Origin: Candidatus Cloacimonadota bacterium
GTDB taxonomy: Bacteria > Cloacimonadota > Cloacimonadia > Cloacimonadales > TCS61
Reading direction: 5' to 3'
Length of the DNA stretch: 64,000 nt
Assembly: GCA_021736135.1 (NCBI GenBank)
Contig: JAIPGO010000005.1
Coordinates: 1-64,000 of the forward strand
Part shown: piece after piece, positions 1-64,000 of the stretch
How the letters are laid out: the number at the start of each line of letters is the position of its first letter
Numbering within the stretch: position 1 is the first letter of the stretch
Made by a program: the position numbers and the translations under genes
The notes under the pieces: generated by a model
Told to the model about the DNA's origin: nothing
Seen by the model: only the letters and a program-made list of their open reading frames with translations
Databases searched by the model: none

Positions 1-308
1 GTAAATATATGTCAAGGGAAAAGTTATCCACACATATTTAGTCACTTTTTTATGATTTTCAGAAAAAATATTACTATTTTATAATGACTTATGAGAGCAA
101 AAAGGCTATTTTGGACATTTTCAGTCGAAAGATGGGTTAATATCTTTCTCTACAAATAAATAAGTCCTACGGACTAATAACTGTTCCCTGAATTGTCTCA
201 GTTAAAATTGTCAATTGGGCTTATCTTCCTTAATCAGTCTCCAGTTTAAAATTGACAGGCAGATCCATCTGATTTAAAGTTTTTTATAAATCTAAACGGG
301 ATAGTTCA

Positions 309-971
309 ATGGAATTAAGAAAAATTATCTCTGAGCTTGAGAATAAGCTTAGAGCCGGCATGCAAACGGAAGATACCGGTCATGATATTTATCATCTGAT
401 CCGTACCTGCAATTTAGCCCTGCATATTCAGAAAATCGAAGGCGGAGACCCGGTGATTGTGGGAATTTCTGCATTTTTACATGATATGCATAGAATTATC
501 CAGCATGAAACGGGAAAATACTGTTCTCCCTTTGATTCATTACCGAGAATAAAGGACATTCTGGACGGAATTGATATTTCCACTGCTCAAAAAGACAAAA
601 TTTTGCACTGCATCAGATATCATTAAGAATACGACTTTTCACAAGGTGGTAAATCTGCGCGAGATATCGAAACACTGATCCTGCAGGATGCTGACAATTT
701 AGATGCCATGGGTGCCATCGGGATAGGAAGGACGTTTGCTTTCAGTGGCGCCATCAAGGTGAATATGTGGATTCCGGACATACCATTAGGTAGAAAATTA
801 TATTCTGAAGATACAGGTGACCCCTCGACCATACATCATTTTTATAGTAAATTACTGAAACTGAAGAATAATATGAATACAAAAACTGCCAGAGAGATTG
901 CCCTGAAAAGACATGAGTTCATGGAAACTTTCCTGGAGGAATTTTTTCAGGAATGGGAGGGAATGAGATAA
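309..971 (+). pseudogene. HD-domain phosphohydrolase interrupted by an in-frame TAA at 624-626
   Basis: ORF 309-626 (HDMHR, YCSPFDSLPRIKDIL) continues in the same reading frame after TAA (EYDFSQGGKSARDIETLILQDADNLDAMGAIGIGRTF...), reconstituting one HD-family protein. Confidence 0.75.
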
Positions 972-1020
972 AATTACTGTCAGAAACTTATTCCGCAATT
1001 TTCAGCGGTCACTCATCCGT

Positions 1021-1070
1021 CACAACAAAAAACCTACTCACATTTTTTTGCGGGTAGGTTTTTTGTTGTG
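1021..1070 (-). repeat. Hairpin with C-A7-T loop; family member 1 (possible bidirectional terminator)
   Basis: Perfect 17-bp inverted arms cacaacaaaaaacctac/gtaggttttttgttgtg; minus-strand loop caaaaaaat; 43/50 match to 41685-41734. Confidence 0.8.
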
Positions 1071-1183
1071 CACCATCATGAGCCGGCGATTCAGAAATTA
1101 AGGGATTTTGCTTCAAGCTTGACAGGGGAGTCAACTTTCTGTTCTTTGCCACTAATAAAAAAATTACATATTTGGAGGTTTTT

Positions 1184-2707
1184 ATGCCGATAGTACTTGA
1201 TGGCAATAGTCTTACGATAGAAAAACTGGTGGCGATCGCGCGGGACGGCGAGCAGGTGGAAGTCGCGCCGGAAGCGTGGGAGCGCATTAAAAAATGTCGC
1301 GCTATGCTGGAACGCAAAATAGTGGCGCATGAAATTATGTATGGAGTTAATACGGGAATTGGTGAATTCTCTGAAGTTGTGCTGGATGATGATCAGATCA
1401 AGGATTTTCAAAAATACCTGGTCTATAATCATGCTGCTGGGATCGGTGAACCCGCACCATTAGAATATGTCCGAGGTGCTATGGCTGGCAGGATCAACGT
1501 GCATGCCCACGGTAATTCCGGTATTCGTCCCGAAATAACCCAGACTCTCGTTGATATGCTCAATAAGGGCGTAACTCCTTATATTTGCCAGAAAGGTTCT
1601 GTTGGTGCAAGCGGTGACCTGGCTCCGATGAGCCAGATTGCGCTGCTGCTGATGGGCGAAGGTGAAGCATATTATAAAGGTGAATTGCTCCCCGGCAAGG
1701 AAGCAATGGATAGAGCCGGTATTCCTATTCCCGGACTTCTGGCACGTGACGGTCTTGGTACCATCAATGGTTCCAATGTGCTCACGGCTATGAGTGCAAT
1801 TTTGATCTATGATACCAACAACTGGCTGAAACAGGCGGAAATTGCCGCCTCCATGAGTCTGGAAGCGCTGAAGGCAAACATGAAGCCATATAGTCCCCAA
1901 CTGCATATAGCCCGTGGTTTTAAGGGCGCAATCCGTTGTGCTGCTGCTATTAAGAAAATTGTTGCCGGAGGCGATCTGGATGACGGCAGAGTGAAATGCA
2001 AGGTTCAGGATGCCTATTCCATGCGTTCCACACCTCAGGTGATAGGTGCTGCTCATGATGCTCTCGCTTATGCGCGCAGCCAGGTGGAAATTGAGTTGAA
2101 TGGTGTGGGTGATAATCCCATCTTTTTCCCGGATGAAAATCTGCAGCTCTCCGGTGCTAATTTCCAGGGTACGCCCGTGAGCCTGCCTATGGATATGATC
2201 GGTATGGCAATCACGATGATCTCCGTAATGAGTGAAAGACGCATGAATCGCTTGAATAATCCGGCATTAAGTGTTGGCTTACCGCCGTTTTTAACAAAAG
2301 GTGCAGGAATGTTCAGCGGGTTAATGTTGAGCCAGTATACTGCCGATATGCAGATCGTGGAACAGCGTATTCTTTCCACGCCAGCCTGCACGCAGAGTAT
2401 TCCCGCGGCAGCAGATCAGGAAGATTTTGTTTCCATGGGTATGAATACTGCCATTAAAAATGCTCAGATCCTCGATAATGCTTATGGCATACTTGGCATA
2501 GAATTTATGGCAGCTGCTCAAGCGCTTGATTTCCGCGAATACAAATTCGGCAAAGGTACGCAGACTGCCCATGATGTGATCCGCAAATACGTTGATTTCC
2601 TGGAAATAGACCGTCCGTTATATCACGATCACACAGCGATGAAGAAACTTGTGAAATCCTGTGAGATCCTGACAGCGGTAGAAAGCGCGATAGGAAGCCT
2701 GGAGTAA
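1184..2707 (+). CDS. hutH: Histidine/aromatic amino acid ammonia-lyase (HAL/PAL family, MIO-type)
   Basis: GSVGASGDLAPMSQ (MIO Ala-Ser-Gly), YGVNTGIGEFS, QDAYSMRSTPQVIG motifs; GGAGG RBS before ATG at 1184. Confidence 0.85.
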   Translation: MPIVLDGNSLTIEKLVAIARDGEQVEVAPEAWERIKKCRAMLERKIVAHEIMYGVNTGIGEFSEVVLDDDQIKDFQKYLVYNHAAGIGEPAPLEYVRGAMAGRINVHAHGNSGIRPEITQTLVDMLNKGVTPYICQKGSVGASGDLAPMSQIALLLMGEGEAYYKGELLPGKEAMDRAGIPIPGLLARDGLGTINGSNVLTAMSAILIYDTNNWLKQAEIAASMSLEALKANMKPYSPQLHIARGFKGAIRCAAAIKKIVAGGDLDDGRVKCKVQDAYSMRSTPQVIGAAHDALAYARSQVEIELNGVGDNPIFFPDENLQLSGANFQGTPVSLPMDMIGMAITMISVMSERRMNRLNNPALSVGLPPFLTKGAGMFSGLMLSQYTADMQIVEQRILSTPACTQSIPAAADQEDFVSMGMNTAIKNAQILDNAYGILGIEFMAAAQALDFREYKFGKGTQTAHDVIRKYVDFLEIDRPLYHDHTAMKKLVKSCEILTAVESAIGSLE

Positions 2708-2744
2708 TTTTTAATTTTGAATTTTGAATTTTGAATGATAATGA

Positions 2745-2817
2745 GGGCTGAACTTACGTTCAGCCTTTTTTGGGAGTGCATTAGCTCCCGCTAATGCAAC
2801 GAGACGCAGTCGAGTGC
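2745..2817 (+). repeat. Dispersed structured repeat, copy 1
   Basis: gggctgaacttacgttcagcc..tgcattagctcccgctaatgcaacgagacgcagtcgagtgc; nearly identical copy at 9586-9659; contains two inverted repeats. Confidence 0.85.
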
Positions 2818-3050
2818 AAAGAAATGAACCGTCCTTAACCGGACTTAATAAGTCCAACAAGTTATAACTTACCTGTAACACAGACGGGACGTCTGGGCTA
2901 CAGGTATATAAAAGCAACTCCAATAAATCATAACTATAAGTTATATATCAGCAAGGCTGGAAGATGAAAGGCTTGAACGAAATTATCTGCAGGAAATTTT
3001 ATTTGCAGTTTTTTTTTAAATTACTGTCTATATTATTAAGTGAGGTAATA

Positions 3051-5354
3051 ATGAAAAAAAGATTTATATTTGCCGGTATAGTAATGGGACTGTTCATGTT
3101 CCTCGGCGGTCAAGGGTTTTATGATATCAACACAATTAATGAATTGGAAATCACATTTGCAGAAAATAACTGGGATTCTATTTTAGACAGTTATTATCAA
3201 GCCGGAGATGAGGAAAGATTGACCGGTTCTGCTCTTATTAATGGTGTACAATTTGACAGTGTGGGCGTGCGGTATAAAGGCAACAGCACTTATAATCCCA
3301 ATAGAATAAAAAATCCTTTGAATATCAAGCTGGATCATGTGATTGATGATCAGACCATTGACGGATATGGCACGTTGAAGCTGGCAAATGTGTATAATGA
3401 CCCGTCATTTGTGCGGGAAACTCTGAGCTATGAAATTGCCAGGAAATATATGCCTGCCAGTGAAGCGAACTATATGAAAGTAACCATTAATGGACAATAT
3501 CTGGGACTTTATACCAGTGTGCAGTCAGTAGATAAATTCTTTGCAGATACCCATTTTGGAAATAGAGATAACGCTTTTTTTAAGGGAGAATTGACAAATG
3601 ACAGTCCTCAGAATGAAGTTGTTGTCTGGGGCTGGCTGGGTGATAATGAAGCAGTCTATGCCGATTATTATGAATTGAAGTCAGATGAAGGCTGGCCGGA
3701 ACTGGTCAATTTTCTGGATGTTTTCAATAATGACCAGTCAGAAATGGAGGAAGTGCTGAACGTGGATGCACATCTCTGGATGCTGGCATTTGATAATGCT
3801 TTAGTAAATCTGGATGCACCGGTCAATTTTGGGCATAATTTTTATCTGTATCAGACCGGTGACGGGCAATTCAATCCCATTATCTGGGATTTAAATGAGA
3901 GTTTTGGAATATTTGCTATGCTTTTGGGTGGTGCACCTTTAACTGTAACCGGTTTACAACATCTGGATCCCTATTTGAATGAGAATAACTCTAATTATCC
4001 CATAATCAATAAAATTATGGATGATCCGGTATATAAAACGCGGTTTATCGCCCACATGAAGACAATATTAGAAGAGAATTTTGATAATGGCTGGTATGAG
4101 ACCAGGGCTTTGGAAATTCAGGATATTATTGATGCGGAAGTGCAGGCTGATCCGAATAAGTTCTATACATACAGCAATTTTCTGCAGAATATTAATTTCA
4201 GTATTGGCAATGGACCGCAGCAGAAAATCGGCATCACGCAACTGATGGAAGCGCGGACGAGTTATTTATTGAATTTAGCGGATTTCACCGCAGATCAGCC
4301 GCAGATAGGAATAATTGAATGTTTGCCTGAAGCACCTGTGTCTGTGCAGGAAGCTCAGTTCAGCGTGCATATAGATGGTGCCGAGGAAGCCTGTCTGTAT
4401 CATCGCAGCAGTGAGATGGGCAGGTTTTATGAGACAGAGCTTTTTGATGACGGACAGCATGATGATGGAGCTGCCGGTGATGGATTATTTGCCAATAGCT
4501 TTATTGCTAATGGGCTGGTTCTGCAATATTATGTAGTAGCAGATAATGCTGATGCTTCTGCTTTCAGTCCGGCGAGAGCTTCTTATGAATATTACACCCT
4601 GAATCTGGTATATCTACCAACAGAAAATATTGCTATCAATGAATTTATGGCTGATAATGACAACATAGTTGCTGATGAGGCAGGGGAATATGATGACTGG
4701 CTGGAGCTTTATAACTGGAGCGATGAGTCGCTTGATCTGAGTGGCTATTTTCTCTCTGATGATCCGACATCTTTAGATAAATGGGAGATACCGGCTGGCG
4801 TGGAAATAGCTGCTGGCGGATTTCTCTGCTTCTGGGCAGATGAAGATCAGGAACAGGGCGAACTGCATACTAATTTCAAGCTATCGGCTTCCGGAGAGAC
4901 GATTATACTTACTGACCCGGCCGGTAATGTGATCGATGAAATCACCTTTGATGAGCAGGAAACAGACATTAGTTTTGGTCGCTATCCGGATGGCACAGGA
5001 GACTTCATTCAGATGACTGCCTCCTTTGGTGCTCCCAATCTGGATGGAGTTACGGAAAATGATAATGAAACAATAATTGCCATACCCCAGATATCTAATT
5101 ACCCTAATCCTTTTAATCCATCGACAACAATCCGGTTCAATATCACCGAAGAAGCATATACAGAGCTGAATATATATAATATCAACGGACAACTGGTGAA
5201 ACGGCTGGTATCTGATAATCTGAAAGCGGGGAATCAGGAAATGATCTGGGACGGAAATAATGAAAATGGCAATAAAGCAGCATCAGGAGTGTATTTTTAT
5301 AATCTAAGTTCAGGGAAATATAATACTTCCGGAAAAATGGTCTTGCTGAAATAG
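3051..5354 (+). CDS. CotH kinase family secreted protein with lamin-tail-like domain and C-terminal FlgD-Ig/T9SS-type sorting domain
   Basis: VRYKGNSTY, NIKLD, LKLANVYNDPSFVRETLSYEIAR, NGQYLGLYT, NFYLYQTGDGQFNPIIWDLNESFG; INEFMADN..DDWLELYN (LTD); NYPNPFNPSTTIRFNI...ASGVYFYNL C-terminus. Confidence 0.88.
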   Translation: MKKRFIFAGIVMGLFMFLGGQGFYDINTINELEITFAENNWDSILDSYYQAGDEERLTGSALINGVQFDSVGVRYKGNSTYNPNRIKNPLNIKLDHVIDDQTIDGYGTLKLANVYNDPSFVRETLSYEIARKYMPASEANYMKVTINGQYLGLYTSVQSVDKFFADTHFGNRDNAFFKGELTNDSPQNEVVVWGWLGDNEAVYADYYELKSDEGWPELVNFLDVFNNDQSEMEEVLNVDAHLWMLAFDNALVNLDAPVNFGHNFYLYQTGDGQFNPIIWDLNESFGIFAMLLGGAPLTVTGLQHLDPYLNENNSNYPIINKIMDDPVYKTRFIAHMKTILEENFDNGWYETRALEIQDIIDAEVQADPNKFYTYSNFLQNINFSIGNGPQQKIGITQLMEARTSYLLNLADFTADQPQIGIIECLPEAPVSVQEAQFSVHIDGAEEACLYHRSSEMGRFYETELFDDGQHDDGAAGDGLFANSFIANGLVLQYYVVADNADASAFSPARASYEYYTLNLVYLPTENIAINEFMADNDNIVADEAGEYDDWLELYNWSDESLDLSGYFLSDDPTSLDKWEIPAGVEIAAGGFLCFWADEDQEQGELHTNFKLSASGETIILTDPAGNVIDEITFDEQETDISFGRYPDGTGDFIQMTASFGAPNLDGVTENDNETIIAIPQISNYPNPFNPSTTIRFNITEEAYTELNIYNINGQLVKRLVSDNLKAGNQEMIWDGNNENGNKAASGVYFYNLSSGKYNTSGKMVLLK

Positions 5355-5450
5355 TGACAAAAAAACAACTTGATTAATAGTTTTTGCTATGATATAAGAA
5401 ATCGGGTATCTAAGTATTATGGAAAAAGAATAAATATTGCAGGTGGTAAA

Positions 5451-6284
5451 ATGAGCAAGAATGAACTGACGTTTAAGCGGAAAGAGAAGAAGTATCTGAT
5501 ATTGGAGCATAGCTTTGATGAAATCAAAGATGAACTGGTAAATCACATTCCTGTTTATATATTTAAAGGTGATAAGGCAGCTTCCGGAATTGAAACTACT
5601 TATCTTGACACAAAAGATTTTTTGCTGTTTTCAGAATATTTAAATCAGCGTAAATTCCGGTATAAGATCAGACTAAGAAGGTATATCAATGAAAACCAGA
5701 TAGAAGAAGTATTTCTGGTGGAATTAAAGGTCAAAGCTAACTCGATATCTTTAAAACGGCGTTTTGTATTACCGGCAGACCTGTTGAAAAGATTTTTAGA
5801 GGGTGCAGATATCAAAGCAGAAATAAAAGAGGCTAATCAAGGACTTGCTGGTGCCCTGAAAACATATAAACTTATTTCCAGACTCATCAAATTGAATGGA
5901 TTTGTGCCTGTGCTGCGGTCTTCTTATGAGAGAATGGCATTTCAGAAAAAAACCAGGAAAGTCCGCATTACAGTTGATCATAATATCAGGCATGAAAAAT
6001 TGCTGGGTACTGCCAAAACAGCTACACTTGATGCCGTAATCCTGGAATCGAAAATAAGTGGCAAGTCACCGAAGTGGTACAAAAAGATGGTGAACCAACT
6101 TTCCTTGCTAAAACAAACCCGTTTCAGCAAATTTGCCACAGGTTTGAATTCACTGTATTTTCCTGATCGTGGAAAGTATAACTTTGATTGCAGCAAAGAA
6201 GAGGAACGTGAAACTCCGGACCTGGTTCGTGCATCTTATGAGCTGATAAAGAAAGCCTTTAAACTTGAAGAATGTGATTTTTAG
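5451..6284 (+). CDS. VTC-domain (polyphosphate polymerase-like) protein
   Basis: FKRKEKKYLI, TTYLDT, RYKIRLRRY, FLVELKVK, RSSYERMAF, ILESKISGKSPKWYKKM motifs of the VTC/CYTH tunnel fold. Confidence 0.85.
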   Translation: MSKNELTFKRKEKKYLILEHSFDEIKDELVNHIPVYIFKGDKAASGIETTYLDTKDFLLFSEYLNQRKFRYKIRLRRYINENQIEEVFLVELKVKANSISLKRRFVLPADLLKRFLEGADIKAEIKEANQGLAGALKTYKLISRLIKLNGFVPVLRSSYERMAFQKKTRKVRITVDHNIRHEKLLGTAKTATLDAVILESKISGKSPKWYKKMVNQLSLLKQTRFSKFATGLNSLYFPDRGKYNFDCSKEEERETPDLVRASYELIKKAFKLEECDF

Positions 6285-6292
6285 GAGTAATA

Positions 6293-6796
6293 ATGCAGGA
6301 ATTGTTTGAGATAATCAAAACCAGTTCAGAAGGCGGGATCAGCCAATCACCCTTGCGCATAATATTGAACCTCACGCTGGCGCTGATTCTGGGATTAATA
6401 TATTCTTATGTTTACCGGCTTACTTACATTAGAAAAAAGAGTGATGAGAAACTGAAAAAAGAGATGAAAGGTATCCAATACACGTTGCTTCTTCTCTCAA
6501 TTGGTGGGGCTTTCATCTGGATCGTGGTTGCCGATAATCTGGTGCGTGCTTTTGGATTAGCGGGAGCACTGAGCTTGATCAGATTCCGTACGAAAGTGAG
6601 TGATCCATCCAATACAATTAAAGTTTTTTATGCCATCATCATTGGCATGTCCTGCGGATTAAGCCAATATTTTGCTGCCATCATCGGAACATTTTTCATG
6701 TGTTTCGTGCTGATTTTGATCTATTACATCAAGCAATATGAAAAGAAAATGAAGGAAAAACGCAAAGATTCGGAACGGGATTCTGATGAAGATTAG
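6293..6796 (+). CDS. DUF4956-family membrane protein
   Basis: Multiple TM segments; LVRAFGLAGALSLIRFRTKVSDPSNTIKVFYAIIIGMSCG signature. Confidence 0.82.
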   Translation: MQELFEIIKTSSEGGISQSPLRIILNLTLALILGLIYSYVYRLTYIRKKSDEKLKKEMKGIQYTLLLLSIGGAFIWIVVADNLVRAFGLAGALSLIRFRTKVSDPSNTIKVFYAIIIGMSCGLSQYFAAIIGTFFMCFVLILIYYIKQYEKKMKEKRKDSERDSDED

Positions 6797-8105
6797 ATTC
6801 ATAATTATATTGTTATTTTGCTGCGGTTTACTAGCTGGCAGTGAAAGTTTCTCCACTTTCTTAGCGGAATTACTTCATGAAAATGGCGATTATCAAAAGG
6901 TTTTGGCAAAAAATGAACAGGATATTGCCCGTTACTATCTCAATAGATCAATCTCATTGCCGGAACTCAATGTGATTTATCAGAATGATTCCAATGATAT
7001 TTTGCGTGACGAACTGAAAACAACTACTTTCACAGAGCAGGAAAATACCACTATTTCAGAAAATGATGAACGCTGGCAGATCGAACTCAGCAAGCAGTTT
7101 TTCCCCAAAGATTTTGATAATGCAGATGATGAAATTGGTAATGCCATTGATCTGATGACCAATCGCGCTGATCTGATGATAGCTAAAGACCAGATTCTGG
7201 AAAAAATGTTTGATGATATGATCGATATGTTTGAGGCAAATAAGATGATCGGGATTATTTCGGCAAAAGTCGCGGTTTTAATACAGGAAAATGCCATTCT
7301 GGTCACGCTGGAAAACCAGAACATCATTGAGCCGGCAGAACTGATTGAAAACCTGGAAGAACTGGAAACAGAAGAAAAAAAGCTGCAGGAATACAGAGAA
7401 ACATATGATACTTTACATCTGCAGTATGGCAATATCAACGAAGAATTTATTCGTCTTTTTACCGGGTATATGGTGAAGGAAACATCTGCCGATACGCTTT
7501 CCTTTGATGCCAGGATAGCAGATCAGATAAACAGCATCACAAAATCCGGGAGCAAAATCAGCCGGAAAATAAAGAAAAACAGGATGTTGTGCTGGCTGCC
7601 GGAATTAACTACATCGGTTTCTTATAACTGGCGCAACATTGATCAGGACTGGGATATCACCAAAACCGGCGTCGAAGAATTCTGGGATAGAGAACAAACC
7701 GAAGAATTTCCAGAATTGAAGCTTGAACTTTCTTTACCGCTTGATTTCGCAGGCAATTTGAAAAGTAAATCGCACTTGCTGAGAGCTTATGAACATGAAC
7801 TTGGGCAAAGTAAACAGGAATTGGCAGCAGATATAAAAAAGCTGCAAAAGAAACGACATAATGCTTTGCAAAACTATCAGCTCAGGTTAGAAAGAAAACA
7901 GCAGCTATTACGCTTGCGAGCAAAGCAGGCACAGAGCGTGGAGGATAAATTCATTGCTGAACCGTCTCTTTTAGGAGATTTACCGCAAATAGAGCGGGAA
8001 GTAGCTATCCTGAAAGTAACAAAAGCGGAAACTGAACTCAACGTCACAAAAATGAAGCTTTTCAAGGAAATTTATCTCATTAATAATTTTGGAGTTAACA
8101 GATAA
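6786..8105 (+). CDS. TolC-like outer membrane efflux protein
   Basis: Signal peptide, long coiled-coil content, overlaps preceding gene by 11 bp and abuts HlyD-like gene. Confidence 0.65.
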   Translation: MKIRFIIILLFCCGLLAGSESFSTFLAELLHENGDYQKVLAKNEQDIARYYLNRSISLPELNVIYQNDSNDILRDELKTTTFTEQENTTISENDERWQIELSKQFFPKDFDNADDEIGNAIDLMTNRADLMIAKDQILEKMFDDMIDMFEANKMIGIISAKVAVLIQENAILVTLENQNIIEPAELIENLEELETEEKKLQEYRETYDTLHLQYGNINEEFIRLFTGYMVKETSADTLSFDARIADQINSITKSGSKISRKIKKNRMLCWLPELTTSVSYNWRNIDQDWDITKTGVEEFWDREQTEEFPELKLELSLPLDFAGNLKSKSHLLRAYEHELGQSKQELAADIKKLQKKRHNALQNYQLRLERKQQLLRLRAKQAQSVEDKFIAEPSLLGDLPQIEREVAILKVTKAETELNVTKMKLFKEIYLINNFGVNR

Positions 8106-9220
8106 TGAAGGCAAAGCAGAAGATACATATTTTATTCATAATTTCACTTGCTGTGATCATATCTACAGTGATAGTATCATATCAGATAGAAGCAAGATCA
8201 CAGAAACTACCGGCAGTTGTTAGAGCTGAAAAGGTGTATATCAGTACGATGACTGAGGGTACTATGGGTGACAGCCCTATTGTGCTAATGCAGGAAGTTG
8301 TCAAAAGTGACGTTATTGCACATATAGAAAACAATTTGCTTTCCTTTAAACTGGATACTTTGCGAAAAGAAAAAGAACAATATGAAGCATTGATCACATC
8401 TGCCCAAAGCGGTGATAAGCTTACCCTGGAACTGAATAAACTGGAAGAAGATATTCTGGAAAACAGGCTGGAACTAAAAGAAACGGAACTGGAACTGGCT
8501 ACGATCTCTGAAAAATTAAAGGTTTCAACAGCCCTTACCCAAACTGCTGCCAGACAGTATCAAGCACAGAAGGCACTTCTTGCCGGCAACTTGATTTCAA
8601 ATGGTGAATTTCAAAAAGAGGCTGATAAATACTTTGGGATAATGGCAAAATATGAAGAATTAAGAAATGATTCGCTGTATGCTGCCGGAAAGATAACCAC
8701 GCTGAGCAGCATGATAGATCTGTTATCTGTGAAAAAGGGAATAATCAATTCCAACGTTTCCATATTAGCGTCAGACTATCTTATAGATCTGGATAAAGTG
8801 TACGCCGAGATTAATTACCTGGAAGATGAAATTAACAACCTGACAGTGATTTCTCCGGTAACTGGCGTGGTGACAGATATCAACTTTAGACCCGGAGAAA
8901 AAGTAAAAAAAGGTGACGTGATTGCCGAAATCGCTGATCTGAGCAATATCTGGCTTACGGCTTATGGAAATTCTTTCAGCAGGCACAGTATTGAGGCAGG
9001 CAATGCCGTAACAATTTATTGCGAAAACGGGAAAGATATATATGGCAAAGTTATATCAATTTCTCCCGTAATGGAAAAAGTGAAAGCACTTAGCTCAACC
9101 TTTGAAACCACTAATGCCTACACGAAAGTGGAGATAGCTTTTGACGATATGCAGAAAGCACAGCAATATCTCACTCCCGGTGAAAGACTCTTTGTGAGAA
9201 TAAAACTGGGGAAAAAATAA
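8105..9220 (+). CDS. HlyD/MFP-like membrane fusion (periplasmic adaptor) protein
   Basis: N-terminal TM, coiled coil, lipoyl/barrel-sandwich motif VISPVTGVVTDINFRPGEKVKKGDVIAEIADLSNIW. Confidence 0.85.
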   Translation: MKAKQKIHILFIISLAVIISTVIVSYQIEARSQKLPAVVRAEKVYISTMTEGTMGDSPIVLMQEVVKSDVIAHIENNLLSFKLDTLRKEKEQYEALITSAQSGDKLTLELNKLEEDILENRLELKETELELATISEKLKVSTALTQTAARQYQAQKALLAGNLISNGEFQKEADKYFGIMAKYEELRNDSLYAAGKITTLSSMIDLLSVKKGIINSNVSILASDYLIDLDKVYAEINYLEDEINNLTVISPVTGVVTDINFRPGEKVKKGDVIAEIADLSNIWLTAYGNSFSRHSIEAGNAVTIYCENGKDIYGKVISISPVMEKVKALSSTFETTNAYTKVEIAFDDMQKAQQYLTPGERLFVRIKLGKK

Positions 9221-9300
9221 TATTACCTTTCACGGCTAAACCGGAATCAGAGAAGTTTCCATAATTCTTCTGATTTCAAAGCTCTGCCTGGAATCAGTCT

Positions 9301-9576
9301 TTCTCTCATTAGCCCACGACTTTAGTCGTAGGATTAATATTACATACGTTATTTAGTCACTTCAGTGACTTCTATAATAGATTCAATGTATTACAAGTTA
9401 CATAAGCTATATTTCATTGTGGATTAAAAGAACTGACTAAAGTCACTTACTATCGTTGAAAATCATATAACCCACCATCTGAAGATGGTGGCTAATGAGA
9501 GAGCTATCACTATATATTGCAATATATTAGTGCCATATAATTCCATCTTTTACCCATTAGAACATCTAATATGTCC
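9301..9576 (+). repeat. REP/BIME-like element, left arm of large inverted repeat
   Basis: About 276 bp, reverse complement of 11552-11827 at high identity; internal hairpins cccacgactttagtcgt, agtcacttcagtgact, cccaccatctgaagatggtgg; ends ctctcattagcc/ggctaatgagag. Confidence 0.9.
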
Positions 9577-9585
9577 AAAATCCAG

Positions 9586-9659
9586 GGGCTGAACTTACGT
9601 TCAGCCTTCTTTTTGGAGTGCATTAGCTCCCGCTAATGCAACGAGACGCAGTCGAGTGC
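9586..9659 (+). repeat. Dispersed structured repeat, copy 2
   Basis: Near-identical to 2745-2817. Confidence 0.85.
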
Positions 9660-9664
9660 CAGGA

Positions 9665-10372
9665 TCATATCTTATAATAAGTTATCACCCGCAGCAGCAG
9701 ATAATCTACTAAAATACCTACCCCACCCATAATAATCAGATAAACGATCATATTCTCATACTGCAGCAAATAGCGGAAATCAAGTAAGCGGAAACCCAGC
9801 CCGTTTTTAACTCCCAACATTTCCACAGCAATTACGGTAGTCCACCCTAAGCCCCAAAGCACGCGGAAAAGATTGATGAATTCCGTTTTCAGAAGTGGCA
9901 GTTCCACAAAGATATATTTCTGCCAGTTGCTGGCACCGCAGATGTGTGCTTCTTCGATGTATTCAACAGGTATCTGCTCAAACATTTCGGTGGTCATGAT
10001 GATCGCCGGGAAAAACAGTGCCGTGAAAAGTATAAATGCTGCCGGAGTTTCACCGAGTCCAAACCAGATGAGCGCAAAAGGCAGCCAGGCAAAAGGCGAA
10101 ATATGCCTGATGAAATTCACTGCCGGCAGGAACATGATCTTCAGCCAGTGCAATTGATGCAGCAGTTTCCCCAAAAATATGGCAGCCAGCCAGGCGATTA
10201 TGGCAATAATCGTCACCCGTAAAAAGGAAATAAGAATATCGGATATAACAATCCTGATCTCCAGCTTCGTATGCAGCAGCCCGGAGGGAGTGATCTTCAG
10301 GCTGACCAGCATTGCCGACAAAATCAGCAGCAGCAGCAGAATACTAAGGCTGGAGCGGATAATAGACTTCAT
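9665..10372 (-). CDS. ABC transporter permease (SsuC/TauC-like)
   Basis: Hydrophobic; IRHISPFAWLPFALIWFGLGETPAAFILFTALFFPAIIMTTEMFEQIPVEYIEEAHICGASNWQKYIFVELP matches BPD permease EAA-loop pattern. Confidence 0.85.
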   Translation of the reverse strand: MKSIIRSSLSILLLLLILSAMLVSLKITPSGLLHTKLEIRIVISDILISFLRVTIIAIIAWLAAIFLGKLLHQLHWLKIMFLPAVNFIRHISPFAWLPFALIWFGLGETPAAFILFTALFFPAIIMTTEMFEQIPVEYIEEAHICGASNWQKYIFVELPLLKTEFINLFRVLWGLGWTTVIAVEMLGVKNGLGFRLLDFRYLLQYENMIVYLIIMGGVGILVDYLLLRVITYYKI

Positions 10373-11252
10373 CAGCTTTCACTTTTCTTTTCAGATAACC
10401 TTTGGCAAACATCAGTTCCGCAGCTTTCTGTTCAAACTCAATTCCTGCCCCCTGCAATCCTAAAATATAACCGGTATGCTCCAGTGACTGCATCACATTT
10501 TTTCTCTCTAATCCGTAAAACTTTTGAGCCGTGGCTATCACCTGCTCTCTGTCACTGTGAAACTGAGAAAGTGAATTTTTCAAAGTGCCCAGAAAGTCTT
10601 TAAGTAAATCTTTTTTGAGTTTTATTGCTTTTTCCGTAGCAGCAATGTTGCAGCAGGTATGCTGCGGAAAAGTGCTGCCATACCAGTTTATGATTTTAAA
10701 ATCAGCAGGAAGATTAAAAATGGAAGGCACATAATAACTAAGCGCATCAACTTCACCAGCCTGCAGCGCAGCCGCCATATCCATCGGCGTACGGAATGGT
10801 ACGATCTCCGGCAGTTTTAAATGTTTTTGATTAAAGACCATTTCAGGAATTATTTCCAGGGTGGAACTTTTCAGCACGCCCAGTTTGCCATTCTGCAATT
10901 GCGCCAGTGATGTGAACTGAGATGATGCGATTATGCCGTCACTTTCCCGCTCGAAAAAAGAGATTATCTTCACCTTTTTACCTTGCGAAACATCCATCCA
11001 GATATAGGTAAAGGGCATAATTGCCACATCAATTCTGCCGGCAACCAGAGCTTCATTGGTTTCCCAGCCCGAATGAAAATATTCGATTTTATATGCCGAA
11101 TGATCTCCGGGAATATTTTCCAGAGCATACTGCAAAGGCAGATGATTCAAAGCCGGCTTGATCAAACCGATGATCAGCGTATGCGGCTGAGGTCTGCTGC
11201 AACTGAAAAGCAGCAGGCAACACAAAATTACCATAATATATTTCAAAATCAC
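10344..11252 (-). CDS. NMT1/SsuA-like ABC transporter substrate-binding lipoprotein
   Basis: Lipobox LLFSCS; IGLIKPALNHLPLQYALE..., GRIDVAIMPFTYIW, AALQAGEVDALSYYVPS; start codon uncertain (GTG 11252 or ATG 11234). Confidence 0.75.
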   Translation of the reverse strand: MILKYIMVILCCLLLFSCSRPQPHTLIIGLIKPALNHLPLQYALENIPGDHSAYKIEYFHSGWETNEALVAGRIDVAIMPFTYIWMDVSQGKKVKIISFFERESDGIIASSQFTSLAQLQNGKLGVLKSSTLEIIPEMVFNQKHLKLPEIVPFRTPMDMAAALQAGEVDALSYYVPSIFNLPADFKIINWYGSTFPQHTCCNIAATEKAIKLKKDLLKDFLGTLKNSLSQFHSDREQVIATAQKFYGLERKNVMQSLEHTGYILGLQGAGIEFEQKAAELMFAKGYLKRKVKADEVYYPLQP

Positions 11253-11267
11253 CCCCTAAAAAGAAAA

Positions 11268-11296
11268 GCCACCCCGACCATTACAGTCAGGGTGGC
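11268..11296 (-). terminator. Intrinsic-terminator-like hairpin in the leader of the binding-protein gene
   Basis: Minus strand gccaccctgac-tgtaatg-gtcggggtggc followed by ttttcttttt, immediately before the start region. Confidence 0.75.
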
Positions 11297-11338
11297 ATTG
11301 CCTATTTCTTAACTGATTCTATTTCTTATTTCCAGACA

Positions 11339-11367
11339 AATATTTGAACGTGGCTGCAATATGTCAA
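11339..11367 (-). promoter_or_regulatory. Predicted sigma-70-type promoter for the binding-protein/permease genes
   Basis: Minus strand TTGACA - 17 nt - AATATT. Confidence 0.5.
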
Positions 11368-11456
11368 GCCAGACAATTTGTGCCAGGCGTTTAAAGATAT
11401 CACCTGTTCTTTTCGGAAACGCAAGATCGCTTTCTTTACTGCTCAATTACTCCAAT

Positions 11457-11538
11457 CGACTGCTTCCTGAGTCTGCCCCTATCACGTGATAACAAAAAAA
11501 TGTTATCACGTGGTAAGGGCAGACTCAGGGAGCAGTCG
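11457..11538 (+). repeat. Long hairpin with C-A7-T loop; family member 2
   Basis: 38-bp arms cgactgctTcctgagtctgcccCtaTcacgtgataaca with 3 mismatches, apical caaaaaaatg. Confidence 0.88.
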
Positions 11539-11551
11539 ATGAATGGAGTAT

Positions 11552-11827
11552 GGACATATTAGATGTTCTAATGGGCATAAGATGGAATTTAACGACACTT
11601 ATTTATTGCAATATATAGTTATACCTCTCTCATTAGCCACCATCTTCAGATGGTGGGTTATATGATTTTCAACGATAGTAAGTGACTTCAGTCAGTTCTC
11701 TGAATCAACAATAAAATATATTTTATGTAACTGGTAATACATTGAATCTATTATAGAAGTCACTTAAGTGACTAAATAACGTATGTTATACTAGTCCCAC
11801 GACTAAAGTCGTGGGCTAATGAGAGAA
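11552..11827 (-). repeat. REP/BIME-like element, right arm of large inverted repeat
   Basis: Reverse complement of 9301-9576 with scattered substitutions. Confidence 0.9.
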
Positions 11828-12000
11828 TACTTAAAATGTCCAAACTCCAGACCCACGGGTGAATCCGGGTGCTAATGAAAGAATAGCTCGAAAAAATCAC
11901 CAATATATCAAGCAGCTATCATTATTTATAAGTGATTTTACTTGACTATTAAGAATGGAATATTTTTTTTCTAATAGATTAACATAAAAAGAGGGGTACA

Positions 12001-13110
12001 ATGAATAAAATTATCGTGTTTATATTTACCATAATATTGCTGGGGTGCACTGTCAGAGATGATCAGTCATCTGGTGATTTATTCAGTATCAAGGTAACAG
12101 ATGCCGCTGGAATGCCGGTTTCAGGATTAGATGTCCGCGTTAATAATAGTTTTTCCAATGAAATGTATTATGGAAGGCCATCGACAGTAATCGGTTTTGT
12201 TCTTCCAGAAGAAGGTAACGTAAATCTGGATATCTATGATCTTTATAACCAGCATGTTTGCCATCTGATTGATGGAATCTTCACGCCAGATGATATCTAT
12301 ACAGTGGTTTGGAATGGCAAGAATAATGAAAATGAAGCTGTTAATGTGGGTGGCACCAATATTTTTAAATATAAATTGACTGTCACTGATCCTGATGATA
12401 GCTCCAATGTGGTTTTTGAGGATTCCAGGTTTATGTGCATGGAATTATTAACAGAATCTGAGCAGAGTAAAATTGGTGAAACAGATGCGGAAGGACGTTT
12501 TGTTTTTAATAATTTAAATGCCTTTCCACACATTTTTAATGATGGATTAGGAGAACAGCCACGGATAGACGAAAATGGTAACACTATAGGGACTTTTACA
12601 CTATCCGACAGCATCAATATCAGACTCGTCAATCCTGAGACAAATGAATATATGCTTTTCACGGTAGATATGGATGATAGTGATTCTAATCATTATGATC
12701 TCATCTGGGATGCTCCGCAGCCATTAGCTCCTTTTAGAGATATTATACTGGAAAGTTTTACCGGGTACCAAAGTGATAACGATTGTGTTGTGCTTAGTTG
12801 GACAACTTCGATGGAGTATGAGTTAGCAGGTTTTAATCTATATAGAAACGACGAAGCAATTCAAGAAAGCTCTTATCAGATAAATCCGGAATTGATTAGC
12901 GCAAGTTACGATCCGGAAGGTGCTGAATACGCATATCCAGATGAAGAACTGAGTGTTGAAGAAATCACATATTACTATTGGCTGGAAACAGTTGATTTTA
13001 ACGGAATAACCGAGCTGTATGGTCCTGTATCAGTTGCAATAGTAATTGATGATAATGAAAATCCCTTTATATATGGATTGATGCAAAATTATCCGAATCC
13101 TTTTCATTAA
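12001..13110 (+). CDS. Lipoprotein with internal FlgD/T9SS-CTD-like Ig domain, ending in NYPNPFH
   Basis: Lipobox ILLGCT; VNLDIYDLYNQHVCHLIDG..YTVVWNGKNNENEAVNVGGTNIFKYKL; C-terminus LMQNYPNPFH*. Confidence 0.7.
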   Translation: MNKIIVFIFTIILLGCTVRDDQSSGDLFSIKVTDAAGMPVSGLDVRVNNSFSNEMYYGRPSTVIGFVLPEEGNVNLDIYDLYNQHVCHLIDGIFTPDDIYTVVWNGKNNENEAVNVGGTNIFKYKLTVTDPDDSSNVVFEDSRFMCMELLTESEQSKIGETDAEGRFVFNNLNAFPHIFNDGLGEQPRIDENGNTIGTFTLSDSINIRLVNPETNEYMLFTVDMDDSDSNHYDLIWDAPQPLAPFRDIILESFTGYQSDNDCVVLSWTTSMEYELAGFNLYRNDEAIQESSYQINPELISASYDPEGAEYAYPDEELSVEEITYYYWLETVDFNGITELYGPVSVAIVIDDNENPFIYGLMQNYPNPFH

Positions 13111-13141
13111 ATTTAAGTAAGTATTAATATTAGAGGTAAAT

Positions 13142-13972
13142 ATGAGGATAATATTCGTTCTTTTATGTATGTTATTGATGCTGACAGGTTGTGATAATGG
13201 TACTGCAAACCGGGATTTATTCAGTCTTAAGGTAACTGATGCCGCTGGAATGCCGGTTTCCGGTCTGGAAGTTCGAATAAAGAACAGTTTTTCGGACGGG
13301 ATCTATTATACCAGACCTGAGACTTGTATTACTTTTGAACTTGATGAAACCAGTCATGTTAGCCTTGATATTTTTAATCTTTATAACCAGGAAGTTAAAT
13401 GTCTGATTGATGATACTTTGGAAGCAGGTTGTCATGCTGTTGTATTACATCTGGATCAAAATGATCCGATTAACGCCGGTGGAACCAATATCTTCAAATA
13501 TACACTCACATCTACGAATCCCGAAGACAGCACAGATGTATTCTTTCAGGACAGTAAATATATGTGTATGGATGTGTCTCTGGACTCTGAATTAAGCAGG
13601 ATTGGCGTTATTGATTCTTTAGGATTGTTCATTTTCGATAATCTGTGTGCTTTCCCACATTTATTTAATGATGGTTTAGGTGAACAGCCCCTATATGATG
13701 AAAATGGCTCATATATGGGATCTTTTACCTTGTCAGACAGTATCGAGATCATGCTTATAAATCCTTTAACTGATGAATTTATGGATTTTACAGTACTCAT
13801 GGATAATAGCAATCATAATCATTATGACCTTGTTTGGCATGATCCGCAAATACTCAGAAGCGACGTTACCGCTTTAGAAAAACAGCCCGTCAAGTCATTG
13901 AGAGATGCTGACGATAATGATGTGCCTGGTGAATATTGGTTAGGACAGAATTACCCCAATCCCTTCTATTAA
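13142..13972 (+). CDS. Lipoprotein paralog of the preceding gene, ending in NYPNPFY
   Basis: Lipobox LMLTGC; FSLKVTDAAGMPVSGLEVRIKNSFSDGIYYTRP closely similar to previous ORF; C-terminus LGQNYPNPFY*. Confidence 0.7.
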   Translation: MRIIFVLLCMLLMLTGCDNGTANRDLFSLKVTDAAGMPVSGLEVRIKNSFSDGIYYTRPETCITFELDETSHVSLDIFNLYNQEVKCLIDDTLEAGCHAVVLHLDQNDPINAGGTNIFKYTLTSTNPEDSTDVFFQDSKYMCMDVSLDSELSRIGVIDSLGLFIFDNLCAFPHLFNDGLGEQPLYDENGSYMGSFTLSDSIEIMLINPLTDEFMDFTVLMDNSNHNHYDLVWHDPQILRSDVTALEKQPVKSLRDADDNDVPGEYWLGQNYPNPFY

Positions 13973-14008
13973 GGTTGAAATTAAACTACAGCACTAAGAC
14001 ATTGCGAG

Positions 14009-15127
14009 GTGAAGATGAAAAGAATCCATTATCCATTTACGGCGATAGTTGGTCAGGAAGAGCTTCTATTGGGCATAATACTTAATATTATCAATCCGCA
14101 GTTGGGCGGATTATTGATCAAAGGCGTGAAAGGTTCCGGTAAAAGCACTGCCGTTTATTCCATGACAGATGTTATTCCGGAAATTGAAGTTTTTCAGAAC
14201 TGCCGGTTCAATTGTGACCCGCAGCAAAAGGAATACTGGTGCGAAGATTGCCGCAGTAATAATTCCGAAAAAAAGGTAATTACCAAGGCAGTTGCCAATG
14301 TTTCAGTTCCTTTGAGTATTACTGAAGACCGACTTTTGGGGAATGTTGATGTGGAACAGCTATTAAAAGAAGGCAAGCATCGTTTTATTCCCGGAGTTTT
14401 ATCAAAAGCACATCGTCAGATACTTTATATTGATGAGGTGAATCTTTTACCGGATCATATAGTTGATGATATCCTCGATGTGGCGGCAATGGGCTGGAAC
14501 CGCATTGAAAGAGAAGGTTTTTCTATTTCTCATCCAGCCAGGTTTCTCTTGATCGGCACCATGAACCCTGAAGAAGGTGAATTGCGTCCGCAGATCCTGG
14601 ATCGTTTTCCACTTTCGGTAAAGGTTGCCTCCGTCGCTGATCCTGTCCTTAGAAAAGAGATCATCAATCGCAATCTGGCTTATGAAAAAGATCCTGCCCA
14701 ATTTAAAGAGCTTTTTCAGCAGGATACAGAAAACCTGAAAAACATCATAAAACTAGCCAGAACACTTTTAGATAAAGTGGAAATAAAGCCGGAGTTTTAT
14801 GATATAGTAGTTAAACTCTGTGCCGATAACAAAGTTGATGGACATCGGGCTGATATTGGTATAATTAAAACGGCTCAGACTCATGCTGCTTTTGAATTGA
14901 AAAATCAGGTGGAATTGCGCCATATTTTGCAGGCGGCAAAATTTGTGCTTATTCATCGCACGCGCGAAGGCGGGCTTTCCAAGCCATTAACGACTTCTGA
15001 AATAGATGAATATTTTGCGAGCCTGAAAACAGAAGATTTTTCAGAAAGCTCAACATCAGGGGAAATTGACAAAAGCATCAATCTTTTTGCTGATGGAGGT
15101 TTGATCCAGCAGGAAAAAAAATCATAA
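14009..15127 (+). CDS. Magnesium-chelatase subunit I-like AAA+ ATPase
   Basis: IKGVKGSGKSTAV (Walker A), ILYIDEVNLLPDHIVDDILDVAAMGWN (Walker B), GTMNPEEGELRPQILDRF. Confidence 0.85.
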   Translation: MKMKRIHYPFTAIVGQEELLLGIILNIINPQLGGLLIKGVKGSGKSTAVYSMTDVIPEIEVFQNCRFNCDPQQKEYWCEDCRSNNSEKKVITKAVANVSVPLSITEDRLLGNVDVEQLLKEGKHRFIPGVLSKAHRQILYIDEVNLLPDHIVDDILDVAAMGWNRIEREGFSISHPARFLLIGTMNPEEGELRPQILDRFPLSVKVASVADPVLRKEIINRNLAYEKDPAQFKELFQQDTENLKNIIKLARTLLDKVEIKPEFYDIVVKLCADNKVDGHRADIGIIKTAQTHAAFELKNQVELRHILQAAKFVLIHRTREGGLSKPLTTSEIDEYFASLKTEDFSESSTSGEIDKSINLFADGGLIQQEKKS

Positions 15128-15132
15128 GGGCT

Positions 15133-16428
15133 TTGGGAGAGGTTGTAACCTGGCTCGAATCCCAAAGTCCTGAAAATCCGGAGTCCGAAATACCAAAGCT
15201 GCCTTTACGCTTTGCAGCAGATCATGATCTAACGGAAGCGCAAATGCAGGTTTTGCAGCAAATGGCAGAAATGTTTGCCAACTATAATGATACGCAGGAA
15301 AACCTGAGAACTTTGCGGGGAATTTATCATCTCATGCAAAAACCGGATACGGAAATTACAGTAAAGCTCCCCAATAAAGAAGACGCATCTCCAGTAATGC
15401 TTGGCGATATTGTGAAGCTTGTGCTGGGTTTGGTAAAGAACCGTTTTAAAGATTTCACCGGTAAGGCTCCTGAATATAAGACCATTATCAAAGAAAAACT
15501 TAGTGGAAGAGAGGAAGAAAGATCAAAATTTGATGTGAGTGCAAGTGATCTGGAAAAGGTGCGGCTGAACTTCGCCAAGCGAAAAAAGACGAAACACACC
15601 CTGAAAAACAGGAATGAGTTTACGAGTGGAAGAGGCAGAATTATCAGATATTCACAAGATGAATCAGGTAACATTGCCCTAACACCTACAATTATGCAGG
15701 CAATCCACAAAGGTGATTACTCTCTGAAGCGGCAGAAATTCAATATCCAGGCAAATCATTTCCTTTACCCTAAATATGAGGAAAATGTAGTCTATAACGT
15801 GATGCTGGTGCTGGATACGAGTAAGTCTATTTCCTGGGTAATACCACACATCGAGAAAGTTGTCTCTTATATTTCAGCTAATGTTACCAATTCCCGAGAT
15901 AAACTGGGTTTGATCACTTTTAATGATGATCTGGCGCAAATATTTCATTATCCCACCCTAAATGTGAAGCAGGTAATCGGCACGATAAATGAAATGGAAG
16001 CAAAAGGCAAAACTCCATTAGGGGAAGGATTAAACCTGGCGGTTCAGGTTTTTGGACGAGAACAATACAAACTGCCCGGTATGAAGAATCTGGTGATATT
16101 GATTTCAGATTGTTTTCCAGAACCCCTGGAAGGGGGTTATGAAAACCTGTTTGATGAGCCATCATATAAGCTGGTAATTTCAGCTGCAGAAAAGATGAGA
16201 GATGAGAAACTCGGTTTCATCATCATAAATCCGGCAGCAGATAAAAAGGGTCAAGCTAATTGGGGACAAAAACTGATAGAGAAAATTGTGAAAATCACGC
16301 AGGCAAAATACATTGAAGTTTCTCCCACAATCTCATTTAATCTTTTTAGGGGTGAAAATGCAATAATTGAGGAGGAAAAGCTCACAGAACTATTTTCCGC
16401 AGTAAGTGACGTGAAAGTAAATCTGTAA
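15133..16428 (+). CDS. VWA-domain (BchD/ChlD-like) protein
   Basis: MLVLDTSKSISW (MIDAS DxSxS), GLITFNDD, KTPLGEGLNLA, LVILISDCFPEP; directly follows AAA+ partner. Confidence 0.8.
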   Translation: MGEVVTWLESQSPENPESEIPKLPLRFAADHDLTEAQMQVLQQMAEMFANYNDTQENLRTLRGIYHLMQKPDTEITVKLPNKEDASPVMLGDIVKLVLGLVKNRFKDFTGKAPEYKTIIKEKLSGREEERSKFDVSASDLEKVRLNFAKRKKTKHTLKNRNEFTSGRGRIIRYSQDESGNIALTPTIMQAIHKGDYSLKRQKFNIQANHFLYPKYEENVVYNVMLVLDTSKSISWVIPHIEKVVSYISANVTNSRDKLGLITFNDDLAQIFHYPTLNVKQVIGTINEMEAKGKTPLGEGLNLAVQVFGREQYKLPGMKNLVILISDCFPEPLEGGYENLFDEPSYKLVISAAEKMRDEKLGFIIINPAADKKGQANWGQKLIEKIVKITQAKYIEVSPTISFNLFRGENAIIEEEKLTELFSAVSDVKVNL

Positions 16429-16554
16429 TAATCCGTTTAATCCTCTTAATCCGCGGTTACTTTTCAGGTCTTATGGTTAAAATTCCAGTTTAGAGTTGAC
16501 TTAAATTAAGATTAAAATCTTTGTACAAAGAAAATATATAATATAGGAGTAGCT

Positions 16555-16932
16555 ATGTTAATTGAAATATCGGTTGGGGAATTAGCGGATAAAATATCTA
16601 TCCTGGCAATCAAGCTGGAAAAATTCCGGGATGCAGAGAAGAGGAAGAATGTTGAAAACGAATATGCCATTCTACTGCCCAAAATGCTGGCAACGGGCAT
16701 AAACACGGTTTCCGAGGAATATCTGGCACTCAAGGAAGTAAACCTGAAACTCTGGGATATTGAAGATAATTTACGCATTAAAGAATCGAAAAAAGAGTTT
16801 GATACTCAATTCATTAAACTGGCCAGAAGTGTTTATTATCAGAATGACGAAAGAGCCAGGATCAAGAAAGATATCAACCTTGCCTGCGGTTCCGCTCTTG
16901 TAGAAGAAAAAGAATATGTGGAATATAAATAG
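16555..16932 (+). CDS. DUF6165-like small protein in LPS/glycan locus
   Basis: ISVGELADKISILAIKLEKF...LKLWDIEDNLRIKE..YYQNDERARIKKDIN. Confidence 0.65.
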   Translation: MLIEISVGELADKISILAIKLEKFRDAEKRKNVENEYAILLPKMLATGINTVSEEYLALKEVNLKLWDIEDNLRIKESKKEFDTQFIKLARSVYYQNDERARIKKDINLACGSALVEEKEYVEYK

Positions 16933-16938
16933 CTGAAA

Positions 16939-17919
16939 ATGAAGATATTACTGATACAAATCGACCCTTTTGGAGATGTGTTTATTTCCTCCGCACTGGC
17001 AGATGTGCTTAAGAAACACGATCCGGCGTATGAAATACATTACTGCTGCCGGCAGGGTTTTCACAAAACCTTAAGAAATCATCCGGCATTAGCAAAATTA
17101 CATCTTATAAAACATACTTCCGGCGCTAAAAGCTTGCTGCCCGTTCTAAAACTGCTCTTCCAGTTACGTAAAGAGCGTTTTGACGTTGCCATAGATATCC
17201 AGAATAAACCATATACAGCTTTTTTAGCCTGTCTATCTGCAAAGAAGTCTATTGGCTGGGCAAATTCCAGGCTGAAATTCCTTTTTTCAGACCTGGCGCA
17301 AAGAAAGTGTTTTTCATATCATGCTTTAAGAAGATTAGATCTGCTGGCTCCTTTAGGGATTCAGACGGATAAATTTAATTACTATCTGGATATTGATGCC
17401 GGATCCCAAAAAAGAATGTATTCCTGGCTGGAAGAGCAGACGCTGCTAAATGGGCATTTTATTCTATGTTCTCCAGTCAGCCCCATTGCATTTAAGCAAT
17501 GGAATCTGAAATTATATGCGCAGGTATTAGATAAGATAATTTCGGAGAAGAAACTTCCGGTTGTTTTACTCTGGGGTCCCGGAGAAAAAAGCACCGTAGA
17601 AGAAGTCACCGGATATATGCAGGAAAAAGCAATAATAGCACCGCCAACAGATTTCTTTGAAGCAGGAGCATTAATGCAAAGAGCAGCTTTGCTGCTTTGT
17701 AATGACGGTGGAATAAATCATATTTCCGCAGCAACAGGTGTGAAAACATTAGCTGTTTTCGGGTCTACGTCTCCGGATGCCTGGAGTCCGGCGCCAGTGT
17801 TTCATACACATCATCATATTTATAAAGCCGGTTCTAAAGCTTCTGCCGATAATAGCTTTGGCTTATCGGCACAGGATGTATTTGAAAAAATGACTGAGCT
17901 TCTGACAAAAAAGCTATAA
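16939..17919 (+). CDS. Glycosyltransferase family 9 (heptosyltransferase-like)
   Basis: ILLIQIDPFGDVFISSALADVLK; LLCNDGGINHISAATGVKTLAVFGSTSPDAWSP. Confidence 0.82.
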   Translation: MKILLIQIDPFGDVFISSALADVLKKHDPAYEIHYCCRQGFHKTLRNHPALAKLHLIKHTSGAKSLLPVLKLLFQLRKERFDVAIDIQNKPYTAFLACLSAKKSIGWANSRLKFLFSDLAQRKCFSYHALRRLDLLAPLGIQTDKFNYYLDIDAGSQKRMYSWLEEQTLLNGHFILCSPVSPIAFKQWNLKLYAQVLDKIISEKKLPVVLLWGPGEKSTVEEVTGYMQEKAIIAPPTDFFEAGALMQRAALLLCNDGGINHISAATGVKTLAVFGSTSPDAWSPAPVFHTHHHIYKAGSKASADNSFGLSAQDVFEKMTELLTKKL

Positions 17920-17993
17920 TGAAGATATTTCTTGTAAGAAAAAACCAGTAATTATTTATGCCATTATAAAAATTATATGAAAAAGGAGTATAT

Positions 17994-19313
17994 ATGTTAA
18001 GAGGAAAAGACATAAAACCAGCCAGCGGCAAATTAGGTGTATTGATAGTTGGCCTGGGAGCTGTATCCACTACGTTTATTGCAGGAGTAGAAGCAATTAA
18101 GAAGGGAATAGCAGAACCCATAGGCTCTCTTACGCAAATGGCAACGATCCGCTTAGGTAAAAGAACTGAAAACAGAACTCCATTGATAAACGATTTTGTA
18201 CCTCTTTCACAATTGAAAGATCTGGAATTCTTTACCTGGGATATTTTTGAAGATAACGCTTACCAGGCAGCCCTTAAATGTGGCGTTCTGGATAAAATCC
18301 TTATTGACAATCTGAAAGATGAACTTTCCGCTATCAAACCTCACAAAGCGGTTTTTTCCAATAAATATGTTAAAAAGCTTAATGGCACATATATCAAGAA
18401 AGCCGATAGTAAAATGGAGTATGCCGAACAATTGATGGAGGATATCACTGCTTTTAAGAAAGAAAAAAATCTTGAGCGACTGGTTATGATCTGGCTGGCA
18501 TCCACAGAAGTTTATATAGAAAACACGGAAGTACATTCTGATCTGGCAAAATTTGAACAGGGTCTGAAAGATAATCATGAAAGCATCTCGCCATCAATGA
18601 TATATGCTTATGCTGCCTTAAAATCTGATATTCCCTTTATTAACGGAGCGCCTAACCTGACGGTTGATATGGGGGCAATGCGCGAACTTGCGGGGAAAAA
18701 TCATCTGCCAATTTGCGGCAAGGATCTCAAAACCGGACAAACTCTGATGAAAACTATTCTTGCTCCCGGTTTTAAGGCACGTATGCTGGGTCTGAACGGC
18801 TGGTTCAGCACCAATATTCTGGGTAATAGAGACGGAGAAGTCCTGGATGATCCCGAAAGTTTTAAAACCAAGGAAGTATCCAAACTCTCGGTAATCGATC
18901 AGATATTGCAGCCTGAGAAATATCCGGCGCTTTACAAAGATTATTATCATAAAGTGCGCATAAACTATTATCCGCCGCGGGGTGATAATAAGGAAAGCTG
19001 GGATAATATAGATATATTCGGCTGGCTGGGTTACCCGATGCAGATAAAGATCAACTTTTTATGCCGTGATTCCATATTGGCTGCTCCGGTAGCACTTGAT
19101 CTGGTACTTTTTGTGGATCTGGCTCATCGTGCTAATATGTCGGGAATTCAGGAATGGCTTTCTTTTTATTTCAAATCACCGATGGCAGCACCGGGTTTAT
19201 ACGCTGAAAATGATCTCTTTATCCAGCAGACAAAATTGAAGAATACTCTGAGATATATGATGGAAGAGGAAATTATTACTCATCTGGGATTAGATTATTA
19301 CGAAGAGATATGA
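17994..19313 (+). CDS. Myo-inositol-1-phosphate synthase
   Basis: KLGVLIVGLGAVSTTFIAG; NGAPNLTVDMGAM; GKDLKTGQTLMKT; GWFSTNILGNRDGEVL; GWLGYPMQIKINFLCRDSILAAPVALDLV. Confidence 0.9.
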   Translation: MLRGKDIKPASGKLGVLIVGLGAVSTTFIAGVEAIKKGIAEPIGSLTQMATIRLGKRTENRTPLINDFVPLSQLKDLEFFTWDIFEDNAYQAALKCGVLDKILIDNLKDELSAIKPHKAVFSNKYVKKLNGTYIKKADSKMEYAEQLMEDITAFKKEKNLERLVMIWLASTEVYIENTEVHSDLAKFEQGLKDNHESISPSMIYAYAALKSDIPFINGAPNLTVDMGAMRELAGKNHLPICGKDLKTGQTLMKTILAPGFKARMLGLNGWFSTNILGNRDGEVLDDPESFKTKEVSKLSVIDQILQPEKYPALYKDYYHKVRINYYPPRGDNKESWDNIDIFGWLGYPMQIKINFLCRDSILAAPVALDLVLFVDLAHRANMSGIQEWLSFYFKSPMAAPGLYAENDLFIQQTKLKNTLRYMMEEEIITHLGLDYYEEI

Positions 19314-20419
19314 AGAAGATAAAGCTTCTTTTCAAAATCGGCTATGTATATCATAAGGCAGGCTTTGATCCGGTAATTGAAAAATTGCTGACAAATCCCG
19401 GCTATGATGTCTGGTTTTCGCTGGATATGGAAAAAAAAAGGCACTTATTTATTGATAGACCTTTTATCGCACCTGTGATCAGGGAATGGGAAAAACAAGG
19501 ATACCGCTTTACTACCGAAACCAGGGGGTTTGACATCGTCATCACTGGAGATACCCTGCGTAATTCTGAAAAATATGGAAAAACACTGCTTTGTTTCCTG
19601 AATCATGGAACCGGCATTAAAAATATCCTGTACCGTAATTTAGCCCGAGTACCGAATGATAAATACCAGATATTCATTGAAGGTGAGCATAGGCATAATT
19701 CCCTGAAAAGTGCCGGTTCTTTACAAAAGAACGAAGCTCACGTGGTGGGTTTACCAAAACTGGACTGGTATTTTCAGGGAAAATATCAAAGGCAGGAAGT
19801 GCTGACAGGATTAGGTCTTGATCCGGAGAAAAAAACACTGCTCTTTGCACCCACTTACAAACCTACCTGCTTATATCAGATCAAGGATGATATTTTTGAG
19901 CAGACCCGTGACGAATTTAATCTGATAGTGAAGCTTCATCCTTACAGCTGGATGGGTAAATATGCTCCCCATAAACAGCATCGTATTTATGAAAAGCGGG
20001 TCAGGAAATTTTCCCATGCCAGATTACTCCCTTTTTCAGATTATAATATTGTGCCATATTATGCCGCTGCAGACGTTATACTCTCCGAAGCTTCCAGTTG
20101 CGTATTTGACTTTTTAGCCTTGAAGAAAACGGGGATCGTCTTTGATCTGGAACCCGCAAAGCATTCCGACGGGCAGTCATTACTGGAGATAGAGAACCGT
20201 GATTTTTTAAAAGATGCCTTTATCCACATAGAAAGTGGCAAGGATATTAATCAGGCAATGAAACTGGCTCTTGAGCCAACACCCGGCATGCTGGCAGCCC
20301 AGGATAACTTCCGAAAAAACTACTTTTATAAACTCGATGGCAAAGCCTCAGAGAGGTTCATTGCCAAAATAGAAGAATTATACAATGAAAGCGGACATGA
20401 AAACATTCCTGAAGTTTAA
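19310..20419 (+). CDS. CDP-glycerol glycerophosphotransferase-like (TagB/TagF family)
   Basis: FLNHGTGIKN, KTLLFAPTYKPT, NLIVKLHPYSW, AAADVILSEASSCVFDFLALKKTGIVFDLEP; start overlaps MIPS stop. Confidence 0.72.
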   Translation: MKKIKLLFKIGYVYHKAGFDPVIEKLLTNPGYDVWFSLDMEKKRHLFIDRPFIAPVIREWEKQGYRFTTETRGFDIVITGDTLRNSEKYGKTLLCFLNHGTGIKNILYRNLARVPNDKYQIFIEGEHRHNSLKSAGSLQKNEAHVVGLPKLDWYFQGKYQRQEVLTGLGLDPEKKTLLFAPTYKPTCLYQIKDDIFEQTRDEFNLIVKLHPYSWMGKYAPHKQHRIYEKRVRKFSHARLLPFSDYNIVPYYAAADVILSEASSCVFDFLALKKTGIVFDLEPAKHSDGQSLLEIENRDFLKDAFIHIESGKDINQAMKLALEPTPGMLAAQDNFRKNYFYKLDGKASERFIAKIEELYNESGHENIPEV

Positions 20420-20428
20420 AGGAAATTA

Positions 20429-21130
20429 ATGAAAACAGCAGTAATTATCGCCGCAGGTATGAGCAGCCGTCTCTGGAGTAAAACCGATAAGACACCCAAA
20501 ACATTGCTGCCGCTGGAAAAAGGTACCATACTATCTAACATTATGGACAGATTGGCTCAAGCGGGCATTACCGATTTTATCATAGTAGTCGGCTGGCAGA
20601 AAGAAGCTATCATCAATTATCTGCAAGACTCTGAATATCAGGTTAAATTTGTGATCAATAACGACTGGCAGAAAGGCAACGGTATCTCCGTAGCCTGTGT
20701 GGAAAGTCATTTACAAACGGCAAACTTCATCCTGTCCATGTGTGACCATATCGTATCTCCTGCGGCTGTTGAAAAGATGATTAATTCTCCGCTCGAAGAT
20801 AATCTGCTGCTGGTTGATTATAATATTGAAGATGTTTTTGATCTTGATGATGCCACAAAAGTTTTAACCGATGAGCAGGGGCGGATATTAAATATCGGCA
20901 AAGAAATAAGTACTTATAACTGCCTTGATTGCGGCATATTCAGACTGGACAGCAGATTTTTTATGGCATTCAGGGACGCTTTGGCAGAAGGTGAAGAATC
21001 CATCAGCGCCGGAATAAAAAGATTGATAAAAACCGGGAACATGAGTTCAGTTAGAATGACTGAAAATGATTCCTGGCTGGATATTGATACACCGGAAGCT
21101 TATGAACATTATCTCAAAACCGGAGGTTGA
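20429..21130 (+). CDS. Sugar-phosphate/alcohol-phosphate nucleotidyltransferase, candidate inositol-1-phosphate cytidylyltransferase
   Basis: VIIAAGMSSRL..TPKTLLPL; NDWQKGNGISVACVESHL; ILSMCDHIVSPAAVEKM; SWLDIDTPEAYEHYL. Confidence 0.75.
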   Translation: MKTAVIIAAGMSSRLWSKTDKTPKTLLPLEKGTILSNIMDRLAQAGITDFIIVVGWQKEAIINYLQDSEYQVKFVINNDWQKGNGISVACVESHLQTANFILSMCDHIVSPAAVEKMINSPLEDNLLLVDYNIEDVFDLDDATKVLTDEQGRILNIGKEISTYNCLDCGIFRLDSRFFMAFRDALAEGEESISAGIKRLIKTGNMSSVRMTENDSWLDIDTPEAYEHYLKTGG

Positions 21131-22170
21131 GCAAGGTTAAACTCTGATCTGATTAATTCTGCTATCTTAATCCCTGCAGAACCGTCGGTATTGGAAAACA
21201 TTAGTTTTCTTGCCCGTTCCCGGGCTGTCTTTTTCAGGTCTGGTTCTTTAATATACCGGTTTATGGCTGGAAGTAATTCGTCAAATCCATTGATCTGCAG
21301 ACTGAAATCTTTAATCATATCAAGCACATAAGGCACAAAGCGTGGTGCTGGGGGAACAGTAAACGTGATTATCGGCTTATCAAGAGCACAGCATTCTGCC
21401 AGTATGGAAGATGTGTCGCCAATACAGATATCTGCCAGCATAATATAAGGTATGTTTTCATAATCCTTGATGAGATGCACACCCGGCATTTGCTCGAAAT
21501 ATTCACTTATTGCCGGATCAGTCCAGGGATGCAATGTCACCAGCACATTAAATTCTAAAATTAATTCCCTGATCCTTTTTTTCCATATTTCTAAGGCAGA
21601 CATACCCGATGCCGGCCAGGTGGCAGTAAAAAGCAGATTTTTTTTATTATTATCAAATTTCAGTTTTCTTTTTAAGAACTTAATTTCCTCTAAACTGATT
21701 TCTCCTTTAAAAAAGGCATCAAGCCGGGGATAACCGAGTCCTATGCCGTTGGTGATCCCTTTTTTTAAAGCGATATCAGCTTCATTCTCACTTGTGAAAA
21801 TGAACCTGGAAAAAAGCAGAAATGCGCCTTTTCCCGGTAATTCCTTAAAATGAAAAGGTCCATGCCGCATCCCGATCTTTTTAATTCCGGCTGCAGTAAA
21901 TTTATGAGCAGACAGACGGCACATCAGCACACCTTGCGGATAAGCAGGTAATACCCTTGATTTAATTCCCTTTGCTGCCAGTCCACGCTGAACTTTCCTG
22001 TTTCTGGCTATGATCTTAAGCTCAGGTATCAGGCGGATAACGGGTAACATCATCTGCCAGTCAAGAAGGTTATCACAATAAGCGCCATAATAATTATTCA
22101 ATTTAAAAAGTGACAACACCTTGAATATTAGTGTTGAGGGTATTTTTATGAAATAATAACTGAAAACCAT
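21109..22170 (-). CDS. CDP-glycerol glycerophosphotransferase-like protein
   Basis: RHGPFHFKELPG, LLFTATWPASG, NVLVTLHPWTDP, MLADICIGDTSSILAECCALDKPIITF. Confidence 0.72.
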   Translation of the reverse strand: MVFSYYFIKIPSTLIFKVLSLFKLNNYYGAYCDNLLDWQMMLPVIRLIPELKIIARNRKVQRGLAAKGIKSRVLPAYPQGVLMCRLSAHKFTAAGIKKIGMRHGPFHFKELPGKGAFLLFSRFIFTSENEADIALKKGITNGIGLGYPRLDAFFKGEISLEEIKFLKRKLKFDNNKKNLLFTATWPASGMSALEIWKKRIRELILEFNVLVTLHPWTDPAISEYFEQMPGVHLIKDYENIPYIMLADICIGDTSSILAECCALDKPIITFTVPPAPRFVPYVLDMIKDFSLQINGFDELLPAINRYIKEPDLKKTARERARKLMFSNTDGSAGIKIAELIRSEFNLAQPPVLR

Positions 22171-22177
22171 AATTATT

Positions 22178-23185
22178 TCAGGGCTGGAAATTCTGCCTTA
22201 TCGTCTCGAATACAGCTTCCGGCTTGATCAGCTCCATACAGTTATGGTGCTGCAGCGGACATTGACGGCTGCCATGCATTCCGCAGGGACGGCATGCCAG
22301 CTCCATTTCCAGAACCTGATCATTTTCCCGGTTAGGATAATAGCCAAAACTCTCTACTGTCGGTCCAAAAAAGGCATAAACAGGAGTATTAACCGCATTT
22401 GCCAGGTGCAAAGGACCGCTGTCATTTGATATCAGCAATTTTGAACGGGAAATGAGCGCTGCTGATTCAGTTATCTTGAGTTCTCCGCAACTGTTATACG
22501 CATTAACACCTGATATTTCAATGATTTGTGTAGCCAGAAATCTATCTGCCCGGCTGCCGATAAAGATCAGCGAAAATCCCGCCTCTGCCAGATATCGTGT
22601 TAATATTCCAAAATATTCCTTTTTCCAGCGCTTGGTTGCCCATACGGAGCCGGGGGCTATGAGTACTGGCTTTTTATCTTTTTCCAGAAAATTCTCTGCT
22701 GCTTCATAATCTGCTTTGGTAAGAAATAATTCCGTCCGGTTATCCAGTTTGTCAGAGCAGATGGGACTCAATAAATGCAATATTCTATCTGTTACATGAC
22801 CTTCAGAAGGATATTTTACTTTTGTAGTAAGTAAAACCCGGCTATGGTAGCGATCAAAACCGATCCTTTCTGGTATATTGGAAAAAAGCAGCAGAAAATT
22901 CGTGGTCAGATGGCTATGAGGTGTGATAGCCAGATCATATTTTTTACTTATTAAGCGGGGAACCATTTTGAGGAAATTATAGAGTTTTTGATGATATTTA
23001 TCAAAAAGTATCACTTCATCCAGATGGGGATTATTTTTCACCAGTTCATAAGTCCGTGGTGTCGTGAGAAAATCAATCTTTGCCTTCGGAAACAGTTTTC
23101 TGGTCTCGCGTATCAGTGGCGTTGCCAGGATAATATCCCCCAGAAATGCTGTATGAGCAATCAGGATACGTTTATATTCTTTCAT
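22178..23185 (-). CDS. Glycosyltransferase family 9 (heptosyltransferase II-like)
   Basis: RILIAHTAFLGDIILATPLIRETRKLFP; LISNDSGPLHLANAVNTPVYAFFGPT. Confidence 0.88.
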   Translation of the reverse strand: MKEYKRILIAHTAFLGDIILATPLIRETRKLFPKAKIDFLTTPRTYELVKNNPHLDEVILFDKYHQKLYNFLKMVPRLISKKYDLAITPHSHLTTNFLLLFSNIPERIGFDRYHSRVLLTTKVKYPSEGHVTDRILHLLSPICSDKLDNRTELFLTKADYEAAENFLEKDKKPVLIAPGSVWATKRWKKEYFGILTRYLAEAGFSLIFIGSRADRFLATQIIEISGVNAYNSCGELKITESAALISRSKLLISNDSGPLHLANAVNTPVYAFFGPTVESFGYYPNRENDQVLEMELACRPCGMHGSRQCPLQHHNCMELIKPEAVFETIRQNFQP

Positions 23186-24266
23186 CTAATAATTCCTGGT
23201 ATAGTATAATATGTTCACGGACAGTATTATCCACAGAAAACTTTTCCACAGACTGCCGGGCATTAGCGCTGAAACCAGCTCTTTCGGCTGGATTTTCTAT
23301 CAGTCGTGACACAGCTGCTGCAAGTTTTTCCGGTTGCTGTGCCGGAACCAGCAAACCATTTTCATTATTTTTTATCATTTCTGGAATACCACCTCCATCT
23401 GTGCAAACGCAGGCTCTTCCGCAGGCAAGGGCATCCAGAACACTTGTGCCTAATCCTTCATATTTCGATGCCAGTATAAAAATATCAAAACTGTTGAGAA
23501 ACCAGCCAACTTCCTCGCGGAAACCCAGAAACCTGAAACGCTCACTAATCCCCAATTCCGTGGTCATTGCCTCCAGTTTTTTCCGTTCAGGACCCCTACC
23601 CAAAGCAAGAAATAATGCTGCCGGATATTTCATCAGAACAATTTGCGCTGCTTTGATAAGAGTCGGATAATCCTTGTGACCGACGAGAGCAGCTATTGTG
23701 CCAATTATGATGTTATGCTCAGGGAAATGCTCTCCTTTGATAAAATCTGCCGGAGGAAGCTGAATTGACAAACGCTCCAGCTCTATTCCGGAATGGATAA
23801 GCTGCAGCTTATTTTCCGGTATGCCGTCACTCTTGCAGATTTCCATTATATTGCGGGAAATGCATACCAGACGGTCTAACATCGAGTTCTTATATTTTAT
23901 AAATCCCGACATTTTACTCTTAATATGAAAATCCACTCGCCTTGAAGCAACCAGTTTCAAATGGGGCATAAGAAATTTCACCTGTAATCCCAAAGTTAAA
24001 GCATAAGAACTGTGACAGTGTATGAGCCTGACTTTATTTTTGCGGCACAATTTTACAATTTTGTAGATAACCGCGGGATTGACTCTGTAATGGAAATTAA
24101 ATGCGGCAAAGGGAATATCGTTTTCCCGGCAATATTTCTCCAGAGGTGATTTGCTGCTGCAGGCAATTATTGATGCAACTCCTGCGATATTTAGTCTCTC
24201 CACCAGATAAACAACCTGCCGCTGCCCGCCTTGCCAGACTTTTTCCGGATCAATGTGTAAGATCAT
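23172..24266 (-). CDS. Glycosyltransferase family 4
   Basis: FDIFILASKYEGLGTSVLDALACGRACVCTDGGGIPEMIKNNENGLLVP. Confidence 0.88.
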   Translation of the reverse strand: MILHIDPEKVWQGGQRQVVYLVERLNIAGVASIIACSSKSPLEKYCRENDIPFAAFNFHYRVNPAVIYKIVKLCRKNKVRLIHCHSSYALTLGLQVKFLMPHLKLVASRRVDFHIKSKMSGFIKYKNSMLDRLVCISRNIMEICKSDGIPENKLQLIHSGIELERLSIQLPPADFIKGEHFPEHNIIIGTIAALVGHKDYPTLIKAAQIVLMKYPAALFLALGRGPERKKLEAMTTELGISERFRFLGFREEVGWFLNSFDIFILASKYEGLGTSVLDALACGRACVCTDGGGIPEMIKNNENGLLVPAQQPEKLAAAVSRLIENPAERAGFSANARQSVEKFSVDNTVREHIILYQELLDERI

Positions 24267-25008
24267 TCTGCCGCATTTCCCAGAGTTTTAGATATTTCAG
24301 GTACTGTCCGATCGCTGAATTTTCACAAAGTAGAAATCCTGTTTTGCCATCCCGGAATCCCTGCTTGAAAAAATACATTACAATGAATTTCCACATTCCC
24401 TGAAACAGGGCTCCGGTTATAGTGTATTTTTTAATTTTACTATATTTCTCCTCCACATTCAGGTTTGTGTAAAAATTGATCTTGCTTACATGGTCTGAAA
24501 GATTGGGATATGTATAGTGATTAAGGGGAGCGGTGATAAGGCTGATCTTTGCTTTTGTTTTCACTCCTTCATGCACTACTTTTTCATTGAATTCTGCCGT
24601 TTTGCGATTGAATAACCTCAACGGGAAATCATCCTGCCAGCCACACCAGCGGATCTTTTTACCCAGATACCAGGAGATGCGCTTAATTTTGTATACCTGA
24701 GCTTCGTGCAATTGCGGCTGTAGTTCCAGAATCTTCACTTTCAGCTCTGGTGACACTTCTTCATCGGCATCAAGAGAAAGTATCCAGTCATTTTGCGCTG
24801 CTTCCACTGCTTTCTGTTTCGTTCTGCCAAAACCGTCCCAGGAAAGTTTTATTACCCTTGCTCCACCTGATTCCGCTAGTTGTAATGTGGTATCCTTCGA
24901 TCCCGTATCTGCCACAAGGATTTCATCTGCCCATTGTACTGATTGCAGGCATCGAATTATATTTTTCTCTTCATCTTTTGTAATTATCACAACTGATATC
25001 TTACTCAT
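24250..25008 (-). CDS. Glycosyltransferase family 2 (WaaE/KdtX-like)
   Basis: ISVVIITKDEEKNIIRCLQSVQWADEILVADTGSKDTT; ILSLDADEEVSPEL. Confidence 0.88.
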   Translation of the reverse strand: MSKISVVIITKDEEKNIIRCLQSVQWADEILVADTGSKDTTLQLAESGGARVIKLSWDGFGRTKQKAVEAAQNDWILSLDADEEVSPELKVKILELQPQLHEAQVYKIKRISWYLGKKIRWCGWQDDFPLRLFNRKTAEFNEKVVHEGVKTKAKISLITAPLNHYTYPNLSDHVSKINFYTNLNVEEKYSKIKKYTITGALFQGMWKFIVMYFFKQGFRDGKTGFLLCENSAIGQYLKYLKLWEMRQNDLTH

Positions 25009-25019
25009 CTGAAACCTCT

Positions 25020-26096
25020 TCAGTTCTCGGAAAATACATTTAAAAACTCTTTTACCATGGTTTCTTCGGAAAAGTTATTTTTTATTTTTTGTTGAGCATT
25101 TTTCCCAAATCTCTCGCGAAGACTCTGGTCTGTAACTAATAACTTAAGCTTATCAACGAGGGATTCCACGTTATTCTCTTTAATTAGAAATCCATTTACA
25201 TTATCGGTGATTAATTCTGCAGCAACTCCTACGTCAGTAGAAATCACAGCTTTTCCTAATGAAAAATATTCCAGGAGTGTAATAGCAAAAGATTCATAGA
25301 AAGAGGGCATTACAGCAATGTCATAAATGGAATTAATGTTGGGAATATTAGAGTTGGGAATAAATCCGGTAAAGATGACTCTGGACTGTAACTCCAAACT
25401 GGATACTAATGATTTTAATTCTTCCTGAAACACTCCGGAACCCGTGATCATAAGAACAACATTTTGATATTCTGCAACAAATTCTTTGAATGCCCGGATC
25501 AGTATGTGAACACCCTTTTCTTTCACCAGCCTGCCTGTAACACCGATTACAAGCGCATTATCCGGGATATTAAATAATTGCTTTGCTTTAATAGTCTCCT
25601 GCCGAGAAACTTGTTGTATTTTAGTGCCAATATATACAACAGCGAGTTTTTTTTCTTTGAGATGTGGAAATAATTCCAGAGATAGTTCTTTTACTCTCCG
25701 GTAGGGGAATATAGATTTATCCACAAGTAATTCATGAATCCATTGATGCCTGTTAAAATCACGTTCATTACCAATTAACCTGAAGTTGCGAATTTTACAT
25801 ATCCGGGAGGCTATGCCTCCGGCAATTACCTCTTTATGAATATTACTGACTACTACATCGATACGGTTTCTTTTTACGAATCTTATAAAGTATAATATTA
25901 GAAGTGGATTGTAATCCATACCAAAAGTTCTGGGTATTATTTTCAGTTCTTTTGAAAATTTGCTGGTCGAATCTGAATTCTTATTAGAGATTATCCAGGT
26001 CTGGTGATTTTCCTCAGCCAGTTTCACGGCTAAGCGATCAATTAAACTTAGTACTCCACCCCAGTTTCTCTTGTTATTGATAAATAATATATTCAT
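25020..26096 (-). CDS. Glycosyltransferase family 4
   Basis: VIGVTGRLVKEKGVHILIRAF; IAVMPSFYESFAITLLEYFSLGKAVISTDVGVAAELI. Confidence 0.88.
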   Translation of the reverse strand: MNILFINNKRNWGGVLSLIDRLAVKLAEENHQTWIISNKNSDSTSKFSKELKIIPRTFGMDYNPLLILYFIRFVKRNRIDVVVSNIHKEVIAGGIASRICKIRNFRLIGNERDFNRHQWIHELLVDKSIFPYRRVKELSLELFPHLKEKKLAVVYIGTKIQQVSRQETIKAKQLFNIPDNALVIGVTGRLVKEKGVHILIRAFKEFVAEYQNVVLMITGSGVFQEELKSLVSSLELQSRVIFTGFIPNSNIPNINSIYDIAVMPSFYESFAITLLEYFSLGKAVISTDVGVAAELITDNVNGFLIKENNVESLVDKLKLLVTDQSLRERFGKNAQQKIKNNFSEETMVKEFLNVFSEN

Positions 26097-26125
26097 CCTT
26101 AGGCTACTATTATATTTAATAATTG

Positions 26126-27073
26126 TTATATATTTTTCAACAGATGATAGTTATGGAATCCGCCCAGATTGCGGCCATTCAGTAGATATTTCTCGATCCA
26201 GCTATGCAGTCGTGTTTTCAGACGCTCATGTTTGTGAAGTTCACGATATGGATTTGGCTTCCCATTCATTTGAAGCTTATCTGCCCAGTTAAATCTGGCT
26301 ATCATTTCCTGCATTACTGCCGGATGTGTATCTTTAAAAACTGCCAGTCGGTTTAAAGGACCATAATCAAATTCCTGGGGTGCCTTCTCATAATAATCTT
26401 CCGCTTTTCCCCTGCCCCAATGCACGCTGTCCAGGGCGCGACGCTTATTCTGCATTAAGTACGGTGGACGCACCCAGCCGTAATGATAGATCTCAGCATC
26501 TACTTTTGCCACGTTTATCTTAAATGTGCCTTCCGGCTGACGCGGATTATCATAATAGTCATATCGGCGAAAAGACTGCGCACTCTGCCAAGACCAGATA
26601 TCCGGCTTGTTGCGGATTATCCGTATTTCTTCAGGATACCAGCCATGACCGGCATGATAATGAACATAATCCCCCCAAAAATGCTTGTATCGGAAAAGTA
26701 GACCCTCTACTTCTTCGCGATCAAGCAGTTCTTCACAGCGGTGCTTTATGGTCTCCAGGTATTTCTCATGCACAACTTCATCCGCCTGTACATAAAAAAG
26801 CCAGTCCCCGCTGCATTCGCGACGAGCGATATTTGTCTGCATCCCGTTAATCACACCCTTTTTAAAATACTGTTCTTCCCAGATTGTATCAATGATCCTG
26901 ATCTTAGGATCATTAATCCCTGCTATCAACTCCCGCGTATTATCATCATCATCACCCTTGCCTACCGCAATTATGAATTCATCACAAATCGGCAAAATAG
27001 ACTTGATGGATTCCACCACCGGATAATATAGCTTAACTCCATTGCGCACGAAAGAGAACCCGCTTATCTTCAT
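26126..27073 (-). CDS. Glycosyltransferase family 2-like
   Basis: GFSFVRNGVKLYYPVVESIKSILPICDEFIIAVGKGDDDDNTRELI; GDWLFYVQADEVVHE. Confidence 0.78.
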   Translation of the reverse strand: MKISGFSFVRNGVKLYYPVVESIKSILPICDEFIIAVGKGDDDDNTRELIAGINDPKIRIIDTIWEEQYFKKGVINGMQTNIARRECSGDWLFYVQADEVVHEKYLETIKHRCEELLDREEVEGLLFRYKHFWGDYVHYHAGHGWYPEEIRIIRNKPDIWSWQSAQSFRRYDYYDNPRQPEGTFKINVAKVDAEIYHYGWVRPPYLMQNKRRALDSVHWGRGKAEDYYEKAPQEFDYGPLNRLAVFKDTHPAVMQEMIARFNWADKLQMNGKPNPYRELHKHERLKTRLHSWIEKYLLNGRNLGGFHNYHLLKNI

Positions 27074-27479
27074 ATATCTCTCCAGAAAAATTCACATATT
27101 CTACTTTTCTCCCTTGAATTATCAGGTCAATCAATTTTTCCTTTATTATATCCTTTCCCCGATTCCCATCCTCATTTTACCTGCTTTTTTCTCTTCACTT
27201 TCGCCGGATCACCTCTTCTTTCCCTGAAATAAAAACCTGCCGTAATTCTGCCATCTTGTAAAATTATATCCGTATATATTCCTTATTAAATGTATATTTA
27301 TTGATGTAAGAAACTTTTATATTTTCACGTAAATCAATTTTACAGGTTTATTCTCTTTCTTGGTGTATAGACAAAAATATATTTTTATCAATGGGGAGGA
27401 GATGGAACAGATGAGGCTTGACAGAAAAGGATAATAATAAGTCAGTTCAATAAAGAGAAAAAGACAAGGAGTAACAGGG

Positions 27480-27890
27480 ATGATCCATGTATACCGGAGG
27501 CGGGTATTTGGTTATGAGTGTGATATTTATGGGCACTTGAACAATGCTAATTACCTGCATTTATATGAAGAGGCACGCTCTGTATTTCTGGAAGATATAG
27601 ATTTGCCGGTGCGCAAACTGATGAGTATGGGTATTGCGATCTATGTGACAAAAGTAAATTTAGAATTTATCAAGGGAATTCTACTTGAATCTGAGGTTGT
27701 GATCAAAAGCTGGGTAGTATCAGGCAGCCGTTTAAGGGGCTTATGGCAGCAGGAGATGTTCGTTGCTGATGAACTTTGCAGCCGCATCACCATCGAAGGT
27801 GTATATGCCTCAAATGGCAAACCACGCCGCCTGCCGCCAGAGGTCTGGGTGGTTTTTGAAAAATATATTAACAAACAAAGAGACTTATGA
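27480..27890 (+). CDS. Acyl-CoA thioesterase, 4HBT/YbgC-like
   Basis: YECDIYGHLNNANYLHLYEEAR hotdog-fold motif. Confidence 0.82.
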   Translation: MIHVYRRRVFGYECDIYGHLNNANYLHLYEEARSVFLEDIDLPVRKLMSMGIAIYVTKVNLEFIKGILLESEVVIKSWVVSGSRLRGLWQQEMFVADELCSRITIEGVYASNGKPRRLPPEVWVVFEKYINKQRDL

Positions 27891-27923
27891 GCGACAGTAA
27901 AGTAATCTGGTAATAGTCAAATT

Positions 27924-30908
27924 CTAAAAATCTTCCATGAGCCAGAAATAGTAGTTTGGTTTACTGGAATTGACCAGGTCGGTCTGCCAGGCGATGTCGA
28001 ATTTGAGGATAAAGAAACCAAGATTGAAGCGGGGACCAAAGCCTATTCCCATTCGGGCATCTTTTAACTGAGCATAATTCCAGAAAACAAAATCCTTTTC
28101 TTCGTCCCAGACGGCACCCAGATCAATGAAAACCGAGCCTCTCACACCGCTCATTCTGATAGGAAAAGGAAAAGCCAGGGTGAGATTATCGATGAGCGGA
28201 TAACGCAGTTCCGTGCTGAAAAGAAATTTTCTTTTCCCGTCGAGGTCGTTGTCATTAAAACCGCGCACCCCATTAAAGCCGGTGAGTTCGAATCCGGTAA
28301 ACTCATCGCTATCTGTCCAGGCAGCAATAAGCCTATTTGCCCAGGAATAGCGTTTAGCAAAGAATTTGTAATTCCTGAGATCAGCATAGATCATATTATA
28401 ATCTTTTTTAGTGGAAAAACTGTGCTGTAAAGAGAGATATTGTTTACCACCTGCAATTGGACCCACGTAGCCATAGAGTGTATTATCATGTACGATGCTC
28501 AGTTTCGGTGCAACAAGATAGTCATTTTCATCCGGTTGCCAGCCCTCAATCCAGTCTCCGTTATACTTATCCCACCAGTCCCAGAACGTCTGATGACGGA
28601 GCACCGCCAGTTGCGTTTCCAGGCGCCAGTATTTATCGAAAGGATGGAGCATAATGCCATAGAAGCCGTATTGCCGGTCTCTGGCGCGGAAATAGTCATC
28701 ATTTGCGTTACGATAAAGAGTTTCGTCATTCAGATAGAAAACACCTCCACCATAATCATCACGGCGCGTTAGATCAAGATATTGAAAACTGAAGCTGGAA
28801 CTTTCTATTTCACCGGACACGTTAAAACTGCTGTATAGGGAATGATTACCGAGGATATCACTTGCCCAGATATTAAGCAGGGCATAAGTACCGGTGGAGT
28901 TATAGGCGAGACCGCCCCAGAAGTTATCAATTTTCCATTTCAGTTTATAGGGAATGATCTCAGGCTCGTTTTCTTCAGTAGGACGCCGGTCAATACGCCG
29001 GTTTTCTTCCACTATGGTTGTATCAGGACCATAATCAATTTTTATGTCATACATTTCGGCGAGTTCGGGATCGATATTCTGATGAGAAGCCGGTTTCTTG
29101 AAGGCGAGATTGGTTTTCCCGAAATAGCGGATACGTTCAATATCATAACGCTCCCAGAAATCATCAGCCAGTTTTACTTTCTGAGGAAGGTGAGAATCCT
29201 GCCATTGGAGGCTGTCCAGCGGAGCAGTTTTCTGAAACAAATCCCAGGCTCCATTATAAAAACAGGAGAGCAGTATGTATTCATCATTACGGCTTAGATC
29301 AAAATTGAGAACTCCGCAGAGCACATCAGTCACCTGTGCTTCTCTGGCATTTTTTAGATCAATGATGCGTATATTGGTGATCATATCTTCATCTGAAATG
29401 TAAAGGATCTTAGAGCCATCAGCGCTCCAGACAGGGTTATAGTTATCGCTGGCGCTATCTGTGACCTGGTAAAATTCATTTGATTCCAGATCACAATAAT
29501 AGATATTGCGCACGGATTTATCAAAAATATGCAGATTTTCCCGGGATTGGAGTGGGAGCCTTTCAGAATAGAAAACTATGTGCTTGCCATCAGACGACCA
29601 GCGTGGTGCACCATCATAATATTTGTCTTGCGTGAGTTGCTGCAGCGTTTCCTGTTCCAGGTCATAAATAAAAATATCTGTGGAAGTACCTTTAATACCG
29701 TTAAAAACTATCTTTTTACCATCCGGTGAAACATCCAGTTCATAAACAACATTGATGGAATCAAAACTAACGGACTTCGCGATATGTTCTTTATTTACAT
29801 CGAGAATCTGAATGCGGTCACCGAAAGAAGTATTAGCAGCAAAGGCAATTCTTTTACCATCGGGAAACCAGCTCAGGTTATTACGCTTGAAATGGAATTC
29901 TTCCAGTTCTCCGGTCACGGCACTGCGAATCAATTCCCGGTCATTTCCCAGATCGCTACGGTCGGCAAACCAGATCCCATCAGTAAGTTTCCGGTTGGCG
30001 AACCAGGCATAACGCAGACCTTCGGGTGCATAGCGCGGTGCTACATTCATGGAAGAACCATCTTTTTGAGAATCAGTTCTTCTTTCATAGACCTCATAAG
30101 GCACCCGATAATCATTGTACATGGCAAAATACCGGCGTTTCAGAGAATTTTCCCAACGCTGCTGCAGTTCCAGGAAAGGAACATTGAAAATTCTTTTCAT
30201 CATGGCATTCTGAGTATCGCTGCGGGCCGAGTAAAAAATATCCATCACCTTATCTCTGCCATATTCCTGCTCAATAAAATTCAGAAAGGATTCGCCTTCC
30301 CGATAAGCATAATAACCTCCGACTTCTTCCAGGTTGATAAGATTGTTGTTAAGCACTAGATCAATAATGAACATATTGTTATAAGTGCGTTTACCATTAA
30401 TGGAGATAAATTCCGGTAATCCTTCGCTAAGCCAGAAAGGCAAAGAACGTCTGCCGGTATTTCCAATCCTCCCTCGTGATAGTTCATTAACATAAGCATG
30501 TGTCATTTCGTGGATCAGGGTTTGCTCCATTTCACGGTAACTGCCGGAAAAAGGCATCACAACGCGATTATTCATGCTTTCAGTAAAACCGCCTACGCCT
30601 TCGCTGAGCAGATTGGGAATTACGTTAGTAGATTCAAATTCCTGATGAGTACTATAAAAAATTATGGGAATGCGCTGCTTGACAGGAGTTCTGAAATCTT
30701 CTCTGATATAGTAGTATGCTTCTTCAGCACATAAAGCCACGATTTTGCCAAAGTCATCATCACGCGCTGGATAATAGATGTCAAAATGCATAGTCTGGAT
30801 ATTATTCCAGTCAATCTTCTGTGGCTGGATCTTGTTCTTGCCGAAATACTGGGCAATGAGTGGGAATGCTAAGGTGAACAAGATAGAAATAAGCAGGAAT
30901 TTTTTCAT
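27924..30908 (-). CDS. Gluzincin metalloprotease-like + PD40/TolB propeller + Omp85/BamA-like barrel fusion
   Basis: HEMTHAYVNELSRG...WLSEGLPEF; repeated SPDGKKIVF/SSDGKHIVF/SADGSKILY; FNGVRGFNDNDLDGKRKFLFSTELRYPL...FIDLGAVWD...GIGFGPRFNL. Confidence 0.82.
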   Translation of the reverse strand: MKKFLLISILFTLAFPLIAQYFGKNKIQPQKIDWNNIQTMHFDIYYPARDDDFGKIVALCAEEAYYYIREDFRTPVKQRIPIIFYSTHQEFESTNVIPNLLSEGVGGFTESMNNRVVMPFSGSYREMEQTLIHEMTHAYVNELSRGRIGNTGRRSLPFWLSEGLPEFISINGKRTYNNMFIIDLVLNNNLINLEEVGGYYAYREGESFLNFIEQEYGRDKVMDIFYSARSDTQNAMMKRIFNVPFLELQQRWENSLKRRYFAMYNDYRVPYEVYERRTDSQKDGSSMNVAPRYAPEGLRYAWFANRKLTDGIWFADRSDLGNDRELIRSAVTGELEEFHFKRNNLSWFPDGKRIAFAANTSFGDRIQILDVNKEHIAKSVSFDSINVVYELDVSPDGKKIVFNGIKGTSTDIFIYDLEQETLQQLTQDKYYDGAPRWSSDGKHIVFYSERLPLQSRENLHIFDKSVRNIYYCDLESNEFYQVTDSASDNYNPVWSADGSKILYISDEDMITNIRIIDLKNAREAQVTDVLCGVLNFDLSRNDEYILLSCFYNGAWDLFQKTAPLDSLQWQDSHLPQKVKLADDFWERYDIERIRYFGKTNLAFKKPASHQNIDPELAEMYDIKIDYGPDTTIVEENRRIDRRPTEENEPEIIPYKLKWKIDNFWGGLAYNSTGTYALLNIWASDILGNHSLYSSFNVSGEIESSSFSFQYLDLTRRDDYGGGVFYLNDETLYRNANDDYFRARDRQYGFYGIMLHPFDKYWRLETQLAVLRHQTFWDWWDKYNGDWIEGWQPDENDYLVAPKLSIVHDNTLYGYVGPIAGGKQYLSLQHSFSTKKDYNMIYADLRNYKFFAKRYSWANRLIAAWTDSDEFTGFELTGFNGVRGFNDNDLDGKRKFLFSTELRYPLIDNLTLAFPFPIRMSGVRGSVFIDLGAVWDEEKDFVFWNYAQLKDARMGIGFGPRFNLGFFILKFDIAWQTDLVNSSKPNYYFWLMEDF

Positions 30909-30911
30909 AAT

Positions 30912-31790
30912 TTAAAAAACTTTTACACTAAAATATTTTTTAGGATTATTCTTTATATCAGCCAGCAGGCTGTCCAGTCCGGCAACTGACTGCAGCAGAG
31001 AACGATATAGTTCATCATTACCTGTCAATTCACCCAGGGTTGAATGCTCATTCTGCAGTTTTTCCACGAGTTGCTGCAGAGAGATGTTTGTTTTATTCAG
31101 ATCCGTGACCAGTTGTTCTGTACCGGTAATAGTACTGTCAATTCTAGCGCTGTTATTTTCCAGCAGAAGCAGGATGCCGGCTGTTATCTTTTCCAGATTA
31201 ACTATCAATTCATCAATATTACCGTCATTCCGTTCCAGAAGTTCATTGACGTTCTTAACGCCAAGCTGCAGGGAATCGGCAAGCCGGGAATATTTGCTGA
31301 CGATGTTATCGGAAGAATTAAGCTCTTTGAGAAATATTTTCAGTTCCGTCATAATATCTTCGGCTTCACTGAGCACACTGGAAAATCCCGAAGCTGTTTT
31401 GCCTTCCAGTATCTTGTCAACGGGGAGAAATGATTTGCCTTTTCCGGGAACCAGAATAATGCGCGTGCTGCCCATAACGGAAGTGTTTTTTACCCAGAAT
31501 TCGCTGCCCTGACGCAGAGGTTCGTCCAGTTTAACGGCAATATCCACCAGTACGCGGTCAATATCAAGCCTGATATCGGAAACTTTACCGCGATTAACTC
31601 CCAGAATTAAAACCCCATCACCGAGTTCCAGGCTGCCAACTTCCGGAAAAGCAATGGTCATACTGGTCATTCTGCCCCGTTCCAGGTAATTTATCAGCCA
31701 GAGATAACCGAAAACCAGAATGGTAATACTGACAATAACGAATAAGCCGACATTAAAGTTTGTGCGACTCTGTTTTTCATAAAATTTCAT
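30912..31790 (-). CDS. MlaD/MCE-family protein
   Basis: N-terminal TM then FPEVGSLELGDGVLILGVNRGKVSDIRL, SEFWVKNTSVMGSTRIILVPGKG. Confidence 0.85.
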   Translation of the reverse strand: MKFYEKQSRTNFNVGLFVIVSITILVFGYLWLINYLERGRMTSMTIAFPEVGSLELGDGVLILGVNRGKVSDIRLDIDRVLVDIAVKLDEPLRQGSEFWVKNTSVMGSTRIILVPGKGKSFLPVDKILEGKTASGFSSVLSEAEDIMTELKIFLKELNSSDNIVSKYSRLADSLQLGVKNVNELLERNDGNIDELIVNLEKITAGILLLLENNSARIDSTITGTEQLVTDLNKTNISLQQLVEKLQNEHSTLGELTGNDELYRSLLQSVAGLDSLLADIKNNPKKYFSVKVF

Positions 31791-32530
31791 ATTTCTATCC
31801 TGTCCGTGGAATACAGGAATCTTCTGATCCTGCTGTCTCCGGCATTTTTAAATTCATCAAGATTACCGTCAAAGATTATATCAGTATCAGCAAGCATAAC
31901 GATCCTGCCTCCTATTCTTTCGATGCAGTAGAGGTCGTGGGTAACGATGATGGTTGCCACTTCCTGCTGCTGATGAAGATTTTTGATTAATTCAATGATT
32001 TCCCCGGCAATAACAGGATCAAGTCCAGTAGTTGGTTCATCATAGATGATATATTTAGGGTTAGTAATAATGGCACGTGCCAGAGCTACGCGTTTCTTCA
32101 TCCCGCCGCTGAGTTCGGAAGGAAAACGTTTCATTATTCCGCTCAAACCAACCATTGCCAGTTTATCAGTTACCTGCTGGAATATTTCACTTTCAGACAG
32201 CCGTGTGTGCTCCAGCAGAGGCAAGGCAACATTCTGATAAACATTGAGCGAATCTAAAAGAGCACTACCCTGAAATAGCATTGCCAGTTTCTGACGGATG
32301 AGCAATGCAGATTGCCCGCGGCTGTTTTGAAGGTCCTCTCCGTCAATGATGACGCTGCCTTCGTCGTGTGGCAGCAGCCCATCGATGATCTTCACCAGCA
32401 CACTTTTACCACTACCGCTTTGACCTACGATGAGCAATGTTTCCTGTTCCCTGATCTGAAGATTAATGTTTTGCAGAACAGATTGTTCATTAAATCCGAT
32501 ACTGATATTCTTCAGTTCGATCATAAGCAC
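31787..32530 (-). CDS. MlaF-like ABC transporter ATP-binding protein
   Basis: GQSGSGKSVLVK, ELSGGMKKRVALARAI, YIIYDEPTTGLDPV. Confidence 0.9.
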   Translation of the reverse strand: MLMIELKNISIGFNEQSVLQNINLQIREQETLLIVGQSGSGKSVLVKIIDGLLPHDEGSVIIDGEDLQNSRGQSALLIRQKLAMLFQGSALLDSLNVYQNVALPLLEHTRLSESEIFQQVTDKLAMVGLSGIMKRFPSELSGGMKKRVALARAIITNPKYIIYDEPTTGLDPVIAGEIIELIKNLHQQQEVATIIVTHDLYCIERIGGRIVMLADTDIIFDGNLDEFKNAGDSRIRRFLYSTDRIEI

Positions 32531-33816
32531 ATCTCCAGAAGCACACCATCACGGAAAACGCCTACAGATCTTCCCTTTACCAGGTCACCAGCGGCAGAGT
32601 TACCAACCTCAAAATACGCCCTTACATAATGATCGCTGAGCAGAGTATAATAACCATCCTGCCTGTTTTCCACGCTCCCGCTGAGAATAATATTATCCTT
32701 GATCAGTCTGTTCATATATAGGTCTTTTTTAGTAAGAGAAAGCTGCAAAAGCTTATCTACTCTCGCTTTAATAATAGTGCCATTTATCTGTTGCGGCATA
32801 GACCAGGCTTTTGTACCTGGTCGCCGGGAAAAGGGAAATACGTGCAGATATGCTATCGGCAGCTCCTGAAGAAACCGGTAGGTTTCTGTAAATATTGCGT
32901 CAGTTTCTCCAGGCAATCCGGTGATCACGTCCAATCCCAGTGCTGCATCGGGCATAATCTGCAGAATTTTATGCAATATTTCTTTAAAGTCTGCAATCGT
33001 ATAATGTCTGCCCATAGAATGCAGCAGCACATCACTACCGGTTTGCAGAGGAATATGGAAATGAGGACATATCTTTTTACTCCTGGCGATCTGCTGCAAT
33101 ACGGATTCATTAAAAAGCTGCGGTTCCAGAGAAGAGATCCTGATCTTTTCCACCCCTTTGATTTCGTCCATGTCAGCTAATAGATTTTCCAGGTGATAAT
33201 CACCCTCTTGGTCATAGCCGTATAATCCCAGGTTTATACCGGAAATGACGAATTCCCGAAATCCCTGCGTCACCAGTTGCTGCACCTGTGCCAGAATATT
33301 TTCCCGCTGGCGGCTGCGCGAGGGACCACGTGCCCAGGCCACCGCACAATAAGCACAAAAAAAATTGCAGCCATCCTGTATTTTGATAAAGGCACGACTG
33401 CGATCCGGCATATTACCTGTGCTGTGTTCGCTATATTCTATTGCCTGGATAATATCCTGAAATTCCGGAACAAAATCTTCCGTAACGGCTTTATATATCA
33501 AGTTCTTCTTGTTATTATCAATCACCAGGTCAATATTTCCCAGTTTCCTGACATCTTCCTCATTTCTCTGGGTATAACAGCCGGTAACGACGACTTTTGC
33601 CTGCGGGTATAATTCCTTCATCTTCAAGGCTTTGCGAATGGCATTACGACTCTTGAAATCTGTCCGGTTCGTCACTGTGCAGGTATTGATGAGATAAACG
33701 TCTGCCTCACTGCTGAAATCCGTCTTTTCCCAGCCTCTGGACAAGAAATCATCCATTATGCAACTGGTTTCATACTGGTTCTGCTTACATCCTAACGTAA
33801 CGGCAGTTATTTTCAT
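32521..33816 (-). CDS. mtaB: tRNA (N6-threonylcarbamoyladenosine) methylthiotransferase MtaB
   Basis: TLGCKQNQYET, NTCTVT, IKIQDGCNFFCAYC radical SAM, TGLPGETD. Confidence 0.88.
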   Translation of the reverse strand: MKITAVTLGCKQNQYETSCIMDDFLSRGWEKTDFSSEADVYLINTCTVTNRTDFKSRNAIRKALKMKELYPQAKVVVTGCYTQRNEEDVRKLGNIDLVIDNNKKNLIYKAVTEDFVPEFQDIIQAIEYSEHSTGNMPDRSRAFIKIQDGCNFFCAYCAVAWARGPSRSRQRENILAQVQQLVTQGFREFVISGINLGLYGYDQEGDYHLENLLADMDEIKGVEKIRISSLEPQLFNESVLQQIARSKKICPHFHIPLQTGSDVLLHSMGRHYTIADFKEILHKILQIMPDAALGLDVITGLPGETDAIFTETYRFLQELPIAYLHVFPFSRRPGTKAWSMPQQINGTIIKARVDKLLQLSLTKKDLYMNRLIKDNIILSGSVENRQDGYYTLLSDHYVRAYFEVGNSAAGDLVKGRSVGVFRDGVLLEMCL

Positions 33817-33835
33817 TTATAATATATCAGCAGCT

Positions 33836-35626
33836 TTATTCGTCTTTGCGGAGAATAAGCAAGCCCAGTTCCTCAAGCTGTTTTTCGTCAACAATGCCCG
33901 GAGCGTCGCTCATCATGTCTACTGCCTGCAGGCTTTTGGGGAAAGCGATCACGTCACGCAGACTCGCAGCTCTGGTCATGAGCATCACCATCCGGTCTAT
34001 ACCGGGAGCTATTCCGCCATGCGGTGGCGTGCCATATTTGAGTGCGGTGAGGAAAAATCCGAATTTCCGCTGCAGTTCTTCTTCAGTGAAACCAAGAACG
34101 TCAAATATCTTGCGCTGGATATCCAGACGGTGACATCTGATACTGCCGGAAGAAAGTTCCACTCCGTTGCATACCAGGTCATATAGCTGTCCGTCAATCT
34201 TATCCAGAGAATTTTCTTCTTCAAAATAATGCAAATGCTCTTCCTTGGGCATGGTGAACATGTGATGCATGGTTTCCCATCTGGCAGCATCTTCATTGTA
34301 TTCAAACATAGGGAATTCCGTCACCCACAAAAAATTAAATTCCGCCGGAACATAAAGCTGCAGTTCTCGCCCGAAATAGTTCCTGATTTCTGCCAGCACT
34401 TTAAAAACAATTTTATCAGAATCCGCGACAAAAAGCAACAGATCCCCATCCTGGGCGGACGAAGCCTTGATGATTTCCAGCTTTTCCTCATCTGATAAAA
34501 ACTTGCTGATCCCGGCAGTCAGATCTCCTTCCAGTACTTTGCAGAAGGCCAGTCCTTTGCCACCCAGATGTTTGGCAATATCGGTCAATCCGTCAATCTG
34601 TTTGCGTGAATATTCTGCACATCCGGGGACTGCCACACAGCGTATGGAGCCGCCATTTTCCAGGGCATCCTTAAACACTTTAAATTCACTGGCGCTCACG
34701 ATTCCGCTCAAATCTGTCAATTCCATACCAAAACGGAGGTCAGGTTTATCAATACCGAAACGCCGCATAGATTCACGATAGGTCAAACGCGGGAACGGGA
34801 TTTGCAAATCAATATCCAGGCATTTCTTAAAAACGTATTTAAATAATTCTTCATTAATGGTGAAAATGTCATCGGGAGTAATAAAACTCATTTCCATATC
34901 AAGCTGAGTAAATTCCGGCTGGCGATCTGCCCGCAGGTCTTCATCACGAAAGCAGCGTGCAATCTGAAAATATCTATCAAAACCGGCTATCATCAGAAGC
35001 TGTTTATAGATCTGCGGACTCTGGGGAAGGGCAAAAAATTTCCCGGGATATACACGGCTGGGTACCAGGTAATCACGGGCACCTTCCGGAGTGCTTTTCA
35101 TCAAAGTCGGCGTCTCGATTTCATAAAATCCCCGTTCATTCAAGAATTCACGAATAGCAAAAATCACCTGGTGCCGTTTCAATATTTTTTCTTTCAAAAC
35201 AGGACGCCGCAAATCAAGATAACGGTATTGCAGACGTAGATTTTCATCTGCCAGAATCTTATCATTGATCTGCACCGGCAACGGTTCTGATATATTGAGC
35301 AGCAAAAGTTCATCTGCTTCCACTTCGATCTCACCTGTTGCCATATCCGTATTCATATTACCTTCGCTGCGGGGTTTTACGGTGCCGGTTATCCCGATCA
35401 CAAACTCATTACGCAATCTATGCGCTTTTTCCTGCAAAGCTTCCTTCTCCGGCTGAAAAACAACCTGCACAATTCCAGTCACATCCCGAAGATCAATAAA
35501 AATCAAATTACCCAGATCACGCCTGCGATGCACCCAGCCCATAAGCGTTACCTGCTGCCCTTTTTGAGCCATTCCTAATTCACCCGCATTATGACTGCGC
35601 TTCGTTTTTCCTAATAAATCAAGCAT
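33836..35626 (-). CDS. aspS: Aspartyl-tRNA synthetase
   Basis: [57 protein letters not shown]. Confidence 0.96.
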
Positions 35627-35747
35627 ATTTTACTCCATTATAATTCAATTCTTTAAGATTCTGAAAAGAAATTATGTAACCCCTCTTTGTCAAGCCAATA
35701 TATTTCTTAAACACGCATCCCCCCGAAACTTTTAAATATATCACCGT

Positions 35748-35847
35748 TGTGGAGTTTCATTTTCCTGCCAGGGATATATTTATATAGCGTAAGGTTGACT
35801 CGGTATTACGAGACTACCTTGTGAATGATTACACTCACCACTCCACA
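35748..35847. repeat. Structured palindromic element between aspS and the gyrA-side gene
   Basis: Outer tgtggagt/actccaca; inner aaggttgactcg-gtatta-cgagactacctt hairpin (35791-35820). Confidence 0.5.
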
Positions 35848-35990
35848 TCATGAATAATAAAACGGGAAGATGCCGGAATATATTTTTTAAAAATGAATAA
35901 GCATTATGCGCCTGATGCCCTTTATACATAAGGTTCATATTAGGTTTATTGGGCGTAAAAGCCTTATATACTGAATTGCTTCTACAAAAA

Positions 35991-36012
35991 GAAGCCCTGC
36001 GGACAGGGCTTC
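35991..36012 (-). terminator. Rho-independent terminator downstream of the gyrB-gyrA-lipoprotein gene series
   Basis: Minus strand gaagccctg-tccg-cagggcttc followed by tttttg. Confidence 0.82.
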
Positions 36013-36038
36013 AATTATTACTACACAACCTGAAAAAT

Positions 36039-36635
36039 TCAGCGTCGAAATTTGAGCAGCTTATCTTTATAGATCAAAGTCAGCTCGTCATTACTTACTT
36101 TTGCTTTGGGGAAAAAAATGTATCCTGACCTCTTGGCATTAGGATAGATTTCTCCAAATCCGAAAGAATCGGAGAGAAGGTTACGCTTGGCACGACGCCA
36201 TTCTTCCAGAATATTTGTCTGGTCATTTAGCGTTACCAGGCGGTCTACTTCCTTTTCTTCCACGTTTTTGATCACCAGATACTGCAATTCATTATGCAGC
36301 AGAATATCCTCAATCTGCTCAACCGTAAGAGGATCGAACTGATTACCATTCTGATCTAAAAGAGCAAAATCAGTCTTTGCCACCTGGAGCTTTTGTTCTT
36401 TATTATTCTTCACACTAACGTAAAAAGTAGTGAAGTAATCATTCAGATTCTGCGGCTCGCGAGACCAGTAACGGCATTGCGCCACCAGTTCCGTATCTGA
36501 ATCACGATACAGATAAGCATCATTGATGATCTGCGCTCCCGGTGAACCTACCGGCAAATAACGAACTGCACAGCTTCCAATAACCAGCAAAAGCAGCAGC
36601 GACAACCAATACCAGAATTTCCAAGTCTTTTTCAT
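36039..36635 (-). CDS. Hypothetical lipoprotein
   Basis: Signal peptide with lipobox VIGSCA; adjacent to gyrA. Confidence 0.7.
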   Translation of the reverse strand: MKKTWKFWYWLSLLLLLVIGSCAVRYLPVGSPGAQIINDAYLYRDSDTELVAQCRYWSREPQNLNDYFTTFYVSVKNNKEQKLQVAKTDFALLDQNGNQFDPLTVEQIEDILLHNELQYLVIKNVEEKEVDRLVTLNDQTNILEEWRRAKRNLLSDSFGFGEIYPNAKRSGYIFFPKAKVSNDELTLIYKDKLLKFRR

Positions 36636-36647
36636 AGCAACCTCTAC

Positions 36648-39293
36648 TTAAAGATCAAGTTCTTCCTGAACCGAATCCCGTGTATCTGCTTCCGGAAAGT
36701 CTTCATCTTCCTCAACAGAATCGTCATCTATTGTTAAAGGGGATTCCTCATTGTCAACATCATTATCATCTTCATCATCTATTATGTCCGGTGAATCTTC
36801 GGAAATTACTTCTTCATCGCCGTTTTCTTCACCTTCAATTTCTGTTTCATCAAACTCAGTGTCATCTTCATCTTCCGGCGTGATACGGGCAATATCAAAT
36901 ACCTTATCACCCTTATTCAAGCCAATCAGACGCACACCCTGAGTATTTCTGCCGATTACAGAGATCTTATCCACGCACTGACGGATGATCATACCATCTT
37001 TGGTAACTATCATCAGATCATCATTATCAACCACTTCCATTAAGGCGATGAGATTGCCGTTGCGTGCCGTTGTACGCAGCGTGATAACACCTTTAGACCC
37101 GCGTTTCGTTTTATTGTAGTCATTGATAAAAGTACGTTTACCGTAACCGTTTTCACTGATCGCCAGCAGCGTGCCTTCTCTTTTTACGATGACCATCGCC
37201 ACAACCACATCATCATCACGCAAACTGATTCCACGTACACCACGGGAATTTCTGCCTACTGAACGTACGTCTTCTTCACTAAAGCGGTTAGCAAACCCAT
37301 ACTTTGTGGCCAGAATTATGTCATTCCCCCCTTCTGTGATCTGGGAATCAATCAACTGATCATCTTCATCAAGGTTGATGGCAATAATTCCTGTTACGCG
37401 AGGATGACTGTATGCCTGCAGGTCTGTCTTTTTTACAGTTCCCTTGCGGGTAACCATTGTGATGAAATAGGGTTGTTCAAAATCACGTACCGTCACAAAG
37501 GATTCTATCTTTTCCTCCCGCTGGATCTGAATAAGATTCACGATAGCTTTTCCACGCGCGGATCTGCCAACCTTGGGAATCCTGTGCACCTTCAGCCAGT
37601 AACATCTGCCTAGATTTGTGAAGAAAAGTATATAAGCATGCGTTGAAGCTACAAAAATGGATTCCACAAAATCTTCCTCTTTCAGATTGGAACCGGAAAG
37701 TCCTTTGCCTCCGCGCCCCTGCTTGCGGTATGTATCGCTGGACATCCGCTTGATATAACCTTCATGCGAAATTGTGACTACCATCTCTTCATCGGCGATC
37801 ATATCTTCAGTCTCAATATCGGTAGAGCCCTCCAGAATGACTGTTCTTCTGGGATCTGCAAATCTATCTCTGATTTCCTGAGTTTCTTCCTTGATAATAT
37901 TCATGCGCAGCTCCCGCGTTGCCAGTATTTCCTGTAAACGCGCCACTGTTGCCAGAATATCGTTATATTCCGCTTCCAGTTTCTCTCTTTCCAGTCCCGT
38001 GAGTTTCTGCAAACGCATATCAAGAATTGCTCTTGCCTGAATCTCACTGAGATTGAATTTCGCCTGCAGATTATCACTGGCATCCTGGGTACTGCTCGAA
38101 GCACGTATCGTCGCTATCACTTCATCAATATTATCTAGGGCTATGCGCAGTCCTTCCAGAATGTGCAGACGCTTTTCCGCATTATCCAGTTCAAATTGTG
38201 TTCTGCGCACGATGACTTCATGACGAAACTTGATAAATTCCTCAATCAATTCCTTTATGTTCAGCACTTTGGGCACTCCGCCCACCAGACAGCGATTGCT
38301 TACACTGAAACTGGACTGCAACTGTGTATATTTATACAGTTTGTTTAAAACAGCACTGCCTTCTGCATTCCGTTTGATCATGATCACCAGGCGCATACCC
38401 TGTCGTCCGGATTCATCTCTGATATCGGCAATTCCTTCAATGCGTTTTTCTTTTACCAGACTCACGATCTTCTCGATGAGCAGGGTTTTACTTATCATAT
38501 AGGGTATTTCTGTGATTACGATCAACTCGGCACCGTTAGTCTTCAATTCAATGGCAGCCTTACCGCGCATCATCACTCTGCCGCTGCCGGTTTCAAAATA
38601 ATCCCGGATACCTGCCTTTCCTATGATATAGCCACCCGTGGGAAAATCTGGTCCTTCGATATAATTTAACATATCAAGCGGAGTAAGCTCAGGGTCATCA
38701 ACTAAAGCAATGATCCCGTCACATACTTCGCCAATATTATGAGGTGAAAGATTTGTCGCCATACCTACGGCGATACCTGTGGAACCATTTACCAGCAGGT
38801 TGGGAAATTTGGAAGGAAATACTTTCGGCTCCTGCCGTGTATCATCGTAATTAGATTGAAAATCTACTGTTTCCTTTTCCAGGTCTGCCATCAGTTCCAC
38901 GGCTCCCTGCTGCAACCGGGCTTCCGTATAACGCATCGCAGCCGGGGGATCACCATCCTGGGAACCAAAATTACCCTGTCCGTCAACCAGCATATAACGC
39001 AAACTCCAGGGTTGCGCCATTCGAACCATCGTGGGATAAATAACCTGTTCACCATGCGGATGATAATTACCGGAAGTATCGCCGGCGATCTTGGCGCATT
39101 TTCTAAAACCTTTACCAGGTGACAGGTTCAGTTCATTCATAGCAAATAATATGCGACGCTGTGATGGTTTTAAGCCATCACGCACATCCGGCAGTGCCCG
39201 GGAAACAATAACGCTCATGGAATAAGCCATGTACGCTTTCTTTAAAACTTCATCTATTTCTATACTTTCAATTCTTGATCTATCGTGTATCAT
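36648..39293 (-). CDS. gyrA: DNA gyrase subunit A, with long acidic C-terminal tail
   Basis: [54 protein letters not shown] GyrA box. Confidence 0.96.
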
Positions 39294-39303
39294 TCATTCC
39301 CCC

Positions 39304-41223
<1,920 letters not shown>

Positions 41224-41680
41224 TCAATTACATATTTTTTCACTGAAAATTTTATCTTTTATTTTCAGAGACAGTTTATACCCTGCCTGACCAATGTCAA
41301 ATATTTTTTTTGCAATAAGTTAGCTTACTTTAAGGTCTTTTTTCAAACCTCCGATTTATCATACATAACTCATTGATATATATTGGTTTAAATACTTCAA
41401 CCATTTCAGGCCACCTCATTACTCTCGGTAAACTTTTTTCATAAGCCCTCATAAAGCTCATATACGCCTTTTTTACACTCCTCGGCTATTGTATTTACAG
41501 AATATATTAATATTATTTGCTATTAGTTTATTTACTATTTATTAGTATTTTACCTATAGAACGAACCTTTGTTCTTTCAACTCTGATTAACTTAATAACA
41601 ATATTTCAATATGTTATGTAATGTATTTTTAAATTTAATTAACTATTAATTATTTCAGGAATAATTATACATCTGCCGTA

Positions 41681-41738
41681 CAGCCACAACAAGAAACATA
41701 CCCGCAAAAAAATACGGGTATGTTTCTTGTTGTGGCTG
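41681..41738 (+). repeat. Hairpin with C-A7-T loop; family member 3
   Basis: Perfect 24-bp arms cagccacaacaagaaacatacccg/cgggtatgtttcttgttgtggctg, loop caaaaaaata. Confidence 0.9.
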
Positions 41739-41894
41739 GAGTCTGGCACATCAGGGGATTGGATTTAGGATATTTTGGAAACACCGGCTTTAGAGCGGGT
41801 ATAATGGCAGCCTAAGAGTCAGAGAAGTATTATGTATGTGATTTAGAAAAAAATCCTGCTCAGGAGGCAGAAATGGGGCTGAGATTATGAATCA

Positions 41895-41928
41895 GCAGCC
41901 GGGATGTCCTATGCAAAATCCCGGCTGC
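41895..41928. terminator. Palindrome/terminator-like hairpin downstream of the phosphohexomutase gene
   Basis: gcagccggga...tcccggctgc 10-bp perfect inverted repeat; no clear U tract. Confidence 0.45.
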
Positions 41929-41940
41929 GAAAAAAGCTGC

Positions 41941-43296
41941 TTATGTTATCCCTTTTAGCAACCTGGTAATGGTTTCGGCGCAAAGTTCGGAGCTACGGGT
42001 AGCGGAATCACTTTCCACATAGACGCGGACTATGGGTTCGGTACCGCTTTTACGGATGTGAATCCAGTATTTATCGCCGAGGATCTTAATGCCGTCTGTG
42101 CGGTCGACTTTATTGACCAGGGCGATTTTTTCTGCATTATCCATGACGCTGTCGAGTTTCTCGGGAACGACCTTGATCTTGTCTTTTTTGAAGTAATAGC
42201 GGGGGATTACTTCAGCGAGAGTGCTGATGCTTTTCCCGCTTTGAGCCATATAGGCTAGTATGAGAGCGATTCCGGCAGGTGCATCGCGCGTATAGTGCAC
42301 CTCGGGACAGATGATGCCGCCATTTCCTTCTCCTCCGACGGGGCTTTGCAGTTCCAGCATTTTTTTGCCGACGTTGATCTCGCCAATGCGAGTGCGAATG
42401 ACACTGCAGCCGTAACGTGCGGCGATATCTTCCGAAGCCATTGATGAGGAAAGATTGGTGACCACTGTTCCCGGTTTACGGGAAAGAATAAAATCTTCTG
42501 CCAGCAGCAGCGAAAATTCTTCACTGAGACAAGCTCCGTTTTCATCTACAATGCTGAGTCTATCGACATCGGGATCAGTGGCAAAACCTATATCTGCTTT
42601 TGATTTTCTTACGGCAGCACATAACTGGGTAAGATTTTCATTCAGAGGTTCAGGCGGATGGGCAAAAATACCTGTAGGCTCGGAATTAAGTTCAATCACT
42701 TCGCAGCCGAGTTGACGCAGCAGCAGTGGTGAGATGAGACCTCCGGCGCCATTGACGGAATCAATAACCACCTTGAATTTTGCTTTTCTGATCTTTTCCA
42801 GATCAAGATAGGGAATGTTTAAAATAGCCTCAATATGTATTGCCGTGGCATTATCAAAAGTACTTAGAGTACCCATCCCGTCATATCGTAGCCAGCCGGG
42901 AAGCGTATCCAGGCTGTTAAGGAAATTATCGGCTTTTTCAGGGAAGAGGAACATACCGTTTTCGCCAACGAATTTCATTGCATTCCATTCTTCCGGATTA
43001 TGCGAAGCAGTGACAGAAATACCGCCGGCGGCATCAGCATCTTTTTCCACCACCAGCAGCACGGCAGGAGTGGAAACGATGCCCAGGTCAACAACGTCAC
43101 AGCCTACACTCAATAATCCGGCAACCACGGCATGGAACATGGCGATGCCGGTAGTGCGTGAATCTCTGCCCACGATGATTTTCCCTCGCCGGGAATAAAT
43201 ACCGAAATGGGCCGCGTACCTGAGAGCAAGATCAGGAGTGAGAGTATCACCATAGATACCTCGGACTCCCGAAACTGAAACCATTAGTTTACTCAT
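41941..43296 (-). CDS. Phosphoglucosamine mutase/phosphomannomutase family
   Basis: GVRGIYGDTLTP, VGRDSRTTG, SVTASHNPEEWNAMKF, ATDPDVDRLSI, IRKSGTEPIVRVYVE. Confidence 0.9.
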   Translation of the reverse strand: MSKLMVSVSGVRGIYGDTLTPDLALRYAAHFGIYSRRGKIIVGRDSRTTGIAMFHAVVAGLLSVGCDVVDLGIVSTPAVLLVVEKDADAAGGISVTASHNPEEWNAMKFVGENGMFLFPEKADNFLNSLDTLPGWLRYDGMGTLSTFDNATAIHIEAILNIPYLDLEKIRKAKFKVVIDSVNGAGGLISPLLLRQLGCEVIELNSEPTGIFAHPPEPLNENLTQLCAAVRKSKADIGFATDPDVDRLSIVDENGACLSEEFSLLLAEDFILSRKPGTVVTNLSSSMASEDIAARYGCSVIRTRIGEINVGKKMLELQSPVGGEGNGGIICPEVHYTRDAPAGIALILAYMAQSGKSISTLAEVIPRYYFKKDKIKVVPEKLDSVMDNAEKIALVNKVDRTDGIKILGDKYWIHIRKSGTEPIVRVYVESDSATRSSELCAETITRLLKGIT

Positions 43297-43316
43297 AAAA
43301 TTATCCTCCCTAATAT

Positions 43317-46300
43317 TCAGGAAATGTTTATACTGAGAAAAATCCCGTCTTTGACACTATAATTGTGCTTTTTAACGAAGGGAATGTTCTTAATTATCTT
43401 TTTATAATTATCTAACTGCCATTGATCTGTGATCCTGCCGGTCTTATAATCCAGAATGACAATTTCCCGACGGGTATGACTGACGAGCAGGCGGTCTATA
43501 CGGAATTCCTCTTTTTTATCATTAAAAATGGCAAATTCCCGATACACAACATCCCAGTACTTTTCAGCGAAATATGCGGCATTATCATGCAGAAAAGCCT
43601 GTAACTGCGCAGCAACTGACCTGATACGGTCGGCAGGTATCAGATTGCCGTAGTAATTGAGCGTTGCCTGGAGTGCCAGTTCACGCTGGCGGGGTTCATC
43701 GAACTCGATTTGTTCGAGATAATAATGCGCCAGATTACCCAGCAGGCGGGCATGAGTTTCCGCTTTGAGAATTTCCGGCTGCAGACATTTCTCCCAGTTG
43801 TCTCGGGGCAGAAGAGTATCAGCTGGAGGGGCTTCAAACCAGCGGGAAACATCGGTAGCGGAATCCAGAACCATAACCTTGATCTCCAGTTTTTCCTGAT
43901 ATTTTTCCAGTCTTCCATATTCGATAAGCAGGTCATTGCCATTTATCACGGATTCCTTCTCAAATTCGGAAAGCAGGCTGTGGATCATCAGTTTATTGGT
44001 TTTCAGGTCATCGCTATCCACTTCTTTCAAATAGCCTTCTATGCCATTCTTATTGCCGTAAGTAAATAAACCCAGCAGGTTTCTTTTGGCTCGCGTCAAC
44101 GCCACATACCAGATATTAACAGCTTCAATAGTTTCCTTTTTCTGCTGGCGCAATGCCAGAGAAGCACGGGAAGTGGCTTCAATCAGCGAAGTGAAATAAT
44201 AGGAAAAGAAGCAATCCGTGAGGTTTGCATAATGTTCATCAAAGTCGGGATATATGGTTAATTCCTGAGCCCCCCCCCTGCCGGAAGAGCTTTTCAGCAT
44301 CAGAATAACGGTATCGAATTCCAGTCCTTTCGACTTGTGGATAGACATGATCTTCAGAGCATCCTGCTGCTGAATGCCTGCCTGGAGCAATTCTTCGGAA
44401 CTTTCCTTTTCTTCCAGAAAGCGCAGCAGACCGGAAAGATCATGCGGAAAATCAAGCTGCAGCAGGAATTGACGGGCGATAACATCGAGGATTTTTTGCA
44501 GATTGACCAGATCGGTTTCCTGAGCAAATGTTTTACAGAAATTCAATTTACGCAAGGCTGTTTTTGCCAGTTCCAGGGGCTGCAGCCGCAACTGATGCAA
44601 TTCTGTTAAAATCCTGACTATCGGATATGCCCTGAATTCATTATAAAGCTTCAGGTAAAAGCTGGTTTTTTCTTTCCGGGAAGTTTTCCAGAGAACGAGG
44701 ATCTCCTTAAGGGTTCGGGAATCACAGAGCAGCAGATCGCTGCGCAGAAATTGAACCAGACTGTAGAAATCCAGGTTATTGAACCAGCGCAAAAGAAAGA
44801 GCAGCGGTTTCACGGCACGATGCTGCAGCAGTGAATTTCCCGCTTCATCAATATAACCGATACCCCTTTCCCGCAATACTGAGCAGATGGCATTTATCTC
44901 TTTGCGGGTGCGGGTGAGGATGGCTGTATTGCGGGGATCTATCTGCCCGGTTTCCAGTGCCGGCAAATAAGTATTATCAATAAAACCCGCTACTGCATTT
45001 TCGAAATCATCATTCCCGTCTTCCCTGGAAAGGCAGGTAATCTGAAAACGGCAGTAACCAGCAGTTTTACTGTTAGTGGCAACTTCTTCATATTTCCAGT
45101 CCAGACCTGCTTTATTTGTGAGAGCCGTAAAAGCGGTATTACCAAAAAGGCGGTTGACGAATTGAATAATTGCCAGACTGTTGCGGTATGATGTTGTAAG
45201 TGATTCGGATGCAAATTGACCGGGGAACATTAACTCCATATTATTCAGCAGATCACGTTCACCGGAACGCCAGGCGTAAATTGCCTGCTTTTCATCCCCG
45301 ACAATGATGACGCTGCCGATTTCGCTGACACCGCTGCCGGAAATGATCTCGCTGATCAGCGGGGAGAAGATGTTCCATTGCAAAATGCTGGTATCCTGAA
45401 ATTCATCAATGAGAATGAACCTAATGCGGTAGGCAAGCTGTTCATAAAAAATATTTAATACTTCATAATTATCTATCAGTGAGATTTCCGGATCATAGAG
45501 ATATTTCCAGGTATAAGTTGCCAGATCGGAATAGGTGAACACCTTTTCCCTGAATTTAAGTTCATCATATTTTGCAAAGACCAGTTGTGCGATTTGGAGA
45601 ATGACAGCCTGTTCCGGAACCGCCAGCAGGTAATAAAGATACAGCTTCCAGCTCTGCAGCAGGTCTTCCTGCAATTCAGTGAGTAGCAATTTGGCATCCA
45701 GCATTTTATTGCCTTTAAGAAGATAAGTGCCATTCCAGATATTCCCTTTAGCCATAGCCAGGCTGCGGTTTTTTTCCAGAAAATCCTCATCTGCAAGGAG
45801 TTGTTGCAGCAGCAGGGAAATATCATCCGGCGCTGGTTGCTCCGTAATAACCAATTTGCTGATCACATTAAGCCAGTCTTTGGGAAATATCTTGTTAAGT
45901 GGGAAACCGCTGTAATGCTGAGCCAGGAGCTCCGAAAAAGTATGGCAGAATTCCCCGGCAGCCGCCTGCAAAACCTGCAGAGCTATTTTGCCTGCTGCTG
46001 AAGAATCACCTTCTTTTATCCCGGCACGCCAGTAGAATTCAAAGAGCCAGCGTTCATCCAGAATTTTTTTGATGAAGTCATCATAAGAAGAGATATTGCG
46101 GCTGTGGGTGGTATAAAAAATTTTCTGCAGCCAGTGGAAATTAGCATCCGTCAGCAGTTCTTCATAGAGCTGCGGTAATATCTTTTCGTTATATAGAGGA
46201 TCAATGTCATATTCGGCAATATTGTGATAAGGCGCAATGAGTGACTTGAAAATCTGATTTATAAAGGAATCAAGTGTGCTGATATTGAGTTTTGCTTTAT

Positions 46301-46607
46301 TCGTAATGATCTGACGATATACTTTTTGTAAAAATTCCTCTGCCGCCTTGTCCATGACAAGATCAGGATAGAATTTCTGCAGACTGCTGATAAGTTCTGC
46401 AGCAGCAGCATCTTTTTCGACGATCTGCCGCAGAAATGAGATGATGCGCTGCCGGATCTCGCTGGTTGCCTTGCGGGTAAAGGTTATCACCACTATTTCT
46501 TCAAAACTGAGTGTTTCACGGTATTTAAGCAGCAATCCGATGAATTCGAGAGAGAGACGGTAAGTTTTTCCCGTTCCCGCGCTGGCGCGAATGATACGTG
46601 GTTTCAT
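43317..46607 (-). CDS. UvrD/Rep-type helicase-nuclease, AddA-like
   Basis: IRASAGTGKTYRLSLEF, ILIDEFQDTSILQWNIF, MSIHKSKGLEFDTVIL, C-terminal IDRLL..VILDYKTG nuclease motif. Confidence 0.85.
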   Translation of the reverse strand: MKPRIIRASAGTGKTYRLSLEFIGLLLKYRETLSFEEIVVITFTRKATSEIRQRIISFLRQIVEKDAAAAELISSLQKFYPDLVMDKAAEEFLQKVYRQIITNKAKLNISTLDSFINQIFKSLIAPYHNIAEYDIDPLYNEKILPQLYEELLTDANFHWLQKIFYTTHSRNISSYDDFIKKILDERWLFEFYWRAGIKEGDSSAAGKIALQVLQAAAGEFCHTFSELLAQHYSGFPLNKIFPKDWLNVISKLVITEQPAPDDISLLLQQLLADEDFLEKNRSLAMAKGNIWNGTYLLKGNKMLDAKLLLTELQEDLLQSWKLYLYYLLAVPEQAVILQIAQLVFAKYDELKFREKVFTYSDLATYTWKYLYDPEISLIDNYEVLNIFYEQLAYRIRFILIDEFQDTSILQWNIFSPLISEIISGSGVSEIGSVIIVGDEKQAIYAWRSGERDLLNNMELMFPGQFASESLTTSYRNSLAIIQFVNRLFGNTAFTALTNKAGLDWKYEEVATNSKTAGYCRFQITCLSREDGNDDFENAVAGFIDNTYLPALETGQIDPRNTAILTRTRKEINAICSVLRERGIGYIDEAGNSLLQHRAVKPLLFLLRWFNNLDFYSLVQFLRSDLLLCDSRTLKEILVLWKTSRKEKTSFYLKLYNEFRAYPIVRILTELHQLRLQPLELAKTALRKLNFCKTFAQETDLVNLQKILDVIARQFLLQLDFPHDLSGLLRFLEEKESSEELLQAGIQQQDALKIMSIHKSKGLEFDTVILMLKSSSGRGGAQELTIYPDFDEHYANLTDCFFSYYFTSLIEATSRASLALRQQKKETIEAVNIWYVALTRAKRNLLGLFTYGNKNGIEGYLKEVDSDDLKTNKLMIHSLLSEFEKESVINGNDLLIEYGRLEKYQEKLEIKVMVLDSATDVSRWFEAPPADTLLPRDNWEKCLQPEILKAETHARLLGNLAHYYLEQIEFDEPRQRELALQATLNYYGNLIPADRIRSVAAQLQAFLHDNAAYFAEKYWDVVYREFAIFNDKKEEFRIDRLLVSHTRREIVILDYKTGRITDQWQLDNYKKIIKNIPFVKKHNYSVKDGIFLSINIS

Positions 46608-49390
46608 TAGTTGTTTCTCCTTTGCTTGACCAGCGAACGGCGGGTGAGTTCATCATCTTCATAAAGAGCTGCTCTCTCCCCCAGGGTATAGCCGTTTTTA
46701 AAGATTTCCGTCAAGGCGGACTGCAGGCTGGCTTCCAATTCCTGGTAAGTAATATTTATACGGGAAAAATCCTGCAACTGCTGATCTGTAACGAAAAATA
46801 TCCATTTCCCGGTTTCCTGAGCCAGATCGTAATACAGCCTGTGATACATATACAACTGGGCGGCATATTGTCTGCTTAAAGATTTATTGAATTTTCCGGT
46901 TTTGTAATCATAGATATGTTTCCTGCCTGAAGGCAAAACTTCAATCCTGAGATCAGCCCGTCCCCGGAGTTCTAAAGAAACGCTATCAAGATCAAATAAA
47001 GCGATGTTTTCGTTCTGATTTTTAGCTTCAGGCAAAATGCGGATTTCCTGATCAGTGAAGCTGATCTCACATTCCGCGATAAATTTTTTCAGGGAATCCT
47101 CGATAAAGCCCCTGATGATCTTCTGGAAATACAGTTCAGAGTGATTATGCGGTTTCTGCAGAAGCAGTTCCGGATTTCTCATCAGGTAGCTGTCCAGAGC
47201 AAGCTCGGTAAAATTATTCTGTGTAAGGTTGAAATCTTGATGTATTTTTCCACCCTGATATTCGTCCATAATCCGTTCCCAGATAAGTGCAAATACCTCA
47301 TGAACCAGCAGTCCGAGCTGCAGGGGGGAATAATCCAGCACCAGGCTGGTTTCCCGTTTCTGCAGGTTTAGCATATTCTGGAAATAATAATTGAAAGGCT
47401 GTTCGATCAGGGTCATAACGCTACTGGGAGAAATTATCATGCGGCTGTCTTTAAGGTCTGTTGCCGCAGTAAAAGGCAGTTGATAAAAATCTGATGGAAT
47501 TTCAGGATCCTTCAGATCCGGTGATGCTGCCTGCAGCCAGTTTCGGCAGTGTCCCTGCAGCAGATAGCTGACGGGATTTTCATTTTCCGAAAAAATCCGA
47601 GGATATTGCAGGTGCAGTTCTTCCACAAAGGAACTGATCTCCGTAGCATCTTCTTCTCTCTGGCGGGAAAGGAAGGTCACTTTCTTTGCCTGCGCAACCA
47701 GCCGGAAGAAATAGTATTTTTCGCGCAGCACAATATCGGCATAAGTCTTTAAACCGAGTTCGCGGCGCTGGATTTCCGTCAGCAGAAAGGGCGTCTGCCG
47801 CACAGGAGGAATATTCCCTTCAATTGTATCGACGATGATGATATTTTCATAAGCAAGATTACGGGTATTATGAAGCGCAGTTATATTCAGGTAATTTTCC
47901 TGAGTTTTTTCTTTGTAAAAATGACAGCTTTTGGCTTTGGCGTAATCCAGAAACAGGTGCAGCAGATTTTTACTTAAAGTAAAACCTTCCGGAGCGGAAC
48001 TTCCTAAAATCTCCTGCCAATCATCGATCACGTTTATTTCTGCCAAAATCCAGAAATCTTCCAGTAAGCGGTAAAATACTTCTGCTACATCAGAACAGCG
48101 GCATTCGGCGGTAGTCATCAATTGCCTGATGCTTATACTGTTTTCTGCCTGCAGCACTCTCTGGAATCCCTGAAAATCTGCAATGCCGCTAAATTTCTGC
48201 AAATATGCAAACAGCTTAGTAAACAGGGCTTTCACAGCAGGTACCGGTTTTATTGCTGTCAGCTCCAGAGAAAGATCAAGATATTTATAACTTTGATCTG
48301 CCAGTTCATAGAGCCAGGCAAGAACGGCTTCCCAGACGGCCTGTTCTTCTTCAGGTGGAGCAGCACGGAATAGAGATACAAAACGATCATCACTGCACAC
48401 GGCAAGCAGGCTGTTGAGAGAAATCAAATGGCGGCCGTCAACCATAATAATCTCCGCCAGCAGAATATGCAGCGCCTGATAAAAACTGTAAATGGATGTG
48501 GCACTGAACTGTATGGAGAAAGCAGACCCGGTCGAAGACTGAACGCCATAAGCCTGCAGGTGATCCTGCAGCAGCCCCAGATCTATCACCGCATCCCGTG
48601 TTGGATCATATTGCCCGGAAAATAAATGATACTTTAACGAAAACTCATCACTGAAAACTATATTATTGAACTCCTCCGTAAGCTTCTGCTGCAGATGTGC
48701 AGCACTGAATTCCGGTTTACAGCTCAGTTCCTTTTCATCAAAGATTTCCGCAGGCAATTGGAGATAGATCACTGTTTGCTCTGGAGGCAGCAGCTTTTTT
48801 TCCAGGCGCGTGAAATAGAACTGGTTTACTACTATAACCCGGACGAATCTGCTTAACCAGTCGCTACCGGCTCGAGAGTCAGGATTACGAAATATAAGGT
48901 CGGAAAAACCCCGGGAATTTATGTATGCATGATATGTGTCTTTGATATCAAGTAACTGCTGAAAAGTCTCTGCCTGCCATTGCAAAGACATTTCCCGCTT
49001 CTGTAAAACTGAAGTAACCTGGGGCACAGTCACCAGTTCTTCAGCCATTTCTTCAAAAAAAGTGAAAAATTTACGAGCCAGGCTCAGTGATTGAAAATAA
49101 TTCGTGATATGGAAATATTTCTTCTGCTCTGCCGTAAGCGACGCATAAAAGGCAAGTGTCCGTTTTTCTTCTTTCAGAAATGGCGTGGCAGACTGCAAAA
49201 GTTTCAGTTTGAATTCTTCCATGGTGAGAAATTCCACTTTTTGCAAGCTGGTTTCCTGCTGGAAAGCATACCGCAATTCACTCAAACTGCTGTAATTGGG
49301 ACAGATAAAGAGATTGTTTCCCGTTGCATTCTCGCGAGAGACAAATTCTGAAATATTCTGGTCAAATCCCAGGTAGCGATATTTGATCAT
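46607..49390 (-). CDS. PD-(D/E)XK nuclease family protein, AddB-like
   Basis: Overlaps addA-like gene; GRADLRIEVLPSGRKHIYDYKTGKFNK; AYENIIIVDTIEGNIPPVRQTPFLL. Confidence 0.78.
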   Translation of the reverse strand: MIKYRYLGFDQNISEFVSRENATGNNLFICPNYSSLSELRYAFQQETSLQKVEFLTMEEFKLKLLQSATPFLKEEKRTLAFYASLTAEQKKYFHITNYFQSLSLARKFFTFFEEMAEELVTVPQVTSVLQKREMSLQWQAETFQQLLDIKDTYHAYINSRGFSDLIFRNPDSRAGSDWLSRFVRVIVVNQFYFTRLEKKLLPPEQTVIYLQLPAEIFDEKELSCKPEFSAAHLQQKLTEEFNNIVFSDEFSLKYHLFSGQYDPTRDAVIDLGLLQDHLQAYGVQSSTGSAFSIQFSATSIYSFYQALHILLAEIIMVDGRHLISLNSLLAVCSDDRFVSLFRAAPPEEEQAVWEAVLAWLYELADQSYKYLDLSLELTAIKPVPAVKALFTKLFAYLQKFSGIADFQGFQRVLQAENSISIRQLMTTAECRCSDVAEVFYRLLEDFWILAEINVIDDWQEILGSSAPEGFTLSKNLLHLFLDYAKAKSCHFYKEKTQENYLNITALHNTRNLAYENIIIVDTIEGNIPPVRQTPFLLTEIQRRELGLKTYADIVLREKYYFFRLVAQAKKVTFLSRQREEDATEISSFVEELHLQYPRIFSENENPVSYLLQGHCRNWLQAASPDLKDPEIPSDFYQLPFTAATDLKDSRMIISPSSVMTLIEQPFNYYFQNMLNLQKRETSLVLDYSPLQLGLLVHEVFALIWERIMDEYQGGKIHQDFNLTQNNFTELALDSYLMRNPELLLQKPHNHSELYFQKIIRGFIEDSLKKFIAECEISFTDQEIRILPEAKNQNENIALFDLDSVSLELRGRADLRIEVLPSGRKHIYDYKTGKFNKSLSRQYAAQLYMYHRLYYDLAQETGKWIFFVTDQQLQDFSRINITYQELEASLQSALTEIFKNGYTLGERAALYEDDELTRRSLVKQRRNN

Positions 49391-49406
49391 TTACATCCTC
49401 CTCACA

Positions 49407-50522
49407 TCAAAATATCTTATCGTTATTACTAATTTTAATATATTGACTATCTTCATAAAACGGCATAGTCATTTGTTTTGAGATCTTAACATCTTTCCAG
49501 ACCAGACTTGAAAGCCCAATACCGACGAGTCGTACAGAACGCTGCCGATCATAAAATTCCTCCAGAAGACACTTAGCCTGACTGCTGATGATATTATTTT
49601 CATCAAATGCACGTTTGGCAGAACAGCTCCGCTGCACTATTTCAAAATTTGAATATTTTAGCTTAACGGTCAATGTCAGAGCTTTGAAGCCTTTTTCATT
49701 CATTTTTTGAGCCAGTTTTTCAGCAATTGTACTCAAGTATTCCTTTAAGGTTTCCAGATCGTCAATGTCATCTGAGAATGTGCGCTCCATGCTGATTGAT
49801 TTTCTGATACGCGATGTAACCACCTGCCTTTCATCAATACCGCGTACGATATTATAATAATACTGTCCCGCTTTACCAAAACGTTTAAGAAGCGGCTGCA
49901 GCTCCCAGCTTCGCAGATCGGCACCATTATTAATTCCGAGCTGTTTCATCTTTTCCTCGGTAGCTTTGCCTATTCCATGAAATTTTCCGATGGGCAATTT
50001 GCTTAAAATATCAAGCGCTTTTTGCGGTGGTATTACTACCAGTCCGTCCGGTTTCTCCAGATCTGAGGCGATCTTGGCCAGAAATTTGCAGTAAGATACA
50101 CCAGCCGATGCCGTTAATTGCGTTTCCGCCTTGATCTTTTGCCGTATTTCAGCTGCCAGACGCGTGGCAGAAGGATTATTCTTTTTGTTAACGGTTACGT
50201 CTAAATATGCCTCATCAATGGATACAGGTTCCACCAGATCAGTATATTCCAGAAAAATCCTTCTGATAATGGCAGATGCTTCTCTATATGCCTCATAATT
50301 TCCCCGTACGAAAATTAAATGCGGACAGAGTTTGACCGCCAGGCTGGAAGCCATGGCAGAATGCACGCCATATTTTCGCGCCTCATAAGAACAGGTAGCA
50401 ACCACACCCCTACTGCCAGGCAAACCGCCCACGGCAATTGCCTTGCCTCGATACTCCGGATGATCACGCTGCTCTACCGCCGCAAAAAAGGCATCCATAT
50501 CTATATGGATGATCTTACGCAT
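49407..50522 (-). CDS. dinB: DNA polymerase IV
   Basis: IHIDMDAFFAAVEQRDHPEYRGKAIAVGG, SIDEAYLDVT, GVSYCKFLAKIASDLEKPDG. Confidence 0.92.
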   Translation of the reverse strand: MRKIIHIDMDAFFAAVEQRDHPEYRGKAIAVGGLPGSRGVVATCSYEARKYGVHSAMASSLAVKLCPHLIFVRGNYEAYREASAIIRRIFLEYTDLVEPVSIDEAYLDVTVNKKNNPSATRLAAEIRQKIKAETQLTASAGVSYCKFLAKIASDLEKPDGLVVIPPQKALDILSKLPIGKFHGIGKATEEKMKQLGINNGADLRSWELQPLLKRFGKAGQYYYNIVRGIDERQVVTSRIRKSISMERTFSDDIDDLETLKEYLSTIAEKLAQKMNEKGFKALTLTVKLKYSNFEIVQRSCSAKRAFDENNIISSQAKCLLEEFYDRQRSVRLVGIGLSSLVWKDVKISKQMTMPFYEDSQYIKISNNDKIF

Positions 50523-50527
50523 AGGCG

Positions 50528-50812
50528 TTATTTCTTTTTCCTGCTCCAGAGAGTGCCACCGGTTAATACTCCTGCTCCCAAGAGAAAACCAAAATTATAC
50601 AAGAACCCGTTATTATGTACTTCATAAACTGTTATCCTGTCTGTGAATATTGAGAATATAAGTGTTACGATACTGATCAATCCATGCCAGAATCCCATGA
50701 TAAAACCGGATTCTTTGCCTTTATTGTCATCAGTACCTTTCATCGGATTAGGTCCTGCAGTACAGGCAGCCAGTAATAAGCTGGTTAATAATAAAATTAT
50801 TACATATCTCAT
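50528..50812 (-). CDS. Small hypothetical lipoprotein
   Basis: Lipobox LLLAAC, HNNGFLYNFGFLLGAGVLTGGT. Confidence 0.65.
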   Translation of the reverse strand: MRYVIILLLTSLLLAACTAGPNPMKGTDDNKGKESGFIMGFWHGLISIVTLIFSIFTDRITVYEVHNNGFLYNFGFLLGAGVLTGGTLWSRKKK

Positions 50813-50863
50813 ATATTACCTCCTGATACATTTCTGAAATATCTTATGTTAGCAGTCAATTAC

Positions 50864-50900
50864 AAAAAATGCCTGCCTGATTGAACAGGCAGGCATTTTT
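50864..50900 (-). terminator. Rho-independent terminator
   Basis: aaaaaatgcctgcctg-attgaa-caggcaggcattttt. Confidence 0.85.
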
Positions 50901-50923
50901 ATTATTTTTCCCCCGGATATGTG

Positions 50924-53410
50924 TTACATACCAAGGTCTTCAAATATTTCGTTGAACATCAGTTGCAGATCTTCCACCTCCATAAAGGGAAGTGAAAAAC
51001 CAAACATATAGTTGGTAATGGTCGTATTGGTATTGTTGATATTGATTGTACTTGAATATTTAATACCAATTGTTTTACTGTTTAACAAATCAAAGTCTTC
51101 CTGCGAGGGTGGGAAGAACTCATCATCAACTGGCTTGCAGCGGTAAGTATATATTCCTTCCGCACTTATGTCAGATCTAAAATAACTGCAGGGACCAAGA
51201 CCATGACGAGATAAAATAAGGGGGGAGATAACTTTATCGGGATCAAGCTCCAAATCAAGAGATGATGAGAATCCATCTATGGCATCAGCTCCAATCAAGT
51301 AAGGTTTAGTCAATGGATTGGAAGATATCTTGATAACCTGTAAATCAGAATCATCACCAGGATGAAGAGGTACACCAAAATATTTTGCCAGGATTATTGA
51401 ACTAACATCATTGCATTTGCCATAAACATTCTCAGCACTACTACCCAGGCTGAGCAGCATATTTCCACCTGTCTGGAAATAAAGGTTGAAGCTGTTGGCA
51501 TTTTTGTGGAAAACTGAACCAACTCCGGATAAATAATCACTGTGATAAATAACAAGTTTATAGGACTGCAGATCTACAGGCGAAATGATATCCTGTTCGA
51601 AATGGATCAATGAATTTTTGGTTTGAGGTTCTGCATCGCTTTCTGAATTCTCCATAAAGTCATATACATCCTTTGTTCCCGAATAATTTTCTATCATCTG
51701 CATATAAAGAGTATCAATGATTGCATCTGGTGAAGTCGCTCCGGGTAAATCATCATCAAGAATCAATATTCCTGATTTCTCAGCGGATGGTATTAGTTCA
51801 ACTATATTGATCCGTATCTCAGCGGGAGTAGGATCTCCTTCATCAGATAGATCAACGGCTCTTACTTTGAAAACATGTTCACCAGGTTCAAAATCATATA
51901 GTACCGTACGCTGGTCAATATCTTCACCTATGGGTACACGCAGCCATTCTTCACCGTCATCGTCAACTTGCAGGTAATCCCCGATAGGGGGTAAAGGAGG
52001 ATAATAATATGCCTCTCCGTCCAGTTGCAGGTCATAATACTTCAATTCCGTATAATAAATCTCTTTTGTATGCTCATCAATAACCAGTCCCAATCGCTGA
52101 TCAAAAGTAGAATTCGTGATGGTGGGAGGAATTTCCTGGCTTTCGCCCATTCGCCCGTATTCGCCTTCATGCCCCCAATGAAGATATATCTTCAAATCAG
52201 GACTGTTGATGGCAGTAAAGGCCCCATTACGATCTATCCACAAAGGAAGTGCATAATGAACCCCTTCAGGAGTTGCTTCTTCGGCGAGACTTGTTGTACT
52301 TAGATAATCCGGTTTTTTTATGGAATAATGATAATCACCCATAGCATAAGTATCATTAAAGTCATATTTAGGTAGATCACCACCATTAGGATCATATCCA
52401 TTGTAAATCATTGTACCCGGATAGAATCCGTCTTTAACAGCAAAGGCAATCGTTCTTGGTTGAGATGCAATTCCTGCCAGATCATAAGCGATAACGGTTA
52501 GAAATGTTGAATCTGCAAAAGTGGAATCATTGAGCGGTGTATTAATTTGCAGGGGAGGAGATGTCTTCTGGGTCATCATATATTGAGTTACATCTTCCTG
52601 ATCCTTTGTTGTAAGCCAGTTTGCCGTATTGCTGTAATCAGGATAGCCGCCTTCTGACTCAGGGATTATCAGTCCGGTTGCAGTATCAATTTTTTCCATT
52701 TTGAAAATGAAATAGTTGGGTGCATCACCAATCAGCGGGTCAGTATCGGAAATTCTAAATTCGAAAATCACTCCTGTGCCAATCTGTTTTCCCTCAATTG
52801 TTCCCTGGGAAGACTGAATGGCCAAAACGGCTGGTGTCTTGGATGTGGACTTAAAATATCTCTCAAAGATATCTGATTCATCTCCACGATCATCAATACA
52901 TTTTATTTCAAATTTGCTAATTACAGGGGTATAAATATAATTATTAGTCAAGGGGTCAATGACAGGATTACCCTGATTGTCTGTTACCAGTTCACCATTT
53001 GCCGGGAAATTGATCTCAGCATAGACCTTATCAGTCCAGATAGTGGTTAAGGCTTCCGGATCATCCAGAGGTATCGATTCATCGGCACCGGCGGCATAAT
53101 GTAATACCCAGCCGTCTGCATCGATATATCCGTTACCAGGAGTGCAGATCGCTTCTCCTGCCTCGTTTAAGATACGATATGAGAATGCTTCCACTACGCC
53201 ATCCGGGTCATAGGCTTCCCAGTAAACCGTTTGCTGGAATAATATGGAATCACTCACTGCTGACAGAGAATCTACTCCACCATAAGATGTAATGTAGATT
53301 ATCGGTTTTAGATTGGGAAAACGCTCTCCGGTTCTATCTCCACAAGCGCTAATTATCAATAGCAGCATACTTAACACGGTAAAGAAGATAATTTTTTTCC
53401 TGAACATCAT
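50924..53410 (-). CDS. Large hypothetical lipoprotein
   Basis: Lipobox LLIISAC; repetitive beta-rich regions; 828 aa uninterrupted ORF. Confidence 0.7.
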   Translation of the reverse strand: MMFRKKIIFFTVLSMLLLIISACGDRTGERFPNLKPIIYITSYGGVDSLSAVSDSILFQQTVYWEAYDPDGVVEAFSYRILNEAGEAICTPGNGYIDADGWVLHYAAGADESIPLDDPEALTTIWTDKVYAEINFPANGELVTDNQGNPVIDPLTNNYIYTPVISKFEIKCIDDRGDESDIFERYFKSTSKTPAVLAIQSSQGTIEGKQIGTGVIFEFRISDTDPLIGDAPNYFIFKMEKIDTATGLIIPESEGGYPDYSNTANWLTTKDQEDVTQYMMTQKTSPPLQINTPLNDSTFADSTFLTVIAYDLAGIASQPRTIAFAVKDGFYPGTMIYNGYDPNGGDLPKYDFNDTYAMGDYHYSIKKPDYLSTTSLAEEATPEGVHYALPLWIDRNGAFTAINSPDLKIYLHWGHEGEYGRMGESQEIPPTITNSTFDQRLGLVIDEHTKEIYYTELKYYDLQLDGEAYYYPPLPPIGDYLQVDDDGEEWLRVPIGEDIDQRTVLYDFEPGEHVFKVRAVDLSDEGDPTPAEIRINIVELIPSAEKSGILILDDDLPGATSPDAIIDTLYMQMIENYSGTKDVYDFMENSESDAEPQTKNSLIHFEQDIISPVDLQSYKLVIYHSDYLSGVGSVFHKNANSFNLYFQTGGNMLLSLGSSAENVYGKCNDVSSIILAKYFGVPLHPGDDSDLQVIKISSNPLTKPYLIGADAIDGFSSSLDLELDPDKVISPLILSRHGLGPCSYFRSDISAEGIYTYRCKPVDDEFFPPSQEDFDLLNSKTIGIKYSSTININNTNTTITNYMFGFSLPFMEVEDLQLMFNEIFEDLGM

Positions 53411-53500
53411 TTATCCTCCTGAATATTCTATTCTTTTTCTTTTCTTCATAATCATACTGAATTTACAGGTGACCTGTTACACGTCAATAATTTTTATTAT

Positions 53501-54358
53501 TTAACATAATTTTGCTGCTTTCACCACATTCCTCAGCAGCAGTGCAGTTGTCACTGAACCCACTCCCCCCGGGACAGGTGAGATGGCTTTGACTTTCTCG
53601 ATAACGCCTTTATAATCAACATCACCAACGTATTTCTCCAAACCGTTATCGTCTTTTATCAGATTAGTTCCCACATCAATAATAACTGCATTTTTTTTTA
53701 CCATGTCCGTTTTCACAAATTCTGCTTTGCCTATGGCTGCTATAATAATATCTGCTTCCAGACAATATTTCCTGATATCATGCGTCCTGCTGTGACAAAC
53801 CGTAACCGTGGCATTGCCCTGAGCAGATTTTCGCAGTAATAGATTAGCCAGTGGTTTGCCGACGATGTTGCTTCTGCCCAGAATAACAATATGCTTTCCG
53901 GTTGTTTCAATTTGATAGTATTCCAGAATCTTCAAGACTGCCTGTGGCGTGCAGGGCAATAAGGCATCCTGTTCTAACAGCAGCTTTCCCAGATTTTGCG
54001 GATGAAAACCATCCACGTCTTTTCCCGGATTGATTGCTTCAATTATTTCTTCTTCATTTATATGAGCGGGTAACGGTTTCTGCAGCATTATGCCACTCAC
54101 TGTTTTATCTTCATTACACTTCCTGATCGATGCCAGCAATAACTGCTGGGTTATAGAAACATCAAATCTTTCCAGATTGATGCAGATGCCTCTTTTCCTG
54201 CCCTGTTTCACCAGGTTGTTCACATACCATTCTGCCGCAGGATCATGGCCAATTAAGAACAGCTCCAGAACCGGTTCACTATTCAGGTCTGCCAGGGCAA
54301 CTGCCATTTCCTCAAAAATCTCTTTAACTACCGGTTTTGCAGCTAATATCTCTGCCAT
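53501..54358 (-). CDS. folD: Methylenetetrahydrofolate dehydrogenase/cyclohydrolase
   Basis: GIMLQKPLPAHINEEEIIEAINPGKDVDGFHPQN, ILGRSNIVGKPLANLL, PVPGGVGSVTTALLLRN. Confidence 0.93.
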   Translation of the reverse strand: MAEILAAKPVVKEIFEEMAVALADLNSEPVLELFLIGHDPAAEWYVNNLVKQGRKRGICINLERFDVSITQQLLLASIRKCNEDKTVSGIMLQKPLPAHINEEEIIEAINPGKDVDGFHPQNLGKLLLEQDALLPCTPQAVLKILEYYQIETTGKHIVILGRSNIVGKPLANLLLRKSAQGNATVTVCHSRTHDIRKYCLEADIIIAAIGKAEFVKTDMVKKNAVIIDVGTNLIKDDNGLEKYVGDVDYKGVIEKVKAISPVPGGVGSVTTALLLRNVVKAAKLC

Positions 54359-54362
54359 CTGC

Positions 54363-55148
54363 TTAGTCCAGTTTACGCCTTATGCGTGTTATTTCCAGGG
54401 CTTTCCCGCTGACTTCATCAATTCTGATACATACGGCATTGATCTGATTTCCACTTTCTGCCGGCTCAAAACGAATTGGCATACCTGTTCGCTGTTTTTC
54501 AAGTATTATCTCGGTTTTTACTCCAATTACTGAATCGTGCGGTCCATTCATGCCTACATCTGTGATATAAGCTGTGCCTGCAGGCAAAATTTCTTCATCG
54601 GCTGTCTGTATATGCGTATGCGTACCAACTACTGCCGATACTTTCCCATCTAAAAAAAATCCCATCGCCCGTTTCTCTCCTGTTGCCTCTGCGTGCATAT
54701 CCACCAGAATTGCCGAAGTTTCCATCTTGATAACCGGGATTATCTCTTCTGCATGCCGCCAGGGAGAATCGCAAGCCAATGTATAAACCTGCCCCATTAA
54801 GCAAAAAACTCCCAGTTTCCCTCCGGATTTTGTTTCTATGATATGCCAGGGATTGCCATAAGCACCTGAAGGGTAATTTAGAGGTCGTAAGATCCGTTTC
54901 TCCTGCTCAAGATAGCCCATTGATTCCTTTTTATCCCAAAGATGATTACCACTGGTAAAAAGGTCTATCCCGACAGCAAAAAGCTCCCGCGCAGTTCGCT
55001 CAGTTATTCCTTTGCCGGATGCCATATTTTCACAGTTCATAATGCAGATATCAGCAGCAAATTCTTCTTTTAAAGACTGCAGATTTTCCTTTATTACTAT
55101 CCTGCCACTGCGACCGTAAACATCTCCAAAAAAGAGCACATTTATCAT
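54363..55148 (-). CDS. YmdB-family metallophosphoesterase
   Basis: NVLFFGDVYGRSGR, NCENMASGKGIT, TSGNHLWDKKE, VVGTHTHIQTADEEILPAGTAYITDVGMNGPHDSVIG. Confidence 0.88.
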   Translation of the reverse strand: MINVLFFGDVYGRSGRIVIKENLQSLKEEFAADICIMNCENMASGKGITERTARELFAVGIDLFTSGNHLWDKKESMGYLEQEKRILRPLNYPSGAYGNPWHIIETKSGGKLGVFCLMGQVYTLACDSPWRHAEEIIPVIKMETSAILVDMHAEATGEKRAMGFFLDGKVSAVVGTHTHIQTADEEILPAGTAYITDVGMNGPHDSVIGVKTEIILEKQRTGMPIRFEPAESGNQINAVCIRIDEVSGKALEITRIRRKLD

Positions 55149-56719
55149 CGGGCTACCGCCGTCTGGCGCATCTCCCTGATACATATTACTTTTATCTGTC
55201 CCGGATATTGCATTTCAGTTTCTATCTTTCCGGCAATATCACTGGCAATATAGGCTGTCTTTTCATCATCGATCGAAGTGGGATCTACTATGATCCGCAG
55301 CTCGCGTCCAGCCTGAATGGCATAAGATTTATTTACACCTTCAATGGCATTGGCAATATTTTCCATCTGTTCCAGTCGTTTCATGTAAGTTTCAAGCATT
55401 TCACGCCGTGCTCCAGGACGTGCTCCGGATACGGAATCCGCTATTTGAGTTAATACGGCATATACGCTTCCGTATTCCACTTCCTCATGATGGGCCTCTA
55501 TTGCATTTACCACTATCTTTGTTTCGCCGTTCTTACGGGCTGTATTTGCTCCCAGTAGCGCATGTGATCCGTCATACTCATGATCAATGGCTTTTCCTAT
55601 ATCATGCAAAAATCCGCAACGCCGAGCCAGTTCCTGGTCTAATCCTATTTCCGCTGCCAGAATCCCGCATACCCAGCCTGCTTCTATAGAATGTTGTAAT
55701 ACATTCTGACCGTAACTCGTACGGAAGCGTAATCGACCCAGCAGTTTTACTATGTTTGCTGATATATTATGAATGTTCATCTCCATACATGCTTCTTCAC
55801 CAATTTTTACCAGATTATCATTCATTTCTTTGGTGATCTTGGCTATTACCTGTTCAATCCTGCCTGGATGAATTCGCCCGTCACTAATCAGTTTTTCCAG
55901 TGATAAACGGGCTATTTCCCTGCGGACGGGATCAAAACAGCTTAATACTACCGCTTCCGGTGTATCATCTATAATCAGGTCTACACCTGATGCCTTCTCA
56001 AATGTGCGGATATTACGACCTTCTCGACCGATGATCCTGCCCTTCATCTCATCATCCGGCAGAGATACAACAGATACTGTAGATTCCGAAACATAATCTA
56101 TGGCTACACGCTGAATCGCATTAGCTAAAATGCTCGCACTCAGCTTCGCTGCATCATGACGTGTTTGATCCAGAATCCGTCTTACTTCTTTTGCCGCTTC
56201 ATTTCGCGCCTTGTTCTTGAGATTATTCTTTAAGATCTGAATCGCTTCATCGGGAGTTAATCGCGCTATTTCTGATAATTTCTCTGTCTGCTGATTGATC
56301 AATACCTGCAGTTCCTCACGTCTTTCAGAAATCTCTTTCTCTTCCTGCTTCAGTTTTTTCTCAAAATCCTGAATATGCTCTTCTTTCTTGTCAAGAACCT
56401 CTAAACGTTTATCAAGAGATAAAATACGGTCATTATGCTTCTTTTCCAGAACCATCAGGTCTTTTCGACGTAATTCTATCTCTTTCTCATATTTCTTCTG
56501 TTGCTGATACCAGTTATCCTTGGCTTCCAAAACTGCGCTCTTTACCAGCTTCTCTGATTCTTCCTCTGCATCCTTAATGATCTTGCGTGCCAGTTCGTTG
56601 GAATTTAGAATGTTTTTATTAGCTACAGAACGCTGAATATAATTTATGACCAGCATTATTACCAGCCCTGCCACTAATCCTATTAATCCTATTACTATAT
56701 TTAACATAAAGATCCTCAC
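55145..56719 (-). CDS. rny: Ribonuclease Y
   Basis: N-terminal TM + coiled coil, KH motif GRIIGREGRNIRTFEKASGVDLIIDDTPEAVVLS, HD motif CGFLHDIGKAID. Confidence 0.95.
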   Translation of the reverse strand: MRIFMLNIVIGLIGLVAGLVIMLVINYIQRSVANKNILNSNELARKIIKDAEEESEKLVKSAVLEAKDNWYQQQKKYEKEIELRRKDLMVLEKKHNDRILSLDKRLEVLDKKEEHIQDFEKKLKQEEKEISERREELQVLINQQTEKLSEIARLTPDEAIQILKNNLKNKARNEAAKEVRRILDQTRHDAAKLSASILANAIQRVAIDYVSESTVSVVSLPDDEMKGRIIGREGRNIRTFEKASGVDLIIDDTPEAVVLSCFDPVRREIARLSLEKLISDGRIHPGRIEQVIAKITKEMNDNLVKIGEEACMEMNIHNISANIVKLLGRLRFRTSYGQNVLQHSIEAGWVCGILAAEIGLDQELARRCGFLHDIGKAIDHEYDGSHALLGANTARKNGETKIVVNAIEAHHEEVEYGSVYAVLTQIADSVSGARPGARREMLETYMKRLEQMENIANAIEGVNKSYAIQAGRELRIIVDPTSIDDEKTAYIASDIAGKIETEMQYPGQIKVICIREMRQTAVAR

Positions 56720-56728
56720 TTTATAAAA

Positions 56729-56893
56729 CCCGCAGTACCGTGTGAATAAAAGTTCTCGAACCAGAATTAAGGTGAGTATCTACCTTAAATTAGCTTTGCA
56801 GATCCGGATCGTGTCCGGTTTGTGCTCCACCAATGGCCCGATCCTCTATTCGATATCAGTTCAGGAACATTTAATGATCACGAATACCGCAGG
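56729..56893 (-). ncRNA. ssrS: 6S RNA
   Basis: Between rny and zapA; closing stem cctgcggtattcgtg...cacacggtactgcggg; internal similarity to 6S RNA pieces (cctgaactgatat, cattggtggagca, cttaattctggttc). Confidence 0.8.
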
Positions 56894-56910
56894 CGTTATT
56901 TTATATTTTT

Positions 56911-57207
56911 TTAAAATTCTGAATTTAATATATCATCTATTTCCAGATCAAGCTGTTCCCCGCTTTCTTTCTGATCTGTTAGATACACCTTCTCCTTTTC
57001 TTTAACTGCCACATATTCCTCAGGCTGCTCAAGCCGCATACGCAGCAAACGAAGTAGCAGTAAATGATCTCGGGGAAATTGAGAATACTTTTCTTTCATC
57101 TGTTCAAGTTCTTCATTCAACTCCTCTCCCATTAACTGCAGTCGTTCCGGGTCATCTGAATTAAATGAATAACTCTTTCCCAATATCATTACTTCCAGGC
57201 TCTTCAT
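56911..57207 (-). CDS. zapA: Cell division protein ZapA
   Basis: VMILGKSYSFNSDDPERLQLMGEELNEELEQMK. Confidence 0.82.
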   Translation of the reverse strand: MKSLEVMILGKSYSFNSDDPERLQLMGEELNEELEQMKEKYSQFPRDHLLLLRLLRMRLEQPEEYVAVKEKEKVYLTDQKESGEQLDLEIDDILNSEF

Positions 57208-57210
57208 CGT

Positions 57211-57534
57211 TTATATCTCCTCCACATCCGCCAGCACTTCCTGCAAGAGATCCTGAATATTAGCATCCCGCTCTTCTATCTGATGCATCTTCTTTCTTAA
57301 AATCTCATTAGCGGATTCCAACTCCTGTTCCCTCATAAGCAGACGCTCATTGGCTGATTGTAATGCTGACTTATCTACCTTCAGTTTATCAAGTTCTCCC
57401 TGTTCTTCGCCCTGCTGCTGCAAAAGCGCTTCCAGTAACTCCTTCTCTTCCAGAAGACTATCATATTTACTCTTCAACTGCTTGAATTTATCTACTACTG
57501 CTTTAAACTTGTCCGTTAATTCCATTGTCTGCAT
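57211..57534 (-). CDS. Small coiled-coil protein
   Basis: 107 aa almost entirely heptad-like, between zapA and pheT. Confidence 0.65.
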   Translation of the reverse strand: MQTMELTDKFKAVVDKFKQLKSKYDSLLEEKELLEALLQQQGEEQGELDKLKVDKSALQSANERLLMREQELESANEILRKKMHQIEERDANIQDLLQEVLADVEEI

Positions 57535-57536
57535 TT

Positions 57537-59927
57537 TTACCTCAACTCAATTCTGTATTTCTTTTCTAAATTCTGAATGATATTGTGCATTTCCCGAGCA
57601 ATTATATCATCATTCAAAGTTTTTTTAGATGATGAAAATGTCAGGCTGAATGTCAAGCTTCTTTTTTCCGCAGCAATATTTTTCCCTTTATATTCATCAA
57701 ATAACACTATCTGACTGATCTGTTTGCCACCAGATTCCAATATCGTTTTTCTTATCTCAGATACGTCAAATTCTCGGCTGATGACAAAGGATAGGTCGCG
57801 CAATACAGGTGGAAATTTCGCTATTTCCTGATATGCCGGAATCAATTCCCTCTTTTGACGGTAAATAGCATCAAGGTAAATATCAAAACTGTAACAAACC
57901 TGCTCAATGCCATATGACCGGCACACTTTACCATCCAGTTTTCCCATACTCGCCAGTTTAACACTACTCAAATAAAAATCAAGTCCTGTCCCCGATTGAT
58001 AATACCTTTCGTCAGAATTGCGTTCCTCCCAATTCCTCAAGCGCATTACACTTAAAATATCTTCCACAACTCCCTTTATATCATAAAAATCTAGATCTTC
58101 AACTTTTCTACCCCAAAAAACCTGCTCTCTGTTTCCTGTCATTACCCCGCATAAATGATAATCTTCCTGCGCCAGTTTTCCGCTGCTTTGACGAAACACC
58201 TTGTTCATCTCAAACAATTTCAGGCTCTTTTGTCCATAATTGATATTGCTCAACACATTACGCAGGATATCTGGCAGCAGCACAGGACGCATGATCGCAT
58301 AACTTGAGCCCAGGGGATTCTTGAGGGTTACAAACCTGCGTCTTTCATCAGCTTCTTCTATTCTCAATTTATCAAGATCGGCAGGATCACTAAAACTCCA
58401 GTTCACTACTTCACAAAAACCCAGACTCACCAGCATATCCTGCACCTGACGGCGGTTGCGGAATATGTCATAATTCATTATTTTCCGAATCTGTAGTTTC
58501 TGCTCAATATTATTATAGCCATAAAGTCTGATAATTTCTTCAATCAAATCTATTTCGCGGGTTAAATCCTTGCGGTAATGAGGAATTTCAAATTCCATAC
58601 TCTCGGCTTCTTCCTTATGAAGAATCAGCCCTAGTGATTCTAGATAGCGCCTGATCTGCTCTGGTGCAATTTTTACACTTAATACCTTTTCCACTCTACC
58701 AGGTCTTATGGTTACCAGAATAGTTCCCACTGGTTTAGGATAGCTGTCCAGCATTCCACTTACCAGTTCACCACCTGCCGTCTGCAGAATAAGTTCGCAG
58801 CAGCGTCTACTCGCCAGTTCTGCCTGTTCATCACTCATATCTCGCTCAAATCGGTATGCTGAATCAGTAAATATCGACAGCCGCTTCGATGTGCGACGCA
58901 CACTGTTATAAAGAAAATTCGCCGATTCAATTATTATGTCGCGCGTTTCTTCCGATATCTGGGAATTGGCCGCTCCAATTACTCCTGCCAGTGCAATGAC
59001 TTTTTGCGGATCTGCAATTACCAGATCCTCTGCATTCAGATCATGCGTTATATTCTGCAGGTCTGTAAATCTCTCGCCTGCCTGCCCGCGTCGCATCAAT
59101 ATCGTCTGCTCTGCTACAAGTTTATAATCAAAGGCATGTAAGGGATGTCCAAGTTCCAGCATCACATAATTGGTCACATCCACCACGTTATTGATTGAGC
59201 GCATACCCACTGCTTCCAAACTGCGTTTCAGCCATTGTGGAGAAGCACCTATTTTTACATCTTTAATCATCCTTGCTGTATAACGTGTGCAGAGATCTGT
59301 TGCCTGATTTTCCAGCTTGAGGAGTTTTCTGATATCTCCTTTCCCGGCCGGTAATACTGGTTCTGGCATTTGCAAACTCTTATGAAGAAGCGCACTCAAA
59401 TCCCGTGCTATCCCTGTTATACAAAGAAGATCTGGACGATTAGGCGTGATTTCCACGTCAAATATTACATCTGACTTGTCATAATAATCGCTCAAATGCC
59501 TGCCGGGTTCAAAGTTCTCATCTAAGATCATGATCCCGTCATGATTATCCGATATACCCAGTTCCTTTTCACTGCACAGCATGCCATAAGATTCTTCTCC
59601 GCGCAGTTTCGCCCTCTTGATCTTAAATTCCCCCAGATCTGCACCCACGGGTGCCAGCGCTACTTTGCTGCCGGCAGCGCAGTTAGCAGCCCCACAGATC
59701 ACCTGCAAAATTTCCTCGCCATTATCTACCTGGCAGATGGAAAGATGTTCACTACCCGGATGCGCTTCTCTGCTCTTGATCTCTGCCACTATTATCTGCT
59801 CCAGTAATTCACCCTGATGTTCAACTGCTTCCACTTCGATGCCGGAAAAAGTTAATTCATGTTCCAGCGCTTTGCCGTTGAGATCAATATCTATATAATT
59901 CCTTAACCATTTATAACTTAGCTTCAT
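57537..59927 (-). CDS. pheT: Phenylalanyl-tRNA synthetase beta subunit
   Basis: MKLSYKWLRNYIDIDL, EVEITPNRPDLLCITGIARDLSA, NYVMLELGHPLHAFD. Confidence 0.96.
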   Translation of the reverse strand: MKLSYKWLRNYIDIDLNGKALEHELTFSGIEVEAVEHQGELLEQIIVAEIKSREAHPGSEHLSICQVDNGEEILQVICGAANCAAGSKVALAPVGADLGEFKIKRAKLRGEESYGMLCSEKELGISDNHDGIMILDENFEPGRHLSDYYDKSDVIFDVEITPNRPDLLCITGIARDLSALLHKSLQMPEPVLPAGKGDIRKLLKLENQATDLCTRYTARMIKDVKIGASPQWLKRSLEAVGMRSINNVVDVTNYVMLELGHPLHAFDYKLVAEQTILMRRGQAGERFTDLQNITHDLNAEDLVIADPQKVIALAGVIGAANSQISEETRDIIIESANFLYNSVRRTSKRLSIFTDSAYRFERDMSDEQAELASRRCCELILQTAGGELVSGMLDSYPKPVGTILVTIRPGRVEKVLSVKIAPEQIRRYLESLGLILHKEEAESMEFEIPHYRKDLTREIDLIEEIIRLYGYNNIEQKLQIRKIMNYDIFRNRRQVQDMLVSLGFCEVVNWSFSDPADLDKLRIEEADERRRFVTLKNPLGSSYAIMRPVLLPDILRNVLSNINYGQKSLKLFEMNKVFRQSSGKLAQEDYHLCGVMTGNREQVFWGRKVEDLDFYDIKGVVEDILSVMRLRNWEERNSDERYYQSGTGLDFYLSSVKLASMGKLDGKVCRSYGIEQVCYSFDIYLDAIYRQKRELIPAYQEIAKFPPVLRDLSFVISREFDVSEIRKTILESGGKQISQIVLFDEYKGKNIAAEKRSLTFSLTFSSSKKTLNDDIIAREMHNIIQNLEKKYRIELR

Positions 59928-59941
59928 AACTCTTCCCGCTT

Positions 59942-60961
59942 CTACCGGAATTGACGCAAAAAACGTACATCATTGCCAAATAATAAACGCATATCCGTGA
60001 TCCCGAAACGCAGCATCGCTATCCTGTCTATACCAAGTCCAAAAGCATAACCGGTATATTTCTCTCCGTCGATGCCTACGATTTCAAATACATTCGGATC
60101 TACTATTCCAGCTCCACCTAATTCCAGCCAGCCGGTTTCTTTACATAAACTGCAGCCGCTACCCAGACACTTCGGGCAAACCATATCCATCTCCGCACTC
60201 GGTTCCGTAAAAGGAAAGAAATGCGGACGTATCCTTACGGCAATCTCCGGTCCGAATAACTCCTGAGCAAAATGATTCAGCATATCCCGCAGATCTGCCA
60301 GACTGATTCCTTCATCAACAACCAGCGCCTCCACCTGGTGAAAACAGGGGGAATGCGTGGCATCATTATCATTTCGATATGTTCTACCGGGACAGATTAT
60401 TTTAATAGGGGGCTTGGTGTTTTCCATTACCCGCACTTGCACCGGTGACGTATGCGTGCGTAAAAGCACATCGTCCTTAATGTAAAAAGTATCTGATAAA
60501 TCCCGTGCCGGATGGTCTTGCGGAGTATTTAAAGCATCAAAATTATGATATTCATCTTCAACATCGGGCCCATCGGCTACCTGAAAGCCCAAACCAAGGA
60601 AAAGATCCTCTATATCACGCCAGGTCTGCGTGATAGGATGTAATACTCCCCGTTCAAAGCGTCGACCCGGCATTGATAGATCAAGACGTTCAGATTGAAG
60701 TTCCTGAGTATATTCAGCATCTTTCAATGTCTCCAGACGGCTCTTGAGCAATGCTTCCAGCTTCTGTTTCGCTTCATTGACTATCTTGCCAAAACCAGGG
60801 CGTTCCGCGGTAGGCAGTTCAACCAGCCTCTGCAAAAATCCGTTGACAGCGCTCTTCTTGCCTAGATACTGCGATTTCAACTGCATTAGATCATGCTGAC
60901 GTGCCGCCTGATTTATCTCCTGCGCCGCCTGCTCGACCAGCCGCTTCAACTCTTCAATCAT
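59942..60961 (-). CDS. pheS: Phenylalanyl-tRNA synthetase alpha subunit
   Basis: HPITQTWRDIEDLFLGLGF, LLRTHTSPVQVR, AFGLGIDRIAMLRFGI. Confidence 0.96.
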   Translation of the reverse strand: MIEELKRLVEQAAQEINQAARQHDLMQLKSQYLGKKSAVNGFLQRLVELPTAERPGFGKIVNEAKQKLEALLKSRLETLKDAEYTQELQSERLDLSMPGRRFERGVLHPITQTWRDIEDLFLGLGFQVADGPDVEDEYHNFDALNTPQDHPARDLSDTFYIKDDVLLRTHTSPVQVRVMENTKPPIKIICPGRTYRNDNDATHSPCFHQVEALVVDEGISLADLRDMLNHFAQELFGPEIAVRIRPHFFPFTEPSAEMDMVCPKCLGSGCSLCKETGWLELGGAGIVDPNVFEIVGIDGEKYTGYAFGLGIDRIAMLRFGITDMRLLFGNDVRFLRQFR

Positions 60962-60987
60962 CCCACCCTCTTTTAATCATTAATTAT

Positions 60988-61344
60988 TTAATTAAGCTTC
61001 TGACGGGCTACTTCACATAATTGAGTAAATGCCTCTTCATCATGAAATGCCAGAAACGCCAGAGCTTTGCGATCAATTTCCACTTCTGCCAGTTTTAAGC
61101 CATGAATTAACTGACTGTATGACATATTGTTCAGGTGCGCTCCCGCATTGATGCGGATGATCCATAACTTGCGGAATTCACGTTTCTTGTTCTTGCGGTC
61201 ACGATAGGCGTAAAGCCAGCCCTTTTCCACTGCCTGACGCGCTGTTCTGTATAATTTGCTTCTGCCGCCACGATAACCACGTGCTAATTTGAGATATTTC
61301 TTCTTCCTTTTATGTGCTGCCACATTATTCATTGATCTTGGCAT
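60988..61344 (-). CDS. rplT: 50S ribosomal protein L20
   Basis: KKKYLKLARGYRGGRSKLYRTARQAVEKGWLYAYRDRKNKKREFRKLWIIRINA. Confidence 0.97.
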   Translation of the reverse strand: MPRSMNNVAAHKRKKKYLKLARGYRGGRSKLYRTARQAVEKGWLYAYRDRKNKKREFRKLWIIRINAGAHLNNMSYSQLIHGLKLAEVEIDRKALAFLAFHDEEAFTQLCEVARQKLN

Positions 61345-61356
61345 AATTCCTCTCCT

Positions 61357-61551
61357 TTAAATTCCTAACATTTTCTTCATTCTGGGCAGGTCACTTGAGT
61401 GCACCAGATCGCTGTGACGTAAATTACGTTTCCGCTTGGGTGACTTCTTCGTAAATATATGCCCGGCACAAGCATGTGATCTTTTTAACTTGCCATTTCC
61501 TGTGAGCTTGAAGCGTTTCGCTACTGCCCTTCTCGTTTTTAACTTAGGCAT
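61357..61551 (-). CDS. rpmI: 50S ribosomal protein L35
   Basis: [27 protein letters not shown]. Confidence 0.97.
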
Positions 61552-61576
61552 AGTTCCTCCTGATATATTTGATTTT

Positions 61577-62194
61577 TTATTCCTTGCTTTCCGTCTCTTC
61601 TACTTCCGTTTCTCCTGGCTTCTGTTCCGCAAACTTATCTATATCTCGCTTCGGGGCTACTATCATAAAGATGGTTCGACCTTCTGTTACGGGCTTAGAA
61701 TCCACTTCTATATACTCCTTAAGATCTTCTTCCAGACGTTTTAAAAGATCAAATCCTATTTCTTTATGCGCCAGTTGACGACCTCGAAATCGTACTGTGA
61801 ATTTGACTTTGTTATGCTGCATCAAAAACTTCAAGGCGTTATTCTTCTTGAAATTGTAATCATGTTCCTCTGTATTGGGCCCGAACTTGATTTCCTTTAC
61901 CTGAACCACATGCTGTTTCTTGCGGCTCTCTCGCATCTTGCGCTCTTTCTGGTAATGATACTGACCAAAATCAAGTATCCGGCAAACCGGTGGGTTTGCA
62001 CTCGGTGATATTTCCACCAGATCAAGGTTCTGCTGCTTTGCCATATTTATTGCCTCTGCTAGCGATACGACTCCTACCTGGCTCCCATCACTGTCTATCA
62101 ATCTTACCTGATCTGCCCTGATTTCACGGTTTATCTTCTCTTTTGGTACCGTTGGCTTCAGCTTAGCCTTTCCTCTTCTTATACGTATGGAAAT
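61577..62194 (-). CDS. infC: Translation initiation factor IF-3, probable AUU start
   Basis: [64 protein letters not shown] then ATT at 62194; the in-frame ATG at 62245 lies in a leader hairpin. Confidence 0.93.
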
Positions 62195-62223
62195 AATGTC
62201 CTCCTTTTTCCATAAAATAAATA

Positions 62224-62252
62224 AGAGCGGGTGCAATTGCTGCACCCGCTCT
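62224..62252 (-). terminator. Terminator-like hairpin in infC leader (candidate attenuator)
   Basis: Minus strand agagcgggtgca-gcaat-tgcacccgctct followed by tatttatttta. Confidence 0.75.
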
Positions 62253-62297
62253 CTGGAATATATGCGTTATCACTCTCTCTCTTTAAGAAAAAGTGTC

Positions 62298-62303
62298 ATT
62301 ATA
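62298..62303 (-). promoter_or_regulatory. Predicted -10 box of infC operon promoter
   Basis: Perfect TATAAT on minus strand, about 40 nt upstream of the leader hairpin. Confidence 0.45.
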
Positions 62304-62873
62304 TCTTCTATTCCTTTAACCTTAACAAGTATTCCCGCCGGAAACCGTAAGGTAGGAGCAGGTGCTCCTTTTCCCTATTTCATTGACATTAACAAATAAT
62401 TTCAATCCCTCAATGTAGTCAATATCTTTATTTTTATACTGGCATCCCCTCGTTTTTATAAAATCTGTCTGACAATATTTCTATTATGACCCATCAGAGA
62501 AAAAAGAGGCATAACCTCCGGTTAAACGAAGTGCCACCTAAGGAACTAAGCTCTACAACTCCCCCCACTCCACCAGTTGCGGAGTACCTTACCGAAGGCT
62601 ATACACCTTTAACAACTTAAGATTAATGATTAACAAACGTTGCCTGGAATATCTCTCTACTAATCAATAAGTTAACCTTTTATCTCTATTTGTGCGTGTT
62701 GCCGGTGCCGTACGTAATTAATATCTTGTGTTTATTCGCTGACCCCTGCAACTTACCACAAAATCCCCAGTCTGCAATATTAATTCCTATCTCTCTTCTG
62801 TTCGCGTTGTTCGCGGCTAAAAAAATCTTTTATTAGCAGCGTACCAAACGAAAAAGATGAACAGAAGAGGGAT

Positions 62874-63053
62874 TTAACCCATATTGTGCAGTAAGCTTTT
62901 ACAAAGAGGGCTAATCCCGATACGTCGGGATGAGTGCAGAGAAGTTAGAAAAAGATCAGTGAATATTTTTAATATTTATGATTATTTTGTAACTTTCTCT
63001 GTGCCAGTAACTTGGTGCTATTTGTGAAATCCTACTGCACAAAGTGGGTTTAA
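62874..63053. repeat. MITE-like/structured element with terminal inverted repeats
   Basis: ttaacccatattgtgcagtaag ... cctactgcacaaagtgggtttaa, nested gcagagaagtta ... taactttctctgtgc. Confidence 0.55.
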
Positions 63054-63061
63054 TACTTTAA

Positions 63062-64000
63062 TCACAGAATTATAATAAATTCGGCACCATCCGGATGATT
63101 GATAAGCTTTAAATCTCCATTGAGATGCTTTTCGATGATCATTTTGGACAGGTAAAGCCCGATACCGGAACTGTTCATTTCATTTTTTGTGGAAATGTAA
63201 AGTTCAAAAATAATTTCTTGAATTTCCGGTGACACTCCTCCCCCGTTATCCTTGATGGAAATAACTGCATGATTCTTTTCGCAATACTGGTGCACATTTA
63301 CCTGGGGAGCAGCTATTTTACGCTCGAGCAATATATCAAAAGAATTCGTAAGGATATTATTTATAACTTCTGAAAATTCACTGCGAAACCCTTTTATCTG
63401 AAAATTACCTTCCAGTTCCGCGCTGAGTATTACGTTGTTATTCTGAAAACGGCTGCGGTTCAGCTCAATAACCTCATTGATCACTTCCTCTATATTGAAT
63501 ACGCGTTCTTCTTCTGAGCTTTTATAAAAATGCCTGAATGAATCGATCGAGCGTGATAGTTCTTTTAGTATATTATAAGAAGTAGATATTTTTTCCTTCA
63601 GTATCTCATCAGTTAATTCACCAAAATCCCAGGCGTCCTGAATAGAATGAATAGTAACACTGATAGCATTCAATGGCTGACGCCAGTTATGTGCCAGTCT
63701 TGATATCATTTCTCCAATTGCTGCCTGTCGTCTTTTCTGTAATATCTGAGCATCTTTGAGCCTGAGTTCATCTACTGTTACCTTCACTTTCTTTTCCAGT
63801 TCTCGATGCATGTGCTGCAAATTGTTAAGGGCCTGCCGCAGTTCCAACTCAATGCTTTTTCTCTGTAAGGCTGAGGCGATTTCGTCTGATACAAAATCCA
63901 GCATCTGCAGATCATTTTCAGTATAAAGCTCAGGATTATCATAGCTTTGCACAACAATTACCCCAATTATTTCCTCTTCTTTACGCAAAGGTGCTCCCAA
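63062..64000 (-). CDS. Sensor histidine kinase with partial GAF domain, truncated by window end
   Basis: AAIGEMISRLAHNWRQPLNAISVTI (H-box), NILTNSFDIL (N-box), DNGGG, SSGIGLYLSKMIIEKHLNG. Confidence 0.9.
   Translation of the reverse strand: MGAPLRKEEEIIGVIVVQSYDNPELYTENDLQMLDFVSDEIASALQRKSIELELRQALNNLQHMHRELEKKVKVTVDELRLKDAQILQKRRQAAIGEMISRLAHNWRQPLNAISVTIHSIQDAWDFGELTDEILKEKISTSYNILKELSRSIDSFRHFYKSSEEERVFNIEEVINEVIELNRSRFQNNNVILSAELEGNFQIKGFRSEFSEVINNILTNSFDILLERKIAAPQVNVHQYCEKNHAVISIKDNGGGVSPEIQEIIFELYISTKNEMNSSGIGLYLSKMIIEKHLNGDLKLINHPDGAEFIIIL

Follow-up and report, generated by a model that had tools for sequence, protein, structure and literature searches.

Linked MIPS, IPCT-like and TagF-like genes in two phyla suggest a surface sugar chain decorated with phospho-inositol

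The window, by which we mean the whole 64-kb stretch of DNA that was analyzed, carries a compact group of genes predicted to produce and use an activated inositol, set among genes for glycosyltransferases. The ORF coordinates, gene overlap, 9-nt gap and convergent gene described in an earlier note on this DNA all match exactly in an ORF check. The features are:

16555-16932, + strand: DUF6165 protein (PF19662, 47.8 bits; cut-off 27)
16939-17919, + strand: GT9 heptosyltransferase-family glycosyltransferase (PF01075, 111 bits), adjoining MIPS upstream
17994-19313, + strand: MIPS, 439 aa, ORF as listed
19310-20419, + strand: TagF1 (PF04464), 369 aa, 4-nt overlap with the MIPS gene
20429-21130, + strand: nucleotidyltransferase, proposed inositol-1-phosphate cytidylyltransferase (IPCT), 233 aa, 9-nt gap after TagF1
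21109-22170, - strand: TagF2 (second PF04464), convergent, overlapping the end of the nucleotidyltransferase gene by 22 nt
22178-23185, - strand: GT9 glycosyltransferase (NCBIfam TIGR02195, 139.9 bits; cut-off 134.6)
23172-24266, - strand: GT4, the first gene of a glycosyltransferase run spanning 23172-27073
24250-25008, - strand: GT2, same run
25020-26096, - strand: GT4, same run
26126-27073, - strand: GT2-like, same run

The DUF6165 gene is the apparent start of the forward-strand operon, and the GT9 enzyme encoded next to it possibly acts on the acceptor glycan. A GT9 gene also lies directly upstream of TagF1-MIPS at loci L041, L128 and L129, and nearby at L043. The reverse-strand GT9 scores above the equivalog cut-off for LPS heptosyltransferase II.

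The product of 17994-19313 matches PF07994 (333.9 bits) and PF01658 (118.3 bits), both above the Pfam gathering score, with NAD_binding_5 and Inos-1-P_synth domains that cover its full length. In the PDB comparison it aligned with 7NWR at E=1.4e-171, and it shares 63% identity over 419 aa with BT_1526 of B. thetaiotaomicron, for which MIPS activity has been assayed (PMC9246714). The domains and the similarity to an assayed enzyme bear out the earlier identification, and we assign the protein on its sequence as a myo-inositol-1-phosphate synthase of the Bacteroides (long) type.

The nucleotidyltransferase exceeds the gathering scores of PF12804 (58 bits) and PF00483 (47 bits), and its top NCBIfam model is that for IPCT/DIPPS (119 bits; runner-up 89). 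The 119 bits do not reach the curated cut-off of NF041135 (580 bits), a model confined to one taxonomic order, the Thermococcales, and to their full bifunctional protein, which a stand-alone domain cannot attain because the model spans both domains; the protein is thus described as IPCT-like and not as an NF041135 equivalog. Its best PDB relative is the A. fulgidus IPCT (2XME, 7.8e-22), followed by an IPCT-DIPPS (4MND, 5.3e-21) and the T. maritima IPCT (4JD0, 6.6e-17), with the phosphocholine cytidylyltransferase 1JYK at 2.7e-9. In the tree it clusters with IPCT references and the domains of fused IPCT-DIPPS proteins, apart from other NTases. An AlphaFold model (two sequences, pLDDT 71) also returned 2XME as the top fold, but RmlA folds scored nearly as high, and the fold by itself is therefore not decisive. 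R14, K24 and D106 correspond to the catalytic Arg, Lys and Asp of the T. maritima IPCT, residues called critical (PMC12275187), and the 'GNG' and 'CDH' motifs pointed out earlier are present. Profile, sequence, tree and fold comparisons together agree with the resemblance to IPCT noted earlier and place the protein with IPCTs rather than with hexose-1-phosphate or phosphocholine enzymes, and 20429-21130 is proposed to be an IPCT that would make CDP-inositol.

TagF1 scores 55.3 bits against PF04464 (Pfam gathering cut-off 22.1) and retains the HGT, APT, KLH and SS..D motifs. H99 (NHGTG) and H210 (KLHPY) sit at motifs equivalent to those of TagF H444/H584, a placement made by motif and not by direct alignment to TagF, and both are invariant across 10 orthologues. 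A profile built only from TagF1 matched no TagF in the PDB at E <= 0.1, so the link to TagF rests on Pfam and the motifs. Against the named TagB/TarF equivalogs it reaches 20-24 bits where 500-550 are required, and we would not file it as TagB, TarF or TagF. The role proposed for it is that of a CDP-inositol:glycan phospho-inositol transferase.

The distribution of these genes was followed through 115 Cloacimonadota genomes, 17 of which encode a long-type MIPS. All 13 genomes with a TagF1 orthologue (>=61% identity) have the long-type MIPS (hypergeometric P = 5e-14 without a correction for kinship and 2e-5 when counted by genus). The MIPS adjoins an IPCT in 15 of the 17, that is, wherever the contig allows, and a TagF-like gene lies <=200 nt from MIPS or IPCT in 16, the seventeenth being split across contigs. 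The MIPS-TagF1-IPCT trio is more than chance, since it recurs in other Cloacimonadota genomes, and the check on neighborhood conservation proposed earlier found TagF1 tightly linked to MIPS-IPCT. G061 counts against the proposal, as its IPCT is intact although the MIPS is lost and TagF1 is fragmentary. PF04464 occurs in 102 of the 115 genomes, so membership in the family by itself does not name a donor. At least three separate PF04464 clades adjoin MIPS-IPCT across two phyla. Among 28 sampled Bacteroidota loci with long-type MIPS and IPCT, 17 had a TagF nearby, seven a CDP-OH gene, four neither and none both; in relatives the IPCT is paired with a TagF-like gene or, for DIP or lipid, with a CDP-alcohol transferase.

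In the pathway that we propose, MIPS would convert glucose-6-phosphate to inositol-1-phosphate, the IPCT would combine this with CTP to give CDP-inositol, and the translationally coupled TagF1 would transfer phospho-inositol from CDP-inositol to an acceptor on the cytoplasmic side. This acceptor would most likely be a heptose-containing, LPS-core-like glycan made by the surrounding GT9, GT4 and GT2 enzymes, though its identity is uncertain because f10 genomes carry fewer glycosyltransferases in the immediate flanks of the trio. The cell surface would then carry anionic phospho-inositol in phosphodiester linkage. We put the probability that CDP-inositol is the TagF1 donor and that phospho-inositol is added to a heptose-containing envelope glycan at about 0.7. 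The sequences give the protein families, the conserved catalytic residues and the cross-genome linkage, and they show neither another CDP-inositol consumer nor a CDP-glycerol synthase; the IPCT substrate and the donor, acceptor and product of TagF1 are what we infer.

The earlier note had spoken of a glycopolymer and had given the second TagF-like gene a part in it. TagF1 and TagF2 are the only PF04464 genes in the genome, and both adjoin the IPCT; two or more such genes also lie near the IPCT in G017, G020, G102 and G116, as would be expected if the pair jointly built a chain of inositol phosphate or glycosyl-inositol phosphate units. This is unlikely. TagF2 (PF04464, 50 bits, above the gathering score) departs from the TagF motifs, with AT for PT and E for D, and belongs to a different clade that also occurs without MIPS/IPCT (G016), so that across genomes it is not tied to IPCT and the specific role given to it is not upheld. 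In G043, G053, G064 and G091 the sole PF04464 gene genome-wide sits between MIPS and IPCT. TagF1 is a single domain of ~370 aa, the size of TagB or Cps7A, without extra polymerase modules, which suggests one transfer over a polymer and makes the term 'glycopolymer' doubtful; a single addition, comparable to that of TagB or Cps7A, would be likelier.

Phosphatidylinositol or inositol sphingolipids, made by an unrecognized synthase or by TagF1 with a lipid acceptor, have a similarly small chance. The MIPS is of the same subfamily as that in the inositol-lipid clusters of Bacteroides and Prevotella, for which Heaver et al. 2022 propose MIPS, an NTP transferase, a CDP-alcohol transferase and a HAD hydrolase, with the NTP transferase as the CDP-inositol maker in the alternative cluster (PMC9246714), and the seven Bacteroidota loci with a CDP-OH gene beside MIPS-IPCT fit this scheme. 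Neither the CDP-alcohol transferase nor the hydrolase is found here. The earlier observation that the window contains no CDP-alcohol phosphatidyltransferase holds, and throughout this 98%-complete genome PF01066 is matched just once, by a PgsA equivalog that lies on another contig, leaving no DIPPS or PI synthase to account for MIPS. A CDP-OH gene that adjoins IPCT in G020 and G102 was considered as a hidden PI synthase/DIPPS and rejected; it occurs in 34 of the 115 genomes, is not tied to IPCT because it is widespread in MIPS-less relatives, and is absent from this genome.

It is also improbable, slightly more so, that the cytidylyltransferase and TagF1 act on the phosphate of a different alcohol (glycerol, ribitol, choline or glycerate) with MIPS as an independent neighbor. 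The NTase superfamily is diverse in its substrates, the IPCT relative CpgD taking phosphoglycerate (PMC12275187), and the clade that is sister to TagF1 comes with an NTase closest to phosphocholine cytidylyltransferase. Against this stand the clustering with IPCTs, the recurrent MIPS-IPCT adjacency in Cloacimonadota and again in Bacteroidota, and the lack of TagD in the genome, where the best match, a TagD-like one, proved to be RfaE domain II, a heptose adenylyltransferase domain. Di-myo-inositol phosphate (DIP), a compatible solute whose synthesis begins with IPCT and would require that a DIPP synthase be encoded at another place in this genome, is very improbable, since DIPPS is itself a CDP-alcohol transferase and the genome has only PgsA of that kind, and the relatives in this phylum that do encode a fused IPCT-DIPPS (G110-G112) have an archaeal-type MIPS just 22-24% identical to that of the window and no TagF1 orthologue.

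The proposed phospho-inositol transfer resembles the wall teichoic acid pathway (TagD/TarI with TagB/TarF/TagF/TarL), in which the CDP-polyol produced by a cytidylyltransferase is the donor from which a PF04464 enzyme moves the polyol phosphate onto a lipid-linked glycan; the catalytic histidines are kept. It differs in that the donor synthase is an IPCT fed by MIPS and not TagD, the setting is Gram-negative with GT9 (heptosyltransferase) genes, and TagF1 is distant in sequence from known TagF. The DIP pathway shares MIPS, IPCT and the CDP-inositol intermediate, but its consumer is a CDP-alcohol transferase and its MIPS is of another subfamily. The Gram-negative capsule enzymes Cps3D, Cps7A and Cps7D (polymerases or transition transferases) are PF04464 proteins like TagF1, yet use CDP-glycerol or nucleotide sugars where CDP-inositol is proposed here; Cps7A attaches a single glycerol phosphate to Kdo, and neither paper on these enzymes mentions inositol (PMC11666461, PMC5974469).

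We consider it somewhat more probable than the contrary that CDP-inositol has a third fate besides DIP and lipids, as the donor for TagF-like transferases that Cloacimonadota and Bacteroidota would have recruited three or more times, from different PF04464 lineages, to place phospho-inositol on envelope glycans. A TagF-type phospho-inositol transferase is undescribed in the papers searched, though earlier structural work on inositol-containing glycans of bacteria may have been missed. If this is correct, CDP-inositol would be one more CDP-polyol on which teichoic-acid-type transferases draw, and the retention of MIPS and IPCT in many Gram-negatives without inositol lipids or DIP would be explained. 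It would also supply a specific candidate to account for the trace of inositol, as yet unexplained, that was reported in a Bacteroides capsule (PMC9246714). The candidate IPCT and TagF1 are both small enzymes of a soluble type.

The open reading frames bore out the four gene positions given in the earlier note, and Pfam identifies in this region a myo-inositol-1-phosphate synthase (MIPS), two PF04464 proteins, and one NTP transferase:

17994-19313, + strand: MIPS, with a DUF6165 gene and a GT9 gene 5' of it on the same strand
19310-20419, + strand: TagF1, a PF04464 gene overlapping MIPS by 4 nt
20429-21130, + strand: nucleotidyltransferase (NTase), candidate inositol-1-phosphate cytidylyltransferase (IPCT), 9 nt after TagF1
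21109-22170, - strand, convergent: TagF2, the second PF04464 gene, then GT9, then GT4, GT2, GT4, and GT2-like genes

The GT9 after TagF2 exceeds the NCBIfam cut-off for LPS heptosyltransferase II.

Profile, sequence, and tree comparisons group 20429-21130 with the IPCTs, as the earlier note had supposed; a fold search points the same way, though it would not settle the matter by itself. Its top model among 18,950 in NCBIfam is IPCT/DIPPS (119 bits; runner-up 89), DIPPS being the CDP-alcohol transferase of the di-myo-inositol phosphate (DIP) pathway. Matches to solved structures are led by A. fulgidus IPCT (7.8e-22), an IPCT-DIPPS fusion (5.3e-21), and T. maritima IPCT (6.6e-17), compared with 2.7e-9 for a phosphocholine cytidylyltransferase. 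Against the IPCT half of fused IPCT-DIPPS proteins of the same phylum the NTase shows 37% identity, against A. fulgidus IPCT 32%; the active-site Arg, Lys, and Asp and the motifs NG.S, DH, DD.TK, GK, D.G.F, and W.D(I/V)D are common to all of these. In a maximum-likelihood tree, nine other NTases found in the phylum are separated from all IPCTs (97/98 support), and two GlmU-like NTases also stand apart. A caution is that a relative of IPCT, CpgD, acts on phosphoglycerate (PMC12275187).

The window MIPS is 63% identical to BT_1526, which has a solved structure and whose MIPS activity has been assayed (PMC9246714). The MIPS paired with a true DIPPS in the same phylum belongs to another subfamily (22-24% identity). 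A DIPPS or PI synthase elsewhere, raised in the earlier note as another explanation of MIPS, did not emerge from the source genome (4.14 Mb, 98% complete), where PgsA is the sole PF01066 gene. The search of this genome for a glycerol-3-phosphate cytidylyltransferase found none; the best match, RfaE domain II, was rejected as a TagD-like enzyme and fits heptose synthesis. The top IspD match exceeds the IspD domain cut-off and was rejected as TarI, not being a TarI equivalog. Both PF04464 genes of the genome lie in this region and, judged from sequence, there is no further CDP-inositol consumer.

TagF1 (369 residues, one transferase domain) scores 55 bits against PF04464 in Pfam. Its H99 (NHGTG) and H210 (KLHPY) are equivalent, by motif, to the TagF catalytic histidines H444 and H584 (PMC5974469); APT and SS..D are retained as well. 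Because it falls far under the named TarB/TarF equivalog cut-offs (NCBIfam), TagF1 is considered a PF04464 member and not TagB or TagF. Its nearest functional analogue is Cps7A, also PF04464, which puts one glycerol phosphate on Kdo (PMC11666461). TagF2 had been counted in the inositol module, but its clade is also present in G016, a genome without MIPS, and it has AT and E in place of the PT and D of TagF1; more plausibly it belongs to the general glycan locus.

The enzyme families, the catalytic residues, the gene linkage, and the lack of alternatives in this genome are borne out by sequence. Under the proposed mechanism, IPCT would produce CDP-inositol, from which TagF1 would take phospho-inositol and add one residue to a heptose-containing envelope glycan. 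Such an acceptor is suggested because a GT9 gene immediately precedes the module in the window and in G007, G107, and G108; in G114 one lies close by. TagF1 may instead act on a lipid acceptor, and Heaver et al. proposed CDP-inositol for lipids; the same study notes a Bacteroides capsule with trace inositol, with no route given (PMC9246714). Inositol is not mentioned in two key TagF papers (PMC11666461, PMC5974469), and a literature search for a TagF-type inositol transferase found none in the papers covered.

Across the Cloacimonadota, MIPS occurs in 20 of 115 genomes. Three of these (G110-G112) encode an archaeal-type MIPS with a fused IPCT-DIPPS after it, apparently the DIP compatible-solute pathway in this phylum:

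L032 2135-4599: archaeal-type MIPS and fused IPCT-DIPPS
L033 7574-10755: the same
L013 506-2577: the same

The remaining 17 have the window's long-type MIPS, and here the neighbourhood proved conserved, with TagF1 linked to MIPS-IPCT. In 16/17, MIPS or IPCT has a PF04464 gene no more than 200 nt away; in the other, G107, MIPS starts at a contig end and TagF1 stops 140 nt from the end of another contig. IPCT adjoins MIPS in 15/17, the contig ending there in the other two. Thirteen genomes have a close orthologue of TagF1 (identity 61-71% or more; next matches ≤44%), and every one of them has long-type MIPS (P = 5e-14 by genome and 2e-5 by genus, kinship not modelled). In G043, G053, G064, and G091, the only PF04464 gene of the genome is located between MIPS and IPCT.

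Several related loci were also observed. At L127 ~8650-9613 (G061), IPCT is intact, MIPS is gone, and TagF1 is reduced to its last ~80 codons, apparently what a deletion has left of the trio. Directly 3' of IPCT in three genomes of group f13 is a secreted gene of ~583 aa (L041 5226-6980; L043 5585-7333; L044 2133-3884), the L041 copy being a clostripain-family peptidase C11 with a sorting tail. A ~300-aa CDP-alcohol transferase, present in 34/115 genomes (L012 7499-8422; L042 9987-10889), is occasionally found in LPS-type loci adjoining TagF-like genes.

The TagF1 clade (100/100) consists of genes adjoining MIPS-IPCT, or inferred to do so across a contig break. In G017, G020, G102, and G116, the genes flanking MIPS-IPCT belong to a second PF04464 clade. 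The IPCTs paired with TagF1 form two groups, 34-38% identical to each other, one of which also accompanies the second clade. The pairing is thus kept between partners of differing descent, a pattern that favours a functional link over mere co-inheritance. Further, in genomes that do not carry the MIPS type of the window, some TagF1 relatives from its sister clade adjoin or overlap another NTase:

L130 7292-9132: sister-clade gene and different NTase; nearest solved structure of the NTase, phosphocholine cytidylyltransferase
L067 401-2241: sister-clade gene and different NTase
L061 408-2247: the same
L064 1423-3269: the same

These pairs would constitute a parallel module of donor synthase and TagF, following the same logic with another donor alcohol.

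A second sample comprised 398 genomes of Bacteroidota, the phylum of a Balneolaceae record; 46 contain IPCT, and 38 loci were examined for gene neighbours. Long-type MIPS and IPCT occur together in 28 of the 38, with a PF04464-like gene within ~8 kb in 17 (directly adjoining MIPS in 7), a CDP-alcohol transferase beside MIPS in 7, neither partner in 4, and both in none (Fisher P = 3e-4, kinship not modelled). Six of these TagF genes were checked; five pass the PF04464 cut-off, the sixth being just under, and in the tree they form a third PF04464 clade. In Balneolales-type loci (L185 2600-8669; L008 3216-8720), MIPS-IPCT adjoins genes of the Stealth family, another class of phosphodiester-forming glycan enzyme, and L185 also includes a TagF gene. 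At Bacteroidota locus L202 (7167-8348), a weakly IPCT-like NTase is accompanied by a canonical PF04464 protein with a strong score (214 bits) and by a Stealth gene.

Follow-up and report, generated by a model that had tools for sequence, protein, structure and literature searches.

What is the task of a protein that joins a peptidase, a beta-propeller and an Omp85 barrel in one chain, and is it tied to the MCE transporter genes beside which it is encoded? The question is raised by a locus of a Candidatus Cloacimonadota bacterium (contig JAIPGO010000005.1), which lies in a window of 64,000 nucleotides, the whole stretch of DNA that was analysed. The locus comprises the following genes.

27924..30908, minus strand: peptidase-propeller-Omp85 gene (P0001, 994 aa; ORF list, Pfam, alignment and model)
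30912..31790, minus strand: MCE/MlaD-like protein (MCE_B; P0002, 292 aa), with a TM helix, a single MCE domain, long helices and no barrel
31787..32530, minus strand: MlaF-like ATPase (MlaF_B; P0003, 247 aa)
32521..33816, minus strand: mtaB (431 aa), an operon neighbour outside the proposed function
33836..35626, minus strand: aspS, at the head of the likely operon
35665-35637: promoter-like site ahead of aspS, by consensus match only

All four reading frames named in a preliminary description of this DNA (the 994-aa, MCE, ATPase and MtaB frames) were found. As it had claimed, the 994-aa gene lies directly downstream of the MlaD-like and MlaF-like genes, 3 bp from mce, and mlaF and mtaB overlap, by 10 bp; mlaF also overlaps mce by 4 bp, and the 994-aa frame is the end of this tight run. 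Since a promoter-like site precedes aspS, the genes aspS-mtaB-mlaF-mce-omp85 probably form a single transcript. Pfam assigns MlaD to P0002 and ABC_tran to P0003; an MCE protein with a TM helix and an MlaF-type ATPase are what an Mla-type MCE transporter calls for. The C-terminus of the MCE protein carries a conserved LDSLLxDIKKNPKKYF sequence. PADLOC gave no match for the barrel protein or the MCE protein. A convergent 4HBT thioesterase gene (window 27480-27890) adjoins the barrel gene at its 3' end; elsewhere it is found near the barrel gene in genomes G004 and G019 only.

The 994-aa protein is built from the following parts.

30852..30908, minus strand: signal peptide, aa 1-19, type I-like, without lipobox Cys (sequence)
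30825..30845, minus strand: FGKNKIQ motif at the mature N-terminus; G23, N25 and K26 invariant in 42 homologues; also present in a barrel-less Salinibacter homologue
30111..30809, minus strand: Peptidase_MA_2 (gluzincin-type) domain, aa ~34-266 (Pfam, model)
30498..30512, minus strand: HEMTH motif, predicted zinc-binding/catalytic, aa 133-137 (sequence, alignment)
30423..30425, minus strand: E162, predicted third zinc ligand, invariant in the alignment
29175..30050, minus strand: TolB-like PD40 beta-propeller, aa ~287-578 (Pfam, model, Foldseek)
27933..28937, minus strand: Omp85 barrel of 16 strands, aa 658-992 (Pfam, model, Foldseek)
28257..28268, minus strand: VRGF loop-6 motif, aa 881-884 (sequence, alignment, model)

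Each element of the architecture that had been read from the letters was recovered: the signal peptide, the gluzincin-like domain with its HEMTH...E residues, the PD40/TolB propeller and the BamA-like barrel with VRGF. Pfam matches on P0001 are PD40 (E 2e-21), Omp85 (1.5e-10) and Peptidase_MA_2 (3e-8, barely above the cut-off). Among the 42 homologues, Peptidase_MA_2 and PD40 are matched in all and Omp85 in 25; the alignment keeps H133, E134, H137, E162, R882 of the VRGF loop and the C-terminal F994 invariant. An inactive protease is not supported, as these active-site residues do not vary and HExxH occurs in all non-truncated homologues examined. The AlphaFold2 model (mean pLDDT 83.9, pTM 0.81) folds the C-terminus as a 16-stranded Omp85 barrel, with VRGF inside the long loop joining strands 11 and 12, so the outcome that could have overturned the barrel assignment did not occur. 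Foldseek matches the propeller to TolB and the barrel to BamA and TamA. The signal peptide and the C-terminal Phe are consistent with an outer-membrane location. Pfam found no POTRA domain in P0001 or the 42 homologues, and no M48 or TPR in P0001.

The Cloacimonadota belong to the FCB group. The barrel protein is present in 117 of 125 genomes of the phylum, nearly always in single copy, and in 70 of the 71 good genomes (completeness of 90% or more, contamination of 5% or less). The peptidase-propeller-Omp85 gene is therefore a single-copy core gene of Cloacimonadota; Candidatus Stygibacter frigidus, at 65%, is the nearest named relative. With the alignment as query, homologous loci were collected from a genome collection and 80 were kept, all from Cloacimonadota except one (L179) titled Armatimonadetes bacterium. 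This label is probably an error, because the locus carries an mlaF-mce-omp85 run of the same barrel-protein family at 45% identity. Beyond Cloacimonadota the search was confined to a plasmid set, where a 633-aa Salinibacter ruber protein (L273:5938-7839) was found. It possesses the peptidase, the propeller and the FGKNK motif without the barrel (30% identity across 12-533, E 1e-60), and it shows that the peptidase-propeller module is older or can be separated.

MCE is the next gene upstream of the barrel gene in 68 of the 73 loci with enough upstream sequence to identify the neighbour, often overlapping it or 0-15 bp apart. Adjacency unique to one genome, the finding that would have spoken against its significance, is thus ruled out. 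The order's other families, outside that of the window, keep mce-omp85 in 18 of 21 loci, while mlaF, mtaB and aspS are no longer near; the three exceptions make up family f9, where MCE_B is located elsewhere. Because the mtaB-mlaF-mce-omp85 order appears again in the deepest clade, it is probably ancestral. Two local peculiarities were seen. In the deepest clade, the barrel gene is followed by a gene for a lipoprotein-like TPR/FG-GAP/UnbV protein of ~840 aa (L244:10964-13489; equivalents in L243, L245, L246 and L248). Family f9 carries an extra MlaE and a 220-aa MlaF-like protein near the barrel gene (L073:875-2322, L071:15021-16459), with no MCE gene alongside; the Walker A region of the MlaF-like protein appears degenerate (NSGLST).

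The preliminary description had also noted MCE and MlaF genes without an MlaE permease. This holds for the locus, where no mlaE is present, but not for the genome, in which a search for mlaE elsewhere found two such genes along with two MCE genes. One mlaE belongs to a second, complete MCE operon (L081:229-5147; C108 in the source genome) of the order MCE_A, PqiC-like lipoprotein, STAS-MlaE and MlaF. Its lipoprotein consists of a PqiC-like (ABC_trans_aux) part fused to a weak DUF481 match; in G039 (L166:3389-5679) the PqiC-like lipoprotein is split into two ORFs. The other mlaE is an orphan (L082:8533-9288; C24 in the source genome; also L120-L159), placed beside dnaB, with a solute-binding protein gene and then trmL after it. 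This setting is conserved across the order and unlinked from any MCE or MlaF gene. Of the 71 good genomes, 64 have both MCE_B and MlaE_B and three have neither, while one lacks only MCE_B and three lack only MlaE_B (Fisher p 0.0014, uncorrected for kinship). The orphan has been lost together with the window's mce and shares its phyletic profile, so the dnaB-linked MlaE is likely the missing permease for the MlaF and MCE proteins of the window, a pairing made on phyletic grounds. A permease-less MCE system can be ruled out, as mlaE is unlinked yet present and profile-matched. MlaA and MlaC were not seen at the loci examined.

The genomes lacking both genes are informative about the barrel protein itself. 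Joint absence of MCE_B and MlaE_B occurs in three separate places: G002 of family f1, whose sister G018 kept the set; genera g47/g48 of family f13; and family f12. In G002 the MlaF_B orthologue is absent too. All of these lineages, at least three, keep the barrel protein, and no relaxed constraint after MCE loss was seen: 3-5 of ~114 near-invariant positions are changed, as in MCE-bearing controls, and those of peptidase, propeller and barrel are equally intact in both groups. Judging from this unrelaxed retention, the core role of the barrel protein cannot depend on this MCE system.

We hypothesize, at roughly even chances, that the protein acts in quality control, as a protease/assembly protein anchored in the outer membrane and coupled to MCE transport. 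The Omp85 barrel would sit in the outer membrane and hold the TolB-like propeller and the putative zinc metallopeptidase in the periplasm, with outer-membrane biogenesis and quality control as its most likely job. The propeller may bind an envelope client, the barrel may position this presumed client at the membrane or help to insert it, and the peptidase may process or remove clients that fail. One chain would then cover work that is split in E. coli among BamA-type barrels, propeller adaptors and the protease BepA, and the operon would couple it to an MCE transporter whose subunits are encoded by the adjacent mce and mlaF and by the dnaB-linked mlaE. Parts of such a role have precedents in BepA, described as acting in LptD quality control in the accessible part of PMC8423444, and in PlpD, whose enzyme domain remains periplasmic according to the part of PMC11116518 available. 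Both functions now under discussion had been suggested beforehand; quality control fits better, given the persistence of an unrelaxed protein after MCE loss, and an outer-membrane partnership with MCE as the only role does not. Three points count against the quality-control reading: the near-strict MCE adjacency points to a lipid-related function, which would be superfluous for a general protease; a protein with no POTRA domain cannot simply be credited with BamA-type assembly activity; and the Peptidase_MA_2 match of P0001 taken alone barely passes the cut-off.

The adjacency could instead mean that the barrel protein forms the outer-membrane terminus of a lipid conduit built on MCE, in which MCE would form the periplasmic tube, MlaF and the dnaB-linked MlaE would supply power, the Omp85-propeller part would serve as a docking and exchange port and the peptidase as a regulator; both the contact with MCE and the direction in which lipids would move are presumed here. 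We regard this as possible but somewhat unlikely. It would account for mce-omp85 being the only pair of window neighbours kept in the other families of the order, and for MCE standing next to the barrel gene in 68 of 73 informative loci, often closely spaced. The MCE protein has long helices but no barrel, and the genome's other MCE operon has a PqiC-like lipoprotein of its own. Most MlaD proteins lack an outer-membrane barrel, none with one was found in the FCB group, and partner proteins yet to be identified have been suggested (PMC10665443). Distance matrices of 28 genomes give the barrel protein partial r values of 0.64 with MCE_B and 0.85 with MlaE_B, against 0.07 for TrmL and 0.51 for the solute-binding protein; the controls are few, and the two values do not lie far above the second. 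The correlation, being partly common to an unrelated gene, is suggestive only. Intact barrel proteins in the MCE-lacking lineages and the displaced MCE_B of family f9 also argue against the conduit. The narrower proposal that an Omp85 barrel gated by propeller and metallopeptidase is the very port missing from barrel-less FCB MlaD systems is, in our estimation, unlikely.

A barrel that merely anchors a periplasmic enzyme, as in PlpD (PMC11116518, available part), would neither assemble proteins nor move lipids, and MCE adjacency would then be ordinary clustering of envelope genes. The Salinibacter ruber version, which shares the peptidase, the propeller and the FGKNK motif, indicates that the module can work without a barrel. 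However, conservation of the barrel roughly equals that of the peptidase and extends to R882 and D929/G931, for which a bare anchor would have no use, and MCE adjacency outlasts all other local order; we find this explanation rather improbable. Even less credit can be given to mce-omp85 as a passive relic of an ancestral operon with unrelated functions. Such a relic would be in keeping with mtaB and aspS, clearly unrelated in function, standing in the same run, and with the recurrence of mtaB-mlaF-mce-omp85 in the deepest clade, but the links to mtaB, mlaF and aspS were broken in other families while mce-omp85 stayed together, tightly spaced.

Comparison with known systems places the protein in an existing class. 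With a propeller N-terminal to an Omp85 barrel and no POTRA (Pfam, model and Foldseek), it resembles the WD40-Omp85 subfamily of Heinz and Lithgow (2014), defined in the accessible part of PMC4104836 by an N-terminal WD40/TolB-like propeller, no POTRA and a C-terminal Omp85 barrel. That class was described without a known function, and a BamA-BamB-like platform was suggested (PMC4104836, accessible part). The protein described here differs from it in the gluzincin-type peptidase before the propeller, the phylum-wide core status and the MCE linkage, none of which appears in the accessible text of PMC4104836; the 'Metallo' Omp85 subfamily described there has another domain (PF00149). The proteins described here may themselves belong to the 2014 sequence set. 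In the open-access literature, no other paper was found that describes the peptidase module, the conservation throughout the phylum or the MCE linkage; to that extent these three appear new, while propeller-Omp85 proteins without POTRA were already known.

The 16-stranded barrel, the loop-6 VRGF and the C-terminal Phe are shared with BamA and TamA, whereas POTRA is lacking, and BamA and TamA-TamB are encoded separately in the genome. These and patatin-Omp85 paralogues are separate genes (C89 and C76 match POTRA), so the barrel protein is not the only Omp85 protein of the genome. It is not the organism's BamA either, since a separate 766-aa Omp85 gene has the strongest Omp85 match. TolB, the best PDB match by sequence and fold, has the same PD40 propeller, which here is fused into one chain, with no TolB N-terminal domain matched. 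BepA, an M48 metallopeptidase, would be similar as a zinc metallopeptidase, proposed in our case for outer-membrane assembly; it differs in peptidase family, and the Cloacimonadota protein has no matched TPR and is tethered to its own barrel. PlpD likewise combines a periplasmic enzyme domain with an Omp85 barrel, but its enzyme is lipase-type rather than a peptidase, and it has a POTRA domain. The Veillonella MlaEFD transenvelope bridge (PMC10665443) is a minimal MCE-MlaE-MlaF set without MlaA/MlaC that implies an outer-membrane barrel, a make-up that the loci examined here would share; there the barrel is within MlaD, whereas in our case a separate Omp85 protein would provide it, with mlaE unlinked.

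How MCE systems reach the outer membrane in the FCB group, where MlaD lacks a barrel, is an open question (PMC10665443), and the barrel protein is a phylum-wide candidate encoded beside an MCE gene. The orphan mlaE beside dnaB illustrates that the genes of an MCE transporter can be dispersed, and such transporters will escape surveys that require a gene cluster. For the WD40-Omp85 class, described in 2014 (PMC4104836, accessible part), the proposed role offers a concrete, testable function. Quality control would take a compact form in a core outer-membrane protein that carries its own protease, and the protein described here is a good candidate for a so far unrecognised component of outer-membrane maintenance in Cloacimonadota.
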